A stretch of 47,409 bases of DNA. Origin: a virus. The stretch is taken from IMG/VR virus record IMGVR_UViG_3300029981_000017, positions 1-47,409 of that record. One strand, written 5' to 3'. The notes beneath the pieces were generated by a model that saw only the letters and a list, made by a program, of their open reading frames with translations, did no database searches and was not told where the DNA came from. Within the stretch, counting starts at the first letter, position 1. Every line of letters starts with the position of its first letter. Below, piece after piece: positions 1 to 47,409 of the stretch. Made by a program: the position numbers and the translations under genes.

Positions 1-49
1 TTTATACCGCACTTAAAAACTTCAAAACATATGTCAACATTGCAAAGCG
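1..49. repeat. 49-bp direct repeat, left copy (candidate attachment-site core or assembly junction)
   Basis: Identical to 46440-46488. Including one mismatch at base 50, identity extends to 57 of 58 bases and then drops abruptly to ordinary homologue divergence. The repeat lies in the same reading frame of two different integrase genes and starts exactly at the window edge. Confidence 0.85.
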
Positions 50-788
50 AAAAGGAGTGATCGAAGTATCTCCGTTTAACCAATACTCAATCAAAAGCGC
101 GAAAACAGATCGCACATTCCTGAACGAACAGGAGCTTGAGAGTGTTTGGAAGCTTTACTTAAAAAGCTATTGTACCGGAAGCGATCAGTTGATACTTCGT
201 CATTTTCTTTTCATGTGCTTTACTGGAATTCGAATTTCAGATTTTAAAGCCCTTACAGGAGATAATATCATTTCCGACATCCTGGTATATAATCCAATAA
301 AAACCCGCAATTCAAATAAAATCACGGTCAAGGTACCGCTGAACTCCTATGCCTTTAGACTGATATCCGACGAAGGATCGAAAACAAAGAAACTGTTCAA
401 TCACCTGAGCGAACAAAAAATGAATGTAAGAATTAAAGAAATCGTCAAAGTAGTTAATATCAGGAAAGAAATCAGCAATCATTGCGCCAGGCATACCTTT
501 GCGACGATCTGGATCAATAAAACAAAGGATGTGGCCGGACTTCAGAAGTTGCTAGGACATAGTGATATATCAATGACAATGATCTATGTACATATTACAG
601 ATCAGATGGTCAACGAACAAATGCAAAACTTTGATTCTTCCATGTTCTGTAAAAACATTACGCAGGTGGATCCGAAAGATAAACTGATAGCTGAATTGAA
701 ATCTGAATTGGCAGAGCTGAAGAAACAGTTTAAATACTTACCCATTATTAAAAACAAAAACCCCCGGACAGCACGTGCCCAGGGGTAA
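1..788 (+). CDS. Tyrosine recombinase (phage integrase), C-terminal part, truncated by the window edge
   Basis: The frame is open from base 3 and gives about 261 residues, ending at 788; an internal ATG at 57 is probably not the true start. The catalytic domain is complete: Arg in TGIRISD, HxxR in HCARHTF, His in LGHSDIS and the Tyr nucleophile in MIYVHI. The tail adds a short coiled coil (KLIAELKSELAELKKQ). It is about 60% identical by eye to the C-terminal half of the integrase at the right end, but its first 49 bases are identical to codons 170-186 of that gene. Joining base 46439 to base 1 restores an in-frame integrase of 431 residues. It is therefore probably the phage's own integrase C-terminus, separated from its N-terminus by integration or by linearisation of the contig. 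The last codons overlap a terminator hairpin. Confidence 0.9.
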   Translation, partial: YTALKNFKTYVNIAKRKGVIEVSPFNQYSIKSAKTDRTFLNEQELESVWKLYLKSYCTGSDQLILRHFLFMCFTGIRISDFKALTGDNIISDILVYNPIKTRNSNKITVKVPLNSYAFRLISDEGSKTKKLFNHLSEQKMNVRIKEIVKVVNIRKEISNHCARHTFATIWINKTKDVAGLQKLLGHSDISMTMIYVHITDQMVNEQMQNFDSSMFCKNITQVDPKDKLIAELKSELAELKKQFKYLPIIKNKNPRTARAQG

Positions 789-790
789 AA
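754..790 (-). terminator. Intrinsic terminator of the leftward lysis/late operon
   Basis: Read on the minus strand, an ACCCC...GGGGT stem with a GG/CC extension is followed by TTTTTGTTTTT. It lies between two convergent genes (integrase and spanin) and overlaps the last integrase codons. The right-end integrase has an analogous hairpin at its 3' end. Confidence 0.65.
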
Positions 791-849
791 TTAAACCAAT
801 AAATTACTTACCTAAAAAAACTAAAATGTTTGTTCCTTGGTCGGACGAT

Positions 850-1368
850 TCAAATTTTCTGATTTTTCCCTGCAGGGGAAAGGACAGATTTAATCCAGGG
901 AAATACTTTCGACCGCTTCAGGTAAATGAATGCACCTGCACAGATTGCCATAATCCCAAAAATCCAACCCCACTGAATAGGAACTGTTTTTTTATCAACT
1001 TCCTTTTTCACGACCTCGCTTTTTGAATCCGTTTTGGTTGCAGTTTGTGAATTGTCAGCCTTAATCGTTTCAATTTTACCTTTATCGATCTCCTTCTTTT
1101 TTGTCACCTTAACTGTTACCGATTTAATTACCTGATCGACTGCTGTTGATGTTCCTATTTCTGAAGGCGCAAAATATTCTGTTGTAGTAATTACAGTTTC
1201 TTCGTCAGTAGCTTTATCATTGTTGATCTTTGTTTCTTCCTTAACGTCGGATTTATGAACTACCTCGGTTTTATTCGAAACTACAGCTGAAGATTCAGCA
1301 ATTTTTTTTGTTGACCGGCAACCAACTGCCAGAAATACGATCAGGAGTAATAAGTTAAGTGCTTTCAT
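850..1368 (-). CDS. Candidate unimolecular spanin (lipoprotein with C-terminal membrane anchor)
   Basis: 172 residues. The N-terminus has a signal peptide with lipobox LAVGC (Cys17), predicting outer-membrane lipidation. The middle is long, hydrophilic and rich in Lys, Glu, Thr and Val, as expected of a periplasm-spanning segment. Near the C-terminus is one hydrophobic segment (WGWIFGIMAICAGAFIYL) followed by a basic tail. This lipobox plus C-terminal transmembrane layout is the known topology of u-spanins such as T1 gp11, which fuse outer and inner membranes at the end of lysis. It is last in the lysis operon, and its start overlaps the holin-like gene by 14 bp. Assignment is by topology and context, not by sequence similarity. 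The alternative is an unrelated lipoprotein. Confidence 0.65.
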   Translation of the reverse strand: MKALNLLLLIVFLAVGCRSTKKIAESSAVVSNKTEVVHKSDVKEETKINNDKATDEETVITTTEYFAPSEIGTSTAVDQVIKSVTVKVTKKKEIDKGKIETIKADNSQTATKTDSKSEVVKKEVDKKTVPIQWGWIFGIMAICAGAFIYLKRSKVFPWIKSVLSPAGKNQKI

Positions 1369-1603
1369 TTTCTTTAATTATTGGTGTTGAATTAAGTATC
1401 ATTTCGTTCTTATCGGCGCTCGATTTTGAAGACCCAAAGAAGAACCCGACTACTGTAATAAATGCGCCGATCAGAGCGCCTACAATCATATTCACCTCAG
1501 TCTTGTATTCGCCAGACTGGATCATAAAAACCAAGGTGATGAAGAATCCGGCTATGACAACCGTAGCCAGGAGATACATGTAAATTTCTTTTGCGGTTTT
1601 CAT
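1355..1603 (-). CDS. Holin-like small membrane protein
   Basis: 82 residues from ATG at 1603, chosen because it overlaps the lysozyme stop as ATGA and has AAGGAGG a few bases upstream. A longer start at 1624 gives MGKEGTE before it. Two transmembrane segments are visible (YLLATVVIAGFFITLVFMI and VGALIGAFITVVGFFFG), followed by a polar tail. Two-segment topology, size and position between lysozyme and spanin fit a class II holin, which would make lesions in the inner membrane to release the lysozyme. No specific holin family is recognised. Confidence 0.6.
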   Translation of the reverse strand: MKTAKEIYMYLLATVVIAGFFITLVFMIQSGEYKTEVNMIVGALIGAFITVVGFFFGSSKSSADKNEMILNSTPIIKENEST

Positions 1604-2115
1604 TTCAGTGCCCTCCTTACCCAACCCTTTAAGTATTTCAATTGAGTTGGTTTTTTGTCAACAATGTCGCAATAGTGGTCTATTTTATTAAGCGCAAACT
1701 CAGCAACAAATAATCTTTCATCGAATGAGTTGAGAGCCTTTAATGTGTTATTCCCATTCTTTCCATCCACATAAGAACCCACTGTTTTCTGAGCAAGTTC
1801 CATAGAAGTATTTGATCCTGCATTTACCCCAAAATCAAAAATGGAATTGGCAATTTTCTGTGAAGTAATCTGGTCTCCTAAAATTGGATTCCAGAAGTTG
1901 ATCAGGTAAAATGATTGAACTAGGTTCTGAAGTTCAGCATTGGTCGCCATTTCCTTGGCCGAAGCTAATCGGTCAACAATTTTCCATCCTGCCCATTTGG
2001 GCCAATTGTTTTCTGAAATGCCCAATATAGTCCTGCCACCTGCGTCATCCGGATCGTTGGAATAAAGCCCTTCATTCAGGATTACTTTTTGAAATGCTTC
2101 AATGAAGTTTGCCAT
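1600..2115 (-). CDS. GH108-family endolysin (N-acetylmuramidase)
   Basis: 171 residues. The N-terminus carries the glycoside hydrolase family 108 signature: Glu15 in ILNEGLYSNDPDDAGG, followed by RTILGIS. The second half, with NSIFDFGVNAGS and a C-terminal helical part, matches the peptidoglycan-binding domain usually paired with GH108. Family length (about 170-180 residues) agrees. No signal peptide is seen, so release would depend on the holin next door. It cleaves the glycan strands of peptidoglycan. Its stop codon overlaps the start of the holin-like gene, which implies coupled translation. Confidence 0.88.
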   Translation of the reverse strand: MANFIEAFQKVILNEGLYSNDPDDAGGRTILGISENNWPKWAGWKIVDRLASAKEMATNAELQNLVQSFYLINFWNPILGDQITSQKIANSIFDFGVNAGSNTSMELAQKTVGSYVDGKNGNNTLKALNSFDERLFVAEFALNKIDHYCDIVDKKPTQLKYLKGWVRRALK

Positions 2116-2117
2116 GA

Positions 2118-2606
2118 TTATTTGTTATTTAAACTGTTTTGAAAAGCGCTTTCGGTACCGAGTTCGTTGATTGCTTTCTTGCTGTTTTGTATTTCCGCCT
2201 TATTCTCTTTTGAAACTTCCTTCACTTTCTGTACCTCCTGTTCGATGGCTGTATCTTTTTGGAATAGATCCCTGAAATTTGAGGCTGTTGTAATTGCACC
2301 GGCTACCGAAATGCAAGCAATCACAATTCCGGTAATAGCCAGCGGTTTCCAAAATTTATAAATGGCTGCATAATTTGACATCGGCTCGTTGTGAGGGCAG
2401 TTTAAAACGTGCACATTTTCAGCCATCTGGAGCGTTCTGATTTCGGCATCATGCTTTCGAACCGTTCCGTTTGTTTTCGTGGTCTGTTCTTTAATGGCAG
2501 ACAGTTCCGTGGTTATAACATTAAATTTTCCATCAATTTGAGCCGTATGGATAGCCAATAAATCGTTTATTGTCTGCCTGATTGAGTTAATGTCCTTTTC
2601 GGTCAT
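2118..2606 (-). CDS. Coiled-coil membrane protein of the lysis cassette
   Basis: 162 residues. An N-terminal amphipathic coiled coil (TNGTVRKHDAEIRTLQ) is followed by one transmembrane segment (PLAITGIVIACISVAGAI, about residues 88-106) and a second charged helix. This arrangement resembles XhlA-type holin partners, but the family cannot be fixed by eye. It is the first gene after a late promoter (box at 2623-2630, motif at 2650-2658) and ends 2 bp before the lysozyme, so it heads the lysis operon. Confidence 0.7.
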   Translation of the reverse strand: MTEKDINSIRQTINDLLAIHTAQIDGKFNVITTELSAIKEQTTKTNGTVRKHDAEIRTLQMAENVHVLNCPHNEPMSNYAAIYKFWKPLAITGIVIACISVAGAITTASNFRDLFQKDTAIEQEVQKVKEVSKENKAEIQNSKKAINELGTESAFQNSLNNK

Positions 2607-2622
2607 GGGAGCGTTTTTATTT

Positions 2623-2658
2623 CAAACTTAACCCCATAACCTACTTAACGAAAGGACA
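2623..2658 (-). promoter_or_regulatory. Phage late promoter A (lysis operon)
   Basis: On the minus strand, TGTCCTTTC (2658-2650), then 19 bases, then TAAGTTTG (2630-2623), a full match to the Bacteroidota -7 box TAnnTTTG. The start codon at 2606 lies 16 bases beyond the box. The terminator of the recombinase gene abuts it upstream. Confidence 0.75.
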
Positions 2659-2682
2659 AAAAAAGCGACCGGAGCCGCTTTT
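2655..2682. terminator. Terminator after the recombinase gene
   Basis: A-run and T-run flank an AGCG...CGCT stem (AAAAAAAGCG, then CGCTTTTTT). It works in both orientations. On the minus strand its T-run merges into the TGTCCTTTC of late promoter A. Confidence 0.75.
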
Positions 2683-2689
2683 TTGAAGT

Positions 2690-3673
2690 TTAATGCCGGA
2701 AGAAATTGTCTCCGGCGATTTGCCTTGCTTTATCTTCATCCGATGTCCGGATATACCTGAAAAAGCTTTTCTCTGTTGTGTGGCCAGTCAGTGCCATAAT
2801 CTCATAGGTTTTGATTCTGCCAGTTTGATATAGATTAGTCGCTGCGCTGCGCCGGGCAGTATGGCTGCTAATCATCTCCCACAACTGTTTTGTTTCGGTG
2901 ACCAATTTTCCACCTTTTGTGTAGTGGAAAACTACCTCTTCAATGAAACCTACTCGTTGACAAATCTTTTTGATGTAGCGGTTAAAATGTTGGATGCTGA
3001 GCCCAGGCGACACTTCACCGTCGTACTTCGTGTAAATTTCACGCACGTATTTGTGCAGCGGAATGGTTACTTTCTTGCCTGTTTTCTTCGTGATTTTGAC
3101 AATGTAATCTTTCGTGAAGTTCTCCCGGGTTAATGTTGAATAATCGGAATATCGCAATGCGGTAAGGCATCCAACAATGAACAGATCGCGGATACGTTCC
3201 TGTTTTTTAGTTAGTCCTTTAAAGTAATAAATCCGGGTGATTTCGTTCATCGATAAATAGACCGTAAAAACTTCTTCCGGATCAACCGTTACATCGTCGT
3301 AACTGGAATCAACCGCATAGCCATACTTCGCCGCTTTGGCAACCATCGCCTTCGCGAGAGAAAGTAAGGTGATGATGTACGTTTGTCTCAGGTCCTTTTC
3401 CTGCAAATACAGAATAAAGTCGTCCATAAAATCTTCACCAACGCTGTTGGTGAAAATATCAGCTTCATACTCTTCCGAAAATCCATTTAAATGATGGATA
3501 AGCGTACGATACGCTTTTCGGTAACTTTCACCCATGCGCTTTGCTTTTCGCTCCACTGTTTGAGTGATAAACTCTGTAAATAAAACTCCGGTTTTCGGTT
3601 CCGACTGGATCAGTCGATTGATGTAGTCACGTTTGCCGTTGGCGTTGTGGACTAATTTTAAAGCAGTATTCAT
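2690..3673 (-). CDS. Second tyrosine recombinase
   Basis: 327 residues from ATG at 3673, chosen because TATGGAGG precedes it at normal spacing; an upstream in-frame start at 3751 lies inside a structured leader. The SAM-like N-terminal half is followed by a complete catalytic set: Arg in CLTALRYSD, HxxR in SSHTARRS, His in LTGHTTEKS and the Tyr in FFRYIR. It is a separate transcription unit with terminators on both sides, placed between lysis and tail-spike genes. It is not a near copy of either end integrase. Bacteroidota enzymes of this type act in integration, dimer resolution or DNA inversion; the neighbourhood of repeated tail-spike domains makes local rearrangement a possibility. Its substrate is unknown. 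Confidence 0.9.
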   Translation of the reverse strand: MNTALKLVHNANGKRDYINRLIQSEPKTGVLFTEFITQTVERKAKRMGESYRKAYRTLIHHLNGFSEEYEADIFTNSVGEDFMDDFILYLQEKDLRQTYIITLLSLAKAMVAKAAKYGYAVDSSYDDVTVDPEEVFTVYLSMNEITRIYYFKGLTKKQERIRDLFIVGCLTALRYSDYSTLTRENFTKDYIVKITKKTGKKVTIPLHKYVREIYTKYDGEVSPGLSIQHFNRYIKKICQRVGFIEEVVFHYTKGGKLVTETKQLWEMISSHTARRSAATNLYQTGRIKTYEIMALTGHTTEKSFFRYIRTSDEDKARQIAGDNFFRH

Positions 3674-3704
3674 TTCGTAATTCCTCCATAAAGAAATAGC
3701 CCCA

Positions 3705-3765
3705 AGTGTGGAGCGGCTTACGAAGGCCGTCAGGCACGAATGCCCGAACACTCAAGGCTACGCCT
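3705..3765 (-). promoter_or_regulatory. Structured leader of the second recombinase (or recombinase binding site)
   Basis: Nested complementary arms: AGTGT/ACACT (3705-3709 with 3748-3752) enclose CGGC/GCCG (3714-3717 with 3726-3729) and a GGCA-cgaa-TGCC hairpin (3733-3744). A further AGGC-tac-GCCT hairpin lies at 3755-3765. As RNA on the minus strand this forms a three-way junction with a UUCG tetraloop about 30 bases before the start codon. It could regulate translation or be a DNA target of the enzyme. Confidence 0.5.
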
Positions 3766-3824
3766 CAAATGTAATTAATAATTATTTATTTGGAAAGCTT
3801 CGTAATTTCTCCAAGTCTAAAATA

Positions 3825-3868
3825 CAAAAAACCACTCAATTTATTGCTAAACTGAGTGGTTTTTATTT
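3825..3868. terminator. Bidirectional terminator after the tail-spike genes
   Basis: AAAAACCACTCA and TGAGTGGTTTTT form a perfect stem with an 11-12 base loop and T-runs on both strands. It ends the leftward tail-spike transcript just before the second recombinase. Confidence 0.85.
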
Positions 3869-3901
3869 TATCTTTTTGTTTCAAATAGTCCTAAAGTCGT
3901 G

Positions 3902-4213
3902 TTAAGTTGTTGGAATGCTAATCACTAAATCACTCCACTGTTTCGGGGTTGTTTGGTCAACGGCTACCAGCGTAATCACATCACCATTCATTTCTGCGGC
4001 TGATAATTCGACTAATACCAAAACACTTCCAACAGGTGAAATAGATGGAATCGTAGCAAGATTTGTCAACCCTGCGCCATCAATATCAACTTTAAAATCA
4101 CCAGCGGCAATGGTTGGTGAAACTTTAAAATTGCCAGGATTTGTGAAGTCTTCAAGAGAAACCCTAATCTTAAATTCCTCATTCTTTGTAGGTGGATTAT
4201 AAGGTGCTGTCAT
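3902..4213 (-). CDS. Free-standing copy of the tail-spike N-terminal domain
   Basis: 103 residues, homologous along its length to residues 1-105 of the spike encoded at 5407-6426 (shared SPTI.AGDFKV.IDG, SPVGS, AEMNGDVIT). DNA identity is locally perfect over 25 bp (3972-3996 and 6203-6227). The predicted all-beta, Ig-like module may be the part that attaches to the tail, but here no enzymatic or binding domain follows. It could be a small virion decoration, a remnant after loss of its C-terminal module, or an acceptor for module exchange. Confidence 0.75.
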   Translation of the reverse strand: MTAPYNPPTKNEEFKIRVSLEDFTNPGNFKVSPTIAAGDFKVDIDGAGLTNLATIPSISPVGSVLVLVELSAAEMNGDVITLVAVDQTTPKQWSDLVISIPTT

Positions 4214-4234
4214 AATTATGATTTTTAATTTTGA

Positions 4235-5404
4235 TTAAATTCCTAAAATGTAATTTGCCCGTGGAGTATCAATAGAAGCATAGAAATAGGTAATTAGATA
4301 TGCTCCTATAGCTAAACTATATGTAGTCTTAAAATTATTTCTAAATCTAGGAGCTACAAATATCCTTGCAAAAGCATTAGTATAAGTAGGTAAAACAATT
4401 TCATTTTCCCATGTAACACCCTGATCTTTTGATATTTTATAACATAACAAAACAGATGTATTCCAAGTTCCGGAACCATCACTTTTACCACCATAAAAAG
4501 CATACCAATATTGAGTATCGGTATCAATTGAAATTCCACATAATCCCTGCTTTCCTAATGAACTAGGAATTATATTTGCTACTTCTGTAATTGCTGCTTC
4601 TGTAACTTTCCAACATCTTAATTTGGCTGTAGAGAAATCATAATTTGTCCATACAGTTAGAACATTACTGGCATTTACAATATCTACGGTAGCTGCCATA
4701 CTAGGGGAATAAGCGGTAGGTAGTGGAAATGTTATACCTGTAGCGATAGAAGTTTCAGACCAAGTATTAGCAGAATCATCATATAGCTTTCGAGATATTT
4801 CGGTAGCACTATTATCGTAATAAAAACATATACCATCTTGATTATCGGTTGCCCATCCCGGCATTAATATAAGTCGATCTTTTGTGGCTTCATAAGGAGA
4901 TGCAATCGTAGCCCAAGTAGCACCAATGTCAGTTGATTTTTTAGAGAATGACTCTACTCCTTGATCAATACATCCACAGCAAAGCAAATTACCCCCTCTA
5001 GTCCTAGTAATACTTACCGTACCATCAAAATCAGTAGAGACTCCATTGAAAATAATAGTTTCAGAACTTAAAGCATCGGCGCTTTCTGTATTTATATTTT
5101 TATAGCATAAATCATGTCCACCAATATCCAAATAAGCCACATGAATTAATCCACCATTAATTCCAGACCACCGATCATACCAAATAGTAAGATAGGAAAC
5201 AACCTTCGTTCCACTAACTATAACGGGTCTGCTCCACGAAATTCCACCATCAGTAGATTTTAAGTATTCAATAAAGCCTGTATATGGTTGATTATAGAAA
5301 TAATAAATATTACCAGAATTATCTTCAACAAGATATTGAGTACTTGCTGTTAATGCTGATCCCATGTTAGCTTGTGCTAATCCTATTGTTTTTAATGCAC
5401 CCAT
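4235..5404 (-). CDS. Tail-spike protein with Asp-box (BNR/sialidase-like) beta-propeller
   Basis: 389 residues. Three Asp-box motifs (SxDxGxxW) are visible: STDGGISW, STDIGATW and SKDQGVTW, typical of sialidase-type propellers. Between them are repeated short beta strands ending in aromatic residues. There is no signal peptide, consistent with a virion protein. It lies between two proteins that share a spike N-terminal domain, so it is likely a surface-glycan-binding or degrading spike. The catalytic Arg triad of true sialidases cannot be confirmed, so enzymatic activity is unproven. It uses more AT-rich codons than the upstream tail-tip genes. Confidence 0.75.
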   Translation of the reverse strand: MGALKTIGLAQANMGSALTASTQYLVEDNSGNIYYFYNQPYTGFIEYLKSTDGGISWSRPVIVSGTKVVSYLTIWYDRWSGINGGLIHVAYLDIGGHDLCYKNINTESADALSSETIIFNGVSTDFDGTVSITRTRGGNLLCCGCIDQGVESFSKKSTDIGATWATIASPYEATKDRLILMPGWATDNQDGICFYYDNSATEISRKLYDDSANTWSETSIATGITFPLPTAYSPSMAATVDIVNASNVLTVWTNYDFSTAKLRCWKVTEAAITEVANIIPSSLGKQGLCGISIDTDTQYWYAFYGGKSDGSGTWNTSVLLCYKISKDQGVTWENEIVLPTYTNAFARIFVAPRFRNNFKTTYSLAIGAYLITYFYASIDTPRANYILGI

Positions 5405-5406
5405 GA

Positions 5407-6426
5407 TTATAAATTAAAAAGTGAAGGAACTAATTCATTCATGTGATAAAACTTCATATTATTTGATACAACAAAATTTATAGTTTGCATCAATAGTTCT
5501 TCTGTAAAATGTAAATCATCATGTGTAGTTCCAATTGTATGAGACATGATGACAAGTATTTTATTTTCAGAAATAGCTTGTTCTAATAATGCATGGATGT
5601 CGATAAATCCATTAACAAGCATATTTGATAGATTTGCGCAATTAGTTATCTGATTTGTTCCATCATATAACCAATTAACGCTAGGTTCATTATCGGCTGC
5701 AATTCTTATATTTTTATATCCTTTTGTTTGCAGATATGCCATTAAATCAGGATCAGGGACAATTGCTTTATATTCATTGTGATTTGCAAACGTATCTGGC
5801 ACAACTCCAAATGCAGAAACTATTGCATCGTGAATCGGCTTGATAATATTAAGCCATGTCTGTTCTGGCGTATGGGTTTCTCTGTATAATACAACAGTAG
5901 CATGAACACCAAATTTGCAACCGTTAGCAAGTAGTTGATTTCCTTTGGTTATTTCAGTTGGTGTATATGAACTTTGTTCACTCCATGCAGTCCATTTAAA
6001 TCCATAGTCTGTATGAAGATTTAGTCTGTTACCATCAACATAATCAATGATATTTCTTGCAAAATCATCTGTTGTAAAAGCAACCCCTGCTAGAGATGTA
6101 CTAGGCTCCGGTGGTGGCAATGTAATCCCTGAATATGCTGTATTGATGCTAAAAACTAAATCAGCCCATTCCTTTTTTGCTGATTGATCTATTCCTATAA
6201 TAGTAATCACATCACCATTCATTTCTGATGCGGTCAATGTGAGCAATATTAATCCACTGCCAACTGGACTTTCAACAGGTAGATTGGTCAGATTAATTAA
6301 TACTCCACCATCAATTGAAACTTTAAAATCGCCAGCCACAATAGTCGGAGATATTTTAACAGAAGAAGAATTTTTATAATTCTTCAAAACTATTCGGGTC
6401 GAATATTGAGTTGCTTTAGCTGTCAT
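5407..6426 (-). CDS. Tail-spike with N-terminal attachment domain and polysaccharide-deacetylase-like domain
   Basis: 339 residues. Residues 1-105 form the beta domain also found alone at 3902-4213. A Pro-rich linker (LPPPEPS) follows. The rest resembles a NodB-type deacetylase barrel: AFTTDDF in place of the usual TFDDG, a strand with FGVHATVVLY, and VIMSHTIG, close to the family's final LxxH motif. The metal ligands are not all certain, so deacetylase activity on capsule or O-antigen is an inference. Phages of encapsulated Bacteroidota commonly carry such depolymerising or deacetylating spikes. Confidence 0.65.
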   Translation of the reverse strand: MTAKATQYSTRIVLKNYKNSSSVKISPTIVAGDFKVSIDGGVLINLTNLPVESPVGSGLILLTLTASEMNGDVITIIGIDQSAKKEWADLVFSINTAYSGITLPPPEPSTSLAGVAFTTDDFARNIIDYVDGNRLNLHTDYGFKWTAWSEQSSYTPTEITKGNQLLANGCKFGVHATVVLYRETHTPEQTWLNIIKPIHDAIVSAFGVVPDTFANHNEYKAIVPDPDLMAYLQTKGYKNIRIAADNEPSVNWLYDGTNQITNCANLSNMLVNGFIDIHALLEQAISENKILVIMSHTIGTTHDDLHFTEELLMQTINFVVSNNMKFYHMNELVPSLFNL

Positions 6427-6428
6427 AT

Positions 6429-6551
6429 CTATCTCTTAATGAATTTTACCACAACAACTTTTACTGGTGGCGTTGGTGGAGTTGGAGGGTTCAACTTTGA
6501 ACGAAGTTGAACCCTTTTAAGTCGCTCATTATATTCTAAAATTAAGCTCAT
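6429..6551 (-). CDS. Small Pro-rich protein, 40 residues
   Basis: ATG at 6551, stop at 6429. It fits the 130-bp gap between two tail genes with a 4-bp spacer upstream and 2 bp downstream, as expected for a real operon member. The product has a charged N-terminal helix, a PPTPPTPP linker and a short hydrophobic, basic C-terminus. Its coding sequence contains a perfect 11-bp inverted repeat (6487-6514). No function is recognised. Confidence 0.5.
   Translation of the reverse strand: MSLILEYNERLKRVQLRSKLNPPTPPTPPVKVVVVKFIKR
6487..6514. repeat. Perfect inverted repeat, 11-bp arms
   Basis: GGGTTCAACTT (6487-6497), a 6-base loop, then AAGTTGAACCC (6504-6514), followed on the plus strand by TTTT. 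It lies inside the 40-residue gene just upstream of the deacetylase-like spike. It could attenuate spike expression or be a recombination site. Confidence 0.6.
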
Positions 6552-6555
6552 AGCC

Positions 6556-7026
6556 TTAGTTTGATAAAATATAACCGATCTTCAAAATGATGTAGGTACT
6601 GTTTGCCGAAGGAGTATAACCTGCCGGCAATGATACCTGAACCGGAATGTGAAATGGGATCGGAATAATTACCAGGTTCGTAAATAAATCTTGGGCAACA
6701 GATGCTTTTACTCCAGTGCCAAAAGTCAACGATAAAATACCCTCACGCTTCAACTCGTTTGCTGTTGATATAACCATTGCAGCATTATCGGAGATAGGTA
6801 CAATTACATCGTTATAAAAATGTACATCGATCGTTTTTCCAGCCAATCCGGTATCGTTGGTAAAGGCTTTAAAATTTATGATGTTGATGTTTTTTCCTGC
6901 TTCGTTTTCACTGAGGATGAATTTGTTCAATGCATCAGTAACATCGGCAATTACATCATTGTCTGAATATACTGTAACATTGGCCGGTCGGGTTATTTTC
7001 AGGTTTTGTCTGCGGAGCTGATCCAT
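6556..7026 (-). CDS. Phage structural protein, unknown
   Basis: 156 residues, mixed alpha/beta with no signal peptide or membrane segment. It has an N-terminal basic stretch (MDQLRRQNLKITRP) and a C-terminal hydrophobic beta region. It is the first gene after late promoter B and lies between the tail-tip protein and the spikes. Position suggests a fibre adaptor or small baseplate protein; no family is recognised. Confidence 0.6.
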   Translation of the reverse strand: MDQLRRQNLKITRPANVTVYSDNDVIADVTDALNKFILSENEAGKNINIINFKAFTNDTGLAGKTIDVHFYNDVIVPISDNAAMVISTANELKREGILSLTFGTGVKASVAQDLFTNLVIIPIPFHIPVQVSLPAGYTPSANSTYIILKIGYILSN

Positions 7027-7055
7027 GGCGTGTTATTTATGAGTTAATGTATGGT

Positions 7056-7091
7056 CAAATATAGATTTGGTCGATAATTTTAGAAAGGACA
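7056..7091 (-). promoter_or_regulatory. Phage late promoter B (spike operon)
   Basis: Minus strand: TGTCCTTTC (7091-7083), 19 bases, TATATTTG (7063-7056), matching TAnnTTTG exactly. The next start codon is at 7026. Confidence 0.8.
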
Positions 7092-7095
7092 GAAT

Positions 7096-9039
7096 CTATT
7101 CCACCTTAAACCCTTTAATCTCGGTTGTGCCAATGCGATCGATAAATATATCACAACTCATTTCTTCGATCAGGAATTCGCCTTCGCGGGTGCGGTACTT
7201 GTTGCAGATGTTGTAAATAAGGTGACGAAGTATATTTACCGGTAAATCAAAATCGCCGGTTACAGGTAGACGGTTTGCCCAGAACGGATTCCAAAGTTTC
7301 CAGAATTTGGGAAATAATCCAATTTCGGGTTTTTCGTATTCAAAACTTAATTCAGTTGTTTCGTTGCTTCCTTTTGATCCGTCAGCATCCTGAATAAGTA
7401 ATCGTGGTGAAAATGCCTGTGTTTTTGACTTCCAGGCATTCATATTTCCTTGCTGACGAACAATGGCCATCTGTCCAAATCCCTGATTAATTCCCCATGT
7501 TGATGACCAGTTGCTTTTTATTTCTTCTACTTCATCACGGCCATACATATAAAACCCATTTTGCAAACCAATGCTTAACTTTTCCCATCCAAACGTATCG
7601 TAAAATAAGGCATCAAGCGTTTGAGAATCCGTTTTTGAATTTGTAATCCATTTATATTCGTAAAAAGCATTGACTGATTTTACAAATCGAATATCACTTT
7701 CTTTTGGATTTGCGACAAGTAATAACAGTGAGTAATTTTCAACCGGTTCGAGTATATTGTCGCGCCGATCGCTTAAATCCTGAAATTCTTCAGAAAATAG
7801 CAAATCATTACTGTCGTGTTCCCTGATAAATTTTAATGCAACATTTTTCTTTTCGCCAATGGCCCATGTTCCTAAGAAAAAAACATTCAAATCGATGGCT
7901 ACACCCGAAAGAATCTCATCTCTGGAGTATGCATTTATGGTATTGTTGGGCAAAAAGTGATAACAGATATTCACCAGATTTTGAGTTGAGAGCAGGAGAT
8001 CTCCAACCTTCATTTTGGGTAAACTATTTTTAGGCACAACCTTTAAGCCTTCAATCCAACGGATATAGCTGTATAATTTAATACTTATTGATGTTTTTAC
8101 ATCCGATGAAATTGGGTTTCCGTTTGTGTCAACCCAGATTAAATCACCAGATATTTCAGGTTTATATTCAATACCTATAATTTCTCCGGTTTGATCGAAA
8201 TTCATTGCTGTGATATCGTAATTATTATAGATGCAAAGTTTTTTCAGCACACTATCAGTGGCTAATTTATTTTCTATAAGATGATATCCGTTCAATTTCA
8301 ATGCCTTTGAAATAATATAATTGAGATAAAACATTGGAGTAACAACCGAAACTTCTCCAGTATCGTAAGTATTGTTTTTTTGTTGAAGGTTTCGTAGACT
8401 AATGATCGATTCAAGCAATTTTGTAGTTCCGTTATTGTCTTTGATGTTAATTATGCTCTGTACTGATTTATTGTACAGATATGACATCAATTCCAGTTCG
8501 TAAGTTTCATCTTTAGTTTTACCAGGTCTATCCGGATCTGGAATCGTAACTGTTCTTTCAATCATTACTCCCTTATCCTTAAAGAAGTTTGAATTTGCAA
8601 ATGGAAACAAACAATAGGGATCTGTATCCGGACTGTATGCTGTTTTATTTTCAAATGCCATTTCTTCGGCAAACTCCGGAAACTCCAGAATGCTGCGCTC
8701 CTGTTCTTTTTCACCCAGCACACCCACCTGATCGATTAAGGTAGCCTCGTATGCATCTTTTGATGAGCTGGTAATTGACAGCGTACCGGCCATCAATAAT
8801 ACACCACCAAAACGAACTTCGAAGCCCGGGAACTTTTGATCGTTACCTGCACGGTATTTGGTGAACCGCTCGGGGTTGCCAAACAACTGCCGGGTGTATT
8901 CGTTGATTGGGAACGACATTCCCAGACCATAACCGCTTGGTATTTTCTCGAAATCGACAACCGGACTTTTCCATGTTAAACGCATCGAGAAATCGGTGGG
9001 CAACGGAATGACTTGATTATTGAGGGTAAGTGTGAGCAT
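7096..9039 (-). CDS. Large tail-tip/baseplate-like protein
   Basis: 647 residues, soluble, mostly beta. The opening (MLTLTLNNQVIPLPTDFSM, then IPSGYGLGMSFPINEYTR) resembles tail-tip proteins of Bacteroidota siphophages as recalled, but no named family can be assigned by eye. It is between a small fibre-type protein and the spike operon, and far downstream of the tape measure, where distal tail or tail-associated proteins are expected. It ends 5 bp before the late promoter B motif. Confidence 0.6.
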   Translation of the reverse strand: MLTLTLNNQVIPLPTDFSMRLTWKSPVVDFEKIPSGYGLGMSFPINEYTRQLFGNPERFTKYRAGNDQKFPGFEVRFGGVLLMAGTLSITSSSKDAYEATLIDQVGVLGEKEQERSILEFPEFAEEMAFENKTAYSPDTDPYCLFPFANSNFFKDKGVMIERTVTIPDPDRPGKTKDETYELELMSYLYNKSVQSIINIKDNNGTTKLLESIISLRNLQQKNNTYDTGEVSVVTPMFYLNYIISKALKLNGYHLIENKLATDSVLKKLCIYNNYDITAMNFDQTGEIIGIEYKPEISGDLIWVDTNGNPISSDVKTSISIKLYSYIRWIEGLKVVPKNSLPKMKVGDLLLSTQNLVNICYHFLPNNTINAYSRDEILSGVAIDLNVFFLGTWAIGEKKNVALKFIREHDSNDLLFSEEFQDLSDRRDNILEPVENYSLLLLVANPKESDIRFVKSVNAFYEYKWITNSKTDSQTLDALFYDTFGWEKLSIGLQNGFYMYGRDEVEEIKSNWSSTWGINQGFGQMAIVRQQGNMNAWKSKTQAFSPRLLIQDADGSKGSNETTELSFEYEKPEIGLFPKFWKLWNPFWANRLPVTGDFDLPVNILRHLIYNICNKYRTREGEFLIEEMSCDIFIDRIGTTEIKGFKVE

Positions 9040-9047
9040 GCAATGGA

Positions 9048-9500
9048 TTAATCAAAAGTAAACGTAAGCGCTCCTGCTGCAAACTTTGGAGTAATACCTG
9101 CCGATACGTATAAATCAGCAGTTAATTGCACCCACGCAATTCGATCGGCTTCGGTGCTCCCGGTATTGTTTTTCCAAACTTCAACATATCGTACATTCTC
9201 TGGCAGTGCAGAACACGCACCAAAAATAGCATCTGCTGAATTTTCGGCCACATTATCGGTTACTGTCCATCCGACTGAAGATCGTACAATGGCTATTCCT
9301 TTTGCAACATAACCGGAATAGGCGCATTCAGTGCCAATGGTAGCATCATTGGCAGCTGATGCATCGGTGCAAAGGCGTAAGTATAGGTTTCCGGGAACTG
9401 CTGAAGCTAAAAGGCCACCAGCATCGCCAATACCTGCAAGGTTAATATTTTGAAACAAAAGTTTCAAAATTGCATTTTCAAAAGTGTCTGAAGCGTTCAT
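9048..9500 (-). CDS. Small tail-fibre-like protein
   Basis: 150 residues. The pattern of an N-terminal helix (NAILKLLFQNINLAGIGD), then GNLYLRLCTDASAAND, then CAYSGYVAKGIAI resembles a widespread phage family with the core NLYVALHTADP...YTGYARV, found among tail-fibre genes. Ala- and Thr-rich beta strands follow. Its position between the LVIVD-propeller protein and the tail-tip protein agrees with a role in the distal tail. Confidence 0.65.
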   Translation of the reverse strand: MNASDTFENAILKLLFQNINLAGIGDAGGLLASAVPGNLYLRLCTDASAANDATIGTECAYSGYVAKGIAIVRSSVGWTVTDNVAENSADAIFGACSALPENVRYVEVWKNNTGSTEADRIAWVQLTADLYVSAGITPKFAAGALTFTFD

Positions 9501-9511
9501 AATATGATTAT

Positions 9512-11662
9512 TTATAAATTAGGATTTATTATATACATAGTTGGATTACAAACAAGGAATACACGGTCTTTAGTGGAATCATAATAAATAGATGTTACAT
9601 ATTGACCAAGATAAGGAACTGAAATATCGAGAATATCTGCTGGATTAGAAATATTTACAATATGCATCCCTGTCCAATAAACAGCGTAAAATGCATAGTT
9701 ACCGTAGACAGACACATCATATCCAGGTGATCCAAGTGTTATTGAACTTGCTAAAGATAAACTTGCTGGATTTGATATATTTATTACTCTTGCTGCCTGC
9801 GTATTAGAATATTTAGCTACAAAAGCATAATTTCCGACTACTTTTATTCCTAGATAATCATTACCTACATCAAAAACACTAATTAAAGATGGATGTGCAC
9901 GATCTGAAACATTTACTGTACGAAATCCATTTTCTCCAACATATGCAACATCTCCAACAACACAAACAGAGTTACAATTTAAACCAGATACTCCACCTTT
10001 ATATGAACCTACAATAACAGGAGCGGATTCTGTTGAAATATCAACTATTTGTAATCCGTATGAGCCGCAGGCGCAATAGGCATAGTTTCCGTCAACCCAG
10101 ACATCTGGTCCACTATAAGTTGGCAAGACACACGAGCCAACAAGTGTTGGTGAAAGAGGATTAGTGATATTGTAAATAGCTAGATTACCACCTATAATAT
10201 ACAGCCGATTCCCTCTAGTAAATAAGTCATACGATCCTTCTGAAATGGTATATTTCCATATTGGATTTGTAGTGTCCGTAACATCAAATATTTTAGTGCC
10301 CCATCCTCCATCAGCAACATAGGCGTAATTTCCACTAACTCTAACAGTTTTTGCATTTCTAAGGGAGTCATAACGTCCGACTATTGCTGGGTCAACTTTA
10401 AATTTTGCGCTTCCATCAAATTTCAAAATGCCAGATGACTCCATAGTGCCATCTGCAATAATTTCACCTTCTCCTTCTAAACTTAATTCAACAGAAACCT
10501 CCAAAAGACCATCTCCTTCTGATTCTGCATCAGTGTTTAATTGCATCGCGGCATCAGCTTCTAATTTGCCATCGGCTGTTAAGTTTGCTTCAATATTTAA
10601 TTCCATTGTAGCTTCAGCTTGCAATATTGATTCTCGTTCGCTCAAAACACAGCGTTCGAAACACAGATGGATGCGCTTATTTACTTCTGGCATTCCGGTT
10701 ATAGTTGCGTATAGTATATTTGAGCCATTAACACCAATGGTAAGAGTTATACCGGGATCTGTAATCAGATCGCTTTGTGAAATCGCAGCAACAGCATCGG
10801 AATAATCGAAACTCAATAGACTCATCAGGGTAATGATGGTATTGGTAATTTTATTGCGAACCATCACCACGGCCTTAAATTCGCCAGTTTGCTCTTTGTA
10901 AGGAATTACGGTCCACGACGAAAAGACCGTTTCCGAAACGTTGGTGGTATTTTCAATCAGGAAACTTTCGTGGTTGTTTCCATTGATTGTCTTAACAATT
11001 TCAGGGATGGCCTGATTAATTGGCTTTCCGTTAATTTCGAGTTTATGGGTATGCTTGCCTCCGGCTACGATATTACCTGTTGCTTCTGAAACAGTATCCG
11101 GAAACTTAAAACCAACTGGGTTCCAATGATCCGTATCCCACTCTTCCAAACCATTTTCCGGAGTCCATTGCAGGGTTCCGTTTTCAGGAATAGCGCCTTC
11201 AACACCAGCATCCCAAGCGCCAATTTTGATGGCGTTCAGGAATTTAAAAAAACCGTTTTTATAAATTTCAAACACGTTTGAGCGGTTATCTTCATCGGGT
11301 CCGTTGCCCAGGGTAAGCAATAAATCGGTCGAGATCCATTCTTCAGCATTTTGATCTTCAGGAATAATATTGTAAGCGCCCAATACAATTTCCATAAATG
11401 ATTTGGTAACGGCGCCCTGTCCAATAGTAGTGGAACGGTTACCTTCTAAGAGGTGATCCTGACCTAAAGCCTGGGCAAAGTTAATGTCACGCGAAAGTTT
11501 GTTCCGGAGCCATTGGTCGATGGGTTCGCCCAGCTCGTCGAGTTCAGTGGTTGACTTGTATTTTTCGGCGTACAGGCCGTAATACTCACGCCAAAGGGAG
11601 TCGATTAACTCCTTCATGCGTGGATCACGCCACATGGATTTTAGTTCGCGGCGACCTCTCAT
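9512..11662 (-). CDS. Tail protein with C-terminal LVIVD-type beta-propeller (candidate receptor-binding protein)
   Basis: 716 residues. The N-terminal 200 residues are charged (MRGRRELKSMWRDPRMK) and likely join the tail. A central low-complexity stretch repeats xLEADAxxxLN-like beta hairpins. From about residue 430, seven propeller blades can be counted, each with a strand such as GNYAYVADGG, then a hydrophobic DVTDTTNP or NISNPA turn. This is the LVIVD repeat, known from surface-binding proteins. A propeller at the end of a long tail protein suggests host recognition. It overlaps the preceding gene by 4 bp (ATGA). Confidence 0.75.
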   Translation of the reverse strand: MRGRRELKSMWRDPRMKELIDSLWREYYGLYAEKYKSTTELDELGEPIDQWLRNKLSRDINFAQALGQDHLLEGNRSTTIGQGAVTKSFMEIVLGAYNIIPEDQNAEEWISTDLLLTLGNGPDEDNRSNVFEIYKNGFFKFLNAIKIGAWDAGVEGAIPENGTLQWTPENGLEEWDTDHWNPVGFKFPDTVSEATGNIVAGGKHTHKLEINGKPINQAIPEIVKTINGNNHESFLIENTTNVSETVFSSWTVIPYKEQTGEFKAVVMVRNKITNTIITLMSLLSFDYSDAVAAISQSDLITDPGITLTIGVNGSNILYATITGMPEVNKRIHLCFERCVLSERESILQAEATMELNIEANLTADGKLEADAAMQLNTDAESEGDGLLEVSVELSLEGEGEIIADGTMESSGILKFDGSAKFKVDPAIVGRYDSLRNAKTVRVSGNYAYVADGGWGTKIFDVTDTTNPIWKYTISEGSYDLFTRGNRLYIIGGNLAIYNITNPLSPTLVGSCVLPTYSGPDVWVDGNYAYCACGSYGLQIVDISTESAPVIVGSYKGGVSGLNCNSVCVVGDVAYVGENGFRTVNVSDRAHPSLISVFDVGNDYLGIKVVGNYAFVAKYSNTQAARVINISNPASLSLASSITLGSPGYDVSVYGNYAFYAVYWTGMHIVNISNPADILDISVPYLGQYVTSIYYDSTKDRVFLVCNPTMYIINPNL

Positions 11663-12825
11663 CGGTGTGCCTCCAGTACTTTAAGCGTTAAACTTTGGAG
11701 ATCTTCTTTGCTGTCGTAGGTAGTGAAATCGCCACTTTCAATGATAACAGGAATCCGTTTTGTTGCATCGTCGGGATCCACCATCCATCGCTCCCGGGCT
11801 TCCAGAAAATCACGGATAGTAATCAGTTCGGTTCGGGTTTTAAAGCCGGTGTTTATTTCCCATGAGCGTTGCCCGGTTGCCGATACTGTTTTGATGCTGG
11901 CAATATTGCTACCTGATCCAACTGCTACCGGACGGTAAGCGGTTTCCGATTCGGTCTTCACGCCTTCGGTATGTTCGCCGGTTAACCACAGCAAGTCGAT
12001 TCCCGACAGCGGATTGGTATAAAAAAAAGTAAACGACCGCTCGTAGTATTTATGGTCGACTACGTATGTGCGATGCTCCGAAACGGTTCCACCAGCGTCG
12101 GTCACCCAAAATTCGTAATTATCAACGGTTGACATCTCAATTGTATAGCTCCAGAAGTAAGGCGAAAATACGAACCCAACCAGAGCGGTAATGTCCCAAA
12201 TGGTATGGTTCTGGGTAATTGTAACCGGATCGGTTTCTGGATCAATAAAATTCACTTTTAAGTGAATGGTGACATCGTGTGAACCTGTCCAGCGGCTTTG
12301 ATACCATAACATAGGGTAATGAACCGGTGAAACTCGCTGCGGATTGGGCTGATGGGTCAGGAATTTGCCTCCCTGAATAAATTCGGAATCGAATGTTTTG
12401 GCAGCGTCGTTAAGTAAACCTAATTCGTGAGCGCGTAACCGGCCCTTAATTACTTTGAATGCATTTTCGGCAGGCGTTGTCCATTCTTCCTGACGGTCGC
12501 CATTGGCATCGGTCCATACTTCACCAAGTTCGATGGTAATTTTGCGGGTAACGTCGTTTTCAATAACTGCACCAGTATGAGGATAAGTAAATAAATATTG
12601 AGCCGGAAAATCGACCAGTCCGGAAATGTCGAAAACAGAGACCAGGTTGTTGGGTGCAATTTCTTCGATGTATGGTGAGCCTTGCAATTCAACGTTTCCC
12701 ATTGATTTGCAGGTAACTTTTAGCGCTAATTTATGGTTGAGCCGCGTGGCTGAAGCGGTCAGGGTGATTTGTATCGGGTTACCTGTTAAAAAATTGGCTC
12801 CTGTTATGGTATGGGTAACGCTCAT
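11659..12825 (-). CDS. Tail-tip/baseplate protein, unknown family
   Basis: 388 residues, beta-rich and soluble. It is directly downstream of the tape measure and begins the operon driven by late promoter C. The product begins MSVTHTITGANFLTGNPIQI and contains several Gly/Thr-rich beta segments, consistent with a distal-tail or hub protein. Its stop overlaps the next start as ATGA. No motif permits a firmer call. Confidence 0.6.
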   Translation of the reverse strand: MSVTHTITGANFLTGNPIQITLTASATRLNHKLALKVTCKSMGNVELQGSPYIEEIAPNNLVSVFDISGLVDFPAQYLFTYPHTGAVIENDVTRKITIELGEVWTDANGDRQEEWTTPAENAFKVIKGRLRAHELGLLNDAAKTFDSEFIQGGKFLTHQPNPQRVSPVHYPMLWYQSRWTGSHDVTIHLKVNFIDPETDPVTITQNHTIWDITALVGFVFSPYFWSYTIEMSTVDNYEFWVTDAGGTVSEHRTYVVDHKYYERSFTFFYTNPLSGIDLLWLTGEHTEGVKTESETAYRPVAVGSGSNIASIKTVSATGQRSWEINTGFKTRTELITIRDFLEARERWMVDPDDATKRIPVIIESGDFTTYDSKEDLQSLTLKVLEAHR

Positions 12826-12852
12826 TTGATTTGTGTGTTATAAATTATGAAT

Positions 12853-12888
12853 GAAAGATATTGCTGTTCTGCATCTGCTGAAAGGACA
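12853..12888 (-). promoter_or_regulatory. Phage late promoter C (tail-tip operon)
   Basis: Minus strand: TGTCCTTTC (12888-12880), 19 bases, TATCTTTC (12860-12853), one mismatch to TAnnTTTG. An inverted repeat GCTGAAAGG...CCTTTCAGC overlaps the upstream motif and could terminate the tape-measure transcript or be an operator. Start codon at 12825. Confidence 0.7.
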
Positions 12889-12891
12889 GGT

Positions 12892-15336
12892 TTAGCCTTT
12901 CAGCCCACCTTTAGTCACTTTATTATATAGGTTTTGGCGGCGCTCGAGCAGTTCGATGGAGATAGCGGGATCCCAGGAGAGAAGCCGTTCGATGGCGTAT
13001 GTAAGTTTTAGCGCATCTGACGCAGATAATCCGCCTTCGACTGCTGCGCGCTCAGGCAGCGAACCGGCTGATGAGCTTGCTGAAGCAAACCCTCCGGCTT
13101 GCATACCAGTTGCGCCCATGCCCATTGATGCCATTACTGCAGGAAGATTTAGAGTTGCAGCTTTACCCTGCTTTTGTGCCAGATCGATTATTTGATAAAC
13201 CTTACGGATGGATGGATTACGGACTGTAGAAGCAGAGCCAATAAACTCGTTGGCATGGTATGTACCCATTGGCGTGGAGTCGGAAGCAGATGTTTCGGCA
13301 AAACCACCGGATTGTTTGGAACCTGATTTTTTTGTCAATGCGCCTCTTACTCCTTGGTAGGCTGCTTCCATTGCTGCAATGGCTGCAACTGCTGCTGCAA
13401 CTTTCCAGAAACGACCAGTAGCGGCTCCCAATGCTGCATCAATCATAACCTCTGCTTGTTTGACCAATAAAAATTGGTGAAGCGCATCCAACGACATTAC
13501 TAAAGCCGCTTTCAGATAGTCTTCCATTGTCGCCTTCTGGTCGCTTAATAGATCGCCAAATGTTTGACCCATTGCAGAGGCGAAATCAAGATATTTTTGT
13601 TTGCGCTGCTCCAATGATTTTGCTTCATCATCTTTCAGTTTGTTCAATAAATAGATAGACTCATTTGTTCTCTTAATTAATTCATCTAATGCCTGATCTT
13701 GAATCTTCGCTTCTTCAGCCTGAGCGGAGTCATTTTCTTTGTAAAAGTCAGACATCGTTTTTGCAAATTCAGAATTTGCATTTTTTTGAGCTTCAATACG
13801 TTTCTGGTTTATCTGGTTGTCGACTTCTACAGTACTTTGTCCGTATTGCTCTAGCAATGCTTTTTTCAGGATCAGATAGGCCTGTTCTGCAGCTAACTGT
13901 TCTGCCTGAAACTTTTGTTCTGACATGCCCTCATTGACGTACTGATCGGTCAGTTTCGAAAGTCGTTCATTATTGGCCTTATCCAGTATTTGAATAGCTT
14001 TATCGGATGCATCCTTTCTTGCAGCGATTTCTTCAGCGATGATTGCTTGTTTTTCAGAGGATGAAGCTTTTTGCAAACGACGAGTTTCTTTCTCAAATTC
14101 GGCATCCTTATCAAACTCTTCTGCTTTCATTTTTTGCAATGCCTGAAATGCTTCTTCGTTTTTATTTTCGAATTCAGCAAATGCAGCGTCTTTTTCCATT
14201 GCCGAAGCCAACTGTTTATCATCTATATCTAACCATTGTTTGAGTTGAGCTTCTTTTTGAGCCATGGTCAGCTTACTGTTATTAATCTTTGATGCCAGAT
14301 TGGAAACTTCGGCTGCAGTACGTTCTTTCAAAAATCCTTTTTCAATGGCGTTAAATTCAATTTCTTTAGCCATTGCCTGATCAATCAGATCGCTTTTTTC
14401 CTTGGAAGTTTTATTGGCATCTTTCGATGTATTCTTTAACTTTTCAATTTCAGCCCTCAATTTTGACATGCGAGGCTGAGCTGCAGCTTCACGATCGGCA
14501 ATGTCATCCATTATTTTTGCATAGTTCCAACCAGCATTGGTAACATCAACTATTGCTTTACCGATACCTCCAAATGCATTTTTTGCATTCGCTTTTACTC
14601 CTTCCCAATCGAATGTCACTATCGACCAAAGCATTTTATAATAACTCATTGCCCGGTCGATCAGGATATCCATGATATTCGAAATGGCCTTAAACGTTCC
14701 TTCCATGGCCACTGCTCCCGAGTCGGTGCTGGTAAAGGCCTTATAAAGCAACATCAGTCCACCGACTATAACGGCAATTGTTGCACCGATCGGATTGGCA
14801 ACCAATGCCCATAGCGCTTTACCCGTACCCTGAATACCCTGAATAACTGCTCCGATTGGACCAGGTATTGAAGTTAGACTGGTACCTAGGCGACCAATAA
14901 AACCTGATGTAGTTCCAATTGTCCCGCGTACCGTTGACATTTGCCGCTCGGTGGCTACCAACTGGGTATTGAGTTGCTCCCATCTGACCGGATCGGCACT
15001 TTGGTTCATGCTGCTCAATTCGCGTCGAAGATTCAAAGCCTGAACTTTGAGTTGCTTCATTGACATGTCGGATAATCCGATTGTCTTCCGGAGCGCATCC
15101 ATTTGCGAATTATTGGTTTTTATCTCCTTGCTATTTTCGGCAATGGCAGCTGTTACCTTTTTGTATTCTTCGCTGCTCTCTTTACCCAGTGCTTTGAGTT
15201 TTGCCTGCGATATGCGAAGCCTGTCGTTTTCGTTGGATAACGTTGATGTTTTCTGAGCCAGATCGCTTAACGATTTCTGGGCTTCGTTAGATCCAATTTG
15301 CACTTCGGCACCGATGATGTCTTTTTTTAAGCTCAT
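12892..15336 (-). CDS. Tail tape measure protein
   Basis: 814 residues, the longest structural protein after the primase-helicase is excluded. The first 170 residues are coiled coil. A hydrophobic segment (ALWALVANPIGATIAVIVGG, about 174-193) is followed by long Glu/Lys/Ala-rich coiled coils (residues 280-580) and an Ala/Gly-rich hydrophobic end (QTFGDLLSDQKATMEDYLKA onward). This matches tape measure proteins, which set tail length and help pass DNA through the cell envelope. At roughly 1.5 angstrom per residue, a tail near 120 nm would be expected, but this is only an estimate. It overlaps the upstream gene by 4 bp. Confidence 0.88.
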   Translation of the reverse strand: MSLKKDIIGAEVQIGSNEAQKSLSDLAQKTSTLSNENDRLRISQAKLKALGKESSEEYKKVTAAIAENSKEIKTNNSQMDALRKTIGLSDMSMKQLKVQALNLRRELSSMNQSADPVRWEQLNTQLVATERQMSTVRGTIGTTSGFIGRLGTSLTSIPGPIGAVIQGIQGTGKALWALVANPIGATIAVIVGGLMLLYKAFTSTDSGAVAMEGTFKAISNIMDILIDRAMSYYKMLWSIVTFDWEGVKANAKNAFGGIGKAIVDVTNAGWNYAKIMDDIADREAAAQPRMSKLRAEIEKLKNTSKDANKTSKEKSDLIDQAMAKEIEFNAIEKGFLKERTAAEVSNLASKINNSKLTMAQKEAQLKQWLDIDDKQLASAMEKDAAFAEFENKNEEAFQALQKMKAEEFDKDAEFEKETRRLQKASSSEKQAIIAEEIAARKDASDKAIQILDKANNERLSKLTDQYVNEGMSEQKFQAEQLAAEQAYLILKKALLEQYGQSTVEVDNQINQKRIEAQKNANSEFAKTMSDFYKENDSAQAEEAKIQDQALDELIKRTNESIYLLNKLKDDEAKSLEQRKQKYLDFASAMGQTFGDLLSDQKATMEDYLKAALVMSLDALHQFLLVKQAEVMIDAALGAATGRFWKVAAAVAAIAAMEAAYQGVRGALTKKSGSKQSGGFAETSASDSTPMGTYHANEFIGSASTVRNPSIRKVYQIIDLAQKQGKAATLNLPAVMASMGMGATGMQAGGFASASSSAGSLPERAAVEGGLSASDALKLTYAIERLLSWDPAISIELLERRQNLYNKVTKGGLKG

Positions 15337-15746
15337 TGTTCAAGGGGTTTTTTATATGATTCGCGTATCATGTCGAATATTTCTGTCTGAACTTTTTGAG
15401 TCAAACCATAGCGGAGAGTTCCAAAGATGTAGCCATATACATAGCCCCAAAGCGGCTTATTGTAAACAGGACCATACACTCTCTTTTTCTTTCCTAATGC
15501 TGTTATTTTAATATCTAGGAAACGAAGATCGAGCAGGTAATCGAGCTGTAAAACGGCACCATCGCCCATATTCATTACCCTGAATGATTGGTTCATCAGG
15601 GAGTCGACAATATGCCCGGTGCGATAGTTGTAAAAAGCATCGACACGATCGGCCTGCTCGCTCATAATTTTGGGAGCTGCATTGCGCAATACCTGTGCAG
15701 TGAATTCGGAATAGAGTTGACCTCGTATAAATTTATCGGAAATCAT
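15333..15746 (-). CDS. Small protein before the tape measure (tail-completion or minor tail candidate)
   Basis: 137 residues. Helical N-terminus, then a motif-rich C-terminus with aromatic/Gly repeats (YNKPLWGYVYGYIFGTLRYG). It is the first gene after late promoter D and overlaps the tape measure by 4 bp. The location suggests a neck, tail-completion or tape-measure chaperone role. No family is assigned. Confidence 0.6.
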   Translation of the reverse strand: MISDKFIRGQLYSEFTAQVLRNAAPKIMSEQADRVDAFYNYRTGHIVDSLMNQSFRVMNMGDGAVLQLDYLLDLRFLDIKITALGKKKRVYGPVYNKPLWGYVYGYIFGTLRYGLTQKVQTEIFDMIRESYKKPLEQ

Positions 15747-15767
15747 GGATCCAGTTATTTACTGAAT

Positions 15768-15803
15768 CAAAGATCGGATGCGGATAGATTTGGCGAAAGG
15801 ACA
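15768..15803 (-). promoter_or_regulatory. Phage late promoter D (tape-measure operon)
   Basis: Minus strand: TGTCCTTTC (15803-15795), 19 bases, GATCTTTG (15775-15768), one mismatch to TAnnTTTG. It follows immediately after an intrinsic terminator. Start codon at 15746. Confidence 0.7.
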
Positions 15804-15834
15804 TAAAAAAAGCAGCCCGAAAGCTGCTTTAAAA
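15804..15834. terminator. Intrinsic terminator upstream of late promoter D
   Basis: AAAAAAAGCAGC, loop CCGAAA, GCTGCTTT: a perfect 6-bp GC stem extended by A/T pairs, with a T-run on the minus strand that leads into TGTCCTTTC. Confidence 0.8.
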
Positions 15835-15848
15835 TTATGAGTTATGAA

Positions 15849-16103
15849 TTATGAGTTGCGGATGATCATCCAGGTTAGTTGAAATGTCATTTTACCGGGA
15901 GCCGGAGCGTAGTGATAACCTGCAGCGGATAGGGCATCGAATATTTGTTCGTCGTTGACTTTTGCACCGGGATGAAACTGATTAAGCGCTTCAACAATTT
16001 CGGAAGTACTTAAAAAGTCGGTAGCATGGGAAATATCAGTTGCAGGAGCATACCAGTTCGCAAACTGGCTGATGATTTGGGTTAAAAATTCAGATTCTTC
16101 CAT
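15849..16103 (-). CDS. Small phage protein, unknown
   Basis: 84 residues, acidic, helical N-terminus (MEESEFLTQIISQFANWYAP) and a compact remainder. Start codon overlaps the upstream stop (TAATG), so the two genes are translationally linked. It lies between the antirepressor-like gene and the tape-measure operon. No homology is recognised. Confidence 0.55.
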   Translation of the reverse strand: MEESEFLTQIISQFANWYAPATDISHATDFLSTSEIVEALNQFHPGAKVNDEQIFDALSAAGYHYAPAPGKMTFQLTWMIIRNS

Positions 16104-16363
16104 TATGGTTTTTTAAGCTTTTCCATATAATCGCGCAAATTAGATAAATCGGCCATGGCTCGTGCGGCTTTAATTTGGTCAATATCGCGGCTAAGCATGT
16201 GAAATATGCCACCAATAAAGCAAACGATATCAGCTAAAGTATCACGATCTGCTTGTATCTCGTCGTTATCGTTGTTTTGCATTTTACGAATGTAGTCTAA
16301 TAATTCAGTAGTTAAAATTGCCCCTTCAATTTCAATGTTGGTTTTTACTTCTTGATTTTTCAT
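16103..16363 (-). CDS. Small phage protein, unknown
   Basis: 86 residues, predicted helical, with charged ends and a hydrophobic centre (ADIVCFIGGIFHMLS) too short to be a confident membrane span. It is paired with the following 84-residue gene through a TAATG overlap. A strong hairpin separates it from the antirepressor gene upstream. Confidence 0.55.
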   Translation of the reverse strand: MKNQEVKTNIEIEGAILTTELLDYIRKMQNNDNDEIQADRDTLADIVCFIGGIFHMLSRDIDQIKAARAMADLSNLRDYMEKLKKP

Positions 16364-16393
16364 ACTTTTGAAGTGTTAAAAGTTGTTTTAATG

Positions 16394-16446
16394 AATCCTC
16401 CGGCCAGTGCTGCAAACACTGGAGCACCGGGGGATTGTTTTTTTTA
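16394..16446 (+). terminator. Long imperfect hairpin with plus-strand T-run
   Basis: AATCC.CCGG.CCAGTG...CACTGG.CCGG.GGATT (16394-16436), followed by GTTTTTTTT on the plus strand. There is no plus-strand gene nearby on the left to terminate. It may limit antisense transcription or act as an RNA structure between the antirepressor and the next genes. Confidence 0.5.
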
Positions 16447-17217
16447 CATGGTTAATTGCAATAGTTTGGTATCTAAATCTGCCAATTGTTTTTCATACTC
16501 TTTTATTTTCAATTTAATTGTTTCGCGGCGGTAACCTGCCGGCAGCGGGTTTTCTTTCTCCAGTACCCTACGGCAACTATATACCAGAGTCGTTCGGTTT
16601 TTATGGAGTTTCCACATCAGTTGTTTGCGTTTATGTGTAAGCTCATCGGTTGTAAGCGCTGAGCTTTCTGCAATAGCCACCATTTTTTCTATTTCATCAA
16701 TTGGGTAGTGTATGGGTTCAATAAGGCTTAACCTAACTTCGGCCCATTCGATTGGATTCGTATTGATGCAAAGATTTTTGAACCCGTTTTGCTCCGACAT
16801 GTAGGCTTTTAACTGACGCTGAAGATCGAGCGCCCTGTTAATGTTTATGGTAAAATTTACCAAATCTTCGAGTTGCTGATTACGGGCTTCGCTGCCATTG
16901 AATAAATAATCGAATACTGCAACTTGGTACTGCATGAATAATTCCTGTAACTCGATGCGCACAATCTGCACATTTACCATCTGAATCCAACGTAAAAACG
17001 CCTTTTTTCCTACACATAACCGCAATCTTTTATCACCAAAAAGCAACTCGTCGTACTTTTTTGTGCTGTCACTTTGGCAAATAATGTCTTTTGAAATGGC
17101 TCTTTGTTGATTTCTAAAGCTTATTCCAAAAAAATCACAAACTGGTTCAATAAAGATTCCATCATCTTTGCTTTTTAAAATTGTCGTGTTCAATGCTAAT
17201 TCTAAATTTTTATCCAT
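16444..17217 (-). CDS. P22 Ant-like antirepressor
   Basis: 257 residues. The N-terminal 115 residues follow the P22 antirepressor N-domain pattern: IFIEPVCDFFGISFRNQQRA (compare the known pattern VxPICExxGLxWxxQxxK), then AISKDIICQSD, KAFLRWIQMVN and a closing helix ending AVFDYLF. The second half is helical. Ant-type proteins bind and inactivate phage repressors, favouring lytic growth. As in the P22 immI region, it sits among structural genes and diverges from a small ribbon-helix-helix repressor gene. The target repressor is not known; the Xre protein at 44584-44973 is the obvious candidate. Confidence 0.7.
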   Translation of the reverse strand: MDKNLELALNTTILKSKDDGIFIEPVCDFFGISFRNQQRAISKDIICQSDSTKKYDELLFGDKRLRLCVGKKAFLRWIQMVNVQIVRIELQELFMQYQVAVFDYLFNGSEARNQQLEDLVNFTININRALDLQRQLKAYMSEQNGFKNLCINTNPIEWAEVRLSLIEPIHYPIDEIEKMVAIAESSALTTDELTHKRKQLMWKLHKNRTTLVYSCRRVLEKENPLPAGYRRETIKLKIKEYEKQLADLDTKLLQLTM

Positions 17218-17238
17218 GACTTAAATTTTTTGTTTGTA

Positions 17239-17267
17239 CAAATTTAAGTAATAATATATTATAATAT
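17239..17267 (-). promoter_or_regulatory. Antirepressor promoter with palindromic operator
   Basis: Minus-strand -7 box TAAATTTG (17246-17239), about 22 bases before the start codon. A perfect palindrome ATATTATAATAT (17256-17267) sits just upstream of the box, within the region RNA polymerase would cover. Its core recurs at 17326-17335. Confidence 0.55.
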
Positions 17268-17310
17268 CAAATATTATTTAATATTTATTTTTAAGAATTA
17301 AATATATTTT

Positions 17311-17335
17311 TACCTTTGCTAATACATTATAATAT
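17311..17335 (+). promoter_or_regulatory. Ribbon-helix-helix gene promoter with operator
   Basis: Plus-strand -7 box TACCTTTG (17311-17318), followed by ATTATAATAT (17326-17335), the same core as the palindrome in the divergent promoter. It is placed near the expected transcription start, as for autorepression. Confidence 0.55.
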
Positions 17336-17342
17336 AAAGGCA

Positions 17343-17498
17343 ATGACTAAAACGATTAAATCAATTACGGTTGATGATGACATTTGGGAAAAGGCGAAGA
17401 TTCAAGCAGAGAAAGAGAATCGCACACTAAGCAATTTCATTGCAACGATCTTAAAGACGTACCTTGATAAAAAGGAAAAAGAAAACCCAGCCGAATAG
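17343..17498 (+). CDS. Arc/Mnt-like ribbon-helix-helix repressor
   Basis: 51 residues from ATG at 17343, preceded by AAAGG; an upstream ATG at 17316 lies in the promoter region. A beta strand (KSITVDDDIW) is followed by two helices (EKAKIQAEKENRT and LSNFIATILKTYL), the full ribbon-helix-helix fold, and a charged tail. Size is the same as Arc (53 residues). It diverges from the antirepressor gene and shares palindromic AT-rich operator candidates with it, so it probably represses both promoters. The C-terminal codons overlap its terminator. Confidence 0.75.
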   Translation: MTKTIKSITVDDDIWEKAKIQAEKENRTLSNFIATILKTYLDKKEKENPAE

Positions 17499-17507
17499 CT
17501 GGGTTTT
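17482..17507 (+). terminator. Terminator of the ribbon-helix-helix gene
   Basis: AAAACCCAGC, 6-base loop, GCTGGGTTTT: a perfect 10-bp stem overlapping the final codons. Confidence 0.85.
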
Positions 17508-17518
17508 CTGTTGGGTAT

Positions 17519-17547
17519 AAAGTGAGAATTATCACTTTATTTTTTTG
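17519..17547. terminator. Bidirectional terminator between convergent genes
   Basis: AAAGTGA, 6-base loop, TCACTTT, then ATTTTTTTG on the plus strand. It separates the ribbon-helix-helix gene from the convergent lipoprotein gene, whose last codons it overlaps. Confidence 0.65.
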
Positions 17548-17974
17548 TTATCCAAATTTTGGATTTAATGTATACTTCTACATCTCCATTTGCATTTACT
17601 TTCTTATCGTTTCTTTTGATATATGTCTCAAGCCTAACTAACTCAGATAAGCTTTCCCAATCGTAGCGATAAAAAGTAGCCTTCTCTAAATGTGAAAATT
17701 TATTCCCTTCAGTATTTTGCGGCAATAAACCTAAATTTTGATCGAAAGCACCTTTAATTTTATTAGCTGCCTGAACTGGCTCTGAATATATTGTATCATT
17801 TCCATTAATGTTAGCCGCTAAAATTTCATAAAATATTGTTCCTGTGTTATCTTTTTCAGGTCCTTTAACTATAAATGTCTTAGATAAACTTTTAATTGCT
17901 GAATCTGAATTTAAAATTGGTTTTGAACAAGCAAATAAACAAAGAATTAAAAGCGATAATAATAGTTTTTTCAT
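17537..17974 (-). CDS. Lipoprotein cargo gene, unknown
   Basis: 145 residues from ATG at 17974 (MKKLLLSLLILCLFACS). The signal peptide ends at a lipobox-like LFAC, predicting a lipid-anchored envelope protein. A longer frame reading from 18103 has no signal sequence at its start and is disfavoured. The mature part is beta-rich with a final IYIKSKIWI-type strand. The gene lies in an island between the antirepressor module and neck genes. Exported cargo of lysogens often alters the envelope or blocks superinfection, but nothing here proves that. Confidence 0.65.
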   Translation of the reverse strand: MKKLLLSLLILCLFACSKPILNSDSAIKSLSKTFIVKGPEKDNTGTIFYEILAANINGNDTIYSEPVQAANKIKGAFDQNLGLLPQNTEGNKFSHLEKATFYRYDWESLSELVRLETYIKRNDKKVNANGDVEVYIKSKIWITKK

Positions 17975-18213
17975 TGGATTGATTATTGGTTTATCCCTGC
18001 AAGTTAAGCCAATTGAACGAAAGAAAAAAACGGAGATTTGCGAAAAGTGAAGACCCCAGCAGCAGGTCGCCAAACCACTCAAGGAAATACCGAAGTATTC
18101 CAAAAGATGCCACTGGGGAGAATCTTTACTTTTGGAATTCGGTAATTATTTATAAGAGTGTGTTTGGCATTTCAAAGGTAGAAAGAAAAAGGGAAACAAC
18201 GATACGACCTGAT

Positions 18214-18546
18214 TTAAATGGATACTTCTTTCCTCTTAAAGACAAAATATTCCAGAGTTTCAATATAGGTCGAAACGTATTCCCAACCATTTTTATCCAT
18301 ATAATTCAGAATTGAAGCTTCGTTCTTAAACTTCAGTTTTTTGCCACTTATTTCATCATAGAAATCAAATGTTTCTTCGTTGGACTGAATCTGTAAAACG
18401 GATGGAGAAAGATGTGATGTTATTACAATACAATATTTTCCGGATAAATTTTTTAACTCACCAACCTCTCCTGAAGTTTGGTTTTTTACTTTTTGTGCAA
18501 AAGTTATTGTCGGTAATAACAATAACAGCATAAGTAGTTTTTTCAT
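18214..18546 (-). CDS. Secreted cargo protein, unknown
   Basis: 110 residues with a clear signal peptide (MKKLLMLLLLLPTITFA, cleavage before Gln18). The C-terminus (YMDKNGWEYVSTYIETLEYF followed by basic residues) matches a pattern common in small exported Bacteroidota proteins (GWEfV...yvFrR, DUF4177-like). It is codirectional with the lipoprotein gene 240 bp downstream and could be co-transcribed. Function is unknown. Confidence 0.65.
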   Translation of the reverse strand: MKKLLMLLLLLPTITFAQKVKNQTSGEVGELKNLSGKYCIVITSHLSPSVLQIQSNEETFDFYDEISGKKLKFKNEASILNYMDKNGWEYVSTYIETLEYFVFKRKEVSI

Positions 18547-18587
18547 TGATTTAATTTTGGTTTAACATACTGCAATATAAACCAATT

Positions 18588-19154
18588 TTATACCATATCA
18601 ATACCCGTTTTAGAAAACATCATGGAGAATCCGGTGGCGTTCTGCAGTTCGCGGGCATACCATGGATTTATCTTGTGCGGAAAGCTGATTTGTTTTACAA
18701 ATGGATGGTACTTCGAATCCTGAATCATTTGTTCGCGAACCTTACGCGTTAAATTCAGTAATTCATCTTGAATCAACAGTATTTCTGCCATATCGTATTT
18801 ATCCGGATCAATTTTGCGGGCAATGATGATCCCAAACTCAATCTCATCATTCAGACGCATCACCTGGTCCTGTGAGCACGATAACTGTCCATAATCCAAC
18901 AGCATAAATATACCTGCAGTATCTTCAATGCTTTTCTTCAACTTATCTTCGTTTGCCGAAAATAGTAAATTTCGAATTTCGGGAATAAGTGAATGCGTTT
19001 CAAGCGCAATAAGTTCGTTGTTTAGATCAGTATAACCGGTAATGTCGGTTTTGCCAGTACGGAACATGGAAGAAATTACCCCATCGAGTCTCGGGAATTT
19101 GGCGAAGTACAAAAAGGCTTCGCGCAATATGCTTGGATGTAGTTGAATGCTCAT
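18588..19154 (-). CDS. Head-tail or tail assembly protein, unknown
   Basis: 188 residues, helical, soluble, no motif recognised. It overlaps the next upstream gene by 4 bp and belongs to the chain of overlapping genes that runs from the portal. This location, after the portal and before the tape measure, fits neck or tail-assembly proteins. Confidence 0.6.
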   Translation of the reverse strand: MSIQLHPSILREAFLYFAKFPRLDGVISSMFRTGKTDITGYTDLNNELIALETHSLIPEIRNLLFSANEDKLKKSIEDTAGIFMLLDYGQLSCSQDQVMRLNDEIEFGIIIARKIDPDKYDMAEILLIQDELLNLTRKVREQMIQDSKYHPFVKQISFPHKINPWYARELQNATGFSMMFSKTGIDMV

Positions 19155-20146
19155 ATAATTTGATTGATTTTTGAAATGGTTAATCCGGTTAGTTCAGCAA
19201 TTTTATCGATGCCATTTCCCTGTTTGTGCAGACTAACCACATTGTTGACCAGATCGGAATACATGATCTCGAAGAATTTAACCAGGTTGCTGTTATCGAT
19301 ATCGGCATAACCCGATTTAATGAGCGAATGGGCCACGGTACCCAATCCAAGGGTGTGCTTTGGTTTGGTTGTTTGTGCCGGATCGGGAGCGCTAAATAGG
19401 ATGGAGTATTTTGTCCTGGTGGTGAGAAATGTCTGGATGGCATTGAAATTGATGAAAATAGCATTCTTCGTTTCCATATCGAGCCAACCGAGTGTTTTGG
19501 CTACCTGCCCGGCTTCGAGTGTGCTGTAATATTTGCTTTTCCCTGAATACAAAATGGCAACCAACATGTTGATCAATGATTCTTTGCCGGTTTCCTGAAT
19601 CTCGAGCGCCACCATTTGAGCATTGATGAACTGTGACGTGGTGAGCGACGTGGTCAGGATGTTGTCGTCTATATCGAAAGTATAACCTTTAAAAATGTGG
19701 CGACGGCGCCCAATGACCGGGATCAGGTTTTTAGCGAATACAATGTCGGGAATAATGGTTTTAGCCGATTTTGCAGCCCAACGCATTTCCGGTGTTTCTT
19801 CCAATTCTTCGGGAAGGTATCGCTCCAGCTTTTCTCGGATCTCCTTTTTAAGCTTACCGAACGATTTGGCATTTTCGTACTCGACGCGCAACATGAAGTT
19901 CATCTGGTGAGCAATCCGGAGAATGTTTTCAGCCTGCTGGTCCGTAACTTCCTGTTTGGGATGTAGCCTTATTTTTTCGCCTGATAAAAGTAAAAATGTC
20001 AGCATGCGAAGCTGGCTCAAGGTGATGTCTCGCGACATAAACTGAGCAATATATCCAAGTTCATGCTTGAATTCATCAGCTGTCAGTTCTTCCCAGCTGT
20101 TTTTTAGCTGATAGGTATTTCCGCTGCTAAAAGGAATTTTTATCAT
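19151..20146 (-). CDS. Head-tail or tail assembly protein with C-terminal helix-turn-helix-like segment
   Basis: 331 residues. The opening (IPFSSGNTYQLKNSWEELTA) and the helical N-terminal half resemble tail-assembly-chaperone-like proteins of Bacteroidota phages as recalled. The C-terminus (IDKIAELTGLTISKINQII) reads as a helix-turn-helix. It overlaps its neighbours by 4 bp on each side. A role in tail assembly is inferred from position only. Confidence 0.55.
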   Translation of the reverse strand: MIKIPFSSGNTYQLKNSWEELTADEFKHELGYIAQFMSRDITLSQLRMLTFLLLSGEKIRLHPKQEVTDQQAENILRIAHQMNFMLRVEYENAKSFGKLKKEIREKLERYLPEELEETPEMRWAAKSAKTIIPDIVFAKNLIPVIGRRRHIFKGYTFDIDDNILTTSLTTSQFINAQMVALEIQETGKESLINMLVAILYSGKSKYYSTLEAGQVAKTLGWLDMETKNAIFINFNAIQTFLTTRTKYSILFSAPDPAQTTKPKHTLGLGTVAHSLIKSGYADIDNSNLVKFFEIMYSDLVNNVVSLHKQGNGIDKIAELTGLTISKINQII

Positions 20147-21030
20147 GGCATGTAAAATTTGTCGTTATCGGTCAGGGTACTTTCGGGCATAATGTATGTT
20201 CCTGAATTTCGTGGAGCGTTGTTGGCTTCTTCGATTTTCAGAAAATATTGAGCGGCCTTATTGCGGAAGAATGCAGAAAGTGTGGTTTTAATTTCAGTTT
20301 CTTTTCCGTTTTTGGCATTGATTTCTTTTACAATGTCGTTACGGATTCCGCGTGGAAGCTCTGTGTAATCGAGCTGCTTACAGGCACGTGAAAGTGTTTC
20401 GTAAACAAGTGCCTTGCCAATTAACCACTTCATGTTCGAATCGGTAATTTCAGGAAAAGCTTTTAGTCTGGAATTGATTTCTTCGTTCTGAACTTCTTCG
20501 ATGATGAATACCACGTTGTTGAAGAAATAAAATGAATCGACAGCTCCATAAAACCGCTTAAATTCTTTAGCATTTTTAACGAACAGGGTTTGACGCAGCT
20601 TGAACTGATCGGTATCGGCATAATCTGTAAAATCATCCGTATTCGACTCCAGGTGATTGAGCAGGAAGTTTAATTCGGTCCATGCATTCTCCAGGTAAGT
20701 TTCAATTTGTTGATCTTCCTGATATCGATACAGGTTGTTTTGAGTATTGTTTCGCTGCGATGCCTCGAAGATTAAATAAGGAATAGCGATAAGATTTGCC
20801 AATGCCGCACGTAAAAAACCAACTGCAATCCCATTTTTTGTGGTTTTGTCAAAGTCTGCGTCGGCATAATATGTTTTCAGCTGATCGTAAGTTTCCTGAC
20901 CAATCAGGTTGACTAGTTTTTGATATTGTGGCCGGTAATGTGACTCAAAGTCATCAATGCGCCCATCGGTTGGCATTTGTGGGGCAAACTCGCGGAGGTC
21001 GGAAGGGTATGAGAAGAAATCAGTTATCAT
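20143..21030 (-). CDS. Head-completion/adaptor candidate (DUF6712-like)
   Basis: 295 residues, mostly helical and acidic. The gene follows the portal with a 4-bp overlap. The N-terminal layout (MITDFFSYPSDLREFAPQMP, then YQKLVNLIGQETYDQL) resembles the DUF6712 family of Bacteroidota phages, placed after the portal and thought to be a head-completion adaptor. The family call is from memory of pattern and position. Confidence 0.6.
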   Translation of the reverse strand: MITDFFSYPSDLREFAPQMPTDGRIDDFESHYRPQYQKLVNLIGQETYDQLKTYYADADFDKTTKNGIAVGFLRAALANLIAIPYLIFEASQRNNTQNNLYRYQEDQQIETYLENAWTELNFLLNHLESNTDDFTDYADTDQFKLRQTLFVKNAKEFKRFYGAVDSFYFFNNVVFIIEEVQNEEINSRLKAFPEITDSNMKWLIGKALVYETLSRACKQLDYTELPRGIRNDIVKEINAKNGKETEIKTTLSAFFRNKAAQYFLKIEEANNAPRNSGTYIMPESTLTDNDKFYMP

Positions 21031-22580
21031 TTTTTCAGGATATTAAGAATTTCGGCCATTGTTGCATCTGTTTTATCCAGGCGTTTATTTACCTGCTCGG
21101 TAGATTTGTTTTGTTGGTTCTGCAGTCGATCGTTTGGAGAAATATCTTGCTGTTGCGATGGAACATCAGTATAAAGACCAAGGCGATATCCCTGTTTGTA
21201 TAAAGCAGGGAAATTGATGCTTAAAGCTTCGTTCAATGCAGAGCAGCATACACGTTCGGCTGTTGGAAGATTGGCATACAGGTAAAGGATATAATTGTAA
21301 TAAGCATCAGATCCTGACTTGCTGATTACTCCATCCTTTGATATGTTTGAAATGCTGGAGTCGATCCCGATCGAGCTGGTGATGACTTCATCAGCACGTT
21401 TATCGTAATCGTTCAACGCGGTGATGTATTCTCTGTATTTCATGTCAATCGGAACAATTTCCCATCCAACCGAATCGCCTTTATCGGTCGTATATTTGAA
21501 TGAAGTATAGGTTTTGCCCTGATTTTTTACCCCGGAAAGGAACGAGGTTAGTTTGCGCATTTCAGCTTTTATGTAAGCATCAAGCAGGCCTTCGTGATAT
21601 TCGGTACCCACTTCAATTCCATTAGGCTTCATCAATTCTTTTTCTGCAGTCTCGAGTTCTAAATTCGTGTCGCAGTAACCTCGAATTTTATTCTCAACGT
21701 ATTCAACCCATTGATTCGGAATGATGACATGCACTTTTGCAGATAGTGAATTTTCGAGGTATGAGTTAATGTATAGGGGATTGCGATTGGTGGCGATCAA
21801 CCAGTCTTTAATTCCAAAATAGAACTTATTTGTGCCATATATTTCGCCCGGATTGTGGTGTTTGTGGTAGCTTATTGCAACTTCAAAATCCATCACCTTA
21901 TTTTGCCTGAAGCGTGGATAAACCTGCATTGATCTTTCTAATGCAGCTCCCCAGTTACCAAGAACAACCTGGTCAAAGTCTTTATCTTCGCAATTTCGGG
22001 TAAATGGATCAATTTGTTTAGTTGTAGCTAAACGACCTCTGAAATTTTCAACATGCTCCAATCCGGCAACAGGCATCATACCTAAACGCTTACCACGCAG
22101 AAAGCGCCATTTGGTCCAATAGTCCTCAAAGTAATAGGTATCTTTAATGACCTTATCGATGTATTGTTCAGGGCTATCGTTCAATCCAAGACGTTGCCAG
22201 TCGCCCAGCCAATTCTCAATTGATTCATTGTTTTGCCAATCACGATGCAGCTTCTTATCTTCGAATACCTGTTGGTAAACGAATAAGCCCTTACCATAGA
22301 GTAACCGATACTGTTTGTCTATCAATTCAGGAAGTATCCTGTTGGTAGAAAACATCATCTTGATCTCGTCAGGCAGCAGATTGTTTGCACCTTTTGCCAA
22401 TACCTTACTACCATTAACGCTGAACAGTAATGGGCTTGGTAGTCCAGATGCCTGATTCATATCTATAGAGTCGAAACTGGTATCGATAGCCGAGGGTGTA
22501 CCTTCACCCAATTGAAATGACATTAACGATCCATTGTTATTGTACCAGCCTAATCGGCCACCTCTGCTGTAGTCTTCCAT
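21027..22580 (-). CDS. Portal protein
   Basis: 517 residues from ATG at 22580, two bases after the upstream stop; the longer frame from 22658 overlaps that gene. It shows portal-like traits: length near 500, a central region with NPLYINSYLENSLSAKVHV, a long helical section with IDSSISNISKDGVISKSGSD, as in portals that list active integrity helices, and a Gln-rich coiled C-terminus. Position between large terminase and adaptor-type genes supports it. It would form the dodecameric ring at the capsid vertex through which DNA passes. Confidence 0.75.
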   Translation of the reverse strand: MEDYSRGGRLGWYNNNGSLMSFQLGEGTPSAIDTSFDSIDMNQASGLPSPLLFSVNGSKVLAKGANNLLPDEIKMMFSTNRILPELIDKQYRLLYGKGLFVYQQVFEDKKLHRDWQNNESIENWLGDWQRLGLNDSPEQYIDKVIKDTYYFEDYWTKWRFLRGKRLGMMPVAGLEHVENFRGRLATTKQIDPFTRNCEDKDFDQVVLGNWGAALERSMQVYPRFRQNKVMDFEVAISYHKHHNPGEIYGTNKFYFGIKDWLIATNRNPLYINSYLENSLSAKVHVIIPNQWVEYVENKIRGYCDTNLELETAEKELMKPNGIEVGTEYHEGLLDAYIKAEMRKLTSFLSGVKNQGKTYTSFKYTTDKGDSVGWEIVPIDMKYREYITALNDYDKRADEVITSSIGIDSSISNISKDGVISKSGSDAYYNYILYLYANLPTAERVCCSALNEALSINFPALYKQGYRLGLYTDVPSQQQDISPNDRLQNQQNKSTEQVNKRLDKTDATMAEILNILKK

Positions 22581-22582
22581 GG

Positions 22583-22891
22583 TTATGTCCAGTTTACTTT
22601 GCGCATTTGATAATTGTCTGATGAGAAAGCGATGAAGCGAATCAATATGCGATAGCAAGTCTTTGGGTTGCCATCCTTATCGCTGAACAGAAAGAAGTTC
22701 TCTGAGTCACGAGAGAACTGATCCTCCGGAAGCTGAGTACGAACCTTACATTCTTTAATAACCCTGAGTTCAGCCTTGGCCACGCTCTTTGTAGAGTTAT
22801 ATGGGAAGAATGCGATGTTGAACTTTCCATCCGGAAGTTTGGATATTTCTTTTGCCAACTCAAGCGCATCGACGCCTCTCATTTCTTTCAT
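22583..22891 (-). CDS. Small protein upstream of the portal
   Basis: 102 residues from ATG at 22891, or 99 if the ATG at 22882 is used; the second would leave a more normal leader if the weak late promoter E is real. Compact alpha/beta with motifs FNIAFFPYNSTK and PKTCYRILIRF. Conserved upstream of portals in related Bacteroidota phages as recalled, but function is unknown. Confidence 0.65.
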   Translation of the reverse strand: MKEMRGVDALELAKEISKLPDGKFNIAFFPYNSTKSVAKAELRVIKECKVRTQLPEDQFSRDSENFFLFSDKDGNPKTCYRILIRFIAFSSDNYQMRKVNWT

Positions 22892-22895
22892 GATT

Positions 22896-22931
22896 CGAAT
22901 GTCGTTACACCATCGAAAAGCAGAAAGGACA
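22896..22931 (-). promoter_or_regulatory. Possible phage late promoter E (portal operon)
   Basis: Minus strand: TGTCCTTTC (22931-22923), 19 bases, GACATTCG (22903-22896). The first motif is perfect but the -7 box is poor (A and TT retained). It is the weakest member of the set. Confidence 0.45.
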
Positions 22932-23239
22932 AATTGAAATGCAGAAACATTATTGATTCTTTTATATATTTTTTCCTTTCGAATGCACCAAAGCACAGAC
23001 CAGCGCACCAACGCGCTGAAACCCGCACCACCAAAGGGCTTGTCATATTTCCCGAAAAATAGGGGTTTTGCGATGCGAAACAGGAATTTAGCGGTGCGTA
23101 CTTAAGCCAGTCGCTTCGCAACAATTTGCTTTGAAATTTTTTGAAAAAATCTCTGAAAATCAGGCGGTAAAAGTTTGATTTTATATCAGATCATTCGCTT
23201 TTCTATACTTTTTGAGCGATTATTGGCAAAAAAAATACA
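22932..23239. other. Intergenic region between large terminase and portal operon, no gene
   Basis: About 300 bases without a credible coding sequence. Bases 22985-23040 are GC-rich and repeat GGTGC/TTTGGTG on the minus strand, able to fold into several short stems. The rest is AT-rich with A/T runs. It might hold a structured RNA or the terminase cleavage (pac/cos) site. Nothing decisive is visible. Confidence 0.3.
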
Positions 23240-24979
23240 TTACGTGCTCAAATTATCTGGCATGACTTGCTGGCGTTTCATGTTTGATGGTAGGAAATTT
23301 GAGAACAAACCATAAAGGCCATAAGTCATGGCGCTGGGGAGCTGAGTTGTGAGCCCGGCCTGATAGGGTAGTGCCACTTTCACCTCACTTGTTTTGTCCA
23401 ATTCGATCTTTCCATCCGTATTTTTGAGTGGTGACAGGTGTATTGCTGATACCAGGTTCGGGCATTCATTCTCACAGATGCGAATGCGCGGAGTATTGCG
23501 CTGCTCTTCTCCGAATAAAATCAGGCCAAGCTTATAATGTTCATAGTAAAAGATCGTTCGTTGCTTCTCATTCTGAAGCCGAACCTTAAAGCCAAGCGCC
23601 TCCAGTTCCTGCTTTAATTGCTTTGCATCTGTTGTAATTTTCTGCTGGATCTCGCGTCGTTTGTTCCCTGCCCGGTCGTAGAATAGTTCAATGCGATGGC
23701 AGCTGCTTTCATCGTAGAAAAACGCATGAATAAGCCGTGCCATATCGCTTTGTTCTTTCGGATGCCACACGTAAAACTCTTTAATGATGCGCAGTTCGTT
23801 GGCTCTTTTGTTGAATTGCCCCACGATTACACTGCTAAAATGCCCGGGATCGTACATCAAAATCAGTGGTTCCTTCGGGTTAAAGTACTTCAGGTAACCG
23901 GCAGTAAGCTTAAAAGTGTCTTTTAAATCAAACTGAAGTATTGAATTATACTTGTAACTATCAGAAAAGCAGTGTTTTGATTTCTTGAAATTTCCAAAGA
24001 ACATGTTAACGATCTGCTTTGGAGCGATGTTGCAAATGGCTGTCAGGAATTCATCCAGCGTCAGGGAGTCGAACTGAGTTTTAAAGAAGTTCACTCCTAA
24101 AATATCCTTATTAACAAACGAGCTGGCCGTGATGTAATACGTGCAGGCCTTGCGCTGATCGCGGATGATAGGCTCCCACATTTTAATGATGTGCTCGCGC
24201 TTCCAGATTTCTTTCTTCAGGTAATTGATCCGGTCGAGCTCTTTTGTTTGCCTGAGTTCATATTCAAAGTACATCATTTCAACTGTTGCATCGTTCAGGT
24301 GTTTGGCAGATGTGGCCAGTTCGTTGATTAGATCCTTATTCATGTTCTTTTCAAACTCTTCAAACCAGTTGTCTTCGCCCAAATCTACGCGGGCAGTATC
24401 TGATATTCCGGTGATGCCCTGATAGTATGGGCTTTTACGGTTCTGAATTGAGCCACCACGTAAGCCAGGGAAAATGCGGGTCTTTACTTTTTCGCCTTTG
24501 TTGTGCTTCATTTCCTCGATGAAGGCATGAACACCAGAGCGACCGGCCATCGAATCGGGCTGATCGGATGCCACCAACTGGAAGTGATGCCCGGTGCGGA
24601 TAACGATCGAGTGTTTGGGATAGGCCACTTCGTATAATGGTTTTTTGAAGTGTGCCGGTAACTTCGTTGCGCCAACAACATAGTCGATACCTTCCTTAAA
24701 CATGGGTTCCTGCTTTTCGCCAACAGGCTTTTTGAATCCTGCCAGTATTGCCGGGACCATGTTGATCATCGCTGCAGTATAGGTTTTATGAATCAGAAAC
24801 GACAATTCGCCTGGCATGGAGAATGCCACCCGGAGCAGGCGAGGAATGAGTAAGCCTTCTGTTTTACCACCGGCGCGAGCAATGCGGGCAATCAGTATGT
24901 TTGGATCGATGAGATTGGCACGTATCTGCATCTTATTCATGTACGAATCTTCGAGTTCTGATATCTTATTCTGGTCCAT
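23240..24979 (-). CDS. terL: Terminase large subunit
   Basis: 579 residues from ATG at 24979, preferred over a TTG at 24997. The ATPase domain has a Walker A-like ARAGGKT (residues 35-40) and Walker B HAFIEE (151-156). The C-terminal nuclease half shows acidic residues at the right places: Asp377 in LILMYDPGHF and Asp435 in ELFYDRAGN. It cuts concatemeric phage DNA and pumps it into the prohead through the portal. It overlaps the upstream gene by 14 bp and is separated from the portal operon by an untranslated gap. Confidence 0.88.
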   Translation of the reverse strand: MDQNKISELEDSYMNKMQIRANLIDPNILIARIARAGGKTEGLLIPRLLRVAFSMPGELSFLIHKTYTAAMINMVPAILAGFKKPVGEKQEPMFKEGIDYVVGATKLPAHFKKPLYEVAYPKHSIVIRTGHHFQLVASDQPDSMAGRSGVHAFIEEMKHNKGEKVKTRIFPGLRGGSIQNRKSPYYQGITGISDTARVDLGEDNWFEEFEKNMNKDLINELATSAKHLNDATVEMMYFEYELRQTKELDRINYLKKEIWKREHIIKMWEPIIRDQRKACTYYITASSFVNKDILGVNFFKTQFDSLTLDEFLTAICNIAPKQIVNMFFGNFKKSKHCFSDSYKYNSILQFDLKDTFKLTAGYLKYFNPKEPLILMYDPGHFSSVIVGQFNKRANELRIIKEFYVWHPKEQSDMARLIHAFFYDESSCHRIELFYDRAGNKRREIQQKITTDAKQLKQELEALGFKVRLQNEKQRTIFYYEHYKLGLILFGEEQRNTPRIRICENECPNLVSAIHLSPLKNTDGKIELDKTSEVKVALPYQAGLTTQLPSAMTYGLYGLFSNFLPSNMKRQQVMPDNLST

Positions 24980-25619
24980 TGTTGTCGATTTCTTCAATTA
25001 TTTTGGCATCCTCAATTCCGGCATCATAAAGCAGTTTTCGTTTATCCGATTTGTCAACTGGGAGCTTAGTAATCAGCTCTAAATAGAACCCGTCGGTATG
25101 CTTTTTAGCAATTTCCTTCAGGTTTTTCTTTTCAAATCCGAGCTCTTCAAGGCTCATTTTGTCGCTGATCAGGAATATTGGTGGCTTCATATCGGCCAGC
25201 GATAATTCGGCATTTGCTTTTATTCGGTAGTCAGCAGCTTTCTCGTGGAAGATTCCGGCCTCCCGAAGTTTATCCTGGGCAATGGCAAGCTTGGTCAAAT
25301 CCTCAAACTTATCGGCAGCATCGAGCAGCCAGTACTTATTCGAAACCGTGCAGTCCACATTAAAATACAACTTCGAATCGTTGATGCGCTGTTTGCAGGC
25401 CATCAGTCCGAGCGTGATGTTTTGTTTGGCCTTTATCCGCATTTTAAGAAGCTTTGCCGCACGGGTAATGTTTCGCTCCGTTTCCCATATTTCAACTGAC
25501 CACGACAGCTGTTTAATGATCAGCTGCAGGTCTTCCGGTATGGCCTTCGACATTCCGGTTTCCATGAAGTGCTCAATGATATCCGGATGCAGCGATTCTA
25601 TTCTGGCTAAGTAGTTCAT
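24966..25619 (-). CDS. Packaging-associated protein, possible terminase small-subunit partner
   Basis: 217 residues, helical, basic in the middle. It is directly upstream of the large terminase with overlapping ends and overlaps the 100-residue gene by 4 bp. Either this or the preceding protein should be the small terminase. No DNA-binding motif is evident. Confidence 0.5.
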   Translation of the reverse strand: MNYLARIESLHPDIIEHFMETGMSKAIPEDLQLIIKQLSWSVEIWETERNITRAAKLLKMRIKAKQNITLGLMACKQRINDSKLYFNVDCTVSNKYWLLDAADKFEDLTKLAIAQDKLREAGIFHEKAADYRIKANAELSLADMKPPIFLISDKMSLEELGFEKKNLKEIAKKHTDGFYLELITKLPVDKSDKRKLLYDAGIEDAKIIEEIDNNGPE

Positions 25620-25918
25620 ATTCCAAAGAGTTCTTTTTTGAGACGTGATATTTTGGTCTTTTCCTGTCGTTCCTGAAGCTGAATGATCGCCATGATGTCG
25701 CCTTTTTCTGACTGTTTGGTCAGCTCAGCATCAATATTGTAGTCGCCAAACAGTACTCCCTGATCGTAAAACTTCCGGATCTCGCTGTCTTCGTCCTGAA
25801 ACTCTACCAAAAAACGTTGGGAATCTTCCGAAGACAATCCAAGTATCTTGCAAATTTGCTCCGGTTCATACTTCAGCGCACCGTAATTCCTAATTTTTAT
25901 GAGGCTACTTTGGTCCAT
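25616..25918 (-). CDS. Terminase small-subunit-like DNA-binding protein
   Basis: 100 residues. The N-terminal helix-turn-helix-like segment (YEPEQICKILGLSSEDSQRF) is followed by a helical region ending GDIMAIIQLQERQ, a pattern (GD..A...L) typical of small terminase subunits and related replication initiator proteins. It lies two genes before the large terminase, in the usual place. It would recognise phage DNA for packaging. Confidence 0.6.
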   Translation of the reverse strand: MDQSSLIKIRNYGALKYEPEQICKILGLSSEDSQRFLVEFQDEDSEIRKFYDQGVLFGDYNIDAELTKQSEKGDIMAIIQLQERQEKTKISRLKKELFGI

Positions 25919-27204
25919 AGTTGATCTTTAATTTCGTTCCACTGATATTCCTTACCATCCCGGATCAGCCGAATATCCTCGCTGTTTTTGTAGTTAAAAT
26001 ACCGGCGCACATCCTGATCCACATAAACCGGATCCAGTTCCATAGCGAAGCAGATGCGTTCGGTTTGTTCGCAGGCCATAATCGTTGCTCCGGATCCTGA
26101 GAAGAAGTCAGCCACGATCTGTCCGGGCTTAGAACTGTTCTGCACCAGGTATGCAATCAACCCCACCGGCTTCATGGTTGGATGGATATCGTTTCGAACG
26201 GGTCTGTCGTATTCAATAATGGTCGATTGTTTCCGGTCAGAATACCAGGAGTGAGATCCGGTAGGTTTCCATCCGTAAAGTATCGGTTCGTGCTTCCAGT
26301 GGTAATCCTGACGGCCCATTATAAAAGCCTGCTTCAACCAGATCAGGCATTGAGCCATTTTAAACTGAACATCGAGCAGCGCCTGCCTAAAACTGTGCCC
26401 TTCGGTATCGGCATGGAAGATATAATACGAAGCACCATCAGCCATCGCGCGGTACATGTTGCGGTAAAAGTCGAACAGGAACTGGTAAAACTGACTACCG
26501 GTCATGTTGTCGTTCTTAATTTTCAGGGCATCCTTGGTTTTGCCTTCGTAGTTCACATTGTATGGCGGGTATGTTACTGTCAGATTAGCAAGTTTTCCAG
26601 CCATCAACCGCTTAACGTCGCTCCAAACAGTACTACTGCCACACATCAGCCGATGTTTGCCCAGTAACCAGATATCACCCTCGCGTGAGAAGATATTCTG
26701 CTCATCCAGTTCCGGAGCTTCGTCTTCCTCAATTTCTTTGTATTCCGTAGTAATAGAAGCATGTTCTTTCTCAAATCCGAATGCTTCTTCACCAAAATTA
26801 AGGTTGAATCGCTGTAGAGTATCCATGCCGATATCATACTTTTCAAACAACTGTGTGTCCGGATTCTTTTTGGCAAACTCCGAGTTATAGGCGGCGATTT
26901 CTTCTACGGCCTCGCGCTTGTCTTTTGCCTGAATGGGTTCGTAAGGAATAGCCGGAATATTAAATCCATTTTTTCGGAGAGTTATCAGTGCCGATTTTCG
27001 CTGATGGGCGTCAATGATCCACAACTTTCCGTCTGGATCCTGCCAGGCTTTGAATGCATACTTGAATCCCCGGGTGATGATTAGCATCTGGAGCTTCAGG
27101 TTTTTGTCGGCATCGTAAATTTTAAAGTCTTCCTGCAGGTCGTTGAACTGGTCCACTTCTGCAGTGGGTAAATTACCCAAGTTATACACGGTGATCTCGT
27201 TCAT
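25897..27204 (-). CDS. ParB-like nuclease/adenine-type DNA methyltransferase fusion with altered motif IV
   Basis: 435 residues. Residues 1-150 resemble a ParB/Srx domain (WIIDAHQRKSAL). The rest is an amino-methyltransferase of beta order: motif IV comes first (residues 211-215, TYPPYN), with the S-adenosylmethionine motif DFFSGSGA near residue 370. The first residue of the catalytic (D/N/S)PPY is Tyr212 (codon TAC). Change of one base, to GAC, would restore Asp. The enzyme may be inactive, retuned, or affected by a sequence error. Such fusions are common near terminase genes and protect or mark phage DNA. It overlaps the genes on both sides. Confidence 0.85.
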   Translation of the reverse strand: MNEITVYNLGNLPTAEVDQFNDLQEDFKIYDADKNLKLQMLIITRGFKYAFKAWQDPDGKLWIIDAHQRKSALITLRKNGFNIPAIPYEPIQAKDKREAVEEIAAYNSEFAKKNPDTQLFEKYDIGMDTLQRFNLNFGEEAFGFEKEHASITTEYKEIEEDEAPELDEQNIFSREGDIWLLGKHRLMCGSSTVWSDVKRLMAGKLANLTVTYPPYNVNYEGKTKDALKIKNDNMTGSQFYQFLFDFYRNMYRAMADGASYYIFHADTEGHSFRQALLDVQFKMAQCLIWLKQAFIMGRQDYHWKHEPILYGWKPTGSHSWYSDRKQSTIIEYDRPVRNDIHPTMKPVGLIAYLVQNSSKPGQIVADFFSGSGATIMACEQTERICFAMELDPVYVDQDVRRYFNYKNSEDIRLIRDGKEYQWNEIKDQLWTKVAS

Positions 27205-27626
27205 TTTTTGTTTTCCTCCAACACTTCGCGCATGATTGTTTCGCGCTCTTTGTGCTTTTTTAAATTTTCACTGTCTTTTTCGTGTTGGTTTGGCGACCTT
27301 TTCTCGTTGTTGAGAAAACTTTGGTATCGGCTTACATTGTTTGCCGTATTGGTAAATTCTGCCAGAAAGCCAGATGTATCTTCCTTTAAAAGTTCCTGAT
27401 ACTTATTTCTGATGCTTTGGTGAACGATAAGCGGGTGTTTATTTTTCCACTTTCCTTTATCGTTAAAGTATCGGAGCTCATTAAAGGCCAGTATATTTCG
27501 GTTTTTAAGTTCTGCCAGATTAATAATCCGTTGTTCGGTGGGGTCTTTATCAACGACCGCATCAATTTCCTTCATTTTCCGATAGGTATTGACACGGTCG
27601 TTGTATAGAATTACAGCCCTTTGCAC
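27201..27626 (-). CDS. Coiled-coil protein, probable downstream product of a -1 frameshift
   Basis: 141 residues from a GTG at 27626, but no ATG exists at its head. The same frame is open upstream through the end of the preceding gene to an A9 run at 27709-27717. A -1 slip there would fuse it to the 252-residue protein and give one product encoded over 27201-28441. It is highly charged, helical (NLKKHKERETIMREVLEENKK is 21 residues long and forms the C-terminal helix) and lacks catalytic motifs. A sequencing indel in the A-run would explain the same facts. Confidence 0.6.
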   Translation of the reverse strand: MQRAVILYNDRVNTYRKMKEIDAVVDKDPTEQRIINLAELKNRNILAFNELRYFNDKGKWKNKHPLIVHQSIRNKYQELLKEDTSGFLAEFTNTANNVSRYQSFLNNEKRSPNQHEKDSENLKKHKERETIMREVLEENKK

Positions 27627-27682
27627 GTCCGGATCGGCTAGGTTATCCCATTTAATGTTGGGATATTCCTCTTCCTTCTGAA

Positions 27683-28441
27683 CTATTCCGGATCCGGAGT
27701 GGCTTCGCTTTTTTTTTCTTCCTCCAGTTCCTCTTCCAGAAGTTCTTTTTCGGCTTCAGCATCTTCCAACTGCTCCTGAAGATTTTCATTTTCTTCAGTT
27801 AGTTCGTTCACAATTTCCAAATGCGCTTCAACCGGAATCATTTCTTCGCCCGATCCTTCCGAAACTTTGGGCAGGTTTAACCGGTAAGCATCCAGCAACG
27901 GAAGAAGTGTTTCTTTTTTGAAATTGATTGGAGTAAGTCCAATAATCCGGGCAATTTTAGCCAGTTCTGGTTGTGTTGTGGCACTTAAATCCAATGCAAT
28001 AAGGCTTTTTTCGGTTTCTTTTTTGCGGATGTCAACCATTGCTGCCGACAAATAACCCTTATAAGCCGAAACATTGTTTTTCTGATCATCGGTCAGCTCA
28101 ATACCTTCCGCTTCGAGTTTATCCATCAATTCGCAAACCGTATCGTCGGCCAACTTTAGTGTTTCAATGGTTTCAGGAACCTGGGCAGTGATTAACGATA
28201 CCAATTTTTCAATAAGTTCGTTATTTTTTGATGCCGGTTTGCGGTAGCTTTTAATTTCTTCAACTGTCGCCACATCGAGCAGCGTCCAAAGTATCTCGCG
28301 CTGGGCTTTGGCCTGGTCAACAACACCCATTTTTAAAATGATGGCATCAGGTGCTTTTTTCGTGAGGAGTTCGCGATCACAACATAAATGTTCTGGATTC
28401 TGTAAGTCTTGGTAGGCTTTTTTCTTTTCACTAAAATTCAT
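27683..28441 (-). CDS. Coiled-coil protein with SAP/LEM-like helical motif
   Basis: 252 residues. The middle holds a helix-loop-helix (AKIARIIGLTPINFKKETLL) resembling SAP/HeH DNA- or RNA-binding motifs. The C-terminal 60 residues are an acidic coiled coil rich in Glu. It is the first gene after late promoter F, in the operon leading to the terminase. The stop codon at 27683 follows shortly after an A9 slippery run. Role unknown; DNA packaging or head assembly is suggested by place only. Confidence 0.65.
   Translation of the reverse strand: MNFSEKKKAYQDLQNPEHLCCDRELLTKKAPDAIILKMGVVDQAKAQREILWTLLDVATVEEIKSYRKPASKNNELIEKLVSLITAQVPETIETLKLADDTVCELMDKLEAEGIELTDDQKNNVSAYKGYLSAAMVDIRKKETEKSLIALDLSATTQPELAKIARIIGLTPINFKKETLLPLLDAYRLNLPKVSEGSGEEMIPVEAHLEIVNELTEENENLQEQLEDAEAEKELLEEELEEEKKSEATPDPE
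27709..27717 (-). other. Candidate -1 ribosomal frameshift site (A9 run)
   Basis: Nine consecutive A on the coding strand, read as GAA AAA AAA AGC in frame 0. After a -1 shift the frame stays open through the former stop (27683-27685) and continues into the 141-residue frame to 27201. Confidence 0.5.
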
Positions 28442-28478
28442 GATATCAGATTTAGAGTTAAAAATTCAATCGAATGAT

Positions 28479-28514
28479 CAAATATATTTTGCATTGCAAA
28501 AAACCGAAAGGACA
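28479..28514 (-). promoter_or_regulatory. Phage late promoter F (terminase operon)
   Basis: Minus strand: TGTCCTTTC (28514-28506), 19 bases, TATATTTG (28486-28479), an exact TAnnTTTG match. Start codon at 28441. A terminator lies immediately upstream. Confidence 0.8.
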
Positions 28515-28552
28515 TAAAAAAGCCCAGGCTCTAAATAGAGTTACTGGGCTTC
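28515..28552. terminator. Intrinsic terminator upstream of late promoter F
   Basis: Minus strand: AGCCCAG...CTGGGCT stem (28521-28527 with 28544-28550) followed by TTTTTT, which runs directly into ATGTCCTTTC. It ends the capsid transcript. Confidence 0.85.
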
Positions 28553-28587
28553 ATTGAAATATCAGAAAGTAGTAAAAAAAGGTCTCT

Positions 28588-29574
28588 TTACGTGCGACTG
28601 GTTTCAACCAATGTTGCGTCGTCCAAAACTTGCAAGGTTATGGAAGTTCCCGGACTAGCGGTCCATGTTTCACCAGCGCGAAGTACAAATACAGCACTGT
28701 CCGGAATAGTTGGAGCAATACCCGAGGCTGGTGCCAAAATGGTAATATACCTGCCATGATCAGCTTCAGTAATTCCGTCAACGGTTGCAATTGCAGCAGC
28801 TCCTGCCGTTAGCTGGTAGCTTGCCGAGGCGCCAATCGGAATTTCGGTTAATCCGGTACCAACAACAGTTGGAGCAGCAGCAGTAATGTCGCCCACATAT
28901 TTCAGTGGTTGGCGCCAGTGCGTGTTACCAAATTCCAGACTGATGTATTTACCATCGCCATCCTGTTTAACCTCAAATTTCTTCAGTATAATCGGCTTGC
29001 AGAATGTGCCCACAAGTTCCTTATCAGAAGTTTCGCAGATTGCCCATACCAGAACAAAACCTTTTCCGGTATATTCTTCCACAAAATTTAGCGCCGCATC
29101 AGTGTATTTGATAATTATCGGAATTGTTTTGCCAAACGTAGGCGTTATCTCTCCGCTCTCACCGGTTCCGGTGTATTTAATAGAGTTTTCAACGCCTTCA
29201 AAATAATGCCAGTATTCTCCCGCCTTTAATGGTACCGTCGCTAATTGTCGCGATGCGTTGGGCAAAGGAAATGCGATCGAATCATCTATCTGATCCCTCG
29301 CAACCAGCCACAGTCTAAAGCCTATCTGATTGGCAGCCGTATCTCGCGACGATGGTTGTGCAAGGTTTCCCACATTGGCCATAGTCAGTAAAATAAGCAT
29401 TCCCATGCCCATTTCAACTGTTGGCTTTACTGTGGTAGGATCTGAAACAACCTGAAAGGCCGAAACAGAAAAAAACAGCAGCATAGCAAAGGTGAACATC
29501 CGAAGAAGTAACCCGAACTTGCTTTGGTTAATTTTCCTGACCGAGTAGGCCAGTTGTCGTTTATTGTATTTCAT
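28588..29574 (-). CDS. Virion protein candidate with hydrophobic N-terminus
   Basis: 328 residues as called from the first ATG. The first 75 residues contain two hydrophobic segments (MFTFAMLLFFSVSAF and MGMGMLILLTMANVGN), unusual for a structural protein. An internal start at one of several Met codons would remove part of this. The rest is beta-rich and ends in a probable Ig-like domain. It sits just after the major capsid gene, where capsid-decoration or major tail proteins are common, and before the terminator. Confidence 0.6.
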   Translation of the reverse strand: MKYNKRQLAYSVRKINQSKFGLLLRMFTFAMLLFFSVSAFQVVSDPTTVKPTVEMGMGMLILLTMANVGNLAQPSSRDTAANQIGFRLWLVARDQIDDSIAFPLPNASRQLATVPLKAGEYWHYFEGVENSIKYTGTGESGEITPTFGKTIPIIIKYTDAALNFVEEYTGKGFVLVWAICETSDKELVGTFCKPIILKKFEVKQDGDGKYISLEFGNTHWRQPLKYVGDITAAAPTVVGTGLTEIPIGASASYQLTAGAAAIATVDGITEADHGRYITILAPASGIAPTIPDSAVFVLRAGETWTASPGTSITLQVLDDATLVETSRT

Positions 29575-29634
29575 ATCGAAATCAATTTTTAAGAGTGAAT
29601 AAAAGGGGTTCTGAGAACTCAGAACCCCGATAGA

Positions 29635-31656
29635 TTATGAGCGGGCCTCTGGTAAGGTAGGCTGAACCAAAGCGTTCACCGAACGAACACCACCCACGCA
29701 ACGTTCCAGTTCGCGGTAAGCATCACCGGCGTTGTTCAAAATTACCATCAGGTAATCGCCAACTGCTGTTGGAGTCCATGCAGCGGTAAGGTTTGCAAAC
29801 TTGGCGGCTTTTTCAATGATCTGTGGTTGAGTTACCCCACCGCATTCAATGATATAAACCTGACCAGCTTTCGCGTTGGCAATGTCGGTAATTTTCTTTC
29901 CGGCAGTGGTATTGTTCTGGGTTGTAAACCAGAAGTTGGTAGCTCCGGCCAAAGTAACCGAGTCATCGGCAATCTTCAGCGATGGTTTGTTCATGAAAAT
30001 CTGCTGCAAATAATAATCGTTTGCAGCGATAGCGGCAGGAGTTGCAAATTTCTTTCCAACAAAAGCAGCTGCAAAGCCTTCTTTCAGGTTCGAACGAATC
30101 AAAACATCTTCGAAATCAGGTTGCAAAGTAACATTCATCATTTCGCCCGGAAGATTTTCCAAAGCCTGAAGGTTACCCGGTTTGGTCAGGATAATGAACT
30201 GACGGTTTTCCATACTGGAGCACCAGTAAATCGGAATGTTGTAGTCGGGAACTACATTCACGTTTACACCAGCGAAATCAGTTTGTAAACCATACGCTGT
30301 GCGCACGTTCTTGATCCACCATGCCTGATGCTCTGCATTCAGCACCAAAGTGAAGTCAGCTTTATCCTGGTCGCCTTTTTTGGAGAACCAGTAGGCAAGG
30401 AATGCATTAACGGTGTCGAGCATCGTGGTGCTGTCGTAATCGTCGTAAGCCACATCCGAGAACGGAAGCAGTTTATACTGATGGATGTAACGAATCAAAG
30501 TGAAAATTAATCCAGTTGATGCGTTAATAGCAGCTCCTGCAACTCCGGTTTCCGGTTTCACAGCACAGCCCAAAATACGGCGTTTAGTTTGTTCCTGAAC
30601 AGCTTTCTGGAACAATCCCAACATGAACCATTCGATCATACCCCATTTTACAGCGTCAGAACCTTCAGTATTCAGGTAACCCAAATACGAACGTTCGATG
30701 TCTTTCAACGGTTCGAACTGCAATTTGATGGAAACATCGTCCACGTGACCCAGTTCTGCCTGAATTTCAGCAGATCCTTTGAATATCTTACCTTTCTGCC
30801 ATCCCTGAGAAACTTCACCAAACATGACATTGAAAATGGTATCCATATCCTGTACACCGTAGCGGCGAGGAAAGAAATCATAAACAGTTTTTATTGTCAG
30901 AATCTGAGCAATCAAAGCGTCCTGACGACGGATCACATACTGAGCACCAAAAGTGGTGGTTACATCGGCATAATCAACTGAAGTGGCAGCCATCAAACGT
31001 TCTGGGTTAAGCAGGTTGTTTGATTTCAGATGTGCATAACGGGCAGCCAATGAAGCGCCAAATGCAGTTGCTTCCTTCTGGAAACTACGTTCATCACCTT
31101 CCGATGGGCCATTCAACTTGGCAACGTTCGGATTTACAACAATTTTGTTCCAACGCTTGTCGGTTGCGAACAGATCGTGATCAATACCAAAAGCGTGAGC
31201 GTCGGTATGGGCACGTGCAAAACCTTCAATTTTCATCCCGATGGTTTTTGGGTCGTCATTTTCGAGTGTTTTGGAAAGTTTCTCAACCTTTTCGGCTAAG
31301 TCCTTATTTCCTTTTTCAAGACCTGCATTTTTCGTTGCTAAATCTTTGATGGCCTGAGCCAGATCAACAGCTTTTCCACCTTTGGCAGAAGCATCTGTTT
31401 TTTCGGTGTCGTCATCTTCGGTGTTGTCGTCCGAAGCCATGTCGGCAAGTAATTGCATCGCTGCATCGAGCTGAGCAGCCTTTTGAGCCTGTTTCTGGTC
31501 TGCTTCCATATCGGCGAAAAAGTCAGCGCTATGGGTTTCGTTGTAGCTGGCCACAACTTTATCCATATCTTCCTTAGTCATCGTACCTGCTTTTTGTTTT
31601 TCAACAAAACCCAGTGCAGTCAAAACAGCCATCAAACGTTCTTTAAATGTTTTCAT
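29635..31656 (-). CDS. Major capsid protein with N-terminal scaffold domain
   Basis: 673 residues. Residues 1-140 are a charged coiled coil, probably the delta/scaffolding domain removed by the protease encoded next door. Residues 150-560 are a likely HK97-type capsid domain (helix-rich N-arm, then P- and A-domain beta strands). The final 100 residues look like an Ig-like decoration domain. Length is well above 300-400 because scaffold and Ig parts are fused. It is directly downstream of the prohead protease, the standard order. Confidence 0.8.
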   Translation of the reverse strand: MKTFKERLMAVLTALGFVEKQKAGTMTKEDMDKVVASYNETHSADFFADMEADQKQAQKAAQLDAAMQLLADMASDDNTEDDDTEKTDASAKGGKAVDLAQAIKDLATKNAGLEKGNKDLAEKVEKLSKTLENDDPKTIGMKIEGFARAHTDAHAFGIDHDLFATDKRWNKIVVNPNVAKLNGPSEGDERSFQKEATAFGASLAARYAHLKSNNLLNPERLMAATSVDYADVTTTFGAQYVIRRQDALIAQILTIKTVYDFFPRRYGVQDMDTIFNVMFGEVSQGWQKGKIFKGSAEIQAELGHVDDVSIKLQFEPLKDIERSYLGYLNTEGSDAVKWGMIEWFMLGLFQKAVQEQTKRRILGCAVKPETGVAGAAINASTGLIFTLIRYIHQYKLLPFSDVAYDDYDSTTMLDTVNAFLAYWFSKKGDQDKADFTLVLNAEHQAWWIKNVRTAYGLQTDFAGVNVNVVPDYNIPIYWCSSMENRQFIILTKPGNLQALENLPGEMMNVTLQPDFEDVLIRSNLKEGFAAAFVGKKFATPAAIAANDYYLQQIFMNKPSLKIADDSVTLAGATNFWFTTQNNTTAGKKITDIANAKAGQVYIIECGGVTQPQIIEKAAKFANLTAAWTPTAVGDYLMVILNNAGDAYRELERCVGGVRSVNALVQPTLPEARS

Positions 31657-31671
31657 ACTGAAGTGATTGAT

Positions 31672-32616
31672 TTAAAAATGATTAATAAAATTTAAAGCTT
31701 TATTTTTTTCGCGTTGCTTGCCAACGTAGGTAATGCCTAGCTGGTAAGCTTCGTTAATTGCTTCCTTAAATGATTTCTGGCCGTCGATTAATCCAAGGTC
31801 AGTGGCCTCTTGTGTAGCATAAGTCTCTCCTCTGAAGAGAGGATGATCTTCAGGGAGTGCGCCTGCTTTGGGTCTGGCTTGTCTGACTGCAGCTTCGAAC
31901 TGCTGTTGGAGCGGATCAAGCTCTTCTTTGATGAATTGTTCTGGTTTTCCATTCGCTAAATCGTTGAATTTTTTGTTTTTTAAATCCGACTTGGTGGCAT
32001 ACTCTTCAATTTTCTTCGCACCCTGGGCTTCATAATAGGGCATGAAGTCGAGAAACGAAACCATGGTTCCGATCGATCCAAGTATTTCGTTCTGAGTAGC
32101 GGCATAAATTTTCTTTGATGGAGATATCAGGTAAATGCAGGCGCTTCCACCCACGCGTTCAACAAATGTGATCACTGGCTTAGTCGCTTTCATCAGCGTT
32201 TGAAAGGCAACATCAAGAAACCAGGTATCGCCACCGCCCGAGTTGGCATGAATGAAGTGAGCCATGATCATCGGATTGGCTTCGGCTGCTTCCACATCTT
32301 CAACAAACTGTTTGGTTGAGAACCACCAGTACGATTCGCCCATGATCATTCCTTTGATCCGGTAATAAGCAATCGCTTCATTGTCGATTTCTTCGTCGGT
32401 ATAATCAACTGTAAGTGGAATGTTGGTTTCTTCGGCCAGCTTTTCGGCCATTTTCGACGATGTTTCCTGATAGCCGGGCATATCATCATAGAAAAAGCCG
32501 TGTTTTTCGGCCAGATATAGTTCGGCCAGAAACTCCTGGCGAGCTTCCGGAGTACAAAAAATACGTCCTGAAGAAATAAATCGGGATATTTCGGATAAAA
32601 TTAAAGCCTTCGACAT
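31672..32616 (-). CDS. S49-family (SppA-like) prohead protease
   Basis: 314 residues from ATG at 32616, which lies at normal distance from late promoter G; an ATG at 32628 adds four residues. SppA-type features: HANSGGGD (residues 123-130), the nucleophile Ser158 in GGSACIYL, and EILGSIGT (177-183). Lys209 in ATKSD lies 51 residues after the Ser, as in the Ser-Lys dyad of bacterial SppA. It is predicted to remove the capsid scaffold. It heads the capsid operon. Confidence 0.85.
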   Translation of the reverse strand: MSKALILSEISRFISSGRIFCTPEARQEFLAELYLAEKHGFFYDDMPGYQETSSKMAEKLAEETNIPLTVDYTDEEIDNEAIAYYRIKGMIMGESYWWFSTKQFVEDVEAAEANPMIMAHFIHANSGGGDTWFLDVAFQTLMKATKPVITFVERVGGSACIYLISPSKKIYAATQNEILGSIGTMVSFLDFMPYYEAQGAKKIEEYATKSDLKNKKFNDLANGKPEQFIKEELDPLQQQFEAAVRQARPKAGALPEDHPLFRGETYATQEATDLGLIDGQKSFKEAINEAYQLGITYVGKQREKNKALNFINHF

Positions 32617-32638
32617 GGGAGTGAACATTAATGTTACT

Positions 32639-32674
32639 CAAATGTGCGAAGGCTTTACAGGCGTGGAAAGGACT
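32639..32674 (-). promoter_or_regulatory. Phage late promoter G (capsid operon)
   Basis: Minus strand: AGTCCTTTC (32674-32666; one mismatch), 19 bases, CACATTTG (32646-32639; one mismatch to TAnnTTTG). Start codon at 32616. A small AGCC-gaaa-GGCT hairpin lies just upstream. Confidence 0.65.
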
Positions 32675-32708
32675 AGAGCCGAAAGGCTGTCCATACCATG
32701 TCCATTGG

Positions 32709-33017
32709 CTAGGGAAGTCTGGGTTTGTTAATAAATTCAGGATCAAAAAGACGATTACACATGGTATCCCACTCTTTCTTACTCTCCAAACATTGTACTC
32801 TGCAAAAAATTTTACCATATACGATCGTAACTTTTACCGTTGAACAATTATTGAAATTTTTATCAAGAATATATTTTCGACCAACAACGGGAAGTTCACT
32901 ATCTAAATAAGTGGATTGATGAACAATAGGAATAGCTTCATATTGCTTTGATTCATCAAGCGCTTCTCCAATTATTTGATTTGGTGGGAATATGCCATTT
33001 TGAATATAGTTTTTCAT
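32709..33017 (-). CDS. Small protein, unknown
   Basis: 102 residues, mixed alpha/beta, with three or four Cys but no zinc motif (NNCSTVKV, FCRVQCLE, MCNRLF). It precedes the capsid operon in the same orientation and ends only 35 bp before the late promoter G motif. No family is recognised. Confidence 0.55.
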   Translation of the reverse strand: MKNYIQNGIFPPNQIIGEALDESKQYEAIPIVHQSTYLDSELPVVGRKYILDKNFNNCSTVKVTIVYGKIFCRVQCLESKKEWDTMCNRLFDPEFINKPRLP

Positions 33018-33035
33018 TGCAATTCAAATTTTCAA

Positions 33036-33416
33036 CTAAAACAGCGCCGTGGTAGTTTTCCTCGTAAGATCAATGATATCGCTATCAGTATTCGGAGTCA
33101 GAGTTACTCTTACTTTCTGATCTTCATTGCCCCAAACTATCGGATTGGCCTGATCATCAAACAGCAAAACAACAACCGGCCTACGACTGGAGTACACTTT
33201 GCGCTGATCGTCGCTCAGTTTGTCGGTTACAACCCGTAAATCTTCGGTATAAAACGGACCTGCAGCCGACGATTGTGGTTTTGGATCGAATACCAGGTTG
33301 TTGTTAGAAATAATCAAGTCCGGATCGTTTCCCGATTTACTGATTAAGGTAGTTCCGTCGAACGAATCGAAGTCTGTTAAGGGTAAAATTTTGATATAAT
33401 TCGCTAAATGTTTCAT
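33036..33416 (-). CDS. Small structural protein candidate
   Basis: 126 residues, beta-rich, starting MKHLANYIKILPLTDFDSF. It lies between the regulatory-type protein at 33458 and the capsid operon, in the late orientation. A weak, degraded late-promoter-like sequence precedes it (two copies of TTTGTCCT, no good -7 box). Its role is unknown; head assembly is possible. Confidence 0.55.
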   Translation of the reverse strand: MKHLANYIKILPLTDFDSFDGTTLISKSGNDPDLIISNNNLVFDPKPQSSAAGPFYTEDLRVVTDKLSDDQRKVYSSRRPVVVLLFDDQANPIVWGNEDQKVRVTLTPNTDSDIIDLTRKTTTALF

Positions 33417-33457
33417 AATTATTTGAGTATCAAATATTTAAATTAAATAGACTTGTA

Positions 33458-34000
33458 TTATACTGCAATAATGAAAGTTAGAGGACAAACGAAGGACAAA
33501 AATGCCATAAAAGAAGATGCGATTTTTCTCATTTTTTTACGATTTTCTTGCTTATCCATCGATCTTTTATAAGCACGTTCCAACGAGTTCGATTTTACAT
33601 GATCTTCCGATAATTCCATCGTTTCGCAAAACAAGTTGATGGCCCGTCGTTTTTCGAGTAACCCTGAATCGCGCATGGTAATAATCCAGTCGTCGAGTTC
33701 GTAATAAAACCGGTTCCTGATTTTTGAAGCGATCACCTGCTCCGCTGTTTTCGAAATGTAATTCCGGTACTGGGTATTCACATCTTCGTAATTGGGAAGA
33801 ATGAACTCAATAAATGAATTCGGCTCGTAGTAAATTTTTGTAGGATGTTCGGGTTGTGTACGAAGTAAGTTTTTGATGAGTAACCCGATGGCATGTTTTT
33901 CGGAAGCGAATACCTGGCCTTTTTCGTTGGCTCCAAAAACATGTTTCACAAAATCGGCATACATGGGATGAATTCTAACCTTAACAGTCATTCCATTCAT
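33458..34000 (-). CDS. Unknown protein with C-terminal membrane segment
   Basis: 180 residues. The body is helical and charged with possible DNA- or protein-binding helices. The last 20 residues (SFMAFLSFVCPLTFIIAV) are strongly hydrophobic and would form a C-terminal tail anchor. It is the last gene before the 640-bp region that divides early and late genes. No family recognised. Confidence 0.55.
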   Translation of the reverse strand: MNGMTVKVRIHPMYADFVKHVFGANEKGQVFASEKHAIGLLIKNLLRTQPEHPTKIYYEPNSFIEFILPNYEDVNTQYRNYISKTAEQVIASKIRNRFYYELDDWIITMRDSGLLEKRRAINLFCETMELSEDHVKSNSLERAYKRSMDKQENRKKMRKIASSFMAFLSFVCPLTFIIAV

Positions 34001-34117
34001 TGGTTTTTTTTGCTAAAGTACTAATCCTGATGAGTTTTTGCAATATTCTAAAGGGTTTATTTATCTATGAATCAAATATTTAGCAAGTAAGACAGGCTAT
34101 AAAGTATGTTTATTTTC

Positions 34118-34273
34118 GTGCAATCGTGCAAAAGTACGAAAACAATCTAATCTTTTGATTATCAGTGCTATTACAAAAACAGTGCAGCACAGAGTGCAAA
34201 TCGTGCAAAATAGTGCAAAAAAAGTGCGCTGTAATTTACTGAACGTCAAACAGTTAAAAAAGTGCGCACGAAA
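34118..34273. repeat. GTGC/GTGCAA iteron-like cluster
   Basis: GTGC begins near 34119, 34127, 34164, 34182, 34195, 34203, 34213, 34224 and 34262. Five copies read GTGCAA. An inverted GTGC-GCAC and AAGCACG add symmetry at the right. It lies about 1 kb from a DnaA domain-IV-like gene. Confidence 0.55.
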
Positions 34274-34514
34274 GCACGATTTCTAACCTATTTTATTAAT
34301 AGTCTCCTTTCCTAAAAAAGGAATAATAAAAGAAAGAATATATATACCAACCCCCTGATTTTGCGCGGCTTCCCCCTTTTTTCCTCTCTGAGATCGGTAC
34401 TTATGCACCTGATATTAATAAATAGGGAAGGAGGTGCGCAATTTTTGAAAAGTTTAAAATGATAAATAAATAAAGTGATGATAAACAAACATTCAAACCT
34501 ATACACTTACTTCC

Positions 34515-34618
34515 TTAAATACTACGACTGCCCAAAATAGAACGGTGTTCCGCTGCGCTGCACGAGTGATTGCACCCATAAATCCCCTGAAGGGGACTTT
34601 TAAATACTACGACTGCCC
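34515..34618. repeat. 19-bp direct repeat pair
   Basis: TTAAATACTACGACTGCCC occurs at 34515-34533 and 34600-34618, spaced 85 bases start to start. The interval holds AATCCCCTGAAGGGGA, a palindrome frequent in Bacteroidota intergenic DNA. Confidence 0.7.
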
Positions 34619-34623
34619 GGTAA

Positions 34624-34661
34624 ATAAAAGGCCATCCTGATTGCTCAGAATGGCCTTAAAA
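34624..34661. terminator. Terminator of the early (replication) operon
   Basis: AAGGCCAT and ATGGCCTT form a perfect 8-bp stem (34628-34635 with 34650-34657) with a T-run on the minus strand. It lies 30 bases after the last early gene. Confidence 0.8.
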
Positions 34662-34690
34662 GAAGGTTCGAATTCTCCCTCAAGTTGAAC

Positions 34691-34957
34691 CTACGGAAGC
34701 TCAATATAGAATTGACCTCTCTGGATAATGAGTTCCATTCCTTCAATATCTTCTTTGTCGTAATCCATTTCGAGAAGTTCAGTCTTGGTGTATAAGTTTG
34801 ACGGATCATCATCGCCTTCCCAATATAGGTGCGACTTTGATACTCTTGCTTCACCAAAACCGCTTAAAGTTCTTTCCTGTGCGATTACAATGAAATCTTG
34901 TTCTAACTGTTTTTTGCTCAATTTGTCGAGCTTCTTTTTTAAGTCTTTTAGTTTCAT
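34691..34957 (-). CDS. Small early protein, unknown
   Basis: 88 residues: basic coiled-coil N-terminus (MKLKDLKKKLDKLSKKQLEQ) then an acidic alpha/beta part with GDDDPSNLYTKTE. It is the last gene of the leftward early operon. No family recognised. Confidence 0.6.
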   Translation of the reverse strand: MKLKDLKKKLDKLSKKQLEQDFIVIAQERTLSGFGEARVSKSHLYWEGDDDPSNLYTKTELLEMDYDKEDIEGMELIIQRGQFYIELP

Positions 34958-34996
34958 AATGATTATTGTTTTAGTTCAAATTGGTCAAATGTCGGT

Positions 34997-35194
34997 CTAT
35001 AATTGCGGCACTTCTAAGCATACCGCTTTGAGAGTCTTATCAATAAATTCGAGGGTTAAAACCTCGTATTTATTTTCAAGGTGTGTAATCTGTTTGCCAA
35101 CGACCATTTCGCTCAGTTCGTCTTTAAACAGATATCGGTCGCGGGTTTTATCCGTCTGGTCATCTCGCTGAAGGATGTAAAATTTAACGGTCAT
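34997..35194 (-). CDS. Small early protein, unknown
   Basis: 65 residues from ATG at 35194, chosen because it overlaps the stop of the DnaA-like gene as ATGA. Compact alpha/beta (TVKFYILQRDDQTDKTRDRY then KYEVLTLEFI). The overlap suggests coupled expression with the DnaA-like protein. Confidence 0.6.
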   Translation of the reverse strand: MTVKFYILQRDDQTDKTRDRYLFKDELSEMVVGKQITHLENKYEVLTLEFIDKTLKAVCLEVPQL

Positions 35195-35508
35195 AGCACA
35201 CATTTGTAAAAGCGTTCGTATTTATCCTTGAATTTGATATTTGTTTCAAGAAGATTCTTAATCGTTTTTTGAGAATGAACCACTGTTGAATGATCTTTTC
35301 CATAATATCCTGCAGATGCTACCTGAGATTGCTTTAATGTTATATGTCGATAAACCATCATTACCTGACGAGCTTCAACAACTTCCCGCTTTCTTGTTTT
35401 TTTTGTTATCAGTTCGGGTTTAAATCCCCAAATGTCCGCGGCAATTTCATCCGGACTCATTAATCCAGGTATTGCCATCGCATTGGTTATTTTTTTCTCT
35501 TTTGTCAT
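35191..35508 (-). CDS. Stand-alone DnaA domain-IV-like DNA-binding protein
   Basis: 105 residues. Residues 38-95 follow the DnaA C-terminal domain: RKREVVEARQVMMVYRH, a helix-turn-helix with SQVASAGYYGKDHSTVVHS, and KTIKNLLE. The GKDHSTVVH element matches the DnaA signature (G/SRDHTTVLH) that reads DnaA boxes. The ATPase domain is absent. A protein with only this domain could recognise the phage origin, or occupy host DnaA sites. It fits replication genes next to it and the GTGC repeat zone about 1 kb away. Confidence 0.8.
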   Translation of the reverse strand: MTKEKKITNAMAIPGLMSPDEIAADIWGFKPELITKKTRKREVVEARQVMMVYRHITLKQSQVASAGYYGKDHSTVVHSQKTIKNLLETNIKFKDKYERFYKCVL

Positions 35509-35531
35509 GACTTAGAAACCTTTAGATTTTA

Positions 35532-35915
35532 TTAATCGTGTGCTGGTGTGCTTGTGGTACCAAATAACGCATTCTGGACGGGTTTCGATTTTACCCTTTC
35601 GCAGAGGATTAGATAAAAGTCGGCCTTATTAACATCGGCCACTTTATCTTTGTACATGTAGAAAAGCTCAGAGCGCAATTCTTCAGGAGATAAACCTGCA
35701 TCCAACCGGCTGATGTATTCGTTGATCTGATGCAGCAGTATGGGGCGCAAAGCAGCCACCCGAATAATGCCGTGATTCTGGAATACTCCACCTTTATAAA
35801 TCCGCATCTCCAGTTCTTTTCCAACCGAATACTTCGGACCTTTCAGCCTGATGGTCGTAAAGAAATCACAGCTGCACTTATTGTTCCAGTTCTTTTGAAA
35901 TTTTAATTGATCCAT
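35532..35915 (-). CDS. Early protein, unknown
   Basis: 127 residues from ATG at 35915 (MDQLKFQKNWNNKCSC), just after the stop of the methyltransferase gene; an upstream start at 35969 would overlap it. It has a CSC pair near the N-terminus, an LRPILLHQINEYISR helix and a Pro-rich end. No family recognised. Confidence 0.6.
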   Translation of the reverse strand: MDQLKFQKNWNNKCSCDFFTTIRLKGPKYSVGKELEMRIYKGGVFQNHGIIRVAALRPILLHQINEYISRLDAGLSPEELRSELFYMYKDKVADVNKADFYLILCERVKSKPVQNALFGTTSTPAHD

Positions 35916-35919
35916 TATT

Positions 35920-36543
35920 TTAATTATTTGCGTTAAAAAATGCTTTTGCAAAGCCAACCGGAGTAACACTTCTCAGTTCTTTGGTCCGGTCTGATTTGCC
36001 ACCGTATAAGCGCCACATCTTCGATCCTTCCAATGCCAAGACTGGCGTTTTATACAATCGTGTGTTAAACTCTCCGTAAAGAGCGGTTTTCTTGGTGTAT
36101 GGCTCTCCAAAATCACATGGATTAAAATACATCTTTGGATTTCCAACTTCAGGTACCAGGGTGTGGAGTCTTCCGATCGGGTTTTCAATTACCCACCATT
36201 CGGGTTGGAATAGTTCAACCAGGAACAGAGTGGCCAGAACAAATCCGATCGACATATCCACCGTGTTTTCAAATTGCACATCCTTACCAAAGTATTGCGC
36301 CGGTTGAGTTTCCTTTTCTTTGAACCAACGTGCGCCAGAAACGGCAAAATCGGTACATGGTACAGCTGATAAAATGCCGTGCACCTTCTTTCCTTCCTGA
36401 TGATAGGAAATTGCTGCCGGAATGGTATCTTCAAAAATATCCTGACCGTGTTTGATGTCAAGCTGAATTACATTGTACCCAGCTTCACTGTAAGGTTTCG
36501 ACCAGTTTCCTGTATAATCAAAAAGGGAAAGAATAGTTTTCAT
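35920..36543 (-). CDS. Compact C5-cytosine DNA methyltransferase
   Basis: 207 residues. Motif I-like FDYTGNWSKPYSEAGY, then catalytic PCTDFAVSGARWF (Cys63), then motif VI IENPIGRL (ENP at 120-122), and a motif VIII-like DFGEPYTKKTALYG. It is half the usual length of Dcm-type enzymes and lacks an obvious large target recognition domain, as in a known group of short phage methylases. It would methylate cytosine, probably to evade restriction. Start overlaps the preceding stop (ATGA). Confidence 0.82.
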   Translation of the reverse strand: MKTILSLFDYTGNWSKPYSEAGYNVIQLDIKHGQDIFEDTIPAAISYHQEGKKVHGILSAVPCTDFAVSGARWFKEKETQPAQYFGKDVQFENTVDMSIGFVLATLFLVELFQPEWWVIENPIGRLHTLVPEVGNPKMYFNPCDFGEPYTKKTALYGEFNTRLYKTPVLALEGSKMWRLYGGKSDRTKELRSVTPVGFAKAFFNANN

Positions 36544-36743
36544 ATACCGCTTTCTCTTATTGTTTGCATTCTAATTTCATAAAGTAGGCTGTCCATTGCA
36601 AATTCAGGTGTTGAATGAAACCAAGGCATAGAAGCAATTCCGGCTACCGAGATAAAATGAGTCCAGTATTTTTTACTATACCATCTTCTTTTCTGGATTT
36701 CGACAACCCATCCTTTTGGATATTTTTTGATTCTGAATTTCAT
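36540..36743 (-). CDS. Small basic early protein
   Basis: 67 residues, basic and aromatic at the N-terminus (KFRIKKYPKGWVVEIQKRRW) with two strands and a helix, suggesting nucleic-acid binding. It lies 2 bp after the primase-helicase and overlaps the methyltransferase by 4 bp. No named family. Confidence 0.6.
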   Translation of the reverse strand: MKFRIKKYPKGWVVEIQKRRWYSKKYWTHFISVAGIASMPWFHSTPEFAMDSLLYEIRMQTIRESGI

Positions 36744-36745
36744 TG

Positions 36746-39700
36746 CTAAAAAGTATCAGTGTATTTTTCGTTTGCAATGGTGAAGTATTCGATGCCACCT
36801 GATTTATCGGCATCGCCTTCGAATATGTAATCCGGATTGTGTTCTTTCCAGCTGAAGAAGTCCATGCCGTCCTCGTTAGGTCGGTTCGGGTTGAAGTGGA
36901 AGTGCTTGTATTTGCAGTAAAACAGCAGTCTCTTTTTAAACGAGGTACTGGTTACATATTTCCGGGCATGTTGATTAAGTTCCAGAAAATCATCAAACAA
37001 TACCTTGCGACTTTCGCGTTGGTTCAGTTTCGATCCACCTTCAGGATTATTATTCGTGTCAACGGCAAACGTAACATCGGCCCATTGCAGAATATCCTCA
37101 CCAATTTGTTGGCGCAAACGTCGTTTTTCGAGGGTTTCCATCGGTGGATCCACAATTCCTTTGTTCTTTCCTGCCCAGCTGTCTCTGATGCTCTGAAAAT
37201 ACAGCTGCAAACAGGTTCCCATCAGGTTGTAGAATAAATTCCACTGGTCGAAACCCCATTCAGTAAAAAAGTTAATCCCGAAATCGTCGATTGGTTTGTG
37301 GTTGTCGTTGTAAAAATCGGAGAAGGCCACAAATGCCTGGCGATCGCGAAAACTCGATCCTTCGCCGTTTATGGCATGGTTCGAAGTGATCAGCAGCTTT
37401 GGAGTATCTTCCTGCTCGAGCGTAAAGCCGGGAGCGCCTTTTGGGTTCACCTTCAGTTTTCCGGAGATAACCGGGAAGAAGAATTCGAAATCGATGTTGG
37501 CGCGAACGTCATCGAGGAATATCACTTTTGTTTTCTCGGTCACATCGCCAAACAGGAAGTTATCTTCGGTTATTTTCTTGTTTTTGGCTGCGATGTATTC
37601 GGTAGGTATAATCTGCTCGATGGCACGGCCAAGAATGGATTTACCTGTTCTCCCGTTACTGGATCCCACTTCCGAAATTTTACCGTCCATGCAAATCACC
37701 GCTTTCAGTTCTGAGTCGTTTTTGTAGTCGTGGAGCAGGTACCCGATGGCAGTAAGTTTGTTGATCAGGTGGCGCGAGTTCATCACCAGTTCGTCGAGTT
37801 CCGGAGCGTCCTCGTCCTTATTGGTTTCTTTAAACCGTGCCTCTTTGCGCCATGTGAAGTTGGAGCAGTTGCGCAGGAAACCTAAAAAATGACAGTTCAG
37901 TGCATCATCCGAATAATCGATGAAGAATTCGCCGTTCGGAATATCCCGAAATTCAGGAGCCAGTTGTGGGCGCAATTCGTCGTTCATCACGGTAACGGTA
38001 ATCATTGGCGCAGTCTTTTCGATCTGTGCCTTGATGATCTTTTCTTCCCATACGTGGCGAGGGAATTCAGTATAACTCACTTCCTTAATTCCATCAGCCG
38101 AAATCTCCCAAATCTTATCGCGGAAAAACATGCATTGCGTGTCGCGGAGTGCTTTTTCAATGCTCGGAGTAAAGTACTTCAGATTCGAAAGCTTTTCGTG
38201 ACCCAGGTATTGCGGTCCGCCACGATAAATCATGTTCAGCACAGCAATCTCTTTTATTTCTTCAGTAAATTCAGTCACAAAATCTTTGATGGCATAATTA
38301 TCGACCTTATGCAGCACCCGGCTCTGGAGACGAATAAAATCCCATGCTCCGGATTTCATCTGAATGCGCCAGTAACCACGGTTCATCAGGAAGTTGAAGC
38401 AATTATAATAGTTGAATGAAAGTTCTTCGCGCAAGTCTCCACTTTTGGTTTCGATCTGCCGTTTTTCCCAATACTGCTCGTAAGGTTGCAGTTTCTGAGC
38501 CATTTCGAGTTTCCAGGCTTCGTTGAAACGTCGCTCAGTACTTCGTATTTTAAACAACTTTAGGTCTTTGATGGCTTCAAAGTGAACCTTGGCAAATTCA
38601 TCGGCATCGTTCAAAAGCCACAGGTCGGCCAGCTGCTTATCGTTCATGGTCGTGATCTTATGCAGCTGCACAAATTCGCCTTTGCCCTGCTTATCTTTCA
38701 TGGCATAGGCAATATCTTCCGAAAGCTTTATTTCGTTTTTGGGCAGTACCTGCACCAGTAAGTCGTCGATTCCCTTGGCTCCTTTATCGTTCGGTTTCAC
38801 ATATCCAAACCAAATCTCGACCGAAATATTCATGTTGCCCATGGTCATCATATACTCCTTATAATTCTTCACAGCCGAGAAGAACGAGCGTGGGCGCATG
38901 TCGATGTTGTCGCCGTTTTTCAGGTTGCCCGAAAGGTCGCTCCAGTCGGAGTCGAGCAGAAAAATAATCTGCTTCACTTCGCACTTTTGCACAATCAGTT
39001 GAATTTCGGGAGGGAGGGCGCGGTCTTTTCCGGCAATGTTCTGGATGCCCATAATACCGATGCTCGGAATGCCATGTTTACACGATTTTTCGGCTTTCTT
39101 TTCGCCTTCCTGAATAAACAGAATGTCGATCGGTTGGGCAAAGTGGTATTTGCGACGAATAAACTCCGGAATGTAAATGTGTGAACCGGATCCGGCAGGA
39201 GATTGGTATTTCATCGGCTTGCCATCCTTGGCCTTATGCAGATCAGGATTCTGCCAGCGCACGCGGATAAGCGGAACTAACTTGGTCGATTTCTCGGGCT
39301 TGAATTTGACTTGTTTGCCATCTAAATCGTAGTAATAAATAAGCATATCGTCGCCAGTTCCCGGTACAACTTCGCCATACTGTGTTTTGGTACCCGAAAG
39401 GAACGATGGGCGAGTGGTTACCTTCTGTCCTCCCGGAGTATCTTCGGTAATTTCAACCGAAACATCGTCGTAAGTCAGTCCCGATTCACGCAATTGACGA
39501 TCGGCAAAGTTCTCCTGCTTTTTATCTTTCGAACCCTGTCGTTTCTTTTCGGCTTCGTACTGGAGACGTTCTTTGCGTTTGGCTTCGTCTTCCACATCAA
39601 TTCCGTGCTTGTTGGCTAGTTGCTCCAACGCTTCCGGATATTTCAGTCCATCGACTTCCTTCAGGTATTTGGCAGCTGAGTTACATCCCCAGTCGCAATG

Positions 39701-39883
39701 GAAGCACTTAACGATTTGCTTCGACCGGTTAAACATCAGGCCTTTTTTCTTTTTGACGTCGATTTTGCCACATTTAGGGCATTTGGTGTATTCCTGTGAT
39801 CCCGATTTTTCGAGACCAGTCAAAACGTCTTCCAACTTGGAAGCGTTGTTGATACGTTCTGCAAGTTCTTTAGGTATTGCCAT
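36746..39883 (-). CDS. Multidomain primase-helicase (zinc finger, TOPRIM, SF3-type ATPase)
   Basis: 1045 residues, largest in the window. A zinc finger (CPKC 35-38, CFHC 60-63) is followed by a TOPRIM domain (ILFIQEGEKKAEKS near 255, IIFLLDSDWSD near 309). After a long middle part comes an SF3/D5-like ATPase: Walker A SSNGRTGKSIL near 740, Walker B VIFLDDVR near 788 and sensor LLITSNHA. It would synthesise primers and unwind phage DNA. It is fused rather than split into two genes, and is the core of the early operon. Confidence 0.88.
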   Translation of the reverse strand: MAIPKELAERINNASKLEDVLTGLEKSGSQEYTKCPKCGKIDVKKKKGLMFNRSKQIVKCFHCDWGCNSAAKYLKEVDGLKYPEALEQLANKHGIDVEDEAKRKERLQYEAEKKRQGSKDKKQENFADRQLRESGLTYDDVSVEITEDTPGGQKVTTRPSFLSGTKTQYGEVVPGTGDDMLIYYYDLDGKQVKFKPEKSTKLVPLIRVRWQNPDLHKAKDGKPMKYQSPAGSGSHIYIPEFIRRKYHFAQPIDILFIQEGEKKAEKSCKHGIPSIGIMGIQNIAGKDRALPPEIQLIVQKCEVKQIIFLLDSDWSDLSGNLKNGDNIDMRPRSFFSAVKNYKEYMMTMGNMNISVEIWFGYVKPNDKGAKGIDDLLVQVLPKNEIKLSEDIAYAMKDKQGKGEFVQLHKITTMNDKQLADLWLLNDADEFAKVHFEAIKDLKLFKIRSTERRFNEAWKLEMAQKLQPYEQYWEKRQIETKSGDLREELSFNYYNCFNFLMNRGYWRIQMKSGAWDFIRLQSRVLHKVDNYAIKDFVTEFTEEIKEIAVLNMIYRGGPQYLGHEKLSNLKYFTPSIEKALRDTQCMFFRDKIWEISADGIKEVSYTEFPRHVWEEKIIKAQIEKTAPMITVTVMNDELRPQLAPEFRDIPNGEFFIDYSDDALNCHFLGFLRNCSNFTWRKEARFKETNKDEDAPELDELVMNSRHLINKLTAIGYLLHDYKNDSELKAVICMDGKISEVGSSNGRTGKSILGRAIEQIIPTEYIAAKNKKITEDNFLFGDVTEKTKVIFLDDVRANIDFEFFFPVISGKLKVNPKGAPGFTLEQEDTPKLLITSNHAINGEGSSFRDRQAFVAFSDFYNDNHKPIDDFGINFFTEWGFDQWNLFYNLMGTCLQLYFQSIRDSWAGKNKGIVDPPMETLEKRRLRQQIGEDILQWADVTFAVDTNNNPEGGSKLNQRESRKVLFDDFLELNQHARKYVTSTSFKKRLLFYCKYKHFHFNPNRPNEDGMDFFSWKEHNPDYIFEGDADKSGGIEYFTIANEKYTDTF

Positions 39884-39935
39884 AGTGGGTGCCCCGAAGG
39901 GAAAAGTTAACTTATAAGTGAATTTTTTGATTGTT

Positions 39936-40298
39936 TTAGTCGCGGAGTGGCCAGTGGCTTTTGGGTCGCTCTGAAAAATGCATGCAGGCCTTCCAGTCGC
40001 CCCATCGGTAGGGCTTGCTGGCTTCGTACTGAATTACTTTTTGAGCAACATTATTGCGGTGGTGGCGGTAACCGTACTGTTTGGTGATTCCACAGCCGGT
40101 TAATGCGAAAAGAGCTACAATAAAAAGTGCAATTACAGTAAACGAGAACAGGCATGAAAAAACAAATACTTTCCGGCTGTAATTGATGTTTAAGCCACAT
40201 TCGGGGCACACATTCATGTGTACACGTCGGTCAAATATGGCACCACAGGTACATTCGTGCCACATTTCGTGATTACTAAGTTGGGTTGATTGTTTCAT
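39936..40298 (-). CDS. Zinc-ribbon membrane protein
   Basis: 120 residues. A zinc ribbon (Cys16, Cys18, Cys31, Cys34 in CTCG and CPECG) precedes one transmembrane segment (VFVFSCLFSFTVIALFIVAL) that ends in LTGCGITKQYGY, which looks like a lipobox and a mature lipoprotein start. The protein could be a fusion of a zinc-ribbon leader with a small lipoprotein, or be anchored with the ribbon inside the cell. It lies between the DGR and the primase-helicase. Confidence 0.6.
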   Translation of the reverse strand: MKQSTQLSNHEMWHECTCGAIFDRRVHMNVCPECGLNINYSRKVFVFSCLFSFTVIALFIVALFALTGCGITKQYGYRHHRNNVAQKVIQYEASKPYRWGDWKACMHFSERPKSHWPLRD

Positions 40299-40307
40299 TA
40301 TTGATTT

Positions 40308-40613
40308 TTAAGTAAATAAGTATCTGTCATTTTCTTCAATTATAGTTGTTGTAAACGGGAAACCGGCTTCAGGAATCTTCTGAATCACTTCAATCAGTCC
40401 GGTTGATCCGGTAAAAACTACATGCTTCCGGTTGTCAAACGATATTTGCAAACACAAACACTTTCCGGATCCTTTCTCCTTGAATACCTTTGAGTCTTCA
40501 ACTTTGAAATGATGAACTACGATCTCCCTATTGAGTATTCTCGACATCTTGATTTTGTCACCTTCAAAAGCCAGGCTTTCGACCTTGATGTTGAATTGGC
40601 TAAATGAATTCAT
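40308..40613 (-). CDS. Candidate DGR accessory protein
   Basis: 101 residues from ATG at 40613, overlapping the reverse-transcriptase stop as ATGA, so translation is coupled. An upstream frame to 40661 exists but lies inside the reverse-transcriptase gene. The product is a compact beta protein (KCLCLQISF, RKHVVFTGSTGLIEVI, FPFTTTII), not the four-helix Avd type of Bordetella phage. Constant coupling makes it a candidate DGR cofactor, perhaps nucleic-acid binding. Function is not established. Confidence 0.65.
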   Translation of the reverse strand: MNSFSQFNIKVESLAFEGDKIKMSRILNREIVVHHFKVEDSKVFKEKGSGKCLCLQISFDNRKHVVFTGSTGLIEVIQKIPEAGFPFTTTIIEENDRYLFT

Positions 40614-41560
40614 GCAAGTAGTTTTTTCATTAGGTTTTTTGAATTGCAGTGCGCTGCCCATCCGTTGTATGATGCAATTGATTGAGCATTTCTTCTGGTT
40701 TTAAGCATTCGGGCAAAGTTCTGTTTGATGCTCTTCCGGAGAAGGACATGCGTGTGTCGGAAAACATAGCCAACAAAGTCAATCCCCCGTGCATCAACCG
40801 GAAATATCTGGTAGTTTCCTTTGATGGTCAGTTTCAGCCGGTCATTCAGATATGTCCTCATTTCAGCAAGCAATTGGTGCAAATAAGGCTTGCTGCTTGA
40901 GAGGATCACCAGGTCATCAGCATAGCGGAAATAATACTTTACATGCCGGTCCTCTTTCATCCAGTGATCGAAATAAGAGAGATAGAAGTTTGCAAAGTAC
41001 TGGCTTAAGTAGTTACCGATCGGAAGGCCATCGGTAGAATCAATAATCTCATCGAGAAGCCACAACAGGTCATTATCCTTGATTTTACGGCGGAGCAGCT
41101 GCTTGAGTATTTCATGATCCACATTCGGATAAAACTTCCGGATATCGAGTTTCAGGCAATATTGAGTATTGTCAACATCTTTCAGTGCTCGTTTCACTGC
41201 ATTGGCCGCAGCATGTATGCCTTTCCCTTTGATGCAGGAATAAGTATCAGCCGTAAATGTTGACACGAATATGGGCTCCAGAACGTTCATAACTGCGTGA
41301 TGGGTAATCCGGTCAGGGAAATAAGGCAAACGGAATATTACCCGCTCTTTCGGTTCAAAGATGGTGAATGTGGTATATTCAGACGTTTGATAGGTTTTAT
41401 CCTTCAGCATTTCATGCAGTTTTTGAATGTTTGCTTCCCGGTTCCGGTCGTGCCCGATTACTCCAGGCTGTTTTGATTTCCCTTTTCGGGCAATCTCATC
41501 AGCCAACTGGAGGTTGTCGATGCTGTAAATTTTCTCGTATAGATTTCCGATTCTTTTCAT
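40610..41560 (-). CDS. DGR reverse transcriptase
   Basis: 316 residues. Reverse-transcriptase motifs in order: FRLPYFPDRITHH, catalytic Asp139 in CLKLDIRKFYP, LPIGNYLSQYFANFYLS (residues 179-195), then YADD (213-216). The IGxxxSQ and the end with GIDFVGYVFRH agree with the Bacteroidota DGR type. There is no intron maturase domain or retron msr/msd structure. The template repeat lies about 100 bases upstream and two variable repeats beyond it, so function is well supported: it copies template RNA with adenine-specific errors and directs the cDNA to the target genes. Confidence 0.95.
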   Translation of the reverse strand: MKRIGNLYEKIYSIDNLQLADEIARKGKSKQPGVIGHDRNREANIQKLHEMLKDKTYQTSEYTTFTIFEPKERVIFRLPYFPDRITHHAVMNVLEPIFVSTFTADTYSCIKGKGIHAAANAVKRALKDVDNTQYCLKLDIRKFYPNVDHEILKQLLRRKIKDNDLLWLLDEIIDSTDGLPIGNYLSQYFANFYLSYFDHWMKEDRHVKYYFRYADDLVILSSSKPYLHQLLAEMRTYLNDRLKLTIKGNYQIFPVDARGIDFVGYVFRHTHVLLRKSIKQNFARMLKTRRNAQSIASYNGWAAHCNSKNLMKKLLA

Positions 41561-41660
41561 GCCTTTGCTTTTATTTGGTCGCTTTCGCTTTTAGCTACCA
41601 GCGCCCATTTAAATGAGTTTATTTTTTGCACTGTTGGCAAGGTCTACGCTGCCAGTATTC

Positions 41661-41742
41661 GCATAGGTGAGAGCTGACATTCGTATTCGTGTTATCGTAG
41701 TTGTAATTCGAGTTCGAAAAACTGAAACTGGAAGACAGAACT
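41661..41742 (-). repeat. DGR template repeat (TR)
   Basis: Non-coding copy between the reverse transcriptase and the first target gene. Read on the minus strand in target frame it is rich in AAC, AAT and TAC codons (Asn and Tyr), typical of DGR templates. It has 22 A in the 81 bases compared; all differences to both variable repeats fall on them. Confidence 0.95.
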
Positions 41743-41771
41743 AACAGCAACGCAGCGTACAACCTTTTATC

Positions 41772-42179
41772 TTATTCAGAATACAGAAAGTATTCTTTGT
41801 ACTCTTCCTGGAACTGTTCGGCTATATACTCAGCCTTCTCTGAGGTATCAGTGCAAAGGCGAGAGCCGACACCCGCATTCGCGCTAACGAAGTTGTAATC
41901 CGAGCCCGAAAAACCGAAACCGGAAGACAGAACCCTGTACCATGGATAGTATTTCCATTGCGATGATTTGCTCCAGTCCGGACGCCATCCGTTGTTAATT
42001 GCCAGGAATATAATCATCAGCTTATAGGCTGAAATGATCGGTTTGCGAAGGTCTTCCGGGATCATCGATACATCAGGTAGCGCTGTTGGATCAATATTTT
42101 CCTTTGCACAAGCATCTTCAAACGATTTGATTGTTCTGAAATAGAATACGGGTTGGTTTTTTATTGATTTTTTAGCCAT
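41772..42179 (-). CDS. DGR target protein 1 (variable protein)
   Basis: 135 residues. A helical N-terminus is followed by NNGWRPDWSKSSQWKYYPWY and the variable stretch at residues 83-109, framed by SSGFGFS and VGSRLC. Diversified sites are at 92, 94-103. It is a paralogue of the 158-residue product upstream, sharing the GWxPDWS and GSRLC blocks. No signal peptide or membrane segment. The pattern of constant frame and exposed loops suggests a ligand-binding fold, perhaps C-type-lectin-like, but the fold cannot be named by eye. Its gene is directly before the TR. Confidence 0.9.
   Translation of the reverse strand: MAKKSIKNQPVFYFRTIKSFEDACAKENIDPTALPDVSMIPEDLRKPIISAYKLMIIFLAINNGWRPDWSKSSQWKYYPWYRVLSSGFGFSGSDYNFVSANAGVGSRLCTDTSEKAEYIAEQFQEEYKEYFLYSE
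41853..41934 (-). repeat. DGR variable repeat 1 (VR1)
   Basis: Aligned gap-free to the TR. Fifteen of 22 template-A positions differ in 81 bases, and none of the other 59. It encodes residues 83-109 of the 135-residue target. The 3' part (coding sense GGCTCTCGCCTTTGC) is the same in VR2 and differs from the TR at three A. Confidence 0.95.
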
Positions 42180-42183
42180 GGTT

Positions 42184-42660
42184 TTATTTTTTAATGGTTA
42201 GAAATTGTTCGTAAATATCAATGAATTGCTGAGCAGCATAGTTTGATTTTTCCCTTGTTTCAAAGCAAAGGCGAGAGCCGACAGTCGTACCCGAGTCACC
42301 GAAGCCGAAAGCCGAGCACGAAAAACCGAAACCGGAAGACAGATTGAAATATGGCCAGTATTTATATTGATCGGAGTTACTCCAGTCTGGAGTCCAGCCC
42401 TGATTAATGGCTTTCACAATGATTTTCATTTTCTCATAAGCGATCGTATCATCGCTTAATCCGATATGACCAAATAGTTCATTAAACTCTTCTTCAGTAG
42501 TTCCGCATTCTTCGCAAGCATCTGCAAAAGTTTTGATATCGGTTAATTCTATTTTTTTGAAGTAGTCAGCTCCAAAAGTTTCGGTTAATACTTTCTGAAA
42601 CCACTCTGGAGCTTCAGGATAAAGCTTTTTTGCTGTTGATTTTTTAAGTGTTAATTCCAT
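42184..42660 (-). CDS. DGR target protein 2 (variable protein)
   Basis: 158 residues. N-terminal helical, acidic region, then GWTPDWSNSDQYKYWPYF, then variable residues 107-132 between SSGFGFS and VGSRLC. The C-terminus is helical (YAAQQFIDIYEQFL). It lies four bases from the start of the other target, in one operon with it. Diversification is stronger here than in target 1 (19 against 15 changes). It is soluble and not part of a recognised tail protein, so it may bind a variable host factor in the cell or be packed in the virion. Confidence 0.9.
   Translation of the reverse strand: MELTLKKSTAKKLYPEAPEWFQKVLTETFGADYFKKIELTDIKTFADACEECGTTEEEFNELFGHIGLSDDTIAYEKMKIIVKAINQGWTPDWSNSDQYKYWPYFNLSSGFGFSCSAFGFGDSGTTVGSRLCFETREKSNYAAQQFIDIYEQFLTIKK
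42265..42343 (-). repeat. DGR variable repeat 2 (VR2)
   Basis: Aligned gap-free to the TR over 79 bases. Nineteen template-A positions differ and no others. It encodes residues 107-132 of the 158-residue target. Confidence 0.95.
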
Positions 42661-42669
42661 GATTTTGAT

Positions 42670-42945
42670 TTATTGATTTTTAAGTGTGATGTATTCGTTC
42701 ATTAATTTGGTGAATGCCGGGTGGTTTTCTCCCGGAATAAGGGTTTTAATGGCCTCCTGGTTACGGTCGAAAAATCTGCGCATTTTTTCATCTGTTTCGT
42801 AAGGAAAGTAATCGAGTTGCTTTTTTAGCTTGCTGCTCGATTGCCTTACCGCTGCCTGATCCGTTCGCTGGTAACCTTTTTGTTCCATTACCTTTTGCAT
42901 GCTGATCAGCTTTTCGATGAACTGGCGGGCTTCCTTGGCGTACAC
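42670..42945 (-). CDS. Small helical early protein upstream of the DGR targets
   Basis: 91 residues, helical and basic (RQFIEKLISMQKVMEQKGYQ, SSKLKKQLDYF). It lies 10 bp before target 2 in the same orientation. Size and helical content allow a remote relation to Avd-type accessory proteins, but Avd features are not clear. Role unknown. Confidence 0.6.
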   Translation of the reverse strand: MYAKEARQFIEKLISMQKVMEQKGYQRTDQAAVRQSSSKLKKQLDYFPYETDEKMRRFFDRNQEAIKTLIPGENHPAFTKLMNEYITLKNQ

Positions 42946-42948
42946 GGC

Positions 42949-43161
42949 TCAATGATTATTGATTATCTCATAAATCATTTGCTCACCAACTTCTCTCGAC
43001 ATCATCTGAACCCTTATTTCGTTAGCTGCAGCTAATATTTGCTGTTCTAGTTCGCGGTCGTCTTTTGCTTCTTCTGCCAGAGTATCGCCAAGGTTTTTAA
43101 TGTCGCCGGTATAGTTAATCGTTCGGCACGATCCGAGTTTGATGTTGATGATTGTACTCAT
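42949..43161 (-). CDS. Small early protein, unknown
   Basis: 70 residues; an N-terminal strand (TIINIKLGSCRTINYTG) then a helix with acidic residues. It overlaps the upstream gene by 4 bp and ends 4 bp before the next. No family recognised. Confidence 0.55.
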   Translation of the reverse strand: MSTIINIKLGSCRTINYTGDIKNLGDTLAEEAKDDRELEQQILAAANEIRVQMMSREVGEQMIYEIINNH

Positions 43162-43529
43162 GATTGAACCTCCCTTTCGAATAAGAATCGCGACTGTTCT
43201 TCGAGCATTTCAATGCCTTTCGATTCGGCATAATAAAGGTTTTTGCCCTGAAGCATCGACTGTTTAATCTCGTCCATCGATCCTTCGCTAAGTCGCCAGT
43301 TGCTTTGAATATAAACAGCTTCGCATTTGCTTAATGCCTGAAGGTTATGTGGGCGCGACGCCTCATATTCCCAATGATCTGGAATACCGATTTTGAATGG
43401 ATTGACCGGAGAAAATCCCATTTCGCGGAGTTTGTTTTCAATCCGTTCGAAGTTTTGTTTGGCTATATCAATCGGCAATCCTTTAATTTGGCCGATGATG
43501 TAAATGTGTACTGGAGTAATTCGGTGCAT
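43158..43529 (-). CDS. DUF4406-like nucleoside 2-deoxyribosyltransferase fold protein
   Basis: 123 residues. The opening HIYIIGQIKGLPIDIAKQNF, then MGFSPVNPFKIG, and a central ALSKCEAVYIQSNWRLSEGS followed by a helix (MDEIKQSML) fit the DUF4406 family, which has the deoxyribosyltransferase fold. Family members often sit in phage early operons and may act on nucleotides, but the activity is unproven. Confidence 0.75.
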   Translation of the reverse strand: MHRITPVHIYIIGQIKGLPIDIAKQNFERIENKLREMGFSPVNPFKIGIPDHWEYEASRPHNLQALSKCEAVYIQSNWRLSEGSMDEIKQSMLQGKNLYYAESKGIEMLEEQSRFLFEREVQS

Positions 43530-43552
43530 ATGGGTAATTTTTGGTTTTTTTT

Positions 43553-43587
43553 GAAAAATGCCCCGGCGCTTGCTCTGTCCGGGGCAG
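43553..43587. terminator. Terminator of the LuxR-type regulator gene
   Basis: TGCCCCGG and CCGGGGCA form a perfect 8-bp stem (43559-43566 with 43579-43586), followed by TTTTT on the minus strand. Confidence 0.85.
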
Positions 43588-43664
43588 TTGATTGCATTTG
43601 CGATTATCGAAAAGAACTCAGGCCATTACCGAGTAGCAGCGGCTAGTACTGCTTTTTCAATCAA

Positions 43665-44225
43665 TTAGATTCCGTAATTAGCTGCTAGAGCCATGAGAGC
43701 TGCCGTATTCGGCACATGAAGTTTTTCCTTTATCTTGTTGACCCGGCTTTTCATTCCGGGAAGCGATACACAAATCATTGATGCGGTGCGTTCCAAACTT
43801 TCTCCTTTTTTGAGCGCTGCAATGGTTTCAATCTCATAATTTTTCAACCCAACACCACAGCTGCACAATCGTCCACGGTGCGGACAATGCAAATCGCTGC
43901 ACATGTTGTTATAAGCATCTGGAGTAAGTTTGTCGTCGACTAGGTCTGGAATACTGTCGAGTCCACCAATTACACACTTGTACCAGCGCTCGAAAACCTC
44001 GCTGTGTTTGGATAAACCCATTTTTGCTAGATAAGCCAACGACTTTTTGTCGGCACTAAATGCTTTCCATACTTGCTGTTGAATGGTTGAAGGCGCTTCG
44101 TGGAAGCGGTAAGTGGTTCCGTGGGCAATAACCCACTTTTCGCCTTCGTGGTAGAAGGCCTCAATTCCTGAGAATATACCTGCAGGAATTGGCGAATTGT
44201 CTGTTTTTGTTACCTTTGTATCCAT
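43665..44225 (-). CDS. LuxR-type helix-turn-helix regulator with Cys cluster
   Basis: 186 residues. The C-terminus (residues 129-186) is a GerE/LuxR-type helix-turn-helix: LKNYEIETIAALKKGESLER, ASMICVSLPGMKSRVNKIKE, LHVPNTAALMALAANYGI. Before it lies a Cys cluster (CSDLHCPHRGRLCSC), perhaps a metal site. It is flanked by terminators, so it is a single-gene transcription unit. It is a candidate activator for later transcription, including the TGTCCTTTC promoters, but no link is shown. Confidence 0.75.
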   Translation of the reverse strand: MDTKVTKTDNSPIPAGIFSGIEAFYHEGEKWVIAHGTTYRFHEAPSTIQQQVWKAFSADKKSLAYLAKMGLSKHSEVFERWYKCVIGGLDSIPDLVDDKLTPDAYNNMCSDLHCPHRGRLCSCGVGLKNYEIETIAALKKGESLERTASMICVSLPGMKSRVNKIKEKLHVPNTAALMALAANYGI

Positions 44226-44242
44226 AATCGATTTGATTTTTA

Positions 44243-44277
44243 AACCCGCTGTAAGTCGTCCAAGATTTGAGCGGGTT
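44243..44277. terminator. Terminator after the ribbon-helix-helix gene
   Basis: AACCCGCT and AGCGGGTT form a perfect 8-bp stem (44243-44250 with 44270-44277) with TTTAAAAA on the minus strand and TTTTGTTTTT on the plus strand. Confidence 0.8.
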
Positions 44278-44283
44278 TTGTTT

Positions 44284-44466
44284 TTACTGAGCTTGAGTAT
44301 CGCGTTCTAGTTTTTCGACTAACGCAATCTTTACCCAAAGCGATAGGTTGGTGTTTTCTTTATCAGCTTGCTCTACCACAAGTCTTTTTAATTCTTTTGG
44401 CACAACGGTATCCAGTCTGGAGTCGTTTTTCTGCCCTATCAATTTCATACTTTCAGTTGTTGTCAT
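44284..44466 (-). CDS. Ribbon-helix-helix-like regulator
   Basis: 60 residues: LDTVVPKELKRLVVEQADKE forms a strand and helix, LSLWVKIALVEKLE the second helix, the CopG/Arc pattern. It is divergent from the Xre-like repressor, across a 117-bp region with an inverted repeat, as in lysis-lysogeny switches. It may be the early regulator opposed to the repressor. Confidence 0.65.
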   Translation of the reverse strand: MTTTESMKLIGQKNDSRLDTVVPKELKRLVVEQADKENTNLSLWVKIALVEKLERDTQAQ

Positions 44467-44475
44467 ATCCGATTT

Positions 44476-44502
44476 AATATTGTAATTTTCTTGTACAATA
44501 TT
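44476..44502. promoter_or_regulatory. Operator candidate in the divergent control region
   Basis: AATATTGTA (44476-44484) and TACAATATT (44494-44502), a perfect inverted repeat with a 9-base spacer, between the divergent regulators. A pair of ACACGCAA direct repeats follows near 44510-44525. Confidence 0.6.
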
Positions 44503-44583
44503 ACGGAACTACACGCAAACACGCAACATCATGCTCATTAAAAACGCACGATTACGCTTATTTATAATTATTCTAAACAAAAC

Positions 44584-44973
44584 ATGCTGAATTACAACAA
44601 AATACATTCAAGTATTAATTCGCAAAGAACTGCGAACAGAGGGATTGCTGAAGCGATTGGAATGCCTGAAAGTACTTTTAGAGATAGATTGAAGAAGCAG
44701 AACTTTACTCCTGACGATATAGAGAAGATTGCAGAATACTTTGGGAAGACAATATCTTATTTTTTTGACCGGGAAGAAATTGAGCAAAAGAAATATCCAA
44801 TTGAAAAGGATAAGCAACAAATTGTGGAGGATCCGGAACCGTGCCGTGATTGTGAAGTTCTACGCGATAAGGTTAAATTGTTAGAAAAAATCAACTTACT
44901 ACAGGAAGAAAAAATAGCACGGTTTGAAGGTGTTGTCGAAAAAAGAGAAGGTGCAACTCGCAATAGTGCATAA
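44584..44973 (+). CDS. Xre-like repressor (candidate prophage repressor)
   Basis: 129 residues. An N-terminal helix-turn-helix (NRGIAEAIGMPESTFRDRL, then FTPDDIEKIAEYFGKTISYF) is followed by an acidic linker and a C-terminal coiled coil (LRDKVKLLEKINLLQEEKIA) that could dimerise it. No peptidase domain is present, so release from lysogeny would not be by self-cleavage; the antirepressor in the 16-17 kb region could be the trigger. It diverges from the leftward early operon and is codirectional with integrase. Confidence 0.75.
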   Translation: MLNYNKIHSSINSQRTANRGIAEAIGMPESTFRDRLKKQNFTPDDIEKIAEYFGKTISYFFDREEIEQKKYPIEKDKQQIVEDPEPCRDCEVLRDKVKLLEKINLLQEEKIARFEGVVEKREGATRNSA

Positions 44974-45079
44974 GCGGGATAAATCGAGTGGTTTGGCGTT
45001 AATTACAATTTCTGAATTGGTATGGTGGTTTGGTGATATCATTACAGTTGTTGAAGTTATTTTTTAGAAAATTTCTCAT

Positions 45080-45472
45080 ATGATAAAGACTATTATTGTA
45101 TTAATTGCCTTGCTTTTACCCATCATTGGTAATGCTCAAGCGTTTAGATCGACCATGTATACCGAATTGAAATCAGAAGCTAAAACGACGATCTATTCGA
45201 CTGACATTATTATTACACCAACGCTTATAACCATTAAAAAGTGGTACAACGGCAAAACTGAAGATGCCAAATTAAAGGTTAACCGTAAAGTCGACCAATT
45301 ATATATGGGGACCATGTGCACTTGGTATTATTGCACCGATGTTAAAAAGGATGAGTTATCGGGAACTTATTACCAAGCGATTTGTGTATATGATAAAATT
45401 GAAAATTCATTCATTTTCGCCTCGTTTGCCGACGAGATAACCATGTATTGGCATAAATTTTACCTAAAATAA
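45080..45472 (+). CDS. Secreted protein, lysogeny-region cargo
   Basis: 130 residues with a signal peptide (MIKTIIVLIALLLPIIGNAQ, cleavage after NAQ or before). The mature part is small, basic, beta-rich with MGTMCTWYYCTDV. It lies 107 bp after the repressor gene, in the segment likely to be expressed in lysogens, where superinfection-exclusion or host-altering genes are common. Function unknown. Confidence 0.65.
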   Translation: MIKTIIVLIALLLPIIGNAQAFRSTMYTELKSEAKTTIYSTDIIITPTLITIKKWYNGKTEDAKLKVNRKVDQLYMGTMCTWYYCTDVKKDELSGTYYQAICVYDKIENSFIFASFADEITMYWHKFYLK

Positions 45473-45477
45473 ACCAA

Positions 45478-45678
45478 ATGGAAGTAAAATATAAAATGAT
45501 TTGCGACGAAAATTGGACTGAGGTTGAAAAGCAAGTTAATGAAGCCATGGGACACTCATTTCGTCCGGTTGGTGCTCCATTCGTATTCACACAAAAGGAT
45601 GATAAAGGCGAAGATCAGCAGCTGATATGCCAAGCAATGATGCATGTAGTTTATTTTCCAAAGCTTAAAACATCATAG
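45478..45678 (+). CDS. DUF1737-like small protein
   Basis: 66 residues: MEVKYKMICDENWTEVEKQV, then GHSFRPVGAPFVF and CQAMMHVVYF match the DUF1737 pattern (KYKVV....VN..I..GW.P.GG...). It is 5 bp after the secreted-protein gene and presumably co-expressed. Confidence 0.7.
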   Translation: MEVKYKMICDENWTEVEKQVNEAMGHSFRPVGAPFVFTQKDDKGEDQQLICQAMMHVVYFPKLKTS

Positions 45679-45690
45679 TTTCAGAATCTC

Positions 45691-45925
45691 GTCGTAGTTA
45701 ATTCGTAGTTCATTGAATTTTTATTGATATCTAATCGATTGACAGATAATCGAATGTGTGGCGTGTGGGTAAGTCTTACCGGGGTCACGTTTTTGCGATT
45801 TACAGAATTATGAATGCTGTCAATTCCTTTATTGACGGCATTTTCAGCGCTTTAGAGTATCAATTATTTCAATGAAAATTCGTAGTTGAAATGTAGTTGT
45901 TAATCATTCGTAGCTAATTCGTAGT
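45691..45925. repeat. TTCGTAGT direct repeats in two clusters (integrase arm-site candidates)
   Basis: Copies at about 45692, 45702, 45879, 45893 (partial), 45907 and 45918. Within clusters the period is about 11 bases. Between the clusters lies TCGATT-gacagat-AATCGA (45735-45753), inverted arms around 7 bases, as in recombinase core sites. The arrangement arm-core-arm just before integrase resembles an attP region, or operator sites for integrase control. Confidence 0.5.
45814..45844 (+). terminator. Hairpin terminator after the DUF1737-like gene
   Basis: ATGC-t-GTCAAT, 6-base loop, ATTGAC-g-GCAT then TTTT. Ends the rightward transcript 135-165 bases after the gene, before integrase. Confidence 0.65.
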
Positions 45926-45931
45926 CCAAAA

Positions 45932-47149
45932 ATGGCAAATATTAAAGTTTACCTCGATCCTAAAAAAGTGAAGAAAAGTGGCGAAGCCAGTATCTTCATC
46001 ACTGTTAACCTCAATTACAAAAAGCTTTTCTTTTTTACGGGAGTAAGTTGCATCCCTGATAAGTTTGATTTGGATAATAGCCGAATCAAGGGTGCATCAA
46101 AAAAAGTGAAGGATGATAACCTGATCATAGATCGTTGTGTGGCATCGCTAAATGATATATTCGTCAGGTACCGATTACAGAATATAGAGATCACACCCGA
46201 CTTGCTGAAGCGTGAGTGGAAGAACCCTGCCAGAAGAATAGATTTCTATGCATTCTTTGAAGAGTCGATTAAAGAGCGTAAAAACGACATTGAAGCGTCG
46301 ACTATTTCGCAACATAAATCGAGCATCGCCAAGCTGAAGGAGTTTAAACCTAAACTTTCGTTTACCGAGATTGATCACGAATTGATTGAGCAGTACCGGC
46401 GTTGGCTAAAAATCAAAAAAGGCAACGATATTAATACAATTTATACCGCACTTAAAAACTTCAAAACATATGTCAACATTGCAAAGCGCAAAGGAGTAAT
46501 CAGTGAATCTCCCTTTGATTCATACGCCATCAGGCACGCCGATACGGAGCGACTGTTTCTGGTTGAACGCGAACTGGAGGCATTGTGGTTAAGATATCTA
46601 AAGGGATGGCATACAGAAGGAAATCAGCGGGTTTTGAGGCACTTCTTATTTATGTGCTTTACCGGACTTCGGATATCGGATTTAAAAACAATTACTATTG
46701 ACAATGTTGTTGGCGACAAACTGGTCTTTTTCCCACTTAAAACCAGAAATTCAAAACGACAGGCCGTTAAAATTCCGTTAAACTATTGGGCAAAACGCCT
46801 GATTGCTGATGAAGGAGCGAAAACAGGACCGTTATTCAACTGTTTGAGCGAGGCTAAAATGAACCTGAAGATTAAAGATATTATTAAGGCAGATAAAATT
46901 TACAAAGACATCAGTCTGCATTGTGCCAGGCATACTTTTGCGACCATTTGGCTGAATAAAACGAAGGATGTGGTTGCTCTGCAGCGGATGCTTGGACATA
47001 GTGATATTTCACAAACAATGATCTATGTGCATATTACTGATGGGATGATAGTTGAAGAGATGAATAACTTCTCGGAGTCGTTATTTAAGGTAAAAACCCC
47101 CGATATAACTCGTATATCGGAGGTTAAACCTAAAATACACCTAAACTAA
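45932..47149 (+). CDS. int: Tyrosine recombinase (phage integrase), full length
   Basis: 405 residues. N-terminal arm-binding domain (1-100), core-binding SAM-like domain (about 100-195) and catalytic domain with Arg247 (TGLRISD), His330 and Arg333 (HCARHTF), His356 (LGHSDIS) and Tyr365 (MIYVHI). Codons 170-186 hold the 49-bp repeat shared with the left end. If that repeat is an attachment site, the N-terminus belongs to the phage and the C-terminus to another element or host. The 3' end overlaps a terminator for the convergent gene. Confidence 0.92.
   Translation: MANIKVYLDPKKVKKSGEASIFITVNLNYKKLFFFTGVSCIPDKFDLDNSRIKGASKKVKDDNLIIDRCVASLNDIFVRYRLQNIEITPDLLKREWKNPARRIDFYAFFEESIKERKNDIEASTISQHKSSIAKLKEFKPKLSFTEIDHELIEQYRRWLKIKKGNDINTIYTALKNFKTYVNIAKRKGVISESPFDSYAIRHADTERLFLVERELEALWLRYLKGWHTEGNQRVLRHFLFMCFTGLRISDLKTITIDNVVGDKLVFFPLKTRNSKRQAVKIPLNYWAKRLIADEGAKTGPLFNCLSEAKMNLKIKDIIKADKIYKDISLHCARHTFATIWLNKTKDVVALQRMLGHSDISQTMIYVHITDGMIVEEMNNFSESLFKVKTPDITRISEVKPKIHLN
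46440..46488. repeat. 49-bp direct repeat, right copy (inside integrase)
   Basis: Identical to bases 1-49, in the same reading frame of the integrase catalytic junction (codons 170-186). Beyond it the two genes differ strongly. Confidence 0.85.
47092..47122 (-). terminator. Terminator of the short convergent gene at the right end
   Basis: CCGATATA and TATATCGG form a perfect 8-bp stem (47100-47107 with 47113-47120), followed on the minus strand by GGGTTTTT. It overlaps the last integrase codons, mirroring the left-end arrangement. Confidence 0.7.
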
Positions 47150-47179
47150 AAAAACCTATTCTATGAAAAAAACCTCTTT

Positions 47180-47386
47180 TTAAACTGGCTTTGGTTTGAT
47201 TGAGATAATAACATCGTTCGCCTCGGCAATGACTTCTTTACCCGCAGCAATTACATCGGCGATACTGTTTTCTTTATAGGTTCCATCGTCTTTTATTGCC
47301 GCTTCGACCGTTCGGAAAAAATTACTGCCACCTATAAATGTTTCGCCGGTTTCTTTAAGAATTACAGCAGCCTTACCTGAGAACAT
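47180..47386 (-). CDS. Small protein, convergent with integrase, unknown
   Basis: 68 residues from ATG at 47386, with Gly/Ala/Val-rich alpha/beta sequence (FIGGSNFFRTVEAAIKDDGT, then AGKEVIAEANDVIISIKPKP). It is followed by a terminator. If the right flank is outside the prophage, this gene belongs to the host or to another phage. No family recognised. Confidence 0.5.
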   Translation of the reverse strand: MFSGKAAVILKETGETFIGGSNFFRTVEAAIKDDGTYKENSIADVIAAGKEVIAEANDVIISIKPKPV

Positions 47387-47409
47387 TTTTATTGTTTTGG
47401 TAATGCCAT

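Follow-up and report, generated by a model that had tools for sequence, protein, structure and literature searches.

We describe a diversity-generating retroelement (DGR) whose reverse transcriptase (RT) is linked to a candidate partner protein other than Avd, whose template repeat (TR) is enclosed by a covarying RNA stem, and whose two variable repeats (VR1 and VR2) lie in small proteins of an early gene module. The DNA analysed, a viral record taken at its full length of 47,409 bases, is referred to below as the window. We think it probable that the element works as a DGR and forms a distinct subtype, operating by the mechanism proposed below. The textbook DGR is a tropism switcher based on an RT-Avd pair; what is of interest here is the RT partner, the enclosed template and the early targets, and one more DGR by itself is not the point.

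Anatomy and activity of the retroelement

To judge from its sequence, the window is a 47.4-kb contig of a temperate Bacteroidota phage, with a temperate-phage gene set that includes an integrase, an S49-type head protease, BNR and LVIVD repeat proteins, a GH108 lysozyme and a primase. The closest RT outside viral contigs, at 94% identity, comes from a Prolixibacteraceae MAG. A direct repeat of 140 nt (1-140 and 46440-46579, 76% identity) lies between two integrase-like genes near the contig ends, and an additional integrase-like ORF occupies 2690-3751. The DGR cassette runs along the minus strand as T2 (carrying VR2), T1 (carrying VR1), TR and RT (Table 1), a layout common among relatives.

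Table 1. Position of the window's DGR features, with the evidence for each
Feature	Position or length	Strand	Evidence or remarks
Window (whole IMG/VR record)	47,409 bases
Target gene T2, 158 aa	42184..42660	-	phrog_11581, E 6e-28; VR2 at aa ~106-133
Variable repeat VR2	42265..42343	-	19 differences from TR, all at A
Target gene T1, 135 aa	41772..42179	-	phrog_11581, E 1e-26; VR1 at aa ~82-110
Variable repeat VR1	41853..41933	-	15 differences from TR, all at A
TR-enclosing stem, 5' arm GGUUGUACGCUG	41753..41764	-	covariation in 38 loci
Template repeat TR	41661..41741	-	mutable zone 41680-41714, with fixed-difference A's on either side
TR-enclosing stem, 3' arm CAGCGUAGACC	41641..41651	-	covariation in 38 loci
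TR-RT spacer RNA	41576..41639	-	covariation; sub-threshold match to Rfam RT-17
Spacer hairpin	41627-41639	-
Spacer helix with GGUA/GAA internal loop	41594-41607 with 41576-41588	-
DGR-type RT, 316 aa	40610..41560	-	motifs GNYLSQ and YADD; phrog_1423, E 1e-130; PF00078
ORF101, 101 aa, candidate DGR accessory protein	40308..40613	-	phrog_19665, E 7.5e-10

The original prediction placed one template and two variable repeats beside a DGR-type RT, and this anatomy was reproduced: the three repeats align without gaps, the VRs fall in two separate ORFs, and every difference from TR lies at a T of the plus strand, which is an A of the coding strand. As TR has 22 A's in its 81 positions, the chance of A-only differences is 2e-11 for VR1 and 1e-15 for VR2. 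The homology of VR2 stops at 42343, where the next two bases are both non-A mismatches. No third copy of the repeat was found on either strand of the window, nor did 20 shuffled windows contain a comparable match, and further VRs elsewhere in the window were accordingly rejected. The RT, besides its GNYLSQ motif, is assigned by its family profile, which scores the DGR RT of Bordetella phage BPP-1 (8ub7) at 205.7 bits versus 90.3 bits for the best group II intron RT; the BPP-1 enzyme is also the nearest solved structure.

The A-only differences had been read as a whole as the signature of mutagenic homing, a reading that holds for their A-specificity but not for all of the sites. VR1 and VR2 have five differences from TR in common (41664, 41668, 41675, 41723 and 41729), and as these positions are nearly invariant among the VRs of the family, they represent fixed TR/VR differences rather than recent mutagenesis. 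Within the mutable zone, which holds 17 A's, VR1 differs from TR at 10 positions and VR2 at 14, and these differences look like mutagenesis in the sequence comparison. Each target could take about 1.2e10 different amino acid sequences through this zone, and mutagenesis there cannot produce a stop codon. In 102 distinct TR/VR pairs, template A's are changed in 1532 of 2208 cases (69%) and other bases in 112 of 5935 (2%). VR bases in these pairs vary at A's between -53 and -19 relative to the 3' motif and are nearly constant from -81 to -62 and at -14, -7 and -3; this near-constancy outside the central zone again marks the five differences per VR as fixed. The fixed differences of the family likewise all fall at template A's, and those at -14, -7 and -3 show IMH*-like behaviour in the family comparison. 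At the fixed A positions, either the cDNA normally does not overwrite the VR or selection purges the changes.

Relatives of the window phage record past activity of this DGR type. Among four near-identical loci (L009, L010, L011 and L014), VR2 differs at 9 of 83 columns, each of them a template A; the flanks differ at 7 of 1612 columns, VR1 is identical, and TR differs solely at its last two columns, outside the repeat core. The related-strain comparison proposed with the original prediction thus yielded A-specific VR variation over a constant TR core. In single-target relatives (L061-L063, L067/L070 and L072/L077/L078) changes are likewise concentrated in the VR, with a few non-A changes and more diverged backgrounds. 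We conclude that the DGR of the window is real and, from sequence comparison of its relatives, probably active.

A candidate RT partner and a structured template RNA

ORF101 follows the RT, its start overlapping the RT stop codon (ATGA), and it accompanies the RT in nearly all small-target relatives with a contig long enough. A test of this linkage that did not begin with the RT, in which viral contigs were searched with an ORF101 profile and the loci were then traced back, placed an RT immediately 5' of ORF101 in 77 of 79 loci (ANMV-1 and vir525 counted among them, and nearly all from the ORF101-only search); in the remaining two, the contig end falls inside ORF101. In a set of 401 whole genomes from a single family, ORF101 and RT were each present at 15 places, spread over the same 12 genomes, and were neighbours at every one. 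In the Bacteroides phages Hankyphage p00, BKO1-TP3 and BT-TP2, the ORF101 domain is fused to the C terminus of the RT, whereas in the window it is a separate gene; the RT of this group is very divergent, p00 and BT-TP2 branching very far away in the RT tree, and the group's main target is a very large RT-adjacent protein. A homologue also directly follows the RT of the archaeal virus ANMV-1, which differs from the window in having a single Mtd-like target (PMC4372165), and adjoins that of vir525. A restriction of ORF101 to small-target loci was rejected, since divergent homologues also follow the RT in tail-type Bacteroidales DGRs, with one ORF between; in L065, L070, L241 and their relatives this ORF is ~125-132 aa. 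ORF101 was not found in the crAss-like LMMB and cr115, nor in Perkons or LBR48. Two local variants were seen: in L075 the RT reads in frame into the ORF101 tail through an apparent deletion, and in L050 ORF101 is divided between two frames.

ORF101 has no family in Pfam or NCBIfam. Its structural model is confident (pLDDT 90) and had no significant PDB match; the weak top matches include OB-fold domains, to which we give no weight. The median pI of the family is 8.8. The BPP-1 gene bbp4, which overlaps brt, was considered as a homologue and rejected for want of homology. Avd is a common DGR accessory protein, though not a universal one, and the window gave no match with PF05635 or with BPP-1 Avd. 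Taken together, the linkage to RT, the fusion with RT and the absence of Avd make ORF101 a candidate DGR accessory factor that may take the place of Avd, as judged from gene order and homology. According to PMC10053308, the 2018 survey of DGR accessory genes by Wu et al. suggested one DGR-associated protein lacking a Pfam entry, which could be the ORF101 family; as that survey has perhaps already named the family, we claim no priority for it.

Across 38 loci, an 11-bp stem pairs the sequences just beyond both ends of TR, and a hairpin and a helix precede the RT start. In this fold 96.8% of cells are paired and 13 pairs show double changes. Double-change cells number 102; shuffles gave 27, and slid controls no more than 20. 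The spacer scaffold is like that of the Rfam RT-17 RNA (RF03020). The match of the window, which spans 95 positions and begins at the 3' arm (41644), scores 30.1 bits and so stays below the gathering score of 40.4, a score that two relatives (L042 and L056) exceed; the TR-enclosing stem lies outside the match. The spacer RNA of BPP-1 recruits RT-Avd (PMC12875486), and by analogy the spacer RNA here would have a similar role.

The window shares with the brt/avd/TR/mtd system of BPP-1 a homologous RT, A-specific TR-to-VR differences and a TR that sits between target and RT, all on one strand. It differs in carrying ORF101 after the RT and no Avd match, and in having internal VRs in two small early proteins where BPP-1 has a C-terminal VR in a tail fibre. 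In some DGRs the VR is followed directly on its 3' side by a hairpin or cruciform; a BPP-1-like hairpin at this site was not enriched in the family of the window, the mean best stem being 4.30 versus 4.05 in shuffles.

Small targets in an early gene module

T1 begins 4 nt past the T2 stop codon, and in both targets the VR ends ~25 residues short of the C terminus. Both proteins are acidic and modelled as mostly helical. The T2 model is helical at both ends, with a pLDDT below or near 50 in the VR region, and gave no PDB match. Tail-type targets have a C-terminal lectin strand to which the last 26 residues of the family VR, and these only, can be aligned (probability 90, E 1.9e-6), and at this model quality T2 may have a C-type-lectin fold. 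Relatives have one to three targets each. In L045, L057, L064 and L075 a single TR is common to three T-family targets, the third VR of L045 lying ~3.5 kb upstream, and L002 (4001-4474) and L003 have a single hybrid target with the N terminus of T2 and the C terminus of T1, as if tandem targets had recombined via their VRs.

The cassette adjoins the primase in integrase phages and MuA/MuB in Mu-like prophages, and T1 and T2 lie away from the tail genes of the window phage. Tail-type Bacteroidales phage DGRs (L065, L070, L241 and others) belong to the same RT clade but have a C-type-lectin-like target with a C-terminal VR of ~115 nt and an adjoining GH108 lysozyme gene. Early markers (primase or MuA/MuB) flank 48 of 89 small-target loci, which are phylogenetically non-independent and include at least 34 with neither kind of marker, versus none of 26 tail-type loci, a set that includes two cut loci with no classifiable target (L198 and L203). 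Any late marker is present at 7 of 89 versus 23 of 26, a comparison partly built in, as the tail target itself counts as a late marker; GH108 on its own is present at 2 of 89 versus 16 of 26.

The one TR of BT-TP2 matches two VRs. One is in gp44, a large RT-adjacent protein that, from the Hankyphage analogy, probably belongs to the tail; the other is in a T-family ORF that the annotation lacks, situated at the genome's early end. The T-family gene, with the second DGR VR, lies at 44848-45224 of PQ571279.1 (L279) and runs on at the record start, being interrupted by the record ends. In four gut prophages, a 2025 survey reported that a second VR lies far off, close to counter-defence genes (PMC12629997). 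The early-module context, the dual targets of BT-TP2 and these prophages together favour an intracellular binding role, and we infer that T1 and T2 are most likely intracellular binders with a variable surface rather than receptor-binding parts of a tail.

Alternative readings and proposed mechanism

An ordinary tropism-switching DGR, whose targets are virion or host-binding proteins merely located in the early region, would explain the lectin-strand alignment and the ability of the BT-TP2 TR to serve a large RT-adjacent protein and a T-family protein alike. It would also agree with phage DGR targets in clades 1, 4 and 6 being mostly tail proteins (PMC8144416), and an early-gene position may be compatible with a virion protein. 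We regard this reading as unlikely: the targets, of 135-158 aa, are acidic, mostly helical in the model and distant from the tail genes of the window phage, and the same cassette sits by primase or MuA/MuB in unrelated phage types. Being small, in early modules and without a demonstrable C-type-lectin fold, the targets make the usual tropism-switching role doubtful for this DGR.

That ORF101 is a phage gene hitchhiking in the DGR operon, and no part of the DGR, strikes us as quite improbable. Its persistence beside RTs on very distant branches, its fusion with the RT in a far lineage and the fact that it never occurs without the RT wherever the flank is present all oppose this idea, which draws on the inheritability of linkage (vertical inheritance of a single operon could underlie the pairing across the lineage), on the missing fold or family assignment and on the further ORF between RT and ORF101 in several tail-type loci. 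We give very little credence to the DGR of the window phage being a silent relic; its activity is indeed evidenced through relatives, yet RT, ORF101, TR, both targets and the RNA structure are all intact, and VR differences are still all at A's.

Under the DGR subtype that we favour, the T2-T1-TR-RT-ORF101 cassette would be transcribed within the early module, and the TR RNA would fold with the template in a loop closed by the 11-bp stem; the hairpin scaffold after it would recruit the RT. ORF101, coupled translationally or fused to the RT, would fill the place that Avd has in BPP-1 by binding RNA or cDNA. The RT would copy TR with errors opposite A's, and the cDNA would replace the central 35 nt of VR1 or VR2. 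The products would be two small acidic early proteins, acting as binders of, for example, host defence factors or competing phages. More tentatively, we suggest that ORF101 may be a stand-in for Avd throughout Bacteroidota phages and in some viruses of archaea, and that this subtype may diversify a pair of early intracellular proteins against host or competitor factors, a broader proposal that we consider possible but lean slightly against.

If this is true, a large lineage with another RT partner, a stem-closed template and small early targets would constitute a second mechanistic model of DGRs, and the function of non-virion DGR targets would become testable. It would also suggest what the RT-17 RNA and phrog_19665, a protein family without an assigned role, may do.
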